From positions 1 through 44,801 of the forward strand of contig SVJJ01000003.1 in the NCBI GenBank assembly GCA_015069045.1: a stretch of DNA of 44,801 nt, given 5' to 3'. The notes beneath the pieces are model-generated. The model was not told the origin of the DNA, did not search any database, and saw only the letters and a list, made by a program, of their open reading frames with translations. Shown in pieces: positions 1-44,801 of this stretch (position 1 is the first letter of the stretch; the number at the start of each line of letters is the position of its first letter). This DNA is from Oscillospiraceae bacterium (GTDB lineage: Bacteria; Bacillota; Clostridia; UBA1381; UBA9506). Made by a program: the position numbers and the translations under genes.

Positions 1-572
1 TTGCAATACTCACCGCGTTTGAGAGTGGTTAAGTGGTATTCATCATCATATTTTTCGTGAGTTGTATTGTCAAACTGTAAAAAGAAATTATTATCACAAG
101 GATTTAACGAATATACATTGTTGTTAAATGAATAGGTTGCCATTCCGTCACCGGAGTTTATCGTTCCGCAGTTCTGACAAACGGCTTTAGTCCAATGGTA
201 GCCGGTATAATAAGCATCTATGCCGGGAGTACCAGAGTCAAGATTTCCTTTTCTTTCTCCATCTAAACAAGTACCGTCTGAATATCTGACATCACGATTG
301 AGTGCTGTTTCACCGCTTCGGGTATATTCAGGAACACGGTATGTCAATACTGTTGTCTGCATATTACATACACAGCAAAACTGCGTTTCGTATGTTGTGG
401 TTGCGTTGACATCAAGCTCATTCGTCCTGTTATTTGAGGAAAGCCAATTATCCGCAGGGTCCACATATTCGTTTGACTGCGCCGCAAATGTTGTTACGGG
501 GGAAATGCTTAAAAGCATACATACGGCAAGAAATGCCGACAAAATCGATTTTGTTTTATTTTTTAATTTCAT
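1..572 (-). CDS. Secreted Cys-rich protein of a mobile element (3' end cut off by window)
   Basis: This leftward gene starts at the ATG at 572-570 behind an AGGAGG site (about 583-588). It stays open for 190 codons to the window edge, so its C-terminus is missing. Residues 1-32 form a clear signal peptide: a lysine-rich start, a hydrophobic core and a TFA-AQ type cleavage site. The mature part is hydrophilic and carries two Cys-x2-Cys pairs (CVC within FCCVCN, and CQNC), which suggests a metal-binding or disulfide-linked knuckle. I do not recognise the family. It lies downstream of the replication-initiator-like gene on the same strand, so it is probably cargo or a surface protein of the same conjugative element. 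A large exported surface protein would be typical of such elements, but that is inference. Confidence 0.75.
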   Translation of the reverse strand, partial: MKLKNKTKSILSAFLAVCMLLSISPVTTFAAQSNEYVDPADNWLSSNNRTNELDVNATTTYETQFCCVCNMQTTVLTYRVPEYTRSGETALNRDVRYSDGTCLDGERKGNLDSGTPGIDAYYTGYHWTKAVCQNCGTINSGDGMATYSFNNNVYSLNPCDNNFFLQFDNTTHEKYDDEYHLTTLKRGEYC

Positions 573-669
573 TTGAGAATTTTCCTCCTGTTCAAATTTT
601 GTTTTGGTTTTGGATAGGTCTGCCAAATATCAAGGCGGCCTGTATTTTTTATATACGGATTTATTCATA

Positions 670-1512
670 TCAGCCACCGTACAAGTCGTGATTTACCTGT
701 GCAGAATAGAAGCTGTCTATCGTTGTGGGAGCATTGAATAAAACTGCAAGCATATATTTTTTGATATTTCGTACCTCGCTTGTGTTTTTCCGAAGGCTTG
801 ATAATACATACTCAATATGCTCACTGTCCAGCTTCAAGAGTTTGCTTTTTACAAGTGCTGCAGGGTAATCATCACCGGCTATTGTTAAATACTCTTTTGA
901 GGTACATACCGTTTCGGTTAAGAGTTCCACGATTTCATCAATCCGTACTTTTTCAAGCGGATTGTTAATTACCAAAATATCATACTCAATATTTTCTTTT
1001 ATGATTTCTCTGTATGCGTCAATCTCGTCCATTCCAATCCGTTCCGAATTTCCTTTTGGATTTGATTGGATAGGATTTGATATATTCGTACTTGATAAAT
1101 CAATATTTGATTTTTTTGTATTTGATATATTAGTATTTAATTGGTCGGGATTTTCCAAGATTGGGTTATCCAAAACTGGATTTTCCCGTTTAGGTTTTTC
1201 CTGTTTAGGTGAAGCCGTTTCAGGTGCTTCCAAAATGGTGTACTCAACCGTAGTAAGCTGTCCCTTTTCATTTCGTACTCGCTGCCGTATGATATATCCA
1301 TGCTGCTCCAGCTCTTTAATCGTACTGCATATACTGTCAATGCCGTCCTTGCAGATTTTGGAAAGTCCTTTTGTGGTGTAGTCCCAATTCTCCGGCAGGG
1401 AAAGCATAAGAGATAACAAACCTTTTGCTTTGAGTGAAAGGCTTGTATTTCTCAAATGGTGGTTTGACATTACGGTATAATCACGGGTTTTGTCTATTCT
1501 GAATACCGCCAT
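670..1512 (-). CDS. HTH / DUF6017 replication-initiator-like protein of an integrative element
   Basis: This 280-residue protein starts behind AAAGGAGG with good spacing. Residues 1-95 match the winged helix-turn-helix N-domain seen in Firmicute ICE and plasmid initiators (FRIDKTRDYTVMSN start, SLKAKGLL, then a wHTH ending in EKGQLTTVEYT). Residues about 105-155 are a low-complexity linker of Asn-Pro and Asn-Ile-Ser repeats. Residues about 160-280 match the DUF6017 type C-domain (EYDILV, SALRKNT-like helix, IKKYMLAVLFNAP). Proteins of this build lie at one end of Tn1549/CTn-type conjugative elements and probably start replication of the excised circle. The role is inferred from the family. 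The gene is followed by the exported protein and preceded by a small Cys-rich gene on the same strand. Confidence 0.8.
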   Translation of the reverse strand: MAVFRIDKTRDYTVMSNHHLRNTSLSLKAKGLLSLMLSLPENWDYTTKGLSKICKDGIDSICSTIKELEQHGYIIRQRVRNEKGQLTTVEYTILEAPETASPKQEKPKRENPVLDNPILENPDQLNTNISNTKKSNIDLSSTNISNPIQSNPKGNSERIGMDEIDAYREIIKENIEYDILVINNPLEKVRIDEIVELLTETVCTSKEYLTIAGDDYPAALVKSKLLKLDSEHIEYVLSSLRKNTSEVRNIKKYMLAVLFNAPTTIDSFYSAQVNHDLYGG

Positions 1513-1660
1513 ACAAAAATCCTCCTTTCGCTGATTTTATGTCACGCATTAGAAGCCGTTTTTGAGGGATAGGAATATGTTTCCATTACCTACTTGATTT
1601 AAGAGGTTAAAATCCCTTATTTTACTTGCGTAAATAATGCCTATTCCGTGACAAAAGGGT

Positions 1661-1698
1661 ACAAAAAAACAGCGTTTAGGAATTTTCCTTAACGCTGT
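1661..1698 (-). terminator. Intrinsic terminator of the small Cys-rich gene
   Basis: On the minus strand a 14-nt arm (ACAGCGTTAAGGAA) pairs with TTCCTAAACGCTGT apart from one A/A mismatch, followed by seven T. The hairpin overlaps the stop codon of the small gene at 1676-1855, so translation ends inside the terminator stem. Confidence 0.75.
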
Positions 1699-1855
1699 CG
1701 GTTTTGATATTTTGTTTTTCTATGGGTTTATACATTGTGCAGCTCGTTCCGTTATGACAATGCAAATACGGACAAAAAGGATTTTTGCTGTCAAGCAAAT
1801 ATGTGTCTTGTCCTGTTTGACAAGTGGGGCAAAGTTGCCCGGTGTCCTTGTTCAT
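1676..1855 (-). CDS. 59-residue zinc-ribbon-like protein of the mobile element
   Basis: This short leftward ORF runs from ATG (1855-1853) to TAA (1678-1676). A GGAGGA ribosome binding site lies 10 nt upstream (1866-1871). The protein has CPTC near residue 9 and a CPYLHC...C cluster near residues 28-39, six Cys/His candidates that fit a small zinc ribbon. The C-terminal third is polar. I do not recognise a named family. The good ribosome binding site, the cysteine pattern and a terminator right at the stop argue that it is real. It lies upstream of the replication-initiator-like gene, so it is probably part of the same element. Function unknown; a small DNA- or protein-binding regulator is possible. 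Confidence 0.7.
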   Translation of the reverse strand: MNKDTGQLCPTCQTGQDTYLLDSKNPFCPYLHCHNGTSCTMYKPIEKQNIKTDSVKENS

Positions 1856-1877
1856 AAAATATCTGTCCTCCGATTTC

Positions 1878-1906
1878 TTGACTATCTGAATGATTTATGG
1901 TATAAT
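1878..1906 (+). promoter_or_regulatory. Sigma-A promoter pointing away from the Cys-rich gene
   Basis: TTGACT (1878-1883), a 17-nt spacer and TATAAT (1901-1906) form a near-consensus promoter reading rightward. The predicted start is near 1913. No annotated gene lies downstream on this strand; a perfect 12-bp hairpin follows at 1955-1986. It starts only 7 nt from the ribosome binding site of the opposite-strand small gene. Confidence 0.65.
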
Positions 1907-1954
1907 CTTATTCAAGATAGCCGAAAGTTTTTAAGGCTTGTGAATGGTAAATTA

Positions 1955-1986
1955 AAAACATCACGACGGCTTTATCGTGATGTTTT
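1955..1986. terminator. Perfect 12-bp hairpin downstream of the rightward promoter
   Basis: AAAACATCACGA pairs exactly with TCGTGATGTTTT across an 8-nt loop. On the plus strand it would end a transcript of about 75 nt from the promoter at 1878-1906. The stem ends in its own T run (TTTT) rather than a long separate tract, so termination may be partial. The minus strand has a similar TTTTT. Confidence 0.5.
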
Positions 1987-2090
1987 CGGGGATAAATATT
2001 TTGTTTTTAGAGGATAAGTGCTTATGTTGACCGTCTAAAACCCTTGATTTTACGGCATTTGTGAGTAAATCCTATAAGAACACCCGTACC

Positions 2091-2137
2091 AAAGAAACGA
2101 CAATTTTCAACAAAGAAAGTTGTCGTTTCTTTTTTTA
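2091..2137. terminator. 13-bp hairpin at the ICE / ECF-transporter boundary
   Basis: AAAGAAACGACAA pairs exactly with TTGTCGTTTCTTT, and on the plus strand it is followed by eight T. It therefore works best for rightward transcripts. It also lies where the leftward ECF transporter operon should end, where its T tract is weaker. Between 1987 and 2219 I see no gene, only this hairpin and AT-rich sequence. Confidence 0.6.
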
Positions 2138-2219
2138 CTTTTATCTTTTCACTATTATCTCTTCACTGAAAACTTTTGTTTCCAGATAAAAGCGAATACA
2201 ATCTGACCTATTTCCCTTT

Positions 2220-4823
2220 TTACTCCATAAATCCGTATTTCTCTTTAATTCTATCTAACTTTTCTATCATTGGCTCCGTTATGAAGTATAAAAAAAATGC
2301 AGTGCCTATTGCATGCACTAAATCGTATGGAAAACCCATTGCAAACCCAGTCAAAAACATTTCTTTTGTAGGATTTGGCTGCCACAGTATAACAGATGCA
2401 AAATTTATAATACCACCGTAAAGAATAAGCGTTGCTAAAAATCCAAAAATGCAAAGTTCTGTTTTTGTTTTGCGAAGTAAACCTTTTCTAAAAAGCACAC
2501 CGGCTAAAAAACCAATAATGCCAAAGGCAAACATCTGCCAATAAGTAAATGGTGTCTGTCCGAAAAAGAAATTGGAAACAAACCCTGTAATGGCACCCAC
2601 TAAAAACCCTGACTCACCACCAAAGCAAACACCTACAATGATTACAATTGCAATAACAGGCTTAAACTGCGGAAGCATAAAGAATGCAGTCCGGCCGGCA
2701 ACGGCTATTGCACATAAAACGCTAATCATTACAATTTCTCTCGCCTGTGGCTTTCTGCCCTCAAAAACAAGAAAAAACGGCAGAAGTGTTTCTAAAATGA
2801 TGAGCAGACTTATCAAGTAATATTTTCTATTTCCCAAGCAGTAAAAACCTACAAATACGGTAAGGGGAATGAGCAAAAGAATGATAAAAGCCGCCATAGC
2901 TGTTCTCTTTGGTATTTTTCGTTTATTCTTGTGCAGCTGTACATTTTTCACGTCATTTTTCCGTCGGGGAATGAAGTTAATCAAAGAAAGTCCAAGTAAT
3001 AGAATACTAACGATTTGATAGATATAGCCATAAGGGCCATTGTATTGTTCCTCCAACATAAATTGCATAAGTAAAAAAAGAAAGGCAAACACGGTACCAA
3101 ACAAAACGTTTTTCAATGTTAGTTTCTTTTTACTTTCTATTTTGCATGACTCCTTATGTTTATTTTTAGAATAGATTGGCGTAATAACATCATGCTGCTC
3201 TTTTATTTCGCCACCGATGGCCAACATAATATCTTCATCCAAAACAGCACCATCTACAATGTCTCTCGCCATCCTGTTGGCAGATGTGGTGTAATAGGCT
3301 TTCCCCGAAAAGAATTTTCGGGGTATATCTTCGCTTGTAATAGCACCATCAAAGAACATACCGCATCGACATGCAAATTTTGCGCAAAACTCAATATCAT
3401 GAGAGACCATCACAATTGTAACACCACTTTTTTGCAAAATTTGAAGCATTTTTGCCAGCTTTACTTTAAAATGTGCATCCAGTCCCTTTGTCGGCTCGTC
3501 TAAAAGCAATATATCAGGCTTTTCTAAAAGCACCTGTGCAAGCGCTACCCGCTGTTGTTCGCCCCCTGACAAATCGTAAGGGTGACGGTTCAATATTCCA
3601 TGTAACTCGCAAAAATCAATAACGGCTTGTATCTCACATTCTGTTTGTTCCTTTGTCATCTTTGTATTCGATAGCATTTCATACAAGTCAAGCTCTACTG
3701 TCTTGTTCATAAATAAGCTTTGCGGATTTTGAGGCAATGCCACTATTTTTTTATTCTCTGCTATCTGAACTTTGCCGCGATACTGTTTTTCAAGGCCTAA
3801 AATAACAGATAAAGCCGTCGTTTTGCCACTACCGTTACTACCAACAAGGGCATACCATTCACCTTCCTGAACGGATAGCGAAAGGCCTTTTAAAACATCA
3901 GGCAAATCCTTTTCGTAGCGAAACCAAACATCTGAAAGGGTCAGAACTGTGTTATTTTTCGTCCGTTTCTTGTCCGCAAACTGAATGTTATTGTATAAAG
4001 GCATACAGGATAACCATTTTCTTGCATCCCTGACTGTAATTGGGCAAATTCCTTCATCTTTTTTTGAATAGTACACGCGCATGGGGGTAGGCAAAGCAAA
4101 AAACATATCATCTTCTTTTCTATGTAAAACCTCCCCAACCTTTTGTGGAATATCATCTGCAATAATATTACCATCCTTCATAACAATAACGCGGTCAGAT
4201 AACGGGAAGGCATCTTCTAACCTGTGTTCGGTCAAAACAACTGTTACCCCAAACTCCCGATTTATTTTTTTTACTGTTTCTAAAAAATTGCCTGCAGCTA
4301 TGGGGTCTAGTTGACTGGTTGGTTCATCTAAAACAAGGAGAGATGGTTGCATGACCATAACCGATGCTACATTTAAAAGTTGCTTTTGGCCACCTGACAG
4401 GTCTGTCACTTTTTTATGAAACCACTCCCCTATACCAAAGAAAGAGGCCATTTCCGAAACTCTTGCCCGAATTTCGCTTTTAGAATAGGAAAGACTTTCT
4501 AACCCAAAGGCAAGCTCATGCCATACCTTATCTGTTACAATTTGGTTGTCAGGGTTTTGAAATACAAAGCCGATTTTCTCGGCTTGCTCTTTTTGAGAAA
4601 GCGTTGTAACATCCTTACCCGCTAAATATATTGTGCCTTGTTTTTTCCCTTGAGGTGCTAAAATAGGCTTAAGTAGCCTTAAAAGGGTTGATTTTCCGCA
4701 TCCCGATTTTCCGCAAATAGTGATAAATTCCCCTTGTTCAATGGTAAGGTTTATATTGTAAAGGGCATATTTTTCCTCAACAGGATATGTAAAACTCAAA
4801 TTTTCAATTTTAATGCTTTCCAT
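2220..4823 (-). CDS. ECF transporter: fused ATPase-ATPase-S component (probable cobalamin uptake)
   Basis: This 867-residue membrane-bound protein joins parts that are usually separate genes. ATPase 1 has Walker A GKSGCGKS (38-45), LSGGQ (142-146) and LLVLDEP (162-168). ATPase 2 has GSNGSGKT (328-335), LSGGE (418-422) and LLLDEP (439-444). Residues 575-685 add several membrane helices. Residues 692-850 look like an ECF S component (substrate-binding membrane domain) with the AVAGR, LVGAITGFVSNFFFGQ and WQMFAFG features seen in the CbrT-like group. The start is fixed by AAGGAG, 8 nt upstream. It overlaps the T-component gene by 28 nt. A cobalamin riboswitch upstream points to B12 or another corrinoid as cargo; the substrate is inferred from this and not from residues. 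Confidence 0.88.
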   Translation of the reverse strand: MESIKIENLSFTYPVEEKYALYNINLTIEQGEFITICGKSGCGKSTLLRLLKPILAPQGKKQGTIYLAGKDVTTLSQKEQAEKIGFVFQNPDNQIVTDKVWHELAFGLESLSYSKSEIRARVSEMASFFGIGEWFHKKVTDLSGGQKQLLNVASVMVMQPSLLVLDEPTSQLDPIAAGNFLETVKKINREFGVTVVLTEHRLEDAFPLSDRVIVMKDGNIIADDIPQKVGEVLHRKEDDMFFALPTPMRVYYSKKDEGICPITVRDARKWLSCMPLYNNIQFADKKRTKNNTVLTLSDVWFRYEKDLPDVLKGLSLSVQEGEWYALVGSNGSGKTTALSVILGLEKQYRGKVQIAENKKIVALPQNPQSLFMNKTVELDLYEMLSNTKMTKEQTECEIQAVIDFCELHGILNRHPYDLSGGEQQRVALAQVLLEKPDILLLDEPTKGLDAHFKVKLAKMLQILQKSGVTIVMVSHDIEFCAKFACRCGMFFDGAITSEDIPRKFFSGKAYYTTSANRMARDIVDGAVLDEDIMLAIGGEIKEQHDVITPIYSKNKHKESCKIESKKKLTLKNVLFGTVFAFLFLLMQFMLEEQYNGPYGYIYQIVSILLLGLSLINFIPRRKNDVKNVQLHKNKRKIPKRTAMAAFIILLLIPLTVFVGFYCLGNRKYYLISLLIILETLLPFFLVFEGRKPQAREIVMISVLCAIAVAGRTAFFMLPQFKPVIAIVIIVGVCFGGESGFLVGAITGFVSNFFFGQTPFTYWQMFAFGIIGFLAGVLFRKGLLRKTKTELCIFGFLATLILYGGIINFASVILWQPNPTKEMFLTGFAMGFPYDLVHAIGTAFFLYFITEPMIEKLDRIKEKYGFME

Positions 4824-5689
4824 GTGTAGATCTCCTTAATTTCGATAATGATTGGCATTGCACATAAGAAAAAGTATGCTGTTAATGCCAAGATGCTTTG
4901 CAGCGAAATTTCTTCACCCTGCATCTGAGGAAAGTAAATAAATTTGATTTTTCCTAAAATAAAATGAATCAAAACATATATCCCTAAAACAACTGTGCTC
5001 AAAAGCACCCATGCATCTCTTTTAGAAAAATTATAGTTCGAAAATGCTGTTCTGTTAGGCAGTCCATAGCCTCTCGATTTCATACTGTCGGCTGTATTGA
5101 TGGCATTTTCCAAGGACCAAGTTATCATAATGGAAAGTATTTTAACTCCATGTTTTGCTCTCTCTATAAGACTCCCATTTGATATATCTCTTCCTATGCC
5201 CTTCCCCGCATTGGAAACGATTTTTATTTGTGCCTTAAACTTTGGTATAAAACAAAGCACCATAGAAAACACAAGGGATAGCGCAGGAATAAATTTCCCA
5301 AATAAGTACATAAGCTTATCGCTTGTCATAACCGCGTTAAAACACGAAAACCAGGATATAACGGATATTAGCATAACCGATGCTGATATTCCGTACATAA
5401 TGGATTCCAGCGTCAAAGGATTCCCGCTTGGTAAATAGACAAGAATCGTTATACCTTCGTGATTAAACACAGGATTCATTAAAGCCGATATAATCAGGAG
5501 TGGTAGCATATATAACAAATTAAATTTGAGTGTTTTTTTGCCACCAAGCATGACAGAATATGAAAAGCTGCAAATAAGTGAAAGTGCAAGGCATATCGGG
5601 TGCATAAACACCATTGAAAAGCCTATAACTGCCACAAAATAAATAAAATTGACGATTGGGTGATAGGTTTTAAACTCATTCATAAACAT
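4796..5689 (-). CDS. ECF transporter T component (energy-coupling membrane protein, CbiQ-like)
   Basis: This is a 297-residue integral membrane protein with about six hydrophobic segments. It has the family's cytoplasmic coupling motif: AINTADSMKSRGYG, where the S-R-G element is one of the short Ala-Arg-Gly type motifs that dock on the ATPases. It is the scaffold linking the ATPases and S domain of the fused protein encoded next, with which it overlaps by 28 nt, so translation is probably coupled. Two starts are possible, ATG 5689 and ATG 5683; AAAAGG lies 4 and 10 nt upstream respectively. Expression should be shut off by B12 through the riboswitch and terminator upstream. Confidence 0.9.
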   Translation of the reverse strand: MFMNEFKTYHPIVNFIYFVAVIGFSMVFMHPICLALSLICSFSYSVMLGGKKTLKFNLLYMLPLLIISALMNPVFNHEGITILVYLPSGNPLTLESIMYGISASVMLISVISWFSCFNAVMTSDKLMYLFGKFIPALSLVFSMVLCFIPKFKAQIKIVSNAGKGIGRDISNGSLIERAKHGVKILSIMITWSLENAINTADSMKSRGYGLPNRTAFSNYNFSKRDAWVLLSTVVLGIYVLIHFILGKIKFIYFPQMQGEEISLQSILALTAYFFLCAMPIIIEIKEIYTWKALKLKI

Positions 5690-5799
5690 GCATCCTTTTG
5701 CCTTACGTAAAATATTTGCCCACCTATAAGACTACATTATAAGACGTTTTTACAAACTCAGAGCAAATTTTATCCTTTTCATTTTCAGAAACTTGTATA

Positions 5800-5841
5800 A
5801 AAAATGTGATAATCTTTGGTTTGAACCAAAAATCATCACAG
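5800..5841 (-). terminator. Riboswitch-controlled intrinsic terminator
   Basis: On the minus strand TGTGATGATTTTTGGTT pairs with AACCAAAGATTATCACA (17 bp, two imperfect positions, very short loop), followed by TTTTTT. It lies between the cobalamin riboswitch and the ECF operon, the expected place for the off-state terminator. The stretch 5842-5954 that separates them would hold the competing antiterminator (a TTTGGTTTTG segment is a candidate). No gene lies between 5690 and 5954. Confidence 0.7.
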
Positions 5842-5954
5842 CAGTGTTTTCCTGTGTATCTCACAAATTGCAAAACCAAATCACTCCAATATAATTGAAG
5901 GATAAGCGTGCAAAACTATCATCCCTATGCTGTTTAACACGTACGGAATAACAT

Positions 5955-6165
5955 CGAAGCAGGTCTTCTGACTCGTACTATATGGAGCATTCACACCGCA
6001 TTTATACATTCAGCCTTCTCAGTTTCCCAATGACTGGCTTTCGCCTGCGAATATATAAACTTCAGTACATACAGCAGCTGTTACTGTTCCGGGTTCTAAC
6101 CGGATTTCCTTTTCACCGACTAAGCCCTTTTGGGCGGAAAATAGCCGACACTTCATGTGAATATG
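5955..6165 (-). promoter_or_regulatory. Cobalamin riboswitch
   Basis: Read leftward, this leader has the cobalamin aptamer hallmarks. There is a GGTGAAA...AAATCCGG core, then CCCGGAACAGTAACAG, a B12-box-like GCCAGTCATTGGGAAACTGAGAAGGC region, and the closing GAGTCAGAAGACCTGC that nearly every member ends with. Some core positions differ from the consensus (AACAGTAACAG where CCGCAACTGT is common). It precedes the ECF transporter operon, so adenosyl- or another cobalamin should switch off uptake. Confidence 0.85.
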
Positions 6166-6178
6166 TAATTTTTCTTAT

Positions 6179-6207
6179 ATTATAACATAATGATTAATAG
6201 ATGTAAA
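6179..6207 (-). promoter_or_regulatory. Promoter of the riboswitch/ECF transcript
   Basis: Minus strand TTTACA (6207-6202), 17-nt spacer, TATAAT (6184-6179). The predicted start near 6172 lies just ahead of the riboswitch. Confidence 0.65.
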
Positions 6208-6317
6208 TATCAAAAACATTGTTTACTACACGGATACGTTTTTAAGGGAAAATCCAAAGGGTATATAACAATTTTTTATATTAGCTTATAGCGTTTTTAA
6301 AAACCTTTAAATTAATA

Positions 6318-6347
6318 TTGACAATCTATATCTTTGTGTTATATAAT
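6318..6347 (+). promoter_or_regulatory. Promoter of the DUF1836-degV unit
   Basis: TTGACA (6318-6323), an 18-nt spacer and TATAAT (6342-6347). Transcription would start at about 6353-6355, exactly at the ATG of the next gene. Confidence 0.7.
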
Positions 6348-6353
6348 AGATGC

Positions 6354-6899
6354 ATGGATACAATAAATAAAGAGAGGCTTTCTCTGTTAGCGAAAAGCAT
6401 TCATATACCAAAATATGATGAATTGCCTAATATGGGATTGTATCTCGAACAAACAACTAAATACATAAACCAGGTTCTTGAGCCTTTGGGCTGTGTAGAA
6501 ATTACTGCATCTATGATTCGTAACTATGTGAAGATGGGATTGATAAAAAACCCTGTTAAAAAAACATATGACGCCAATCATATTGCCCATCTGCTTTGTA
6601 TCACCATGCTAAAAGTAGTTATGCCCTTAGAGAACATCCGTAAAATGTTTAAACTGCAGGAGGAAGTTTACACGGATGCTGTGGCCTATAACTATTTTTG
6701 TTTGGAACTGGAAAATGTAATTTCTTTTTGCTTTGGATTATCCAATTCAATCAAGAAAATCGGCGAAACACACTCCCTGGAAAAAGAGATGCTTCGCAGT
6801 ACGATTATTGCCATATCCCATACCATCTATTTAAACGCATGCTTTCGCTTTGTCACTGCCCAAGAGGAAAACAAAACAGAGACAGAGGATGTTAAATAG
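6354..6899 (+). CDS. DUF1836 domain protein (MerR-like winged HTH)
   Basis: This is a 181-residue protein of the DUF1836 family, common in Clostridia and often next to degV. An N-terminal MerR-like DNA-binding segment is visible (ITASMIRNYVKMGLI, then TYDANHIAHLL), followed by a helical C-domain. The start is ATG 6354. A TTG at 6318 in the same frame would place the N-terminus on the -35 box, so I reject it. No ribosome binding site precedes the ATG, and the promoter predicts a transcript starting at that base, so the mRNA may be leaderless. It probably regulates itself or the following degV, 50 nt downstream on the same strand. Target genes are unknown. Confidence 0.75.
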   Translation: MDTINKERLSLLAKSIHIPKYDELPNMGLYLEQTTKYINQVLEPLGCVEITASMIRNYVKMGLIKNPVKKTYDANHIAHLLCITMLKVVMPLENIRKMFKLQEEVYTDAVAYNYFCLELENVISFCFGLSNSIKKIGETHSLEKEMLRSTIIAISHTIYLNACFRFVTAQEENKTETEDVK

Positions 6900-6949
6900 C
6901 ATCCAGTACTGTCCTTTTAATAAAATAAAATAAGATAAGGAAGATTGTA

Positions 6950-7810
6950 ATGAAAATAAAAATTATAGCCGATTCATCTGGCGATATTGCCTCCCTGAAT
7001 GGTTTTAATTTTCAGTCCGTACCGCTGACAATTTTCACTGATGAACGCAGCTATGCGGATGATAAAGACATAGATTTGGACGATATGTTGTCCTACTTAG
7101 CAAACTACAATGGCCGTTCCTTTACCGCTTGTCCAAATACAAATGATTGGCTAGAGGCATACGAAGATGCCGAGGAGCTCTATGTGGTGACCATTACCAG
7201 CGGTCTTTCCGGAACATATAATTCTGCCAAAGCTGCTGCAGATATCTATACAGAGAAACATCCCCACGCTAAAATACATGTGTTTGATTCACTTAGCACA
7301 GGGCCGGAAATGCGTTTGATGGTTGATAAAATTGCCGAACTTGTACGAGAAAATAAACCCTTTACAGAAATTGTGGATGCCGTTACAGAATATCAAACAC
7401 ATACCCGTTTGTTTGTTATGCTGGAGTCCTTTAATAATTTAGCTAATAATGGGCGCGTTAGCAAAACCGTAGCCCATATTGCCGGTGTTCTTGGTATTCG
7501 GATTATGGCCACAGCCAGTTTAGAAGGCACTATTGAGATAAACGCAAAATGCCATGGTGAAAAAGGTGCACTTAAAAAGTTTTTATCCTGTATGAAAGAG
7601 GCCGGATATCAAGGGGGTAAGGTTTATATATCCCATTGTAGAAACAACGACTTTGCTACAAAACTGAAAACCGCTATTCTTACTGCATTTCCTGAGGCTG
7701 ATGTAGTTGTATATGAAATGGGAGGTCTTTGCAGCTACTATGCCGAAAAAGGGGGTATAATTTTAGGATGCGAATGTACCAAAGTCTATGGCACAAAGCA
7801 GCCCACCTAA
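6950..7810 (+). CDS. DegV family fatty-acid-binding protein
   Basis: This 286-residue cytosolic protein has the DegV fold. It has the N-terminal IIADSSGD motif, the ACPNTNDW segment replacing the usual TSQPS loop, TSGLSGTYNSA (which binds the lipid carboxylate in this family) and the DSLSTGPEM motif. DegV/FakB proteins hold a fatty acid for phosphorylation by FakA kinase. No fakA lies nearby, so the link to fatty-acid use here is by family only. The start ATG has AAGGA 8 nt upstream. It follows the DUF1836 gene and ends at a strong bidirectional terminator. Confidence 0.88.
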   Translation: MKIKIIADSSGDIASLNGFNFQSVPLTIFTDERSYADDKDIDLDDMLSYLANYNGRSFTACPNTNDWLEAYEDAEELYVVTITSGLSGTYNSAKAAADIYTEKHPHAKIHVFDSLSTGPEMRLMVDKIAELVRENKPFTEIVDAVTEYQTHTRLFVMLESFNNLANNGRVSKTVAHIAGVLGIRIMATASLEGTIEINAKCHGEKGALKKFLSCMKEAGYQGGKVYISHCRNNDFATKLKTAILTAFPEADVVVYEMGGLCSYYAEKGGIILGCECTKVYGTKQPT

Positions 7811-7831
7811 GCAGAAGTTCTATAGAAATAT

Positions 7832-7859
7832 AAAAGAGGCTGTATTAACAGCCTCTTTT
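7832..7859. terminator. Bidirectional terminator between degV and the HD-domain gene
   Basis: AAAAGAGGCTGT pairs exactly with ACAGCCTCTTTT (12 bp, ATTA loop). It ends in TTTTA rightward and TTTTATA leftward, and separates two converging genes. Confidence 0.85.
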
Positions 7860-7862
7860 ATA

Positions 7863-8444
7863 TTATCTGCCTTCCAAAAAATAAGTTGCTTCCATATCAG
7901 CCATATGCAGGGCAAAGGAAAGGGGATACATTTCAAAGGTTTTTCCTACATTTTGCTTATTCCCGTCCTCTGAAAAGCCCATATGGTATCGAATAGCAAA
8001 GGCTTCTTCTCTTGTAAGACGCATAAATCCCGTAATAATATACACCGATTTTTCTCCGTGTCCATAGGGCAAAGCATCATCAAATTCGTAGTAGGGAACC
8101 TGGGTCCATCGTCCTTCCTTATCCTTCACATTTCGCATGCTTTCATGGTAGCAGTTAACCTTGCATAGGTCATGAAGCAGAGATACAACTGCAACAGTTT
8201 CTGCATCAAACTCAAGTCCATACAATTCCTGCACCCGTGGCCGTGCCAAATAATCCTGCAAACAGTCATACACATTAATGCTGTGTTCCACTAAGCCACC
8301 GGCATATGAACCATGAAACCGTGTACTGGCAGGAGCAGTGAAAAAATCACTGGTGGCCGAACACAAATACTCCAACAGCTTATCGGCACCTTCTCTATGT
8401 ATATTGCTTTGATAAATTTCTATAAATTCCTCTTTACTTGTCAT
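7863..8444 (-). CDS. HD-domain phosphohydrolase
   Basis: This 193-residue cytosolic protein is built around an HD metal-binding domain: GGLVEHSINVY (first His), LLHDLCKVN (the HD pair), YGHGEKSVYI, IRYHMG and ALHMADMEA (the last Asp). The spacing resembles the HD part of the YhaM 3'-5' exoribonuclease, but the N-terminal OB-fold of YhaM is absent. The substrate could be a nucleotide or RNA end, and is not known. The start has GGAGGAGG upstream. The gene stands alone: it converges with degV, and the 144 nt to pncB show no convincing promoter. Confidence 0.75.
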   Translation of the reverse strand: MTSKEEFIEIYQSNIHREGADKLLEYLCSATSDFFTAPASTRFHGSYAGGLVEHSINVYDCLQDYLARPRVQELYGLEFDAETVAVVSLLHDLCKVNCYHESMRNVKDKEGRWTQVPYYEFDDALPYGHGEKSVYIITGFMRLTREEAFAIRYHMGFSEDGNKQNVGKTFEMYPLSFALHMADMEATYFLEGR

Positions 8445-8588
8445 GTCATTCCTCCTCCCTCGCCGAACGCATCTGCGAAGCTTGCATTATATAAACTAAG
8501 GATAGCAACCCACTAGCCGGTAAAATTCATATTTATATTTTTTCAAACTCTGTTTTAACCAGTCCAAGACGCAAGACTGAAAACTACC

Positions 8589-10052
8589 TTACTTATCTGC
8601 CTCACCAGTGCCGGTGACATATTTTCCAAGCAACGTTTCCTTCATCTCCCACAACGCAGGAGATAAATCCACATAATAACGATGGGGATTTTCAAAACGC
8701 TTTACTTCATCCCAGAGCAAATCAACCTGCTGCTTACAATAGGCCTTAATGGTGTGGATATCAGGACTTTGGTATACGCATTTTCCTTTATCAAAAATTT
8801 TAACAAGCATCTTTTTTGCCGTAAACCCACCCACTTTTTTCCGTTTCCAGGTGTGCTCAGGATCAAAAATTTCGTAGGCCTCATCCTCACGAATTTCCTC
8901 GTCAAACAAGGTTATTACATCTGCAATAGCCTCGCCGGTTTCTTTAGAATACAGGCGATAGACCTGTTTAAAGCCCGGATTGGTAATTTTAGATGTATTT
9001 TCGCTAATTTTAATTTTAGGTATAATCTCCCCATCACGTTCAATAGCAGCCAATTTATATACTCCGCCAAACACCGGTTCCGAACGGGATGTAATCAACC
9101 GCTCACCCACGCCATACATATCAATTTGCGCACCTTGCATCAATGTGTCACGAATAATGTATTCATCTAAGGAGTTGGAAGCTGTAATGGCACAATCAGG
9201 AAATCCCGCTTCATCCAACATTTTTCTTGCTTTTTTGGATAAATAGGTAATATCGCCACTATCAATGCGAATACCCTTTGGGCGGTAGCCCTTAGGCAGA
9301 ATCACCTCGTTAAATACACGAATAGCATTGGGAATGCCGGAATGTAGAACATTATAAGTATCCACTAACAGAATACAATTATCAGGGTATATTTCTGCAT
9401 AGGAACGAAATGCCTCATATTCTGTATCAAAAAGTTGTACCCAACTATGAGCCATAGTGCCCAATGCCGGAATGCCATATAAACGGTCAGAAATGGCGCA
9501 GGCTGTTCCGCTGCAACCAGCAATATAGGCCGCTCTGGCGCCAAAAATAGCACCATGATAGCCTTGCGCCCGACGAGACCCAAATTCCATAACGTTCCGT
9601 CCATCTGCTGCGCGGACAATACGATTGGCCTTTGTTGCAATTAAGGACTGGTGATTAACCGTAAGCAACAACATTGTTTCGATAAACTGTGCTTCAATAA
9701 TGGGTCCGCGAACCGTAACAATTGGTTCCATAGGAAAAATAGGTGTACCTTCAGGCATGCTCCATATGTCACAGGAGAACTCAAAATCTTTGAGATAAGT
9801 AAGAAAGCGCTCGTCAAAAATACCCTTGCTACGCAGGTAAGCAATGTCTTCCTCATCAAATTTAAGGTTTTTAATATATTCAATTAACTGTTCAAGGCCT
9901 ACCATAATAGCAAAGCCACCGCCATCCGGCACCTTACGAAAAAACATATCAAAATAAGCAATCCTATTTTCAAAGCCTTCCACAAAATATCCATTAGCCA
10001 TGGTAAACTCATAAAAGTCCACCAACATGGTCAAATTCATTTTTTCTAACAT
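8589..10052 (-). CDS. pncB: Nicotinate phosphoribosyltransferase
   Basis: This 487-residue cytosolic enzyme joins nicotinate and PRPP, using ATP, to give nicotinate mononucleotide in NAD salvage. N-terminal features are NLTMLVDFYEFTMA and YFDMFFRKVP. The core has EFGSRRAQGYHGA, GTMAHSW (the His phosphorylated in the family) and IRIDSGDITYLS in the phosphate-binding barrel. ATG 10052 is chosen because GGAGG lies 7 nt upstream; a longer TTG-start version at 10079 would contain that site. It has its own promoter, divergent from the feoA-like gene. Confidence 0.93.
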   Translation of the reverse strand: MLEKMNLTMLVDFYEFTMANGYFVEGFENRIAYFDMFFRKVPDGGGFAIMVGLEQLIEYIKNLKFDEEDIAYLRSKGIFDERFLTYLKDFEFSCDIWSMPEGTPIFPMEPIVTVRGPIIEAQFIETMLLLTVNHQSLIATKANRIVRAADGRNVMEFGSRRAQGYHGAIFGARAAYIAGCSGTACAISDRLYGIPALGTMAHSWVQLFDTEYEAFRSYAEIYPDNCILLVDTYNVLHSGIPNAIRVFNEVILPKGYRPKGIRIDSGDITYLSKKARKMLDEAGFPDCAITASNSLDEYIIRDTLMQGAQIDMYGVGERLITSRSEPVFGGVYKLAAIERDGEIIPKIKISENTSKITNPGFKQVYRLYSKETGEAIADVITLFDEEIREDEAYEIFDPEHTWKRKKVGGFTAKKMLVKIFDKGKCVYQSPDIHTIKAYCKQQVDLLWDEVKRFENPHRYYVDLSPALWEMKETLLGKYVTGTGEADK

Positions 10053-10120
10053 CCCGTCTCCTCCGCTCCCATTTCTCAATGCCCGACATAATACTCCATT
10101 TTTCGTACTTATTACTTTAT

Positions 10121-10149
10121 ATTATACGACAATGCCGCAATGAATTCAA
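10121..10149 (-). promoter_or_regulatory. pncB promoter
   Basis: Minus strand TTGAAT (10149-10144), 17-nt spacer, TATAAT (10126-10121). It stands back to back with the promoter of the FeoA-like gene. Confidence 0.65.
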
Positions 10150-10188
10150 CTAAATCAGTAAAATTTTTAATAAAATCCAAAAAAAGTC

Positions 10189-10240
10189 TTGACATACATT
10201 CCGTTTAGTGCTATAATTCTAATAGTTAGTTTGTACTAAC
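10189..10240 (+). promoter_or_regulatory. Promoter and candidate operator of the FeoA-like gene
   Basis: TTGACA (10189-10194), 17-nt spacer and TATAAT (10212-10217) are full consensus. At the expected start lies the palindrome GTTAGT-TTGT-ACTAAC (10225-10240), a shape similar to DtxR/MntR-type metal-regulator sites. An iron or manganese regulator could block transcription here; this is inference. Confidence 0.6.
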
Positions 10241-10305
10241 CATTTTCCAAAACCACAACAAAATGAATAACCATTGTTGTGACTACATGAAATAAGGGGA
10301 TATAC

Positions 10306-10521
10306 ATGACGCTGACAGACGCCGAATTAGAGAAAGAATATATTATTACCAATATTGACACAAACGACGAGGAGTTAAATGCTTTTTTGTTTTCCTTGGG
10401 TTGTTACAGTGGTGAGGCTATCACCGTTGTCGCCAAACGAAATAAAGGATATGTTGTTTCTGTTAAAGATGCAAGATACAGTATTGACGCGCAGTTAGCA
10501 AAATCCATTTCGGTTCAATAA
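10306..10521 (+). CDS. Stand-alone FeoA-domain protein
   Basis: This 71-residue protein is a single SH3-like FeoA domain (LTDAELEKEY, LFSLGCYSGEAITVV, YVVSVKDARYSID). FeoA proteins assist the FeoB ferrous-iron channel or act as small binding modules in metal regulators. There is no feoB in the window, so this one is solitary. The start is supported by AAGGGG 6 nt upstream. It has a full-consensus promoter with a palindrome at the start site and a strong terminator, so it is a one-gene unit. A 7-bp stem (CACAACA/TGTTGTG) lies in its leader at 10254-10281. Confidence 0.75.
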   Translation: MTLTDAELEKEYIITNIDTNDEELNAFLFSLGCYSGEAITVVAKRNKGYVVSVKDARYSIDAQLAKSISVQ

Positions 10522-10528
10522 ATAATAT

Positions 10529-10560
10529 AAGGGCTGCAGCATAGTTGCTGCAGCCCTTTT
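10529..10560. terminator. Bidirectional terminator between feoA-like and PHP genes
   Basis: GGGCTGCAGCA pairs exactly with TGCTGCAGCCC (11 bp, TAGT loop) and is followed by TTTT rightward. It lies between two converging genes. Confidence 0.85.
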
Positions 10561-10561
10561 A

Positions 10562-11287
10562 TTACATTATTCCTTTTTTAATTTTTAATGTTTCTATCAG
10601 GCAAGCCCCACTTACTTCCTCTAAGGTAAGGAGGTTTTGCCTTTCATAAATATCCCACAAATAATGAGCATCTGAACTTGTTAATAGCCGATATTGTTCC
10701 AAATAGGGCCATTGTTCCAATACCTGTTCACGTGTTGAGTTTTTTGAAATTTCCAGGGTCGAAAAATTTAAGTCCTCCGGTACCACACCTAAGTTAGAAA
10801 TAATGCTATAAGCATCCTTATCCACATGAGCAGGCATAATTAATCCGCCTAATGAACGGACTTGTGGCACTACATCATAAACTGAACATGTTAAGGCTGT
10901 TGTCAGCAATTGAGATTCATATCCTATAATTTCATCTTTCTCATTCATGTAGGCTTGTTCGCCAAAAATATCCCTTCGATTTTCAATAGGCAAAAAATAG
11001 GGCCGAATATATGTTTCAAAATCTTCCGCCTTGGTAATCGTGGGAAATAAACATACAAAATGAGCCTCTTCAACAGTTTCTACTTCCATACCCGGCACCA
11101 CACAAAGATTCGCTTGTTCGGCACAAGTCATAACAGACCGCACATTGCCTACCGTATTATGGTCCGTCAGCGCAATCATGGATAAGCCGTTGAGAACTGC
11201 CATATTCACAATGTTGTTCGGTGTCATATCCATGTCCCCGCAGGGCGACAGGGCCGAATGAATATGTAAATCACAGGCTATTTGCAT
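10562..11287 (-). CDS. PHP-domain metal-dependent phosphoesterase
   Basis: This 241-residue cytosolic protein has all the main PHP motifs: DLHIHSALSPCGDMD, ALTDHNTVGN, VPGMEVET, MPAHVDKD and SSDAHYLWD. These residues bind a trinuclear metal site in the family. Relatives remove phosphate from nucleotides, histidinol phosphate or RNA ends; the substrate here is not known. It is the last gene of the hydrogenase-like operon and overlaps the preceding DRTGG gene by 10 nt, so translation is probably coupled. Its place in the operon suggests it makes or destroys a signal, which is inference. Confidence 0.85.
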   Translation of the reverse strand: MQIACDLHIHSALSPCGDMDMTPNNIVNMAVLNGLSMIALTDHNTVGNVRSVMTCAEQANLCVVPGMEVETVEEAHFVCLFPTITKAEDFETYIRPYFLPIENRRDIFGEQAYMNEKDEIIGYESQLLTTALTCSVYDVVPQVRSLGGLIMPAHVDKDAYSIISNLGVVPEDLNFSTLEISKNSTREQVLEQWPYLEQYRLLTSSDAHYLWDIYERQNLLTLEEVSGACLIETLKIKKGIM

Positions 11288-11613
11288 TGATTTTGCTCAA
11301 ACAACAGACAAGCCGCCTCATAGGCAGGCAAGTCAGTTTTTAAAACCGTAACTTCTTGCTCCCGGGCTTTTTGAACAGCTGTTGCATCTGCTGTTCTGCC
11401 TTCTACCAACAAAATGCAAGAGGGATCCGTTAAGGCAGCCACAGCCGCTATATTTACATTGCCCTGCACCGTCATCCATACTTGTCCTGCCTCCACACGA
11501 CTCATGGCGAGACTTAAAAGGTCACCAATGTAGCAACCGGTTATCTCCTGACCTAAATCACCTTGGCTAATAATTTCCAGATTGTTTTTTTCTATAAATT
11601 CCTGTACTGTCAT
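11278..11613 (-). CDS. DRTGG-domain protein (second copy in operon)
   Basis: This 111-residue protein has the compact DRTGG-type fold (VQEFIEKNNLEIISQGDLGQEI, CYIGDLLSLAMSRVEAGQVWMTVQGNVNIAAVA, TDLPAYEAACLLFEQN). DRTGG domains often sit with CBS or nucleotide-binding modules and are thought to bind a ligand. ATG 11613 is preferred over 11643 because GGAGGG lies 7 nt ahead of it. It lies between the hydrogenase-like gene (4 nt gap) and the PHP gene (10-nt overlap). It is related in pattern to the first gene of the operon, so the two may form a heterodimer. Confidence 0.75.
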   Translation of the reverse strand: MTVQEFIEKNNLEIISQGDLGQEITGCYIGDLLSLAMSRVEAGQVWMTVQGNVNIAAVAALTDPSCILLVEGRTADATAVQKAREQEVTVLKTDLPAYEAACLLFEQNQCK

Positions 11614-11617
11614 TCTC

Positions 11618-12955
11618 TCACCCTCCGTAATAATCTCGGTCATCCGTTTTAAAGGAACCGGGCATTTCTTCCTCTAAGGCCACCATTTGCCGTGCCAAAT
11701 CCCGCACCTTTTCACGCAGTTTATAAATACAATCCGTTTCTGTAGCAAAGCCACGAACAATATCCTCTGCCAAACTTTTGCAACTAGGTGCCCCACAAGA
11801 GCCACAATCTAATTTAGGTAAGTCATTGTATATACTTTCCATGCGCTCCATTTTCTGCATGGCAATAGCAATATCGTCATCTAAATTAAGTACGTTACGG
11901 TATGATACAGGACTATCCCACTGTAAATCATCCTGCTTAACTGGAATAGGACCCGCTTTTTGACCTTGCTTGCGAAGGGAATCAGCCAATTTTTTAATTT
12001 TTGTTTTAGCAACATAGGTGTTTTCTACATTTAAAGGGCCACCAACACAACCGCCAGCACAGGCTAATGCTTCTACAAAATCTATATCCAGCTTTTCGTC
12101 ATCTTCAATTTCTTCTAACAGACGAACCACATGGTTAATCCCATCAACCGCCACATATTTTTCAGTATCCAGAGCGCTGGCCTCTCCACCTGAGCTCGCC
12201 CACCGCACACCTGAAAAGGCACAGGTGGACAGTTCGTCCACGTGTTCAATTTTTCTCAAAATGGGTAACAACTTTAAATAAATCTCTTTGATAGACAAAA
12301 CCCCATCAATTAACGGTTTGGAGCTTCCCAAAGGATTTCGTACACTTGTTGCTTTTGCAGCACAGGGAGAAATAAAAAATACCCCTATTTCCTTAGGCTT
12401 GAGTCCTGTTTTTTCAACCGCCTCCTGTCGTGCTGCCTTAGCCGCTGCTTCCATTGGCGAAATCAGGGGCAGAACATGGCTGATTAAGTTCGGAAAACGT
12501 ACAGAAATCAATCGCACTACTGTTGGGCATGCCGAATTAATGACCGGTCTTTTCAGCTTACCTTCAGCCAGCAGTTGTTTTGTATACTCTGTAATGGTTT
12601 CTGCTGCTTTGGCAACCTCGTAAATATCATCAAAACCCAAATATTTCAGCCCGGTCAAAATAAGATTAATATCTTTTAAATTGTTAAACTGACCATATAA
12701 TGTGGGTGCGGGCAACGCAATCTTGTATTTAAACCTAAAAATATCATCTAACCGCTCTGTTACGGCACTTTTAGCATGGTAGGGACACACACGAATGCAT
12801 TCGCCGCAGTCAATACACCGTTCCTTAATAATTTTTGCCTTCCCATCACGTACACGAATGGCTTCAGTAGGACATCCTTTAATGCAGTTAATACATCCCT
12901 TGCACCTCTCCCGGTCTAAACGAACAGAATGGTAGTAGGTTCCTTTGTTGTTCAT
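11618..12955 (-). CDS. Divergent FeFe-hydrogenase-like protein, probably a redox or H2 sensor
   Basis: This is a 445-residue iron-sulfur protein. Residues 18-57 hold two ferredoxin clusters (Cys 18, 21, 24, 28 and 47, 50, 53, 57). The H-cluster domain follows. Motif L1 is SACP (Cys143), L2 is SPCAAK (Cys198) and L3 is LACAGGC (Cys299, Cys303), so all four H-cluster cysteines are kept. The proton-relay Cys (299 in CpI) is Ala142, and the two conserved Met are Ser196 and Leu297. A third cluster motif (Cys 384, 387, 392, 409) ends the protein. Neighbours are signalling domains and no maturases or electron-transfer partners. This fits the group of putative sensory FeFe hydrogenases; real H2 turnover is doubtful. 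Confidence 0.85.
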   Translation of the reverse strand: MNNKGTYYHSVRLDRERCKGCINCIKGCPTEAIRVRDGKAKIIKERCIDCGECIRVCPYHAKSAVTERLDDIFRFKYKIALPAPTLYGQFNNLKDINLILTGLKYLGFDDIYEVAKAAETITEYTKQLLAEGKLKRPVINSACPTVVRLISVRFPNLISHVLPLISPMEAAAKAARQEAVEKTGLKPKEIGVFFISPCAAKATSVRNPLGSSKPLIDGVLSIKEIYLKLLPILRKIEHVDELSTCAFSGVRWASSGGEASALDTEKYVAVDGINHVVRLLEEIEDDEKLDIDFVEALACAGGCVGGPLNVENTYVAKTKIKKLADSLRKQGQKAGPIPVKQDDLQWDSPVSYRNVLNLDDDIAIAMQKMERMESIYNDLPKLDCGSCGAPSCKSLAEDIVRGFATETDCIYKLREKVRDLARQMVALEEEMPGSFKTDDRDYYGG

Positions 12956-12981
12956 ATGTAGCCACTCTCCCTTTTGCTGAC

Positions 12982-13410
12982 TTATCTAAGCCGAATCACA
13001 AGAGTTACGGTTGTCCCATGACCAACCTCCGATTCAATAGATAGCTCGTCAGAATATTTTTTCATATTAGGCAAACCCATACCGGCACCAAAACCAAGCT
13101 CACGTGCCTCATCCGTAGCTGTCGAAAATCCCGCCTGCATAGCTTTTGCAATATCAGGTATGCCGGGGCCCTTATCTCTAAAAACAATGGTAATAGTATC
13201 GGAGGTGATGGTTACATCTGCCTCTCCGCCTTTCCCATGAATAATGGTATTAATTTCACCCTCGTACATGGATATGGCTGCCTTACGAATAATTTCAGGG
13301 GCAATGCCCAACTGTTTCAAAACCTTTTTAATATTGCTGGAAGCTTGACCGGCAATAGTAAAGTTATTGCCGTCAATGGGGTATTGTAGTGAAATTGTTT
13401 GTTCGGCCAT
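12982..13410 (-). CDS. HATPase_c protein of the RsbW/SpoIIAB anti-sigma type
   Basis: This 142-residue protein is a lone GHKL ATPase domain, with the Mg/ATP box YEGEINTIIHGKG, DKGPGIPDIAKAM (G1 box), FGAGMGLPNMKKYSD (G2 box) and HGTTVTLVI. It has no sensor or His-phosphorylation domain, so it resembles serine kinases that bind sigma or anti-sigma partners. AGGGGTG lies 8 nt before the ATG. It follows the first DRTGG gene by 3 nt and precedes the hydrogenase-like gene by 26 nt. It could pass on the state of the hydrogenase-like sensor by phosphorylating a partner; no such partner is in the window. Confidence 0.82.
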   Translation of the reverse strand: MAEQTISLQYPIDGNNFTIAGQASSNIKKVLKQLGIAPEIIRKAAISMYEGEINTIIHGKGGEADVTITSDTITIVFRDKGPGIPDIAKAMQAGFSTATDEARELGFGAGMGLPNMKKYSDELSIESEVGHGTTVTLVIRLR

Positions 13411-13413
13411 AGT

Positions 13414-13761
13414 TTATTCACCCCTGCCGCCAAGCCCCTTTTGATATAGCTCTCCGCAAGCAATATATAAAGGGAATTCAGTTGTCATAACAGTAATACC
13501 CATACTCTCTGCCAACTCAAGCACCGATGCCTGAGGCACTTTTCCACGAACAAATACGATGGTATTAATATCCATCATTTCTGCTGTACGCACAACTTGC
13601 GGATTGGCAAGACCGGTGAGCAACAGCGCTTGATTTTTTACAAAGGCTAAAACGTCGCTCATCAAATCACACCCACAGGCAGATTTCACTTCAATTTCCT
13701 CCCAGGGTGCTTTGGTCAAAATTTTTGCATGTAAAATTTCACTGACCTGCTTTAGCTTCAT
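13414..13761 (-). CDS. DRTGG-domain protein (first gene of hydrogenase-like operon)
   Basis: This 115-residue protein starts MKLKQVSEILHAKILT. It then has CGCDLMSDVLAFVKNQALLLTGLANPQVVRTAEM and EFPLYIACGELYQKG, a DRTGG-type pattern shared with the fourth gene of the operon. ATG 13761 has AGAGGG 8 nt upstream; the longer reading from 13815 has no ribosome binding site and would cover much of the leader. It opens the five-gene leftward operon 60 nt after a good promoter. Cys residues in CGCD are absent from the second copy and could touch a cofactor. Confidence 0.75.
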   Translation of the reverse strand: MKLKQVSEILHAKILTKAPWEEIEVKSACGCDLMSDVLAFVKNQALLLTGLANPQVVRTAEMMDINTIVFVRGKVPQASVLELAESMGITVMTTEFPLYIACGELYQKGLGGRGE

Positions 13762-13827
13762 CGTAAAATCCCTCTCTTTTCGTAAATTTTCTGTGGTTAC
13801 AACAGCAAGCATCACATTTTTATTGTT

Positions 13828-13856
13828 ATTGTATCATGAATATATGTATTCGTCAA
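13828..13856 (-). promoter_or_regulatory. Promoter of the hydrogenase-like operon
   Basis: Minus strand TTGACG (13856-13851), 17-nt spacer, TACAAT (13833-13828). Predicted start near 13821. Confidence 0.65.
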
Positions 13857-13878
13857 GACACAGATCAATAGCCCGTTT

Positions 13879-16800
13879 TTACACCTCTAATAGTTTATCA
13901 AAATGAAAGAGATACAAATAACGATGGGAAACCTTACGGCCATACATAACCTCAGCTGCGTGAGCATAGTAAGCAAGCTGTGTCTTGTATCGTTCTGCAA
14001 TAGCCACAGGATCCACCCCACGGTCTGTCTTGTAGTCTACAATACTTATGTCATCCCCCTCAATAAGAACGCAGTCAATCATACCCTGCAGCATAACACG
14101 CCCTTTTTGACCAAAAATCGGTTCTGCATCCACATATAAACCAAAGGAAACCTCGCGCAAAACCTGATTTGCATCCTTGAGCCTTGCACCAATTGATGAC
14201 TCCATAAACCTATATACTTGACTGACAGAAATGGAGTTTGCCTCTGCCTCAGTTAATATACCACAATTTTGCAACATCATGAGCTGGGTTTGAATGCTAT
14301 CCATATCATGACAATTGCGATAATCCAGTTGTTCCAAAAAAGTGTGAAGTGCCGTTCCGGCTTCTGCTGCCGTGATATGACCGCTATGTTCCATCAAGAA
14401 AACAGGCCGCGGGTAGAGATACACGCTGTCTGTTTCCATCCTTTGCATTTTCCGTTTTATTTCTGTAACCGTTACTTTAGCCGGTAGTGCTACCTCCTCC
14501 GCATAGGGATATGTATAGTGGAGCCAGGATGGTAGTAATTTCCTTTCTTCATTTTGTCCATCACAGTCCGCTTCAACATTGATTTCCGGCGAGGAAAAAA
14601 GCTCTTCACACTCTAGCAACTCCAATCGAAAGTGACCGGATGTGTCAACAGGTGCATATACATGGCCCTCTGTCATTTTCCGCAAAAGCGCCGCATCAGG
14701 ATGAGGATACAAGGCCATTAAAATCCAATCTAAATAACTACCTGCTCCGGCAGCAAAAGCACCAGATATTCGTTTATCACCAGCACCTATACTACATTGT
14801 TGCATGCGAGCGGCTAAATTTCGTCCAGATGCCAGCATAATCAGTTTTTCCCGGGCACGGGTCATAGCCACATATAAAATGCGCATTTCCTCTGATAAGG
14901 ATTCGGCCACAATAGCCTGGCGCACTGTCTGCCGTGCACAGTTGTCATAGGATATGCCCAAGTCCGTATCAATGTATTTTGGACCATACCCCCACTCGCT
15001 ATGAATTAAAATTTTTTCCCTTACATCCATCATATTTATTTTGCGGTTTAAACCGCTTAAAATAACAACAGGAAATTCCAAACCCTTACTTTTGTGAATG
15101 CTCATAACACGTACCACATTTTGTTCTTCGCCAATAGCACGCGCCCCGTCATAATCACCGCCAATAGATTGAAACTCATCTATAAAGCGAATAAAGCTGT
15201 ATAATCCCTTTAAACCCGTATTTTCAAAGGCCGCCGCCCGCGTATATAAAAGTCGTAAATTTAATCGACGCAGTGCACCACCGGGCAGAGAAGCCTGTTG
15301 TTCATAAAATCCGGTTTGTCTGTATAAATACCAGATAAATTCAGCTGTATCCAATTCCCGGCTTTTTTCACGATACAGAGAAAGGGATTCTAAAAAAGTA
15401 CGCAAGCGATTGCCCAGCACATCTGCTTCCTCTGCCCTTGCTCTAACAGCATCATAGAAATCTGACTTTCGCTTTGCAATGCGGATAGAGGCCAGTTCCT
15501 CTGTTGATAACGCATATAGTTGAGAACGTAATACTGTTAAAAGAGGAATGTCCTGATGGGGATTGTCAATTATTTTAAGTAAGGATAGCATAACCGTAAT
15601 CTCCTGACTTTGCAAAAAGGAATTGCCTGCATCGCTGTAGCAAGGAATACCCCATGCTGTCAAGGTTTGGCAAAATACTGCCGCTGTATTTTTTGTAGAC
15701 CGCATCAACACACAAATATCCCGATAGGTTAAAGGACGAACACCATCTTTACCGAGCACCTGATATCCATCCTCAATCAATTCTGCGATGCGACGTGCCG
15801 CCATAACAGCCTCGGCCTCTGCCGATTCAAGTTGCTCTTCTCCATCCTGTTCACCTAACTCAGCCATCCATAATTCAACATCATCGGAAAGGGGACGCTG
15901 CATATCCGGATATACGGCACCCGGATATAACATCTCCTCCTCATTATAATCAATTTCTCCGGTTCTCGCAGACATAATGCGCCGAAAAATATAATTAATA
16001 CCATCTAAAATTCCTTTGCGGCTACGGAAGTTTTGAGATAAAATAATTTTTCTTTGCTTAGCATCTTCTTCTTCACAATAACTCTCTTTTTTTTCTCGAA
16101 ATAATTTAGGGTTTGTATTACGAAACCGATAAATACTCTGTTTCATATCCCCCACCAAAAACAATCCGCCTTCTCGCTTAATAGCAGAAAAAATGGCTTC
16201 TTGCAGAGCGCTGGTATCCTGATATTCATCGATTAGAATTTCATCATATTGTTGTTGTTCCGCTTGGGCTAAGGGGGTTGGTTGACCTGAATCATTCACA
16301 AACAAGCGATAACAACCGTGTTCCAAATCATTATAATTTAATAAATTTTTAGCCTCTTTTTTCTTATCAAAAGAATCCATGAGACCCATGACCAAGTGGG
16401 AAAGGCAGGACATGAGTGGATGTAAGGCAAGCAGAATATCCCGTTGCTGTTCTCCATCTAATACAAATAAAGTTTCCCGCAGGGTCTTAAGCTCAGTTGT
16501 CTTCATATCATCTCTCATTGCCCGAATTGTGTCCCGATATTGAGGTTGCGCATCCTTGGGCGCACGAGGTATGGATTCCATTTTCAGCATAGATAACCGA
16601 TTATAAAATCCCTCATAGGTTGTTTCCTGTAGAAGAGATAAAAACAGTTCCCGCTCACCATGCAAAAACTGATACAGCACCTCCCCGCCATCCTCTAATT
16701 GAGCTAAATGAAGCATGGCAGTATATTTTTTCACAATAGCCGCAACGCAATCACGACCGGCGTATAAAATTTGTGTTGCATAGGACGTTTGTTCAAAGTC

Positions 16801-17415
16801 CTGATCTACACAAAACCGCTGAGCCGCATCCTGTAGCCACCCCTTAGGGTTTGGTAAGCTCATAACAAAATCGTATATATGGTTAACCAACGCATAGAAG
16901 GGCTCCGTATTTTTAATATGTAAATAGGCCTCAGTCAGGCGAAGAAAATCCTCTCCATAGTTTTCATCCTCATACATAGCTTCCATAACCTCGTCTAAGG
17001 CCGATAGCCGTAAAAGCTCATTTTCTGTTGGGTCTGCAATTCGAAAATTTGGGTCTAATCCAAGCCGGTTAAAATTTGCCCGCAGAACATGATGACAATA
17101 GGAATGAATGGTGGTAATGGCAGCCTTAGGCAGTAGGGAAAGCTGGCGTGATAAAACTGCATTATTCGGTTCCTCTTCCAGTTTTTTCGATAATGCATCT
17201 CCAATGCGTTGTCGCATCTCGGATGCGGCCGCATTGGTAAAGGTCACTACCAGTAAACGGTCTAAGTCTACCGGATTCTCCCGATCTGTGATGCGCTGAA
17301 TAATTCGCTCTACCAATACTGCCGTTTTACCGCTACCGGCAGCAGCTGACACTAAAATATCAGCGCCGCGGGTTTCAATCGCGGCGCTTTGTGCTTTTGT
17401 CCACTCTCTTGCCAT
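13879..17415 (-). CDS. addA: ATP-dependent helicase/nuclease subunit A
   Basis: This 1178-residue protein is the UvrD-type helicase and nuclease subunit of AddAB, which resects double-strand breaks for RecA. Near the N-terminus are WTKAQSAAIE and Walker A AAAGSGKTAV. Further on come DEYQDTSALQ (Walker B), GDMKQSIYRFR, MSIHKSKGLEFPVV and YVAMTRAREK (helicase motifs IV-VI). The C-terminal RecB-type nuclease shows GTALHTFLEQ, MIDCVLIEGDDISIVDYKTDRG and QLAYYAHA. ATG 17415 is chosen because AAGGAG lies 8 nt upstream and inside the longer GTG reading. addB, normally the next-door partner, is absent on both sides. The gene ends just before the promoter of the hydrogenase-like operon. Confidence 0.93.
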   Translation of the reverse strand: MAREWTKAQSAAIETRGADILVSAAAGSGKTAVLVERIIQRITDRENPVDLDRLLVVTFTNAAASEMRQRIGDALSKKLEEEPNNAVLSRQLSLLPKAAITTIHSYCHHVLRANFNRLGLDPNFRIADPTENELLRLSALDEVMEAMYEDENYGEDFLRLTEAYLHIKNTEPFYALVNHIYDFVMSLPNPKGWLQDAAQRFCVDQDFEQTSYATQILYAGRDCVAAIVKKYTAMLHLAQLEDGGEVLYQFLHGERELFLSLLQETTYEGFYNRLSMLKMESIPRAPKDAQPQYRDTIRAMRDDMKTTELKTLRETLFVLDGEQQRDILLALHPLMSCLSHLVMGLMDSFDKKKEAKNLLNYNDLEHGCYRLFVNDSGQPTPLAQAEQQQYDEILIDEYQDTSALQEAIFSAIKREGGLFLVGDMKQSIYRFRNTNPKLFREKKESYCEEEDAKQRKIILSQNFRSRKGILDGINYIFRRIMSARTGEIDYNEEEMLYPGAVYPDMQRPLSDDVELWMAELGEQDGEEQLESAEAEAVMAARRIAELIEDGYQVLGKDGVRPLTYRDICVLMRSTKNTAAVFCQTLTAWGIPCYSDAGNSFLQSQEITVMLSLLKIIDNPHQDIPLLTVLRSQLYALSTEELASIRIAKRKSDFYDAVRARAEEADVLGNRLRTFLESLSLYREKSRELDTAEFIWYLYRQTGFYEQQASLPGGALRRLNLRLLYTRAAAFENTGLKGLYSFIRFIDEFQSIGGDYDGARAIGEEQNVVRVMSIHKSKGLEFPVVILSGLNRKINMMDVREKILIHSEWGYGPKYIDTDLGISYDNCARQTVRQAIVAESLSEEMRILYVAMTRAREKLIMLASGRNLAARMQQCSIGAGDKRISGAFAAGAGSYLDWILMALYPHPDAALLRKMTEGHVYAPVDTSGHFRLELLECEELFSSPEINVEADCDGQNEERKLLPSWLHYTYPYAEEVALPAKVTVTEIKRKMQRMETDSVYLYPRPVFLMEHSGHITAAEAGTALHTFLEQLDYRNCHDMDSIQTQLMMLQNCGILTEAEANSISVSQVYRFMESSIGARLKDANQVLREVSFGLYVDAEPIFGQKGRVMLQGMIDCVLIEGDDISIVDYKTDRGVDPVAIAERYKTQLAYYAHAAEVMYGRKVSHRYLYLFHFDKLLEV

Positions 17416-17455
17416 CTGCACCACTCCTTAAAAGCATATGCTTTCTTCTGCTTTT

Positions 17456-17484
17456 AGTATAGCATAGATTGGCTTAGGTTACAA
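17456..17484 (-). promoter_or_regulatory. addA promoter
   Basis: Minus strand TTGTAA (17484-17479), 17-nt spacer, TATACT (17461-17456). Confidence 0.6.
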
Positions 17485-17502
17485 TCCCAATTTAAAAATT
17501 TG

Positions 17503-17682
17503 TTATCGTCCCGCCCGCGGTTTAAAGGTCTTGCATTGAACACTACATTGTTGAATTGGGTCACAGGTTGTAACTTCAATAGATGAAGCCTCGCAGTCCA
17601 TCTTACCGCCGTTATACATACAATTTGTTACAGAGCACGATACACCGGCAAGAGGTTTTTCTGTTTTTTGTGCTTGGGACAT
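17503..17682 (-). CDS. DUF1540 small Cys-rich protein
   Basis: This 59-residue ORF has AAAGGAGG upstream of ATG 17682. It matches the DUF1540 pattern: CSVTNCMYN, MDCEASSIEV, then C-DPIQQC and a closing QCKTFKPR. Seven cysteines in this spacing suggest metal binding. DUF1540 proteins are widespread in spore-forming Firmicutes, and their job is not established. It is transcribed leftward just ahead of the addA promoter, and divergent from the APC permease. Confidence 0.85.
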   Translation of the reverse strand: MSQAQKTEKPLAGVSCSVTNCMYNGGKMDCEASSIEVTTCDPIQQCSVQCKTFKPRAGR

Positions 17683-17836
17683 TGTTAAGCCTCCTTTATT
17701 ATGATCACATTTATTGTTAGCAATGTCGCTAATTTTATGCTTACTTTCTTGTTTAAAAATCCATTGTTAAGGTTACAGTAAAGGTAAACAAAAATGTAAT
17801 ATATATGCAGGTTACAAAGAGAAAAGAGGAGAAAAA

Positions 17837-19210
17837 ATGGAAACAAGATTAACTAAAAAATATAATGTAGCCACAGCTATTTCCATGGTAGTGGGTATTG
17901 TAATCGGAAGTGGTGTGTTTTTTAAGGCGGAGAAGATTTTAGCCGTCACCGGCGGTAATGTTGTCTTGGGAATCGTTGCCTGGGTTATTGGTGGTTTAAT
18001 TATGTTAATCTGTACCTATGCTTTTTCCGGACTTGCATCTCGCTACGAATATGTAAGCGGTCTCGTGGACTATGCAGAAGCCGCCATGGGAAAAACCTAT
18101 GCATACTATGTTGGATGGTTCATGTGCTTAGTCTATTACCCCACTTTAGCGGCTGCTCTTTCTTGGGTATCAGCACGATACGTATGTTTACTGTTGGGGC
18201 TTCCCCCTGACGGTGGGGGTGCACTGTCAATAACAGCTTTTTTTCTAATTGCCTCCTTTTTTGTAAATACCTTATCCCCCATTTTAGCCGGCAAAGTGCA
18301 GGTAGCTTGTACCGTCATTAAACTGATCCCCTTAGTATGCATGGGAATTTTCGGGATTTCTATAGGTGTATACAAAGGTATTTTAGCAGACAACCTGTTG
18401 TCACCACCTTTGCAAAATATTAATCCCACAAAGGGACTCCTGTCAGCTTTAGCCGCTACTGCCTTTGCCTATGACGGATGGATTGTGGCCACCTGTATCA
18501 ATGCCGAGTTACACAATGCCAAGAAAAATCTGCCCCGAGCCTTAATGATAGGAACTGTGATTGTCATTTCTGTGTATATCTTATACTATCTGGGCCTGTT
18601 TGGTGCATCACCCAAAAACGTGCTGGCTCAAGGTGGAGAACAAGGTATTACCACAGCCTTTACGTCTCTTTTTTCCAACATAGGCGGTAGCCTACTGTTT
18701 GTATTTGTCATTATCTCATGCTTAGGAAGTTTAAATGGCATAATGATGGGGTGTGCACGGGGTTTATATTCCTTAGCCATTCGCGGCGAAGGTCCGCGTC
18801 CCTCCATGTTTTCTCAAGTGGATTCAGCCACCAATGTGCCTGTAAACTCTGCAATTTGGGGACTGTTCGTTACAGTCTGCTGGCTACTTTACTATTATGG
18901 TGCTACCTTAGGTGGTTGGTTTTCTGGATACGGCTTTGACATAACGGAACTACCTATCATTACTATGTATGGCTCCTATATTCCCATTTTTTTAATGATT
19001 ATAAAAAAAGAAAAGACTCTAACCACTTTTCATCGGTATATCGTGCCGATACTTGCTGTGGTAAGTTGTCTTTTCATGATTACCGCCGCCTGCCTATCCC
19101 ATAAGCAGGAGGTGATTTGGTATTTACTTGTTTTTATATGCCTTATGTTGCCCGCTGTTTATTACAACCGAAGAAAAAAAAAGGGGCTAAACACAAATAA
19201 GCCCCTTTAA
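17837..19210 (+). CDS. APC-family amino acid permease
   Basis: This 457-residue integral membrane protein has about twelve hydrophobic segments. The first helix has the unwound GIVIGSGVFF motif that binds the amino-acid carboxylate in APC transporters. FAYDGWIVATCINAELHNAKKNLPRA marks helix 6 and the loop after it, typical of the LAT/SteT-like branch. Substrate cannot be read from the sequence. The start has AAGAGGAG 5-6 nt upstream. Its last 24 nt overlap the converging ComEA-like gene, and its lysine-rich tail is encoded by the stem and A tract of a terminator hairpin. It is a single-gene unit. Confidence 0.9.
   Translation: METRLTKKYNVATAISMVVGIVIGSGVFFKAEKILAVTGGNVVLGIVAWVIGGLIMLICTYAFSGLASRYEYVSGLVDYAEAAMGKTYAYYVGWFMCLVYYPTLAAALSWVSARYVCLLLGLPPDGGGALSITAFFLIASFFVNTLSPILAGKVQVACTVIKLIPLVCMGIFGISIGVYKGILADNLLSPPLQNINPTKGLLSALAATAFAYDGWIVATCINAELHNAKKNLPRALMIGTVIVISVYILYYLGLFGASPKNVLAQGGEQGITTAFTSLFSNIGGSLLFVFVIISCLGSLNGIMMGCARGLYSLAIRGEGPRPSMFSQVDSATNVPVNSAIWGLFVTVCWLLYYYGATLGGWFSGYGFDITELPIITMYGSYIPIFLMIIKKEKTLTTFHRYIVPILAVVSCLFMITAACLSHKQEVIWYLLVFICLMLPAVYYNRRKKKGLNTNKPL
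19172..19208. terminator. Terminator hairpin inside two overlapping gene ends
   Basis: AAAGGGGCT pairs with AGCCCCTTT (19180-19188 with 19200-19208). Read leftward it is followed by nine T, so it mainly ends the ComEA-like gene, with its T tract lying inside the permease reading frame. Confidence 0.75.
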
Positions 19211-19561
19211 ACTCTGAAAGGTTGCCTCTCCAATACCGCTTACCTTTTTAATATCACGGATAACTTGAAAGGGTGTTTCCTGACGATAGGCCACAATCCG
19301 TTCCGCTAAGGTATAACCAATCCCCGGCAAACCTATCAGTTCCTCAACGTCTGCCGTGTTAATATTGACCATTTGACCCTGAAAAACAACTTCCGGTGTT
19401 GTATCTCTTGCCTCTATGGGTGTAACGGTCGGCTCCGGCATATCTGTGCCCAAACGCCCCTCATGAGCCATATCCACATATAAAAGCCAGCTTCCAAAGG
19501 CTGATATGGCCCCAACTGCAAAAATCATACAAATCATTCTAATCGTTTTGTTTTTTATCAT
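19187..19561 (-). CDS. ComEA-like helix-hairpin-helix protein
   Basis: This protein of about 124 residues has one N-terminal membrane helix (MICMIFAVGAISAFGSWLLY). A short proline/threonine linker follows, then a ComEA-type domain: VNINTADVEELIGLPGIGYTLAERIVAYR, then a second HhH with IKKVSGIGEATFQSLK. Such proteins bind double-stranded DNA at the cell surface and help take it up. No comEC lies nearby. ATG 19561 is the likely start, but I see no good ribosome binding site, and a GTG at 19570 is possible. Its stop lies 24 nt inside the permease gene. Confidence 0.8.
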   Translation of the reverse strand: MIKNKTIRMICMIFAVGAISAFGSWLLYVDMAHEGRLGTDMPEPTVTPIEARDTTPEVVFQGQMVNINTADVEELIGLPGIGYTLAERIVAYRQETPFQVIRDIKKVSGIGEATFQSLKGLICV

Positions 19562-19599
19562 GGCATACACTACTGTACATTTATTTGTCTCTGTTTAGT

Positions 19600-20901
19600 T
19601 TATTTTAGATGAAAAGATTCATTAATTTCCTCAACCTGTTGCTGAGAAATAGGCACAATGTCGCCTAACTGTTTAGAAAAAATAAGGGCTTTTGCAGAAA
19701 ACTCCGCAACCTCCAAACGGTCATAAGCTTGGAGCATGCTACTGCCCGTGGTAATAATACAGCTATTTTGAACCATAATAACCGGTGTGCTTTCACTAAT
19801 GGCATTAGCCACGGTTTTAGGCTCTGAATAAGCTGTGTGAAAGAGCAGACGAGGAATATCTCGCAGCATAATATAACTCTCCGGAATAGTCCGCGAATCA
19901 AACTCATGGTCAGTGATAGCAAAAGCCATAACATTGGGCGGATAGGCAATAATCACCGAGTTAATCTCAGGATGCATTTTGTAAATTTCCTCATGCAAGC
20001 GAACACTTCGGCTTGGAATCTTTCCTTTTTCTCTCATTCCCTCTGCATTAACAGCTACAATATCATCAGGCTCTAAATACATTCTATCCTTATCAAAAGG
20101 CGTAATAATAAAAGCATTCCCTGCAATACGACGAGAATAGGTCCCCTGGGTAGAACTGAATAACCGCTGCTGATAGGCCCGTTTTACAAAGTTACACATT
20201 TTTGCCCGTTCTTTTTTCTCATAACTGGTTGTAATATGGTCATCATAATCCGACAACTCCGGTGGCATTTGGGTATTGGTAGCCACCTCGTAATCCTCCG
20301 CTGTCAACGATTTTGGCTCACCTAATATTCTTGAATTAATCTCCAGGCGAGCACCGAATTCTAAAGTTTCAAATATCTTAAATGCATCAAACAAATTATC
20401 CGACGCAATGACAACACCATGATTTTCTAACATAACAGTATTAATGTTTTCTTTAAACACTTCCAAAATACGATCTCCCAAAAGCTCACTGCCCGGGATC
20501 TCATATTTTGCCATTTTAATACCGCCCCTCTGATACAGTCGGAATAATTCGGTTGTAATATCAGTTTTTGGATTTTGCCGCACAATGCTAAATGCTACTA
20601 GTGCGGGAGGATGGGCGTGTAATACGGCCTTAGTTCCTTTTCTGTGATGGATCAATGCACGATGAAAAGGAAGCTCGCTAGAGGGTTTATGGCGACCGAT
20701 GATAGTCCCATCCGGTTTAATTTGAATAATATCCTCAACGGTTAAGCTGCCTTTATCGATACCGCCCGGCGTTATCCAAATATCTCCATCAGAGTCCATA
20801 ATAGACAGATTGCCGCCGGAGGTTGTTGTCATGCCATATTTATATATACGGTCCATAATCATCACAATTTGTTCCGCAGGGTGCATCATATCAAAATTCA
20901 T
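19600..20901 (-). CDS. Tandem class II aldolase/adducin protein with an inactive second half
   Basis: This 433-residue protein has two class II aldolase domains. The first (about 1-190) keeps the zinc site: Glu76 in SSEL, His95 and His97 in HAHPP, and His161 in ENHG. The second (about 230-430) keeps the fold, but the matching positions are Ser299, Ile318, Tyr320 and Ser380 (SRSV, IAYPP, QNSC), so it cannot hold the metal. The active half probably splits a deoxysugar 1-phosphate, such as rhamnulose or fuculose 1-phosphate, into dihydroxyacetone phosphate and lactaldehyde. It lies 35 nt downstream of rhamnulokinase in the same unit, which favours rhamnulose 1-phosphate. The second half may serve assembly. 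Confidence 0.85.
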   Translation of the reverse strand: MNFDMMHPAEQIVMIMDRIYKYGMTTTSGGNLSIMDSDGDIWITPGGIDKGSLTVEDIIQIKPDGTIIGRHKPSSELPFHRALIHHRKGTKAVLHAHPPALVAFSIVRQNPKTDITTELFRLYQRGGIKMAKYEIPGSELLGDRILEVFKENINTVMLENHGVVIASDNLFDAFKIFETLEFGARLEINSRILGEPKSLTAEDYEVATNTQMPPELSDYDDHITTSYEKKERAKMCNFVKRAYQQRLFSSTQGTYSRRIAGNAFIITPFDKDRMYLEPDDIVAVNAEGMREKGKIPSRSVRLHEEIYKMHPEINSVIIAYPPNVMAFAITDHEFDSRTIPESYIMLRDIPRLLFHTAYSEPKTVANAISESTPVIMVQNSCIITTGSSMLQAYDRLEVAEFSAKALIFSKQLGDIVPISQQQVEEINESFHLK

Positions 20902-20936
20902 TCACACGTTCCTCCTATTTTTACACTTTTTGTGTA

Positions 20937-22418
20937 TTATGACAAGGAAGCAATCTTTTTATACCGCTCATAGGCTTGCTCCCATGCCTCTTTTTCCTTT
21001 GGCTCATAAGCTTTTACAGGAAAAGATGCACGCACAACCCTGCGAGCATCCGTTATGTCGCTCACTTTACCTAAAGCCATCAGCTGCAACAGCGCATTTC
21101 CGGTGCTAGTCGCTTCCACAGGACCTGCTAAAACCCTTTTGCCGGTAGCGCAAGCAACAAACTCACAAAACATGGTGTCCTTAATACCGCCACCTAACAT
21201 ATGAACGGCCTCTAAAGTCTTGCCCTGCACATCCTCAAGAGCCTCTGCCACCATACGGCATTTAAAGGCTAGGCTTTCCATAGCACATCGGATAATCTCA
21301 CCCTCCGTTTGAGGCACTGGTTGTCCTGTTTTTTCGCAATATGTACGAATCCGCTTTGGCATGTTCCCCGGCGGTGCAAAGCTCTGATCATCCGGATCAA
21401 TAAAGGATTGATAGGGCTTGCTGGCGCGGGCAGCCTGTTCTAAATCATTAAAGGTAAGGCTTTTTCCTTCCCGTTCCCATTGCCGTTTACATTCCTGCAC
21501 AATCCAAAGTCCCATAATATTTTTAAGAAAACGAATTTTTCCGCAAACGCCGCCCTCATTGGTAAAATTGTATCGATAGGAAGCCTCTGAAATTTCAGGG
21601 GCATCCAATTCTGTTCCCATAAGAGCCCAGGTTCCTGTGCTTATATAGGCATAAGGATAAGATTCTGTAACGGGCACGCTGGCAACAGCCGAAGCCGTAT
21701 CGTGAGACCCTACGGCAATAACAGGAACTTTTGGACATCCCAATTCATCACACAGTGCATCTGTTAAATAGCCAACCACTGTACCCGGCTGTATCAACTC
21801 GCCAAACACATGTGTGGGAATCTGTAATTTTTCCATCAATTCCGTATCCCAAACCTTGTTTTTAGCATCTAGAAGTTGAGATGTTGAAGCCTCTGTATAT
21901 TCATTTTTCATTTCTCCTGTTAAGAAGTAATTGAAAATATCCGGCATGAATAGCAGTTTATCCGCCATATTCAGCGTTGCATCATCACGCATAGCCATCA
22001 ACTGGAACAGTGTGTTAAAGAAATTAAATTGAATACCGGTGTGGTCAAAGATGTATGCTTTACCCACCTCCCGGTCTGCCTGTTCCTCCATACCATTTGT
22101 CCGCGTATCTCGATAATGGTAGGGATTGCCTAACAAACGACCTTTCTGATCGAACAAACCGAAATCTACACCCCATGTATCAATACCGATAGATAAAATA
22201 TCCTGATGACCGGCATTTATTGTTTTTAAAATTCCAATTTTAATTTCATGAAACAGGCGCAAAACATCCCAATGAAAACTATCTCCAACCATAACGGGGT
22301 CATTGGAAAACCGATGCATCTCCTCAATTGTTAATTGTGTGCCATCAAAGGTAAACAGCATGGCACGGCCACTGGATGCACCAAAGTCAAATGCTAAAAC
22401 CTTACTGTTCTCTGCCAC
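20937..22418 (-). CDS. rhaB: Rhamnulokinase
   Basis: This 493-residue FGGY sugar kinase phosphorylates rhamnulose with ATP. Seen: VLAFDFGASSGRAML (phosphate loop 1), FHWDVLRLF, SIGIDTWGVDFGL, NPYHYRDTRT, AVGSHDTASAVA, YISTGTWALMG and HMLGGGIKD. These are RhaB-type and not xylulokinase-type. GTG 22418 is chosen since AAGGAG lies 9 nt before it; the ATG at 22445 has that site inside the reading frame. It forms a two-gene unit with the tandem aldolase under a near-consensus promoter. No rhamnose isomerase, transporter or regulator is in the window, so the pathway is incomplete here. Confidence 0.9.
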   Translation of the reverse strand: MAENSKVLAFDFGASSGRAMLFTFDGTQLTIEEMHRFSNDPVMVGDSFHWDVLRLFHEIKIGILKTINAGHQDILSIGIDTWGVDFGLFDQKGRLLGNPYHYRDTRTNGMEEQADREVGKAYIFDHTGIQFNFFNTLFQLMAMRDDATLNMADKLLFMPDIFNYFLTGEMKNEYTEASTSQLLDAKNKVWDTELMEKLQIPTHVFGELIQPGTVVGYLTDALCDELGCPKVPVIAVGSHDTASAVASVPVTESYPYAYISTGTWALMGTELDAPEISEASYRYNFTNEGGVCGKIRFLKNIMGLWIVQECKRQWEREGKSLTFNDLEQAARASKPYQSFIDPDDQSFAPPGNMPKRIRTYCEKTGQPVPQTEGEIIRCAMESLAFKCRMVAEALEDVQGKTLEAVHMLGGGIKDTMFCEFVACATGKRVLAGPVEATSTGNALLQLMALGKVSDITDARRVVRASFPVKAYEPKEKEAWEQAYERYKKIASLS

Positions 22419-22524
22419 AGAAATCAACTCCTTATAACATTTCATTATGCTGAAAAAATACTGCTTTATCCCTATAAAAAAGAAAAAAATAAAACATGTA
22501 TCTTATTAGACCTGTCTGTATAAA

Positions 22525-22553
22525 AGTATAGCATATTTCACTTTAACTGTCAA
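22525..22553 (-). promoter_or_regulatory. rhaB-aldolase promoter
   Basis: Minus strand TTGACA (22553-22548), 17-nt spacer, TATACT (22530-22525). Predicted start near 22518. I see no clear operator. Confidence 0.7.
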
Positions 22554-22589
22554 GAACAGCCAATGCTGCCATACCCTTATGAGTCATAT

Positions 22590-22639
22590 AGTAAAAATAA
22601 GGTGTGCAGTTCCTTCATTGTAAACTGCGCACCTTATTT
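22590..22639 (-). terminator. Terminator of the mltG unit
   Basis: AAATAAGGTGCGCAGTT pairs with AACTGCACACCTTATTT (17 bp with one weak pair), followed by TTTTT leftward. The stem overlaps the mltG stop codon. Confidence 0.85.
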
Positions 22640-23654
22640 AATTCATATTGCCCTGATGCTCTTCAAAAGTTTTCGCAAAGAGATGTTTCCCATCTGAATC
22701 TAACACAAAAAATAAATAATCAGTTTGAGCTGGATACAGAGCTGCCTCAATTGCCTCTAAGCCCGGCGAGGCTATGGGCCCAACAGGTAATCCGGGATTT
22801 TGATACGTGTTGTAGGGTGAAGAAATCTTCGTATCGGCAACTGATAAAATTGCTTTGCGTTCTTTAAGAATGTATTGAACTGTAGCGCAAGATTCCAAAT
22901 AAGGATAACTCCCATTTTTCAAGCGATTATGGAACACACCGGCCACAAGCTTTCTATCCTCATCGCCCATGGCTTCTCTTTCAATGATAGAGGCAAGTGT
23001 AATAATCTCATCATCCGTCATAGACAGTTCCTTGGCTCGTTTGCGGAAGGTTTCCGTATAAATTTCATCAAACCGATCCAGCATCGTCCGGATAACAGCT
23101 TCCTCGCCGGCCCCCTTTTGAAACATATAGGTATCAGGAAATAAATATCCCTCTAATCGATTCTCTCGTTTAGGCAAGTTTTTTAAAAACCAATAGTCAA
23201 AGTTTCCCTTTTCAACAACATGATAAAACCGTTCTCTGTCAATTAAACCTTCTTTTTCCAGAACATCTGCAATTTGGCGCAATTCGTAACCTTCAGGAAT
23301 TGTAACACGCACTTGCTCAGATTGATTTTGAGAATGTTTTAAAGTTTCATAAAGTTCCTCATAGCCTGTCTTTTGTTGCAAGTAAAAAACACCCTGCTGA
23401 AAGGTTCCATCATGACCCTGCAATTTAGAAAAAAATCGAAACCAAAATGGTTTTTGAATAACCTCTTGTTCCGCTAAGACTGCGGCAATATCAGCCGTTC
23501 CGCTACCGGAGGCAATCGTTATCTCTACCCTTTGCCCATTAGCCGCGCCACAATAATCCTGCCAAACTGTAAGGGCATATAATCCTGCTGCCGCAATAAC
23601 AATCATGAACCATAGGTCTAATTTTTTCTTTTTTTGTTTTCTTTTTTTTGTCAT
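22638..23654 (-). CDS. mltG: Endolytic murein transglycosylase
   Basis: This 338-residue protein (YceG/MltG family) cuts growing peptidoglycan strands at the membrane. It has a lysine-rich start (KKRKQKKKK), one membrane helix (LWFMIVIAAAGLYALTV) and an extracellular part with a LysM-like region (TIPEGYELRQIADVL). The catalytic domain has LASIIEREA (the family's catalytic Glu), VFHNRL and SPYNTYQNPGLPVGPIASPG. ATG 23654 is supported by GGGGG upstream. It is the last gene of the tsaC-rimI-tsaD-mltG run, 20 nt after tsaD, with a terminator overlapping its stop. Confidence 0.93.
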   Translation of the reverse strand: MTKKRKQKKKKLDLWFMIVIAAAGLYALTVWQDYCGAANGQRVEITIASGSGTADIAAVLAEQEVIQKPFWFRFFSKLQGHDGTFQQGVFYLQQKTGYEELYETLKHSQNQSEQVRVTIPEGYELRQIADVLEKEGLIDRERFYHVVEKGNFDYWFLKNLPKRENRLEGYLFPDTYMFQKGAGEEAVIRTMLDRFDEIYTETFRKRAKELSMTDDEIITLASIIEREAMGDEDRKLVAGVFHNRLKNGSYPYLESCATVQYILKERKAILSVADTKISSPYNTYQNPGLPVGPIASPGLEAIEAALYPAQTDYLFFVLDSDGKHLFAKTFEEHQGNMN

Positions 23655-23674
23655 TTGTGACCCCCGCAATTTGA

Positions 23675-24682
23675 CTATAGCTTTAAATTTGGCACTGCAT
23701 TTAATCGGTTATCCGCAAAATTACCTTGTTTATACATATAGTAACCGGCACACCCAATCATAGCCGCATTATCTGTACATAGAATAAGTGGCGGATAATA
23801 AACAGTAATATTGCTTACATCGGCAGCTAAAGAAAAAGCCTGACGCAAAGCACCGTTAGCACTGACACCACCGGCTAAGGTAACAACCTTGCACCCTTTT
23901 TCCTCTGCAGCAGCAAAGGTATGTGATACTAAAGCCTCCACAACGGCCTGCTGAAAAGATGCTGCCAGATCTGCCTTGCAAATGTCACGACCTGCTTGTT
24001 CTTCCTTATGTACATAATTAATAACTGCTGTTTTAACACCGCTAAAGCTGAAATCATAGGATGTTGTACCAAAATTAACACGAGGAAAGCTAATCGCATC
24101 CGGATTTCCTTCCTGAGCCAGCTTTTCAAGCTTGGGCCCACCCGGATATCCTAACCCAAGCACACGAGCAATTTTATCAAAAGCCTCTCCTGCTGCGTCA
24201 TCACGAGTACGACCCAAAATTTCAAACTCTGTATAATTCTTTACATACACAATGTGACTGTGGCCACCGGAGGCAACCAGGCACACAAAAGGTGGCGCTA
24301 ACTGCTCATGCGCAATATAATTGGCTGCAATGTGTCCATGAATATGATTAACTCCAATTAACGGCAAATGTCGTGCAGCCGCCAGGGCCTTTGCTGCAGA
24401 AACGCCTGTAAGCAACGCACCGACAAGTCCTGGTCCATAGGTTACTGCAATAGCTGCAAGGTCTAAAAATGTACAGTTTGCTTCTGCTAGCGCACGATCT
24501 ATAACACCGGGGAGCTGTAACACATGGTTGCGAGAAGCAATTTCCGGCACAACCCCACCATACCGCTGGTGAATAGGAATCTGAGAGGAAATGATATTAG
24601 ATAAAACCTTCCGACCATCCTGTACCACAGCCGCAGCCGTTTCATCACAAGAGGACTCGATTGCTAAAATTAATTCACTCAT
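23675..24682 (-). CDS. tsaD: tRNA N6-threonylcarbamoyladenosine transferase
   Basis: This 335-residue cytosolic protein is the Kae1/YgjD/TsaD catalytic subunit. With TsaB and TsaE it moves the threonylcarbamoyl group to A37 of ANN-decoding tRNAs. Motifs: [38 protein letters not shown] (the metal-binding His pair), [43 protein letters not shown] and [13 protein letters not shown] (third metal ligand Asp). The length is normal for the family. Its ATG lies 2 nt after the rimI stop, with GGGGTAAGG as ribosome binding site, so the two are translated together. Confidence 0.96.
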
Positions 24683-24684
24683 CC

Positions 24685-25137
24685 TTACCCCTTCCCTTCT
24701 GCTAAAAACAATGTCATGAGCAGGGCATCCTCACCATGTTCATAGTAGCCACGTCGACAACCAACCCGAATAAAGCCCATTTTTTCATATAGTGCAATTG
24801 CCTCTTTATTGCCGGTCCGCACCTCTAATGTGAGCAGATGTAACCCTTTTTCTTTTGCCATTTCAATAAAAAGCCTAATTAAACCAATCGCCAAGCCTCG
24901 ACGTCTATGGTGAGGGTGAACCGCAACGTTGGTAATTTGCCCTTCATCTGCTACGCACCACATACCCATATAGGCTACAGGACAACCTTTTTGTGTAACA
25001 ACACGATAAATCGTTGCCGAATTATTTAATTCACCTAAAAACATGCCTTCGGTCCAAGGTGTTGCAAAGCAGGCCTGTTCCAATGCCAGCAAATCCGATA
25101 GCATTTCCTTCGTTAAAGGCTCTGTTTGGTAGCACAT
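24685..25137 (-). CDS. rimI: Ribosomal-protein-alanine N-acetyltransferase
   Basis: This 150-residue GNAT enzyme carries [53 protein letters not shown] (acetyl-CoA loop with R-R-R-G-L-A) and [23 protein letters not shown]. These are the RimI signatures; it acetylates the N-terminus of ribosomal protein S18 in E. coli. The neighbours tsaC and tsaD are the usual company of rimI in Firmicutes. It starts 68 nt after tsaC and ends 2 nt before tsaD. Confidence 0.9.
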
Positions 25138-25205
25138 ACTCCCCCACCTTTTTATATCATCATAACAAAAGTTTTAAATAAAAATTTCTATGTTGTTATA
25201 TTAGC

Positions 25206-26243
25206 CTAAATATGTTTCGTTTGTATATCTGTACAATTCACAATACGGCCGCCTGCCGCCTTCAGCATTCTGTTTTTTAAAGCCGGCACAATGCCACCCT
25301 CATCTTCAGGTAATTCTGCCAAAATGAAATCCACGCCCTCCTCATCCATGCGACGTAGGGAATCAAATAAACGTTGGGCATATATAGCCGCACTACTGCC
25401 GCAATTGATAACAACATCGGCCTGGTACGTCTCATCGCTACAACACAAAAGACCTGTTTTTTTACCAAGTGTCTTCTTTTCGGCAAAAATCGTCGGTATG
25501 CTCTCTCTTTGTTTCGGTTCCACCAACATAAGTTCCGCTTTCGGTGCATAATGCCGATATTTCATACCGGGACTTTTCGGTACCTGACGGCTATCCTGTA
25601 AAGCAGGCTCATAGGCAACTTTTCCCAAAACCTCCTGCAGTTCTTCAAAGCTCACGCCGCCGGGACGTAAAATTTGCGGCTCTTCTCCCGTTAAATCGAT
25701 AACCGTGGATTCTAAACCAACCTGACACATTCCGCCATCAATAATGTAATCCACCTTCCCCGTTAAGTCTGCAATAACATGAGCAGCCCGGGTGGTGCTG
25801 GGTGTACCCGATATATTGGCACTTGGCGCCGCAATTGGCACGCCGCTTTTTTCAATAAGCCTGAGGGCAGCAGGATGGCTAGGCATTCGCACCGCAACCG
25901 TTGCAAGACCGGCAGTTACCGATACCGGAATCCAATTTGATTTTTCCAAAATAATGGTTAACGGTCCCGGCCAAAAGGCACGAATAAGTGCATCTGCCTT
26001 TTGGGGAATTTCCTTAACAACTCGACACAGCATCTCCCGATTACACACATGAACAATAAGGGGATTATCTTGCGGTCGTCCCTTTGCTTGAAAAATGCGA
26101 CGCACCGCCTCTTCATCTAAAACGTTGGCTCCTAGCCCATAAACGGTTTCTGTGGGAAAGGCCACAAGGCCACCTTGAGCCAGTAAGGCAGCTGCCTCAT
26201 CAATCACCGAGAGATCATCTTTCACTTGAATAATTTTTGTCAT
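25206..26243 (-). CDS. tsaC: L-threonylcarbamoyladenylate synthase, long (Sua5) form
   Basis: This 345-residue enzyme makes threonylcarbamoyl-AMP from threonine, bicarbonate and ATP, the first step of t6A. The catalytic YrdC domain is at about 1-205: GGLVAFPTETVYGLGANV, FQAKGRPQDNPLIVHV, WPGPLTIIL, VAVRMPSHPAA and APSANISGTPSTT. A linker with SPGMKYRHYAP leads into the C-terminal Sua5 domain (about 230-340), absent in short TsaC proteins. ATG 26243 is the best of three close starts, with AGGG 8 nt upstream. It heads the rimI-tsaD-mltG run; the pfkA terminator lies just upstream and no clear promoter is visible. Confidence 0.94.
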   Translation of the reverse strand: MTKIIQVKDDLSVIDEAAALLAQGGLVAFPTETVYGLGANVLDEEAVRRIFQAKGRPQDNPLIVHVCNREMLCRVVKEIPQKADALIRAFWPGPLTIILEKSNWIPVSVTAGLATVAVRMPSHPAALRLIEKSGVPIAAPSANISGTPSTTRAAHVIADLTGKVDYIIDGGMCQVGLESTVIDLTGEEPQILRPGGVSFEELQEVLGKVAYEPALQDSRQVPKSPGMKYRHYAPKAELMLVEPKQRESIPTIFAEKKTLGKKTGLLCCSDETYQADVVINCGSSAAIYAQRLFDSLRRMDEEGVDFILAELPEDEGGIVPALKNRMLKAAGGRIVNCTDIQTKHI

Positions 26244-26279
26244 GGTCATCACCCTTACAAATCCTCTACACTTTGATAA

Positions 26280-26309
26280 GAAAAACAGGCAACCTTTACA
26301 GCCGCCTGT
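26280..26309 (-). terminator. pfkA terminator
   Basis: ACAGGCGGC pairs with GTTGCCTGT (9 bp including two G-T pairs), followed by TTTTT on the minus strand. Confidence 0.75.
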
Positions 26310-26316
26310 CTCCTTC

Positions 26317-27279
26317 TTACAAGCTTAAAATAGATGCCATGTTCATAATATCGTTATGCATAGACTTTTTCATGGCTAATCCTTCTAAGATATCATAGTC
26401 TACAATGGTATTATTTTTCACGGCTACAATGCGGTTTCCAATCCCTTCATAAAGCAATTGAACTGCATGCATGCCCATACGGCTGGCTAACATTCTATCT
26501 GTTACGGTTGGACTGCCACCTCGCTGAATATGCCCCAAAATGGTGGCACGGGTTTCAATGCCTGTTGCCTCCTCTATGCGTTGTGCCATTTCCACTGACC
26601 CACCAACACCTTCGGCAACTACAATTAGGTTGTTTTCCTTGCCACGTTTTTTACCCTCAATAATGGGTTGCAAGATATCCTGGTCAAAATCGAAGGATTT
26701 TTCCGGAATTATGGCAGCCTCAGCGCCACAAGCAACAGCCACATAGGCTGCAATATATCCTGCGCCACGACCCATAACCTCTATGACGGAACATCGCTCA
26801 TGTGATTGTGCCGTATCTCTAATTTTATCAATGGCATCTTTAACCGTATTTAATGCGGTATCAAAACCAATGGTACTATCTGTACATCCAATGTCGTTAT
26901 CTATCGTGCCGGGAATCCCTACCGTGGGCAACCCTTCCAGGGATAAATCACGCGCACCTCGAAAAGAACCATCGCCACCAATGACAACGAGACCCTCAAT
27001 ACCCATTCTGCGGGCAACCTCAACGGCCTTTTTAACCCCGTCCCGTTCACAAAACTCGGGACAGCGAGAAGACTGAAGAACAGTTCCACCACGATGTAAA
27101 ATATCAGAAACGCTACGGGCATTCATCTCCACAAACATACCGTTTAATAAACCTGCATATCCCTTGCGTATACCAAAAACTTCCATACCTTTTGTGAGCG
27201 CCATACGAACAACCGAACGAATGGCCGCATTCATACCCGGCGCATCACCGCCACTTGTTAATACACCAATTTTATTCAC
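26317..27279 (-). CDS. pfkA: ATP-dependent 6-phosphofructokinase
   Basis: This 320-residue enzyme phosphorylates fructose 6-phosphate in glycolysis. Motifs: GVLTSGGDAPGMNAAIRS (ATP site), GGDGSFRGA (the Gly-Asp-Gly that marks ATP rather than pyrophosphate use), GIPGTIDNDI (catalytic Asp), EVMGRGAGY and HIQRGGSPTVTDR. The length is standard for the bacterial ATP form. It starts at GTG 27279 with AAGGAGGG upstream. It follows the small DUF2007-like gene by 27 nt and ends at a terminator. Confidence 0.96.
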   Translation of the reverse strand: MNKIGVLTSGGDAPGMNAAIRSVVRMALTKGMEVFGIRKGYAGLLNGMFVEMNARSVSDILHRGGTVLQSSRCPEFCERDGVKKAVEVARRMGIEGLVVIGGDGSFRGARDLSLEGLPTVGIPGTIDNDIGCTDSTIGFDTALNTVKDAIDKIRDTAQSHERCSVIEVMGRGAGYIAAYVAVACGAEAAIIPEKSFDFDQDILQPIIEGKKRGKENNLIVVAEGVGGSVEMAQRIEEATGIETRATILGHIQRGGSPTVTDRMLASRMGMHAVQLLYEGIGNRIVAVKNNTIVDYDILEGLAMKKSMHNDIMNMASILSL

Positions 27280-27306
27280 ATAATCCCTCCTTAATATAAG
27301 TACAGA

Positions 27307-27504
27307 TTACAGTGCTTTATTAATAATCACTTCATGAGCTTCAGCAAGCTCCGCCTCAGGCACTAAAATTTCATAACAGCCAAACTTATCATTTTCGCTT
27401 TGATTCGCAGTGCGAATTTTAACCGGTAAGCCTGCCTGTTGCAGGAGCATTCTGATTTTTTCTGCATTTTCCTTGCTTTGTGTAATGTACACAGCCATCC
27501 ACAT
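27307..27504 (-). CDS. Small DUF2007-like protein
   Basis: This 65-residue ORF has GGGGGG 8 nt before ATG 27504, which fixes the start inside a longer frame. The pattern (AVYITQSKENAEKIRMLLQQAGLPVKIRTA, then CYEILVPEAELAEAHEVI) is the one-domain ferredoxin-like fold of DUF2007-type proteins, proposed to bind small ligands or signals. No catalytic residues are evident. It sits between thrS (65 nt) and pfkA (27 nt) and is probably transcribed with both. Function unknown. Confidence 0.7.
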   Translation of the reverse strand: MWMAVYITQSKENAEKIRMLLQQAGLPVKIRTANQSENDKFGCYEILVPEAELAEAHEVIINKAL

Positions 27505-27569
27505 AACAAATACCCCCCGCCTATTAACCAAAAATATAATAAGATTACTTTAGACACAAACCAATGATT

Positions 27570-29480
27570 TTAGTCATTCTTTTTTGTGTTAATTTCTTCT
27601 AAAAGTCTCTGGCAAAATGCCTCCTTAGTCATGGTGCCTAAATCAACACCACGACGAGCACGAACAGCAACAGTTCCCTCTTCACACTCTTTATTGCCCA
27701 CAACCAACATATAGGGCACCTTACTCATCTGTGCCTCGCGAATTTTATAGCCAATTTTTTCATTGCGGCTATCCACCTCAACACGAATTCCCTGCGCCTG
27801 CAACATATCTTGCAGTTCTTGCGCATAGGTATGGTGAGCATCAGCAATAGGTAAAATTTTAACCTGTACCGGTGCTATCCATGCCGGGAAGGCACCAGCA
27901 AAATGCTCTATTAAAATACCGATAAACCGTTCAATAGAGCCAAAGGCAACACGGTGAATCATAATGGGACGATGCTTGTTGCCATCGGCACCCGTATATT
28001 CCAATTCAAAGCGTAAAGGTAACTGAAAATCTAACTGAATTGTACCGCATTGCCAGGTACGACCAATCGAATCCTCCAAGTGAAAATCGATTTTAGGGCC
28101 ATAAAAGGCGCCATCACCTTCGTTAACCACGTAGTTTAGTCCAAGATCATCCAATGCATCACGAAGGGCTTCTGTCGCCATTTCCCAATCTTCGTCACTA
28201 CCCATACTGTCTTCAGGACGGGTGGAAAGTTCTACATGATATTTAAAACCAAAAAGGTTATAAACCTCATCAATCAATCTGGCAACACCTTTAATTTCAT
28301 CCCTAATTTGTTCAGGCATCATAAAGATGTGTGCATCATCTTGCGTAAAGCAACGAACACGCATCAAGCCATGGAGCTGGCCGGATTTTTCATGGCGATG
28401 CACCAGACCTAATTCACCCATACGCAGGGGCAAATCGCGATATGAACGGGGTTCTGACTGATAGACTAACACACCGCCAGGACAGTTCATCGGTTTAATA
28501 GCAAAATCTTGCTCATCTATTACTGTGGTGTACATATTGTCTTGATAATGATCCCAATGACCGGAAGTTTCCCATAAAGAACGATTTAGCATAATAGGGG
28601 TGGAAATCTCTTGATAACCATTTTTCTCATGAAGCTCATGCCAATAACCTAATAAAAGATTTTTCAAAATCATGCCCTTTGGTAAAAAGAAGGGAAATCC
28701 GGGGCCGGCTTCATTCATCATAAACAAACCAAGCTCGCGTCCCAGTTTTCTGTGATCCCGTTTTTTAGCCTCCTCCATCATGGTTAAATAAGCTTCTAAT
28801 TCGGATTTTTTAGGAAATGCTGTGCCATAAATTCGCTGAAGCATTTTGTTCTTTTCACTACCACGCCAATAAGCACCGGCTACACTCGTCAAGGCAATAG
28901 CCTTTACATTGCCTGTCGAGGGTAAGTGAGGGCCGGCGCAAAGATCGGTAAACTCCCCTTGCTTATAAAAAGATATTTCCGCATCCTCAGGTAAATCCTC
29001 AATTAATTCCTTCTTATATGGCTCCTCTGCCTTTTCAAAATACGAGATAGCCTCACTGCGAGGCATGGTAAACCGTTCAATAGCTAAATCCTCTTTCACG
29101 ATTTTATGCATTTCAGCTTCCAGTTTTTCTAAAATCTCCGGTGTGAAGGATGTTTCACAATCAATATCATAGTAAAAGCCGTTTTCAATTGAAGGACCAA
29201 TCGCCAGCTTTGCTTGGGGATAGAGGCGCTTAACTGCCTGCGCTAAAATATGGGAAGCGGTATGACGAAAGACATCCCGCCCTTTTTGGTCATTAAAAGT
29301 TAAAAAGCTAACTGTTGCACTATCTTCAATCATTTGCTTTAATCCTGTCACAGTCCCGTCTACTTCAGCAGCCAATGCTGCTCGCTGAAGACCACCACTA
29401 ATATCGCCCGCTAAATCATAAAGCGTTTTGGGTGCCTCAACACGCAACTGACTCCCATCCTTTAATGTAATGTGAAACAT
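27570..29480 (-). CDS. thrS: Threonine-tRNA ligase
   Basis: This 636-residue class II synthetase charges tRNA-Thr. Order: TGS domain (about 1-62), editing domain with HTASHILAQAVKRLYP and its zinc-type DLCAGPHLPSTG, catalytic core with motif 2 region RMGELGLVHRHEKSGQLHGLMRVRCF, and motif 3 (ending GSIERFIGILIEH). A C-terminal anticodon-binding domain begins around WIAPVQVKILPI. AGGAGG lies 6 nt before ATG 29480. The gene overlaps nothing, starts 10 nt after the radical SAM gene, and has no T-box leader, so it depends on an upstream promoter. Confidence 0.97.
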   Translation of the reverse strand: MFHITLKDGSQLRVEAPKTLYDLAGDISGGLQRAALAAEVDGTVTGLKQMIEDSATVSFLTFNDQKGRDVFRHTASHILAQAVKRLYPQAKLAIGPSIENGFYYDIDCETSFTPEILEKLEAEMHKIVKEDLAIERFTMPRSEAISYFEKAEEPYKKELIEDLPEDAEISFYKQGEFTDLCAGPHLPSTGNVKAIALTSVAGAYWRGSEKNKMLQRIYGTAFPKKSELEAYLTMMEEAKKRDHRKLGRELGLFMMNEAGPGFPFFLPKGMILKNLLLGYWHELHEKNGYQEISTPIMLNRSLWETSGHWDHYQDNMYTTVIDEQDFAIKPMNCPGGVLVYQSEPRSYRDLPLRMGELGLVHRHEKSGQLHGLMRVRCFTQDDAHIFMMPEQIRDEIKGVARLIDEVYNLFGFKYHVELSTRPEDSMGSDEDWEMATEALRDALDDLGLNYVVNEGDGAFYGPKIDFHLEDSIGRTWQCGTIQLDFQLPLRFELEYTGADGNKHRPIMIHRVAFGSIERFIGILIEHFAGAFPAWIAPVQVKILPIADAHHTYAQELQDMLQAQGIRVEVDSRNEKIGYKIREAQMSKVPYMLVVGNKECEEGTVAVRARRGVDLGTMTKEAFCQRLLEEINTKKND

Positions 29481-29490
29481 AGTAATCCTC

Positions 29491-31125
29491 CTACTCAAAT
29501 TCTACCGTAACATCAGCAGCTCTTTTGTTGTCATAATCAAAAGCAAACACTCGATGTCCAATCGGTACAAATCGTAATTTTTTATATACCTTAACCGGTT
29601 TTTCTCCGGCATAATGCTCAAAATACAAAGCCACACGTTCTGGCTTTTTTAAAAATGTAAAGGCCTTTTCCTTTAAATGGTCTCCGCTTTTCATAAAGCT
29701 CAAGGAATCCCGGTGATGCAAACAATAATCATAAATAATAGTATAACCAATATCAGGGTCATTAAATCGCTTACTGCTAAACAGATACAGTTGTTCAAAC
29801 CATGTCTTCTGACCCTTGGCCTCCCCTTGAGAAGCTGAAAAATCTGCCATTTCAGAAAAAAAGTTAAATTCTTGACCTCTATAATAGGTTTCTAAAATAT
29901 ACCATATCGTTGTTGTAAAAGCGCCACTGTTGTAATAACGTTCCAACATTTCCTCTGCACTCTTTAAACGCAGTAAGTCACCATAACTCATAGCATCACT
30001 GTGAATCACCTCATAGGGTGGAAAACTCCAAAACTCACTACCCGACACCTGAAGGGATGCCCCCTTAAGCTTTTTCAAGAATCCAAGCTGTAACTTTTGT
30101 GGACGCAAGGCCACAACCTGATGAAAAGAGTGAATAAACTCTTGTAAACTTTCTCCCGGCAGGCCGGCAATTAAATCAAGGTGTAAATGTATGTTTTTAT
30201 TTTGACTTAATGCATGAACAACTTGACATAGCTTTTCAAAAGCGGGCTTTCTGTTAATCCGTTCCAAGGTTTCGGCATTGGTGCTTTGCACACCAATTTC
30301 TAACTGAAACATACCTTTAGGTGCATCCTGAAGACTTTGAATCAAGGCCTCCGTCATGGTTTCTGCCCGAATTTCAAAGTGGTAGGTTGTGCCCCCGCCC
30401 CGTCTTTTAATAGCATCTATAATGGCTATAGCACGTTCCGGGTCCGCATTAAAAGTACGATCTACAAACTTCACTAAAGGAACCTTGTGCCTTGCAAAAA
30501 AATCAATGGCTGCCTCTACCTTGGGCAAGGATAAAAATCGCAGATTACCGGCGCTACCGGATAAACAAAAGGCACACCGATAGGGGCATCCCCGGGAGGT
30601 TTCAAAATATACAATGCGATGACGAAGTGTCATCATGTCCTCATCGGTATATGGAAAAGGCAAGGCATCCATAGAAGCCTCCTGCGCCGAAACATCGCTA
30701 TGTTTCAATGTATCGCCATGACGATACCAGCAGCCCGGCACACGGCTAAAATTACCACTGTCTACTCCATCTAAAAAAAGGGAAATTGAAGGCTCTCCTT
30801 CACCACATAAAACATAGTCTATATAGGGATGTGTCCCCATCTGTTCTTCAGGGTCAAAGCTAACCTCAGGACCTGCCAGGCCAATGCATACAGCCGGATT
30901 TGCTTTTTTCAGAATTTCACACACGTGATAAACCATTTCCATATTCCATATATAACAGGAAAAGAAAAACATGGTTTCGCCTGTGCTATATAAGTCTGCG
31001 GCAATATGTTCTGCCCGGTCAGCAATAGTATACTCCCGAAAACTACACCGCTCATCCATACGGGTTAAATAGCGAATCGCCAGATTGCTGTGAATAAACT
31101 TTGCATTAATGCCCACCAAAAGCAT
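29491..31125 (-). CDS. B12-binding domain radical SAM protein (DUF4080)
   Basis: This 544-residue iron-sulfur protein has an N-terminal cobalamin-binding-like domain (about 1-130: LLVGINAKFIHSNLAIRYL, FFFSCYIWN, GLAGPEVSFD). A radical SAM core follows, with SRGCPYRCAFCLSG (the C-x3-C-x2-C cluster) and LEIGVQSTNAETLERINR. A C-terminal DUF4080 domain starts at about residue 390. The reaction is unknown for this family. The start ATG 31125 has GAGGTGG 6 nt upstream; a longer frame to 31206 runs through a GC-rich hairpin and is not likely. It precedes thrS by 10 nt. Corrinoid use would fit the B12 transporter in this window. Confidence 0.85.
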   Translation of the reverse strand: MLLVGINAKFIHSNLAIRYLTRMDERCSFREYTIADRAEHIAADLYSTGETMFFFSCYIWNMEMVYHVCEILKKANPAVCIGLAGPEVSFDPEEQMGTHPYIDYVLCGEGEPSISLFLDGVDSGNFSRVPGCWYRHGDTLKHSDVSAQEASMDALPFPYTDEDMMTLRHRIVYFETSRGCPYRCAFCLSGSAGNLRFLSLPKVEAAIDFFARHKVPLVKFVDRTFNADPERAIAIIDAIKRRGGGTTYHFEIRAETMTEALIQSLQDAPKGMFQLEIGVQSTNAETLERINRKPAFEKLCQVVHALSQNKNIHLHLDLIAGLPGESLQEFIHSFHQVVALRPQKLQLGFLKKLKGASLQVSGSEFWSFPPYEVIHSDAMSYGDLLRLKSAEEMLERYYNSGAFTTTIWYILETYYRGQEFNFFSEMADFSASQGEAKGQKTWFEQLYLFSSKRFNDPDIGYTIIYDYCLHHRDSLSFMKSGDHLKEKAFTFLKKPERVALYFEHYAGEKPVKVYKKLRFVPIGHRVFAFDYDNKRAADVTVEFE

Positions 31126-31165
31126 CTGTGTCCACCTCGTCTTCCCCCATAATGGTGCCTGTTGT

Positions 31166-31201
31166 AAAAGTGCGGCGGGCGGGAGCACCCCGGCCGCCGC
31201 A
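31166..31201 (-). terminator. GC-rich terminator after pnp
   Basis: On the minus strand TGCGGCGG pairs with CCGCCGCA, and four more GC pairs follow after one mismatch. The tail is ACTTTTAC, a modest T tract. A second hairpin lies nearer pnp. Confidence 0.6.
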
Positions 31202-31206
31202 TTCAC

Positions 31207-31228
31207 TTGATAAGGTATATCTTATCAA
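31207..31228. terminator. Second hairpin downstream of pnp
   Basis: TTGATAAG pairs exactly with CTTATCAA (8 bp, 6-nt loop), 15 nt after the pnp stop codon. It has no strong T tract, so it may protect the mRNA end or help pause transcription. Confidence 0.45.
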
Positions 31229-31242
31229 ATCTTCATTTCATT

Positions 31243-33342
31243 TTACCACAAATTCAGTTCATTCATGGCATCCTTGCGGGAAAGATTAATACGACCTTGT
31301 CTGTCAATTTCAATAACCTTAACCATAATCTCGTCACCAATATTAACTTCATCTTCTACCTTAGCAACACGTGTATTGGCCAATTTAGAAATGTGTACCA
31401 TACCATCTCTTCCAGGCAGGAACTCAACAAAAGCACCAAAGGGCAGGATATTAACAACCTTACCTTTATAGATGGAACCAATTTCAATGTTACCTGTTAA
31501 ACCTTTAATAATTTCCATTGCCTTGTTGGCCATTTCCTCATCAGCGGTAGCAATATAAACCTTACCATCGTCCTCAATATCAATTTTAACACCGGTTTCA
31601 GCAATAATTTTCTGAATGGTTTTACCGCCGGAGCCGATAACATCACGAATCTTATCTGTATCAATGGTCATTGTGAAAATTTTGGGTGCATAAGCAGAGA
31701 GAGATGTTCTGGGAGCCTCAATCGTCTTTAAAAGCACCTCGTCAATGATTTGGAAACGTGCTGCCTTGGTTTGAGCTAAGGCCTGCTGAATAATAGCAGG
31801 TGTTAAACCGTCAATCTTAATGTCCATTTGAATAGCTGTAATACCCTCTTTTGTTCCAGCAACCTTGAAATCCATATCACCATAAAAATCCTCTAAACCT
31901 TGAATGTCTACCATGGTGATAAACCGATCACCCTCGGTTACTAATCCAACAGAAATACCGGCAACCGGTGCCTTAATGGGCACACCTGCATCCATCAGCG
32001 CCAATGTGCTGGCACAAACGCTGGCCTGAGAAGTACTACCGTTGGAGCTTAACACCTCAGATACTAAACGAATGGCGTAGGGAAATTCCTCCTCAGAAGG
32101 AACAACAGGTTCTAAGGCACGTTCTGCCAAAGCACCATGACCAATTTCACGACGACCCGGACCTCTGGATGGACGGGTTTCACCTACCGAATAGGAGGGG
32201 AAATTATAATGATGCATATAGCGCTTTTGGTCATCTAAATCAATACCATCCAGAGCTTGCGCATCTCCCATAGCACCTAGGGTGGCAATGGTTAATACCT
32301 GTGTCTGTCCACGTTTAAACATGCCGGATCCATGCGTGCGGGGCAAAATAGCCACATCGGCAGATAAGGGACGAATGTCTGTAATACCACGACCATCTAC
32401 ACGTTTACCTTCGTCCAAAATCCAACGGCGTACAATAGTTTTTTGCAACTTTTCCATAGCCTCGGTTATGGCTGCGCCATCTTCCTCTTCGGTATACTTA
32501 CCTGCAAAATGTGCATACAATTCTTCATAAATTACTTTTAAGTTTTTCTCACGGATAGTCTTATCGTCTGTATCTAAGGCAATCTTCAACTTGTCCTCAG
32601 CAAATGCCTTAATGTCTTCATACAAAGCAGGATCAATCACATGAGGCTCGTAACTAAATTTTTCCTTGCCAATATCTGCCTGGATGCCGGCAATAAAATC
32701 ACAAATCTTTTTAATCTCCTCGTGAGCTAATTGGATACCTTCAAACACAACATCCTCAGAAACTTCCTTGGCACCGGCTTCAATCATAACGACCTTTTCT
32801 TTTGTACCGGCTACCGTCATAGAAAGAAGGCTTTTTTCCCGCTGTTCACTGGTGGGATTAATGACATGCTTACCATCTACATAACCAACAACAACGCCAC
32901 CGATAGGACCAGCAAAGGGAATATCAGAAATACTGATGGCACAAGAGGTACCAATCATAGCGGTAATTTCAGGAGAATTATCCTGCTCAACAGACATAAC
33001 CGTGTTCACAACCGAAACATCATTCCGCAAATCCTTAGGGAACAAAGGACGAATGGGGCGGTCAATAACACGAGATGCCAAAATCGCTTTTTCTGTAGGA
33101 CGGCCCTCTCGCTTAATGAATCCACCGGGAATTTTACCTACCGAATAGAGTTTCTCCTCAAAGTCAACACTTAGGGGGAAGAAGTCAATCCCTTCTCTGG
33201 GTTTAGATGATGCTGTTGCCGTTGATAGGATAACCGTATCTCCATAGCGAATCATAACTGCGCCGCCGGCCAGTTCAGCATACTTTCCTGTTTCAACAAT
33301 TAGCGGACGCCCCGCTAATTCCATTTGATAGCTTTTAAACAT
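31243..33342 (-). CDS. pnp: Polynucleotide phosphorylase
   Basis: This 699-residue enzyme degrades RNA from the 3' end with phosphate. Two RNase PH domains are present: the first (about 10-220) with [12 protein letters not shown] and [25 protein letters not shown]; the second (about 310-545) with [27 protein letters not shown] and [17 protein letters not shown] ([17 protein letters not shown]) and S1 (VEIGDEI-like barrel) domains follow. ATG 33342 has GGAGG 6 nt upstream. The usual partner rpsO is not next to it. A long hairpin in its leader may be a processing or control site. Confidence 0.97.
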
Positions 33343-33376
33343 AGCTAACCTCCATAAATACAAATTTTGCAGGCAA

Positions 33377-33450
33377 GCTGAAAGCAAGAGATAAGAAATA
33401 AACCGTAAAGCCCTTCTTTATGGCTTATTTCTTACATCTTACCTTTCAGC
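33377..33450 (-). promoter_or_regulatory. Long hairpin in the pnp leader
   Basis: On the minus strand, 33450 to 33377 folds into one stem of about 31 base pairs around a 5-nt loop. It has only two mismatches and one bulged base. Three pairs are G-U in this RNA but would be A-C mismatches in the opposite transcript, which suggests the leftward RNA is the folded one. It starts about 10 nt after the predicted transcript start and ends 34 nt before the pnp start codon. Confidence 0.75.
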
Positions 33451-33467
33451 CCACATACTTATCTAAT

Positions 33468-33476
33468 ATTATATCA
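33468..33476 (-). promoter_or_regulatory. pnp promoter (extended -10)
   Basis: Minus strand TGATATAAT is a full extended -10 element (TATAAT at 33473-33468). The -35 region is weak. Predicted start near 33461. Confidence 0.6.
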
Positions 33477-33604
33477 CACTATTCAGATAAAATAAATAGA
33501 AATCAAAAAAGAAATTATATATAATTATTATAAAATATTCCCTATATTTTTTGTACACTTTTGCTAATTTCTCCTTAGTTGTGTCTTTACTGCGCACCAC
33601 TTCT

Positions 33605-33611
33605 TTCGACA
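33605..33611 (-). promoter_or_regulatory. 0A box (Spo0A binding site)
   Basis: TTCGACA is the exact reverse complement of the known 0A box TGTCGAA. It lies about 280 nt upstream of spo0A and about 190 nt from its promoter. It could allow Spo0A to act on its own gene, but a 7-nt match can arise by chance. Confidence 0.45.
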
Positions 33612-33791
33612 AACAACCAAATAAAACCACAAAATATAATATAAAATGATATTGTTTTTATAATACAATAAAAATTGACACATTTCGTCGCCTATGTTTC
33701 CCATTTTATAACGATTTATTGATTTATAAGGAGTGGATTTGAAACAAATTTACAAACTTCCAAAAATATACATTTATTGGCAAAAATTATC

Positions 33792-33820
33792 TTGTATTTT
33801 CTGTTTGGGAATGTTATAAT
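33792..33820 (+). promoter_or_regulatory. spo0A promoter
   Basis: TTGTAT (33792-33797), 17-nt spacer, TATAAT (33815-33820) with a TG one base upstream of the -10, giving an extended -10. Predicted start near 33827. Confidence 0.6.
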
Positions 33821-33883
33821 ATCATCAACAAAACAAAAATGTAAAATATTGGAATATTTTTTACGCCGCGAGGAGGAAAAGTT

Positions 33884-34726
33884 ATGAAAAAAATTTCTGT
33901 CGTCATTATTGATGATAACAAGCCACTCTGTCAGTCTATTCAAAAAAGCATTGACGAAACCACGGATATGGAATCTCTGGGCATAGCTCACGATGGTATA
34001 GATGGTCTTGCCATGATTACTGAAAAGTTGCCCGATGTTGTTGTTTTGGATGTTGTGATGCCACGGATGGACGGGCTTGAATTATTGGAACAGTTACAAA
34101 AAAAACACTTTGAGAAAAAAATTTCCTATATTATGATTTCTGCTGTTAATCACGACGATATTATCCACAAAGCTTTGCAATTAGGTGCTAAGTATTATTT
34201 ATTGAAACCACTTGCCGGCAACGACCTTTTGTTAAAACGCATTCGACAGGTAGTAGCAACAAGCGAAGAATCAACCCTAACCGTGAGCGAAACTCTGGGG
34301 TTGGGAGAGAGTTTTTCACTGGTTAGCGACCAAAACACCAAACATATACCCCTGACCGTTCCCGACAATTTAGAAGCCATTATTACGGATGTTATTCACG
34401 AAATCGGTGTTCCGGCTCACATTAAGGGTTACAATTATCTTCGAGAAGCTATTACACTTTGCATACAGGATAAGGAATTTATTAATTCTATTACCAAGCT
34501 GCTTTATCCTACCGTGGCGCGCAGCTACCAAACTACCTCCTCCCGGGTAGAGCGCGCCATTCGTCATGCAATTGAGGTAGCCTGGAATCGCGGTCGGGAG
34601 GAAATTTTAAACAGCATTTTTGGCTACACAATTGATACAAATAAGGGTAAACCAACCAACGGCGAATTTATTGCCATGATATCAGATTCTATTCGCCTTA
34701 AAATGAAAAACATTGTAAATTATTAA
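33884..34726 (+). CDS. spo0A: Stage 0 sporulation response regulator Spo0A
   Basis: This 280-residue master regulator of spore formation has a receiver domain at about 1-120: acidic residues VVIIDDNK (Asp10, Asp11), [13 protein letters not shown] (phosphorylation site Asp56), switch region ISAVNHD and YLLKPL (Lys). A linker follows, then the Spo0A-type DNA-binding domain (about 165-280) with [14 protein letters not shown] and the recognition segment [18 protein letters not shown], near identical across the family. GAGGAGG lies 7 nt before the ATG. The gene stands alone between pnp (divergent) and a dCMP deaminase (convergent). Its presence indicates the host descends from spore-formers. Confidence 0.97.
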
Positions 34727-34755
34727 GGTATTTGTTGCCTTGGCAATAAATATAG

Positions 34756-34802
34756 AATCAGGCGTTGTTTAATGCCCCCAATAAACAACGCCTGATTTTT
34801 TA
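34756..34802 (+). terminator. spo0A terminator
   Basis: AATCAGGCGTTGTTTA pairs exactly with TAAACAACGCCTGATT (16 bp, 10-nt loop), followed by TTTTA rightward. It lies between converging genes and may also stop the leftward dCMP deaminase transcript. Confidence 0.88.
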
Positions 34803-34811
34803 TGTATTTTT

Positions 34812-35324
34812 TTATTTTTCTGATTCACCGCAATGACATTCATGTTCTTCCGTCAAGCTATCGTCTTGCGTAATCCACCGTGATACCGGAATAATTCTGT
34901 AGGTTTCCTTAGTGTCACGGACCACAATTTCCTTAATACCTGCGTTGATAATCAAACGCTTACACATACTGCAGCTGTTGGAATCTGCAATTAACTCACC
35001 AGTTTGTGGGTTTTGGCACGCCAAATATAAGGTGGCTCCCAACATATCTCGCCTGGATGCGCTAATGATACAATTCGCCTCAGCATGAACAGAGCGGCAT
35101 AACTCATAACGTTCTCCGGAAGGAATCTGCATTTTCTCTCTTAGGCAATAGCCCAGGTCAATACAGTTTTTCCGTGAACGCGGCGCTCCATTATAACCGG
35201 TTGATATAATCTCATCATTTTTAACTAGGATAGCGCCATAATGCCGCCGCAAACAGGTACCACGTTCCGATACAGTTTGAGCAATATCTAAATAATAATT
35301 AATTTTATCCCGTCTTTCAGACAT
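34812..35324 (-). CDS. dCMP deaminase (ComEB family)
   Basis: This 170-residue zinc enzyme converts dCMP to dUMP for thymidylate synthesis. The zinc site is SVHAEANCI (His and catalytic Glu) with DSNSCSMCKRLIINAG (two Cys). GTCLRRHYGAILV and ISTGYNGAPR are typical of the dCMP deaminase branch. An acidic, His/Cys-containing tail (EEHECHCGESEK) is unusual and could bind metal. AGGGGG lies 7 nt before the start. It is the last gene of the tsaE-tsaB-rpiB-deaminase unit, 24 nt after rpiB. Confidence 0.92.
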   Translation of the reverse strand: MSERRDKINYYLDIAQTVSERGTCLRRHYGAILVKNDEIISTGYNGAPRSRKNCIDLGYCLREKMQIPSGERYELCRSVHAEANCIISASRRDMLGATLYLACQNPQTGELIADSNSCSMCKRLIINAGIKEIVVRDTKETYRIIPVSRWITQDDSLTEEHECHCGESEK

Positions 35325-35348
35325 GTTTACGCCCCCTGTTTTTGTAGT

Positions 35349-35783
35349 TTACTTTTCTAAAGCGTGGATTTTATCAATTCGATTTTGATGTCGGCCGCCC
35401 TCAAAAGATGCATTCATAAACGCATCCAAAATGTTAATGGCTAAATCCGGCCCTAGTACGCGTCCACCCATAGCAATAACGTTAGCATTGTTATGTTGTC
35501 GAGCTTTTTCTGCAGAATATGCATTGTTTACCAACGCACAACGAATCCCGTCAATTTTATTGGCTGCAATAGAAATACCAATACCGGTACCACACAATAC
35601 AATACCAAATTCATAATCACCACTTTTTACTTTTTCACAAACCTTTTGTGCAATATCAGGATAGTCAACGCTGCCTGTGTCGAAAACGCCACAGTCATAA
35701 ACCTCCTGACCCTTCGATTCTAAATACTTCACCAAACAACCCTTTAATTCAAAAGCTCCATGGTCACTTCCAATAACAATCAT
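35349..35783 (-). CDS. rpiB: Ribose-5-phosphate isomerase B
   Basis: This 144-residue enzyme interconverts ribose 5-phosphate and ribulose 5-phosphate in the pentose phosphate pathway. Seen: IGSDHGAFELKGCLVKYLESKGQEVYDCG, SVDYPDIAQKV and the active-site loop GIVLCGTGIGISIAANKIDGIRCALV (with the catalytic Cys), then HNNANVIAMGGRVLG. TAGGAGGAA lies upstream of the start. It follows tsaB by 15 nt and precedes the dCMP deaminase. It feeds PRPP synthesis, used by the purine operon and PncB in this window. Confidence 0.95.
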   Translation of the reverse strand: MIVIGSDHGAFELKGCLVKYLESKGQEVYDCGVFDTGSVDYPDIAQKVCEKVKSGDYEFGIVLCGTGIGISIAANKIDGIRCALVNNAYSAEKARQHNNANVIAMGGRVLGPDLAINILDAFMNASFEGGRHQNRIDKIHALEK

Positions 35784-35798
35784 TATAAATTCCTCCTA

Positions 35799-36485
35799 TT
35801 ATTTATGTTTTTCTTTATATTCTCGTTCTGCCTGGGATTCACGTAAATAAGCCGGAGATAATTCCGTATACAGCACTCCATGACCTTGTTCTGCCAAACG
35901 ATAGCCCATTTCTGCCACAGCACCGCCCCGGATGAGATGGACCAAACTCCCCTCGGCAACAACCTGATGACCCAATGCCTCTATAAACTGTTGACGAAAT
36001 ACCATCGCACCATTACCTACAATTTTACACCGTTTTCCTTGTAAAAAATTCAACAGTTCATCAACTGTCATAACGCTCGGCGACATAACTTCACAATTCT
36101 TAGAATCGTAGGCTCCACAATATAATTCATTAACACGAGCATGGACTGCACTCACCCGCAATCCATCAAATTCCCGAATGTTTTCTGCCAGTAGTTGCAA
36201 GCTGGAAATAGGTATAACCGGCTTTTGCCACGCCTGTGCAAATCCCTTCACTGTTGCTGCACCAATGCGTACACCAGTAAAAGAACCGGGACCAATACCG
36301 CAAGCATAGGCATCAATATCCTGAAAATCCACTCCAAGCTCATGGAGCATAGTTTCCACCATAGGCAACAAAGTGAGCGAGTGGTTTTTCCCATTATAAA
36401 TGGTGTATTCACACCGTGTTATCCCATCAGCTGCTATACCAACTGCCGCTGCATCCGAGGATGCGTCCAATCCTAACACAATCAT
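35799..36485 (-). CDS. tsaB: tRNA threonylcarbamoyladenosine biosynthesis protein TsaB
   Basis: This 228-residue protein is the inactive TsaD paralogue that pairs with TsaD for t6A formation. The N-terminal ASKHA fold shows ILVLGLDASSDAAAVGIA-like and YACGIGPGSFTGVRIGAATVKGFAQA motifs; metal-binding His residues of TsaD are absent. The start ATG 36485 overlaps the tsaE stop (4 nt), so the two are translated together. The partner tsaD lies about 11 kb away in another unit on the same strand. Confidence 0.93.
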   Translation of the reverse strand: MIVLGLDASSDAAAVGIAADGITRCEYTIYNGKNHSLTLLPMVETMLHELGVDFQDIDAYACGIGPGSFTGVRIGAATVKGFAQAWQKPVIPISSLQLLAENIREFDGLRVSAVHARVNELYCGAYDSKNCEVMSPSVMTVDELLNFLQGKRCKIVGNGAMVFRQQFIEALGHQVVAEGSLVHLIRGGAVAEMGYRLAEQGHGVLYTELSPAYLRESQAEREYKEKHK

Positions 36486-36922
36486 GCCGTTAGCTCCTCA
36501 ATTGTAATGCGACGTCCATCCTCACCCATTCGCTCCATAATGATGTCCGTCCGTTGTGCAGGCAATAAATTTCCTGCTCGTTCCGGCCATTCAATCAGTA
36601 TGACTGCTTGTCTACCGATCATATCTGAAAAGCCTATTTCGTAAAGTTCATCAGAATCTTCAATTCTATATAAATCAAAATGATATACCGGATATGTACC
36701 ACCTTCATATTCGTTTACCAAGGTGAAGGTGGGGCTGTTCACAGGCTCTGTAATCCCAATCGACTCACAAAGTCCTTGGGCAAAAACTGTCTTTCCTACG
36801 CCTAATTCACCACGCAGGCACAAAACCTGCCCCTCACGGAGTTCCCTTGCAATTTTCGCCGCCAGCTCTTTCGTTTCTCCGGCATTGGTTGTGGTATAAA
36901 TCCTCTTACCCTGCCGGCTCAT
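36482..36922 (-). CDS. tsaE: tRNA threonylcarbamoyladenosine biosynthesis ATPase TsaE
   Basis: This 146-residue ATPase is needed for t6A by the TsaBDE complex. It shows the Walker A GELGVGKTVFAQGL, SPTFTLVNEYEG (switch), YHFDLYRIED (metal-binding Asp) and ILIEWPER (ATPase) motifs, all in place. Its start overlaps the end of the membrane-protein gene by 4 nt, and its end overlaps tsaB by 4 nt. Confidence 0.94.
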   Translation of the reverse strand: MSRQGKRIYTTTNAGETKELAAKIARELREGQVLCLRGELGVGKTVFAQGLCESIGITEPVNSPTFTLVNEYEGGTYPVYHFDLYRIEDSDELYEIGFSDMIGRQAVILIEWPERAGNLLPAQRTDIIMERMGEDGRRITIEELTA

Positions 36923-37365
36923 TCAGTTACCTCCATCGATGTGGCCTGTGCCGGAGTTTGTGTAACTGCAGGTGTTGACTGCGGCGTTGCAACGGGCGCC
37001 ACTGTCGGCGCCACCGTAGGTATTGTTGTCGGTTCTACTGTAGGCTTTGCCGTTATCGCCGGAACAGATGAAGAGGCTAATGCTCCTCTTCTGTATTCAT
37101 CCAGTTCTGCCTGTAAGCTTTTAATTTTATTTTCTTTTTCTATGATCATCTTTTCAAGGTCCTCATAACTGGGCTTAGGTGTGGCTGTTGCTGCTACTCC
37201 ACCTTGTTCCGGCAAATATGGTTGCTGATTTGCCTTTAGCACCATGCCGGTAATCCAAAAGGACAGAAAAAACAGAACAACCAATAAAAGTAAAACCCCG
37301 ACAACCAACAATGCTTTAGGATTGCCAGAAGATTTTGCACGTCTTTGTTTATATTGTTTTCTCAT
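36919..37365 (-). CDS. Membrane protein with coiled coil and Pro/Thr-rich tail
   Basis: This 148-residue protein belongs to no family I recognise. Residues 1-17 are basic (RKQYKQRRAKSSGN), residues 18-42 form a strong membrane helix, and residues about 65-92 form a coiled coil (DLEKMIIEKENKIKSLQAELDEY). Residues 100-148 are a Pro/Thr/Ala repeat (PTVEPTTIPTVAPTVAPVATP). The layout predicts a single-pass protein with the coil and tail outside the cell. It starts the tsaE unit, 35 nt after the -10 box, and overlaps tsaE by 4 nt, so it is probably translated at a similar rate. The tail resembles wall-spanning linkers; that is inference. Confidence 0.75.
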   Translation of the reverse strand: MRKQYKQRRAKSSGNPKALLVVGVLLLLVVLFFLSFWITGMVLKANQQPYLPEQGGVAATATPKPSYEDLEKMIIEKENKIKSLQAELDEYRRGALASSSVPAITAKPTVEPTTIPTVAPTVAPVATPQSTPAVTQTPAQATSMEVTE

Positions 37366-37400
37366 AAAATAACATCCTTTCTGGGCACAAACTTTCCTTC

Positions 37401-37429
37401 ATTTTATCACAAAAAGTAAACAAAGTAAA
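37401..37429 (-). promoter_or_regulatory. Promoter of the tsaE unit
   Basis: Minus strand TTTACT (37429-37424), 17-nt spacer, TAAAAT (37406-37401), with TG one base before the -10. Confidence 0.55.
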
Positions 37430-37469
37430 GTCTTAATTTAACATCCCATCCATAAGATAAATACAATAA

Positions 37470-38522
37470 TTACATATGCTCTTCCATCGCCTGTAAAAAC
37501 GGTTTCATGGCAGATGGCAAGGCAATGTCCCTTTTAAGTTCTGCAAAGGGAACCCAAAGAAAACCGCTATTTTCCTTTGTTACACACACATAGTAACTAT
37601 TCATCTCCCAAACTAAGTGGGTAAAAACATGACGACTGTGAATAAACGGTCTGACAGCGCCAGAAATACACCATTTTTCCATAACTTTAGGAATTGCATC
37701 ATCAGTAATATACTTTTCAACTGTAGGAAATTCCCACATATCTGCCAATACACCGGTAGGGGGACGCTTTTGAATCGCCACTTTTCCCTCGTGTACCAAT
37801 AAAAAAACTGTGCGCTCAATTAGTTTTTTCTCTTTTTTAGTATTACGCACCGGCAAATCTTGTTCCTTACCTTGCAGTTTAGCCTGACATAAACTTTGCA
37901 AGGGACAGGAGGAGCATTTAGGCACACCAGGAATACAAACAAGGGCGCCCAGCTCCATAATTGCCTGCGTTAAATCACTACAATTCTCCGCCAAGGGATA
38001 CACGGCCGACAAGGCTGTTTTCACCCGTTTTTTTGTTTGAGGCAACATAATGTCAGCATCATCACAACACAACCTTGCAAGTACACGTAAAACATTGCCA
38101 TCTACTGCTGGCGTTGGCAATCCAAACGCAATTGAACCAACGGCACCTGCTGTATAATCTCCAATGCCTGGCAAAGACTCTAAGGCTTTCACATCTGCTG
38201 GAAACCGCCCGCCATATTGGTCTGTTATCACCTGTGCTGCCTTTTGCATATTGCGCACACGGCTATAATAGCCCAATCCCTCCCAAAGTTTCATAAGCTG
38301 CTCCATAGGTGCCGAAGCTAATTCCTCCACTGTGGGTAACGCCTTCAAAAACCGTAGGTAGTAAGGCAATGCTGCCTCCACTCGCGTTTGCTGGAGCATA
38401 ATTTCCGATACCCAAACACGATAAGGATCCTTGTCTTCTCTCCAAGGTAAAACCCGTTTATTGTTATTATACCACAAACAAAGCGGTGTAACCATCGCCG
38501 CCACAATTTCCTGATAGTTCAC
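37470..38522 (-). CDS. mutY: Adenine DNA glycosylase
   Basis: This 350-residue repair enzyme removes adenine opposite 8-oxoguanine. Helix-hairpin-helix part: RVWVSEIMLQQTRV (catalytic Glu), LPGIGDYTAGAVGSIAFG and TPAVDGNVLRV (catalytic Asp). A cluster loop with C-x6-C-x2-C-x5-C follows (CIPGVPKCSSCPLQSLC). The C-terminal Nudix-like domain (about 230-350) recognises 8-oxoG (VAIQKRPPTGVLADMWEFP). The start is GTG 38522, with GGAG about 9 nt upstream. It lies between purD and the tsaE unit on the same strand, and the 160 nt before it hold no clear terminator or promoter. Confidence 0.94.
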   Translation of the reverse strand: MNYQEIVAAMVTPLCLWYNNNKRVLPWREDKDPYRVWVSEIMLQQTRVEAALPYYLRFLKALPTVEELASAPMEQLMKLWEGLGYYSRVRNMQKAAQVITDQYGGRFPADVKALESLPGIGDYTAGAVGSIAFGLPTPAVDGNVLRVLARLCCDDADIMLPQTKKRVKTALSAVYPLAENCSDLTQAIMELGALVCIPGVPKCSSCPLQSLCQAKLQGKEQDLPVRNTKKEKKLIERTVFLLVHEGKVAIQKRPPTGVLADMWEFPTVEKYITDDAIPKVMEKWCISGAVRPFIHSRHVFTHLVWEMNSYYVCVTKENSGFLWVPFAELKRDIALPSAMKPFLQAMEEHM

Positions 38523-38682
38523 ACCGCTTCACTCCGTTTCCACACAAAATATGTACTTATAATTGTAAAAGCTCTTAAACATAGCTCCGCAATATCTGCT
38601 CGTTTTTCGTTTCTGCCAGCCCTGGCCTATTCAATATTTCCAGGTCTGTTTTATATAGGAATAGACTGTATGTCATATTTAC

Positions 38683-39942
38683 TTATTTTCTGCCAATATC
38701 CCGCCGATAATGCACTTTATCAAAATAAATTTTCGAGGCCCCCTCATAAGCCTTGTTGATGGCTTTCTCTAAATTCGGTCCAACTGCCGTAACGCCCAAA
38801 ACACGTCCGCCAGCCGTCAGGAGCTGTTCTCCATTCCACGCCGTTCCGGCATGAAACACCGTGATGTCTTTATCTTCTTCTGCTGTTTCTATTCCATGAA
38901 TGGGTAAACCCTTAGCATATGCCTTGGGATATCCGCCCGAAGCCAATACCACACATACAGCAGCATTGTCCGTCCATTCGATGGTAAGTTCTTTCAACCT
39001 TTCCTCTGCCACCGCCATAAAAATCTCAAGCAAATCCGTTTGCAATCTGGGAAGTACAACCTGTGTTTCCGGATCGCCAAAACGAGCATTATACTCAATA
39101 ACCTTTACGCCGTCTTTTGTCATAATCAAGCCAAAGTATAAAACACCTTTAAATGTACGCCCTTCCTGATTCATAGCCTTCATTGTGGGTATAAAAATAT
39201 TTTTCATACATTCTTCATGAATCTTCTCAGAATACAATCGACTGGGCGAAAAAGTGCCCATACCACCGGTATTGGGGCCTTCGTCATGATCGTATGCTCG
39301 TTTATGATCTTGGGCACTCACCATAGGGCATAAGGTTTTACCGTCAGTAAAGGCTAAGACGGATACTTCCTGCCCTGTCAGAAATTCCTCAATAACAACG
39401 CGGCTACCTGCTTCACCAAAAACACGGTCACACATAATATCACGAACAGTGGCTTTTGCTTCCTCATAGTCTGCCGCAATAATAACACCCTTACCTAAAG
39501 CCAACCCCTCCGCCTTAATAACTGTTGGATAAGAAACTGTCTGCAAATAGGAAAGGGCTTCTTCGCTATTATCAAATACTTCATAGGCTGCTGTGGGAAT
39601 GCCATATTTCTTCATTAAATCCTTAGAAAACACCTTGCTACCCTCAATAATAGCTGCATTTTGTCTGGGGCCAAAGGCACGCAACCCCTCTGCTTCCAAA
39701 CGATCAACCATACCAAGCATTAATGGGTCATCCGGCGCTACCACAGTTAAATCAATGCTGTTTTCCTTGGCAAATTGAACAACACCCTCCACATCCGTAG
39801 CCTTAATATCTACACAGGTGGCCAATTTAGAAATACCACCATTACCGGGTGCTGCAAACAGCTCCGGTTTGTGAGGGCTTTGTGCTAATTTCCAAATAAT
39901 TGTATGCTCACGGCCACCGCCGCCAACGACTAATACCTTCAT
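38683..39942 (-). CDS. purD: Phosphoribosylamine-glycine ligase
   Basis: This 419-residue ATP-grasp enzyme joins glycine to phosphoribosylamine, the second step of purine synthesis. Seen: VVGGGGREHTIIWKLAQS, APGNGGI, VVAPDDPLMLG (usual PEAPL is altered to PDDPL), EGLALGKGVIIA (ATP grasp), HDEGPNTGGMGTFSP and EYNARFGDPETQ. It is the last gene of the leftward purine operon, after a 124-nt gap behind purH. Confidence 0.96.
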   Translation of the reverse strand: MKVLVVGGGGREHTIIWKLAQSPHKPELFAAPGNGGISKLATCVDIKATDVEGVVQFAKENSIDLTVVAPDDPLMLGMVDRLEAEGLRAFGPRQNAAIIEGSKVFSKDLMKKYGIPTAAYEVFDNSEEALSYLQTVSYPTVIKAEGLALGKGVIIAADYEEAKATVRDIMCDRVFGEAGSRVVIEEFLTGQEVSVLAFTDGKTLCPMVSAQDHKRAYDHDEGPNTGGMGTFSPSRLYSEKIHEECMKNIFIPTMKAMNQEGRTFKGVLYFGLIMTKDGVKVIEYNARFGDPETQVVLPRLQTDLLEIFMAVAEERLKELTIEWTDNAAVCVVLASGGYPKAYAKGLPIHGIETAEEDKDITVFHAGTAWNGEQLLTAGGRVLGVTAVGPNLEKAINKAYEGASKIYFDKVHYRRDIGRK

Positions 39943-40066
39943 TGTTTTAAAAACATTCCTTTCTATCTGTTAACGTAGAACTTGAAAAAACACATTGACA
40001 ATGTAATAGAAACCCACGCATACCGTACAGGAAAACGTAATGGGTCACAAAATAGACAGTCAGTTT

Positions 40067-41611
40067 TTAATGCTTAAAATGGCGCATTCCTACAAACACC
40101 ATAGCAATTCCATGTTTATCACAGGCATCAATAGATTCTTGGTCTTTTTTAGAGCCGCCGGGCTGAATAATGGCCTTAATACCCGCTTTAGCAGCCGTCT
40201 CCACGGTGTCCGGGAAGGGGAAAAATGCATCAGATGCCAGACTGGCGCCTTGGGCACGTTCACCTGCGTAATCAAGGGCAATACGAGCAGCCATAACACG
40301 GTTTGTCTGACCCGGGCCCACACCTAAGGACATCTCATCTTTTGCTACGGCAATGCCGTTAGATTTTGCATGCTTAACCACCTTCCAAGCAAACTTCATA
40401 TCACGAATTTGCTCTTCTGTTGGTTTAACCTTGGTCACTACCTGCCAATCTTCCTCGCAGAACAGATCTGTATCCCGCTGTTGTACCAACAATCCTCCCA
40501 TAACCTTTTTCATATCAAAATCATTCTTATGGGCTTTGTCTGCGATGGTAGGTAACTCAAGCAGACGAATATTTTGCTTCTTTGTCAAAATTTCCAGCGC
40601 CTCCGGCGAAAAGGAAGGAGCCACAATAATTTCCAAAAAGATTTTACTCATTTCCTCAGCTGTGGGGCCGTCAATTTCACGATTTGCTGCAATAATGCCA
40701 CCAAAGATAGACACAGGGTCACCCTCATAGGCCTTTTGATAAGCCTCAAAAATGGTGGCACCGGTACCCACGCCACATGGATTGGCATGTTTAGATGCTA
40801 CAACTGTAGGCTCTGTAAACTCTTTTACTAAATCTAATGCACCATTGGCATCGTTAATGTTGTTATAGGACAATTCCTTCCCATGGAGTTGTTTGGCAGC
40901 AGATAAGGTGCCGCTGCAGGGTCCAACTTCTTTATAAAAAACAGCCTGCTGGTGCGGATTTTCACCATAACGCATATCTTGCACCTTTTCAAAGGTTAAG
41001 GAGAGATTTTGAGGGAATAATTCCTTCCCTATGGTTTTTCTCAAATATGTAGAAATGAGCGTATCATAAGCAGCTGTGTGCTCAAAAACCTTATAAGCTA
41101 AATAAAATTTAGTATCGCGGCTAACTGTACCGGCTGTTTTATATTCAGTGAGTACCGTCTCATAGTCTGCCGGATCAACTACAACAGCTACATCTTGATA
41201 GTTTTTTGCAGCTGCACGAATCATAGTAGGGCCACCGATATCTATATTTTCTACGGCTTCCTCCAGGGTAACACCATCCTTTTGAATGGTTTCCTTAAAT
41301 GGGTATAAATTAATAGCCACCACATCAATGGTATCCACACCTAAAGCCTCTAACTGGCTCATATGTTCCGGATTTGACCGCATTGCAAGGATACCGGCAT
41401 GAATTTTAGGATGTAGAGTTTTAACACGGCCATCCAAACACTCCGGAAAACCGGTAATGTCTGAAACACCGGTTACAGCAAGGCCTGCTTCCGTGAGAAC
41501 TCGCTTAGTTCCACCCGTGGACACTATTTCAAACCCTAAATCAATCAAACCCTTTGCAAAATCTACAATTCCACTTTTGTCTGATACACTCAACAATGCT
41601 CTTTTTGCCAT
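40067..41611 (-). CDS. purH: Bifunctional AICAR transformylase / IMP cyclohydrolase
   Basis: This 514-residue enzyme carries out the last two steps to IMP. The N-terminal cyclohydrolase domain has [52 protein letters not shown] and [17 protein letters not shown]. The transformylase domain shows [32 protein letters not shown] (catalytic Lys-His) and [16 protein letters not shown] 41611 has AAGGGG 9 nt upstream; the ATG two codons earlier is too close. It follows purN by 30 nt. Confidence 0.97.
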
Positions 41612-41641
41612 TACCATCTACCCCTTCGTATTTTAATTAAA

Positions 41642-42280
41642 TTATTGTATAATTACCCGTCGACCATCCCGCTGCAAGCGGTCTGCACATAAGAGCTCAG
41701 TAGCCTGAGGTAATAAAATGTGCTCCGCTTTTTCCATAACAAGCTGCTGCAGGCCTTGGGGGCTAATGCCCTCCGGAATATCCACAGCCCTTTGAAGAAT
41801 AATAGCACCGCCATCTGTCACTTCATTCACAAAGTGAACAGTTGCACCGGTAACCTTAACTCCATATTCCAACGCACGCTCATGAACCTTTAACCCATAA
41901 AATCCATCCCCGCAAAAGGAAGGAATTAAGGCAGGGTGCACGTTAATAATTCTATCCGGATATTGTTTAATAAAATTATCACTCAAAACAAGCATAAAGC
42001 CCGCCAACACCAAAACATCAACATTGCGTTCTGTCAGGGTATGGTGAAGAGCCTCTTCAAAATTTTCTTTGGTTTTAAATGATTTTCTATCTACACAAAT
42101 TCCTTCCACACCGGCTTTTTTGGCTCGTTCCAATGCAAAGACATCCGGTTTGCTTGAAATAACCACAGAAATAGTGCCGCTTTTCAGGTCACCCCTTTTT
42201 TCTGCATCCAGCAAAGCCTGCAAATTGGTACCGCCGCCGGAAACTAAAACACCTATTTTCTTTTTAGTATGTATATTCAT
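41642..42280 (-). CDS. purN: Phosphoribosylglycinamide formyltransferase
   Basis: This 212-residue enzyme adds a formyl group from 10-formyltetrahydrofolate to GAR. Seen: GVLVSGGGTNLQALLDAE (phosphate loop), VISSKPDVFALERA, VLAGFMLVLSDNFI, and the catalytic set RIINVHPALIPSF with the His and, further on, GATVHFVNEVTDGGAII (catalytic Asp). GAGGA lies 7 nt before the start. It follows purM by 12 nt. Confidence 0.95.
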   Translation of the reverse strand: MNIHTKKKIGVLVSGGGTNLQALLDAEKRGDLKSGTISVVISSKPDVFALERAKKAGVEGICVDRKSFKTKENFEEALHHTLTERNVDVLVLAGFMLVLSDNFIKQYPDRIINVHPALIPSFCGDGFYGLKVHERALEYGVKVTGATVHFVNEVTDGGAIILQRAVDIPEGISPQGLQQLVMEKAEHILLPQATELLCADRLQRDGRRVIIQ

Positions 42281-42292
42281 AGCGCTTCCTCG

Positions 42293-43327
42293 TTACAGCA
42301 GGGTGACGCCCGGCTCACCGGCAGCCACTTCACCAATAACCCATGCTTTTTCACCCAGGGATTGCAAATGGCAAACAACCTCATCTGCCTTGGTCTTATC
42401 CACGGCTATCACAAGGCCAATACCCATATTAAAGGTGTTGAATAAATCTCGTTCAGATAAACTTGCCGTTTCCTCCATGAGCTTAAAAATTGCCGGAATT
42501 TCAAAGCTATTTTTATGTACTTTAGCACACAAACCATCAGGCAACATGCGGGGAATGTTCTCGTAAAATCCTCCACCTGTAATGTGGGATACCGCATGAA
42601 TACCCACATGTTCAATGACCGATAAAAGAGATTTTACATAAATTTTAGTTGGTGTCAGCAGAGTCTCTCCCAAAGAGCAGGTTAACCCTCCGGGTGTATC
42701 CATTAACCGTTCCTTCGCGCTTGCAGCATCCAAATTAAAAATTTTGCGAACCAGCGAATAACCGTTGCTGTGAATACCTGAAGAGGCAATACCTACCAAA
42801 GCATCTCCTGGGGCTGTCTTTTTTCCGTCAAGAATTTTATCCTTATCCACAACGCCCACGCAAAAGCCTGCCAAATCATATTCATCTTCTGCATAAAAGC
42901 CCGGCATTTCAGCAGTTTCACCACCAATAAGTGCTGCTCCGGCTTGCATGCAGCCATCCGCTACGCCTTTCACAATTTCGGCAATTCGTGTAGGTACGTT
43001 TTTCCCCACGGCTAAATAATCCAAAAAGAATAAAGGTTTAGCACCGGAGCAAGCAATGTCATTGGCACACATAGCTACACAATCCTGACCAATGGTATCG
43101 TGTTTATCCATTAAAAAGGCAAGACGCAACTTTGTTCCCACTCCATCTGTACCGGATACCAAAACCGGATTTTGATAGCCGTCACCTAACTCAAAAAGGC
43201 CTCCAAACCCACCTAATCCACTTAAAACACCGGAGGTAAAGGTTTTATTCACATGCTCCTTCATGAGTTTAACAGCCTCATAACCGGCCTCTACATCTAC
43301 ACCTGCTGCTTTATATGCTGTACTCAT
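42293..43327 (-). CDS. purM: Phosphoribosylformylglycinamidine cyclo-ligase
   Basis: This 344-residue enzyme closes the imidazole ring to form AIR. Motifs: [64 protein letters not shown] and [14 protein letters not shown]-like ([15 protein letters not shown]). The length is usual for the family. It overlaps the purF stop by 4 nt (ATGA), with AAGGAG inside the purF end. Confidence 0.97.
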
Positions 43328-44772
43328 TTTTTTCTCTCCTTATTATGTTCAAATTCTTTTTTATCCACAGCTACGGGAACCTCCATAGGATATTGTCCGG
43401 AGAAACAACCATGGCAGTAGTCACAGTCTATATCCCTCATTGCTCTATGTAAGCCTTCCATACTCAGATAACCTAAGGAATCTGCCCCAATTTTTTCTCT
43501 AATTTCCTCAACACTATATTTAACCGCCATTAAATTTTCTCTGGATGGAATATCTGTTCCAAAATAGCACGGCCATAGGAAAGGTGGTGAACTAACCCGC
43601 ATGTGAACCTCCTTGGCCCCGGCTTCCTTTAAAGCACGAATAATGTTAGCACAAGTGGTACCGCGAACAATAGAGTCATCCACCATCACAACACGTTTTC
43701 CCGCTACGCTGCTTTTCAAAACATTCAGTTTAATATTAACTGCTGCTTCCCGTTGCGCTTGGGTCGGTAAAATAAAGGTTCTCCCGATATACTTATTTTT
43801 AATAAACCCTTTGCCATAAGGCAAACCGGATTCCTCAGCGTAGCCAATGGCAGCGCATAGGCCCGAGTCAGGCACACCAAAAACCAAATCGGCATCAACA
43901 GGATATTCTTTTGCAAGTTCATGACCCATAGCTTTTCTTGTTTCATACACGCTAGCACCTTGAATGACGCTATCCGGCCGTGCATTGTACACATATTCAA
44001 AAACACATATATTGGCACGTTTAGATGCATTTTTATGGTGAATGGAATGAATACCATCCTTGTCTATCCAAACAATCTCTCCCGGTTCTACATCCCGCAC
44101 AAATTCTGCACCAATATTATCAAATACGCAGGTTTCCGAAGAAAGAACATAGGAATTTTGCATTTTACCAATGGAAAGAGGGCGAATACCATAAGGATCT
44201 CTGGCACCAAGCAGCTTACGTGGGCTCATCATCACAATGGAATAGGCCCCGCGAATATGATCCATGGCACGCAAAACAGCTTGTTCGATAGAATGTGAAC
44301 GAATGCGCTCCTGTGCAATTTTATACATCACAACCTCACTGTCAATAGAGGTATGAAAAATTGCACCAGATTGCTGCAGGTCATCCCGCAGTTCCCCTGC
44401 ATTGATCAAATTACCATTATGAGCCAAGGCTAAAGTGCCTTTTACATATTGATTGACCAAAGGCTGGGCGTTTTCACGATAATTACCGCCTTTAGTAGAA
44501 TAACGAACATGGCCAACCGCTATCATGCCCTGTAATTTGTTCAAAATTGAATCATTGAAAATATCCGGCACCAGGCCTAAGTCTTTATGAGACAGGAAAA
44601 CGCCGTCGTTATTAACCGCAATACCAGCACTCTCTTGACCTCTATGCTGCAGACCATAAAGAGCGTAATACGTCAGCCGTGCCACATCAAAACCGTCATT
44701 GTCATAAAAGCCAAAGACGCCGCATTCCTCCTTTGCCTTATGGGATAAAGTAATTGCCTTTTTTTCATTCAT
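43324..44772 (-). CDS. purF: Amidophosphoribosyltransferase (iron-sulfur type)
   Basis: This 482-residue enzyme makes phosphoribosylamine from PRPP and glutamine, the committed purine step. After a 16-residue propeptide, catalytic Cys17 starts the glutaminase domain ([11 protein letters not shown]), with [22 protein letters not shown] and [10 protein letters not shown]. The PRPP loop is [14 protein letters not shown]-terminal cysteines in [13 protein letters not shown] support the 4Fe-4S cluster found in the B. subtilis enzyme, so it should be oxygen-sensitive. AGGAGA lies 7 nt before the ATG. It is the first purine gene seen; anything upstream is off the window. Confidence 0.97.
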
Positions 44773-44801
44773 AATTCATTCTCCTAAAGCTAATTTTCTG
44801 A

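Follow-up and report, generated by a model that had tools for sequence, protein, structure and literature searches.

An operon centred on a hydrogenase-like protein, HydS, forms a five-gene module whose genes are near-obligately co-inherited in Clostridia, and the module usually adjoins HydABC or Rnf, the cell's main enzymes for exchanging electrons between ferredoxin and NAD. We propose that the operon encodes a module devoted to H2/redox signalling that acts locally on the ferredoxin/NAD+ hub, a tentative reading to which we assign a probability of roughly 0.42. What this analysis itself supplies is the assignment of the proteins to families by their hallmarks, the intact catalytic residues, the co-inheritance of the genes and their linkage to hydABC or Rnf.

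The window (the whole 44,801-nucleotide stretch that was analysed), from a gut bacterium, carries five minus-strand ORFs, running from 13815 to 10562, between an upstream addA on the same strand and a convergent feoA (Table 1). The gene composition, coordinates and order given by a sequence-only reading of this DNA were all borne out, as were its gaps and overlaps of -10 to +26 nt, provided that DRTGG2 begins at the internal ATG, the start predicted from its match to homologue starts. DRTGG1 probably begins at its own internal ATG, with a GAGAGGG ribosome-binding site ahead of it. The same reading had claimed a single promoter, and one good candidate was found on the minus strand, scoring 10/12 against the consensus; this is a consensus match only, and the number of promoter-like sites at the locus is not above chance. 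A Rex operator was also considered as a general feature of the module and rejected, as none is present in the window; Rex operator-like sites within two mismatches lay upstream of the module in 7 of 100 regions, against 1.2 expected from shuffles.

Table 1. Features of the HydS operon in order of transcription, with positions in the window.
Feature	Position	Strand	Remark
Promoter, sigma-70-type TTGACG-17-TACAAT, extended -10	13828..13856	-	consensus match only
DRTGG1, 115 aa from ATG 13761 (probable start)	13414..13761	-	longer ORF begins GTG 13815
HATP1, lone GHKL ATPase, SpoIIAB-like	12982..13410	-	
HydS, group D (M2e) [FeFe]-hydrogenase by sequence hallmarks, 445 aa	11618..12955	-	
DRTGG2, 111 aa from ATG 11613 (predicted start)	11278..11613	-	longer ORF begins 11643
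PHP-domain metal-dependent phosphoesterase	10562..11287	-	Pfam and metal-ligand residues
Intrinsic terminator, 13-bp stem, between operon and convergent feoA	10529..10558	-	

HydS matches the Pfam families Fe_hyd_lg_C (114 bits), Fer4 (twice) and PF04060 FeS (44.2 bits), and its predicted structure (pLDDT 89) resembles those of [FeFe]-hydrogenases, with Z values of 25-36. Two N-terminal [4Fe-4S] clusters (C18/21/24/28/47/50/53/57) are followed by the H-domain and by a C-terminal CX2CX4CX16C cluster (C384, C387, C392 and C409) that the sequence-only reading had missed. The four H-cluster cysteines which it had named, C143, C198, C299 and C303, are invariant among 92 relatives, and all sixteen cluster cysteines are 97-100% conserved in that set. 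Alignment to the D. desulfuricans hydrogenase confirmed that Ala142 occupies the position of the relay Cys and that Ser196 and Leu297 occupy the two Met positions. Of the 92 relatives, 76 share the Ala at position 142 and 90 have Thr or Ser at position 196; position 297 is variable, as Land et al. also report for the Met497-equivalent position (PMC8163306). These three residues, together with a TIGR02512 score of 104 bits against a cut-off of 406, do not fit a catalytic group A identity; nor does a group C (M2f) identity fit a protein that ends about 35 residues past the C-terminal cluster and gave no match to a PAS domain. By its sequence hallmarks, HydS is a group D (M2e) "putative sensory" [FeFe]-hydrogenase, the type the earlier reading had suspected. 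The active site which that reading singled out as remodelled is, however, standard for group D.

The closest described counterpart is TamHydS of Thermoanaerobacter mathranii, a group D/M2e protein in which Met353 is changed to Ser, Met497 to Leu, Cys299 is lost and a C-terminal Cx2Cx4Cx16C is present (Land et al., PMC8163306). Since HydS has the same Ala/Ser/Leu site, the site itself is not new. The two proteins also share their domain order, the CX2CX4CX16C motif, the lack of PAS, an adjoining histidine-kinase-like ATPase and a group A hydABC in the genome. They differ in their setting: the TamHydS gene precedes hydABC and adjoins a gene of AraC type, and HydS has no adjacent regulator and its hydABC lies on another contig. 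TamHydS turns over H2, slowly (PMC8163306), so that robust H2 production by the purified protein, which the sequence-only reading had set as a refutation, would not be one; by analogy, HydS may convert H2 slowly and have the sensory role proposed for its group. In a 2026 study the C-terminal cluster of TamHydS was not reduced by H2, yet H2 altered its secondary structure (PMC13104023), and for this reason our reading makes no assumption that electrons pass to that cluster. The output of the sensory family is still not established in the accessible literature, as the earlier reading held, the partners being described as unknown (PMC13104023). Group C (M2f) HydS/HfsB proteins, TmHydS and the HfsB of Thermoanaerobacterium (PMC11837493), resemble HydS in their non-Cys relay position, C-terminal [4Fe-4S] cluster and catalytic-hydrogenase neighbours; unlike them, with their PAS domain and the serine phosphatase HfsC in the hfs operon, the present system has no PAS and pairs a kinase-type ATPase with a PHP protein.

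HATP1 matches Pfam HATPase_c at 50.6 bits, and its closest solved structures are SpoIIAB and RsbW. Alignment to 1til identifies E50 and N54 as the catalytic Glu and Asn of the SpoIIAB-type N box, and these two residues, along with D79, G81, G83, G110 and G112, are 100% conserved in 91 relatives; the catalytic residues are intact in modules that lack HydS as well, except at position 132. On the anti-sigma-F profile TIGR01925, however, HATP1 scores 62.7 bits, less than half the cut-off of 135, and the genome's true SpoIIAB scores 199.9. HATP1 is therefore SpoIIAB-like and not SpoIIAB. We regard HATP1 as a putative kinase of the GHKL serine-kinase (SpoIIAB/RsbW-like) type.

Both DRTGG proteins fall just below the Pfam PF07085 cut-off of 25.2 bits, at 21.1 and 21.2. 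Despite its sub-threshold score, DRTGG2 is predicted to have the DRTGG fold: its model (pLDDT 86) aligns with 2ioj at TM 0.75 and with 3l2b at TM 0.70 (E 1e-5 to 9e-5), resembling AF1212, the regulatory CBS-DRTGG region of a clostridial pyrophosphatase and, with less similarity, part of HPr kinase. The D and S of the D-x-x-S motif are nearly invariant in DRTGG1, and D41, S44 and N64 are invariant in DRTGG2. The Ser, at 99-100%, is only a candidate phosphoacceptor and could be structural. Binding of an Fe-S cluster by DRTGG1 through two Cys was considered and dropped, these being only 82-84% conserved. The fifth protein, PHP, exceeds its Pfam cut-off (33.6 against 26.4 bits), and its metal-ligand residues H8, H10, H43, E68, H76, H154, D206 and H208 are at 99-100% in relatives; its catalytic residues, too, are kept in modules without HydS. 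In one relative (L011) HATP1 is fused to two CBS domains, which together with the CBS-DRTGG-like fold of DRTGG2 fits nucleotide-dependent regulation. This fusion, the DRTGG2 fold and the residues of HATP1 and PHP, taken together, suggest adenylate- or phosphate-linked regulation.

We compared 95 HydS loci, 14 from genome contigs and nearly all others from 342 genomes drawn from the class Clostridia, of which 160 encode M2e-level HydS. The order DRTGG1-HATP1-HydS-DRTGG2-PHP is kept on one strand at 86 of the 95 loci, so the gene order that the sequence-only reading had proposed to compare is strongly conserved among these loci; median intergenic gaps in relatives are -4 to +15 nt. The HATP1 profile matches 161 of the 342 genomes. 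HydS and HATP1 occur together in 157 genomes and are jointly missing from 178 (phi 0.96, a figure that counts genomes and not independent events), and joint presence and joint absence occur inside the same families (e.g., f2). All three genomes with HydS only, and two of the four with HATP1 only, have the locus cut by contig ends. PHP was present in none of 51 tested genomes that lack both HydS and HATP1. Two genomes without PHP in the HydS operon encode it elsewhere, and in a single HydS-bearing genome (G032) no PHP match was found.

The neighbourhood was surveyed at 102 module loci, with the subunits of Rnf confirmed by NCBIfam. A bifurcating hydrogenase operon (hydABC) follows the module at 60 loci and lies on the opposite strand at 2 more; the usual genes past PHP are NuoE, HATP2 (a second GHKL ATPase), a thioredoxin-like ferredoxin, HydB and HydA, and some genomes carry the module between NuoE and HATP2 instead. 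At 6 loci the module and HATP2 lead directly into rnfCDGEAB, and at 4 loci NuoE-HATP2-Fd-HydB is followed by rnf without HydA. Neither hyd nor Rnf was found in the stretch examined at 30 loci, many of them ended by contig edges. Operons that have been split show three different break points. In three genomes (G290, G192 and G244) a HydS-less module lies at Rnf and the HydS gene has a separate locus, which in G290 is on the same contig at a distance of about 1 Mb. Two others (G009 and G019) have their breaks elsewhere, and PHP, or DRTGG2 and PHP, remain with hydABC. In the genome studied here PHP and NuoE have been separated, leaving the operon unlinked to a complete hydABC operon that is intact on contig 16.

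In the proposed reading HydS would control HATP1 and phosphorylation would take place, in a direction and on a target that are likewise proposed. HydS, as a slow group D [FeFe]-hydrogenase, would use the states of its clusters to report H2 or the supply of low-potential electrons, by extrapolation from the T. mathranii relative, for which H2 binding and turnover have been shown, and HATP1, as an anti-sigma-F-like serine kinase, would transduce this signal. The DRTGG proteins may serve as adaptors or substrates of HATP1, PHP may hydrolyse a phosphate bond to reset or relay the signal, and the output would act locally on HydABC or Rnf and not through a sigma-factor switch. In weighing this signalling module we counted for it the conserved order (86/95), the phi of 0.96, the 0/51 result for PHP, the linkage to hydABC or Rnf, the split operons, the retention of an unlinked HydS where the module adjoins Rnf, the invariant catalytic residues of HATP1 and PHP, and the CBS fusion of HATP1 with the CBS-DRTGG-like fold of DRTGG2. 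Counted against it were the catalytic activity of TamHydS and the failure of H2 to reduce its C-terminal cluster (PMC13104023), the separation of the present operon from hydABC, the 30 of 102 loci without hyd or Rnf, and 31 HydS-bearing genomes in which HydE and HydG were not above cut-off. In the studied genome HydE, HydF and HydG, the maturases that the sequence-only reading had proposed to look for, are all present. A bolder version, which we consider rather improbable, is that a sigma-independent kinase/phosphoesterase module with HydS as its input directly controls the HydABC/Rnf hub, and that in the approximately 31 genomes without HydE and HydG an H-cluster lacking the diiron subsite serves as an Fe-S redox sensor.

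An unlikely alternative is transcriptional control, in which HATP1 would be part of an anti-sigma-type partner switch and HydS would set hydABC or rnf expression through a distant STAS protein or regulator. The kinship of HATP1 to SpoIIAB and RsbW among solved structures would suit such a switch, as would the AraC-type regulator reported beside TamHydS (PMC8163306). Unlike SpoIIAB and RsbW, however, HATP1 has no dedicated STAS or sigma partner: the genome yielded only two STAS proteins, a SpoIIAA encoded beside SpoIIAB and a SulP-like one that, at 548 aa, has the size of a transporter, and no sigma, STAS, SpoIIE/phosphatase 2C or DNA-binding gene recurs near approximately 100 modules. The partner of this kind that the sequence-only reading had looked for was thus not found.

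HydS might instead work chiefly as an enzyme, either a redox valve or an auxiliary hydrogenase of low rate, with its neighbours (such as a chaperone-like GHKL ATPase and a PHP hydrolase) acting as assembly or repair factors of HydABC or Rnf. TamHydS does interconvert H+ and H2 (PMC8163306), hyd operons can enclose the module genes, in some cases with NuoE ahead of them, and one genome (G205) keeps HATP1, DRTGG2 and PHP at a NuoEF-Rnf operon with no M2e HydS found. Loss of the relay Cys, the family-wide Ser/Thr at the Met353 site and the kinase-type Glu and Asn in all 91 HATP1 copies make this, too, an improbable account. Lastly, it is very unlikely that PHP acts on nucleic acid and that the module controls hyd or rnf messages after transcription. 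The best solved matches of the PHP profile, endonuclease Q and, lower down, a 5'-3' exoribonuclease, speak for this reading, but they are superfamily-level matches over approximately 100 residues, and nucleoside-bisphosphate phosphatase and CehA-type hydrolases, among other phosphoesterases, score comparably.

Group D HydS, its nearness to hydABC and its nearness to a kinase have already been published (PMC8163306 and PMC3561251). In C. thermocellum, Caldicellulosiruptor and others, the latter paper lists group D genes beside bifurcating hydrogenases, some five loci separating the M2e gene from hydABC, and a kinase lying between, and a regulatory role was proposed (PMC3561251); the passages covered make no mention of DRTGG or PHP partners or of a link to Rnf. 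No description of the five-gene DRTGG/PHP module, its near-obligate co-inheritance or its Rnf linkage was found in the open literature, and no relevant paper in the literature searched joins DRTGG with a hydrogenase or Rnf; subscription papers could contain such a description, and we claim no priority.

The locus itself is an ordinary example of a kind already known, and its value is that the question of output becomes testable. Nearly half of the searched Clostridia genomes share the operon, and co-inheritance over the 342 genomes yields a shortlist of candidate partners for the sensor: HATP1, DRTGG1, DRTGG2, PHP and HATP2. The alternation of hydABC and Rnf beside the module points to a possible regulated target, the electron exchange among ferredoxin, NAD and H2, a process that determines how much H2 gut and fermentation bacteria yield.

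HydF gave no match in 36 of the 163 genomes that encode HydS, the putative sensory hydrogenase-like protein, when five HydF candidates per genome were scored. In 31 of these 36, HydE and HydG, for which all candidates were scored, were likewise without a match above the cut-off. Genomes without such matches include G057, G290, G198, G229 and G340, among others; two are single contigs, and most nevertheless encode a group A HydA (PF02906, about 326-355 bits). A few species of this kind were mentioned in a 2011 paper (PMC3226654).

In the bifurcating operons, group A HydA carries TSCSPGW, with Ser at the position of an H-cluster ligand Cys, whereas other enzymes have TSCCPxW; the motif was seen in the protein tabulated below and in 13 other HydA proteins.

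Upstream of DRTGG1, the first gene of the five-gene HydS module, some loci (L133, L126 and L124) have near-perfect Rex operators, for example TTGTTAAATCATTAACAA. An operator within two mismatches was present in 7 of 100 module upstream regions, compared to 1.2 expected, and none was found within the window. Pyrimidine genes adjoin the module in one genome group (L079, L081, L083 and L085), and they include a PyrK-like electron-transfer protein; the assignment was made by eye on the sequence.

Coordinates of features in the compared loci and the window
Feature	Location	Positions	Strand	Score
HATP2	L144	10332-10895		
HATP2	L048	9773-10324		
HATP2	L155	11192-11743		
HydA with TSCSPGW	L048	5743-7485		
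Cobalamin riboswitch	window	5941-6170	minus	60.6 bits

At five loci (L105, L111, L114, L115 and L163), rnfCDGEAB is directly preceded by NuoE-HATP2-ferredoxin-HydB without HydA, a NuoEF-like unit that seems to be coupled to Rnf. HATP2, the second GHKL ATPase, accompanies the module at hydABC and Rnf alike, and may therefore be a sixth module component rather than a hydrogenase subunit.
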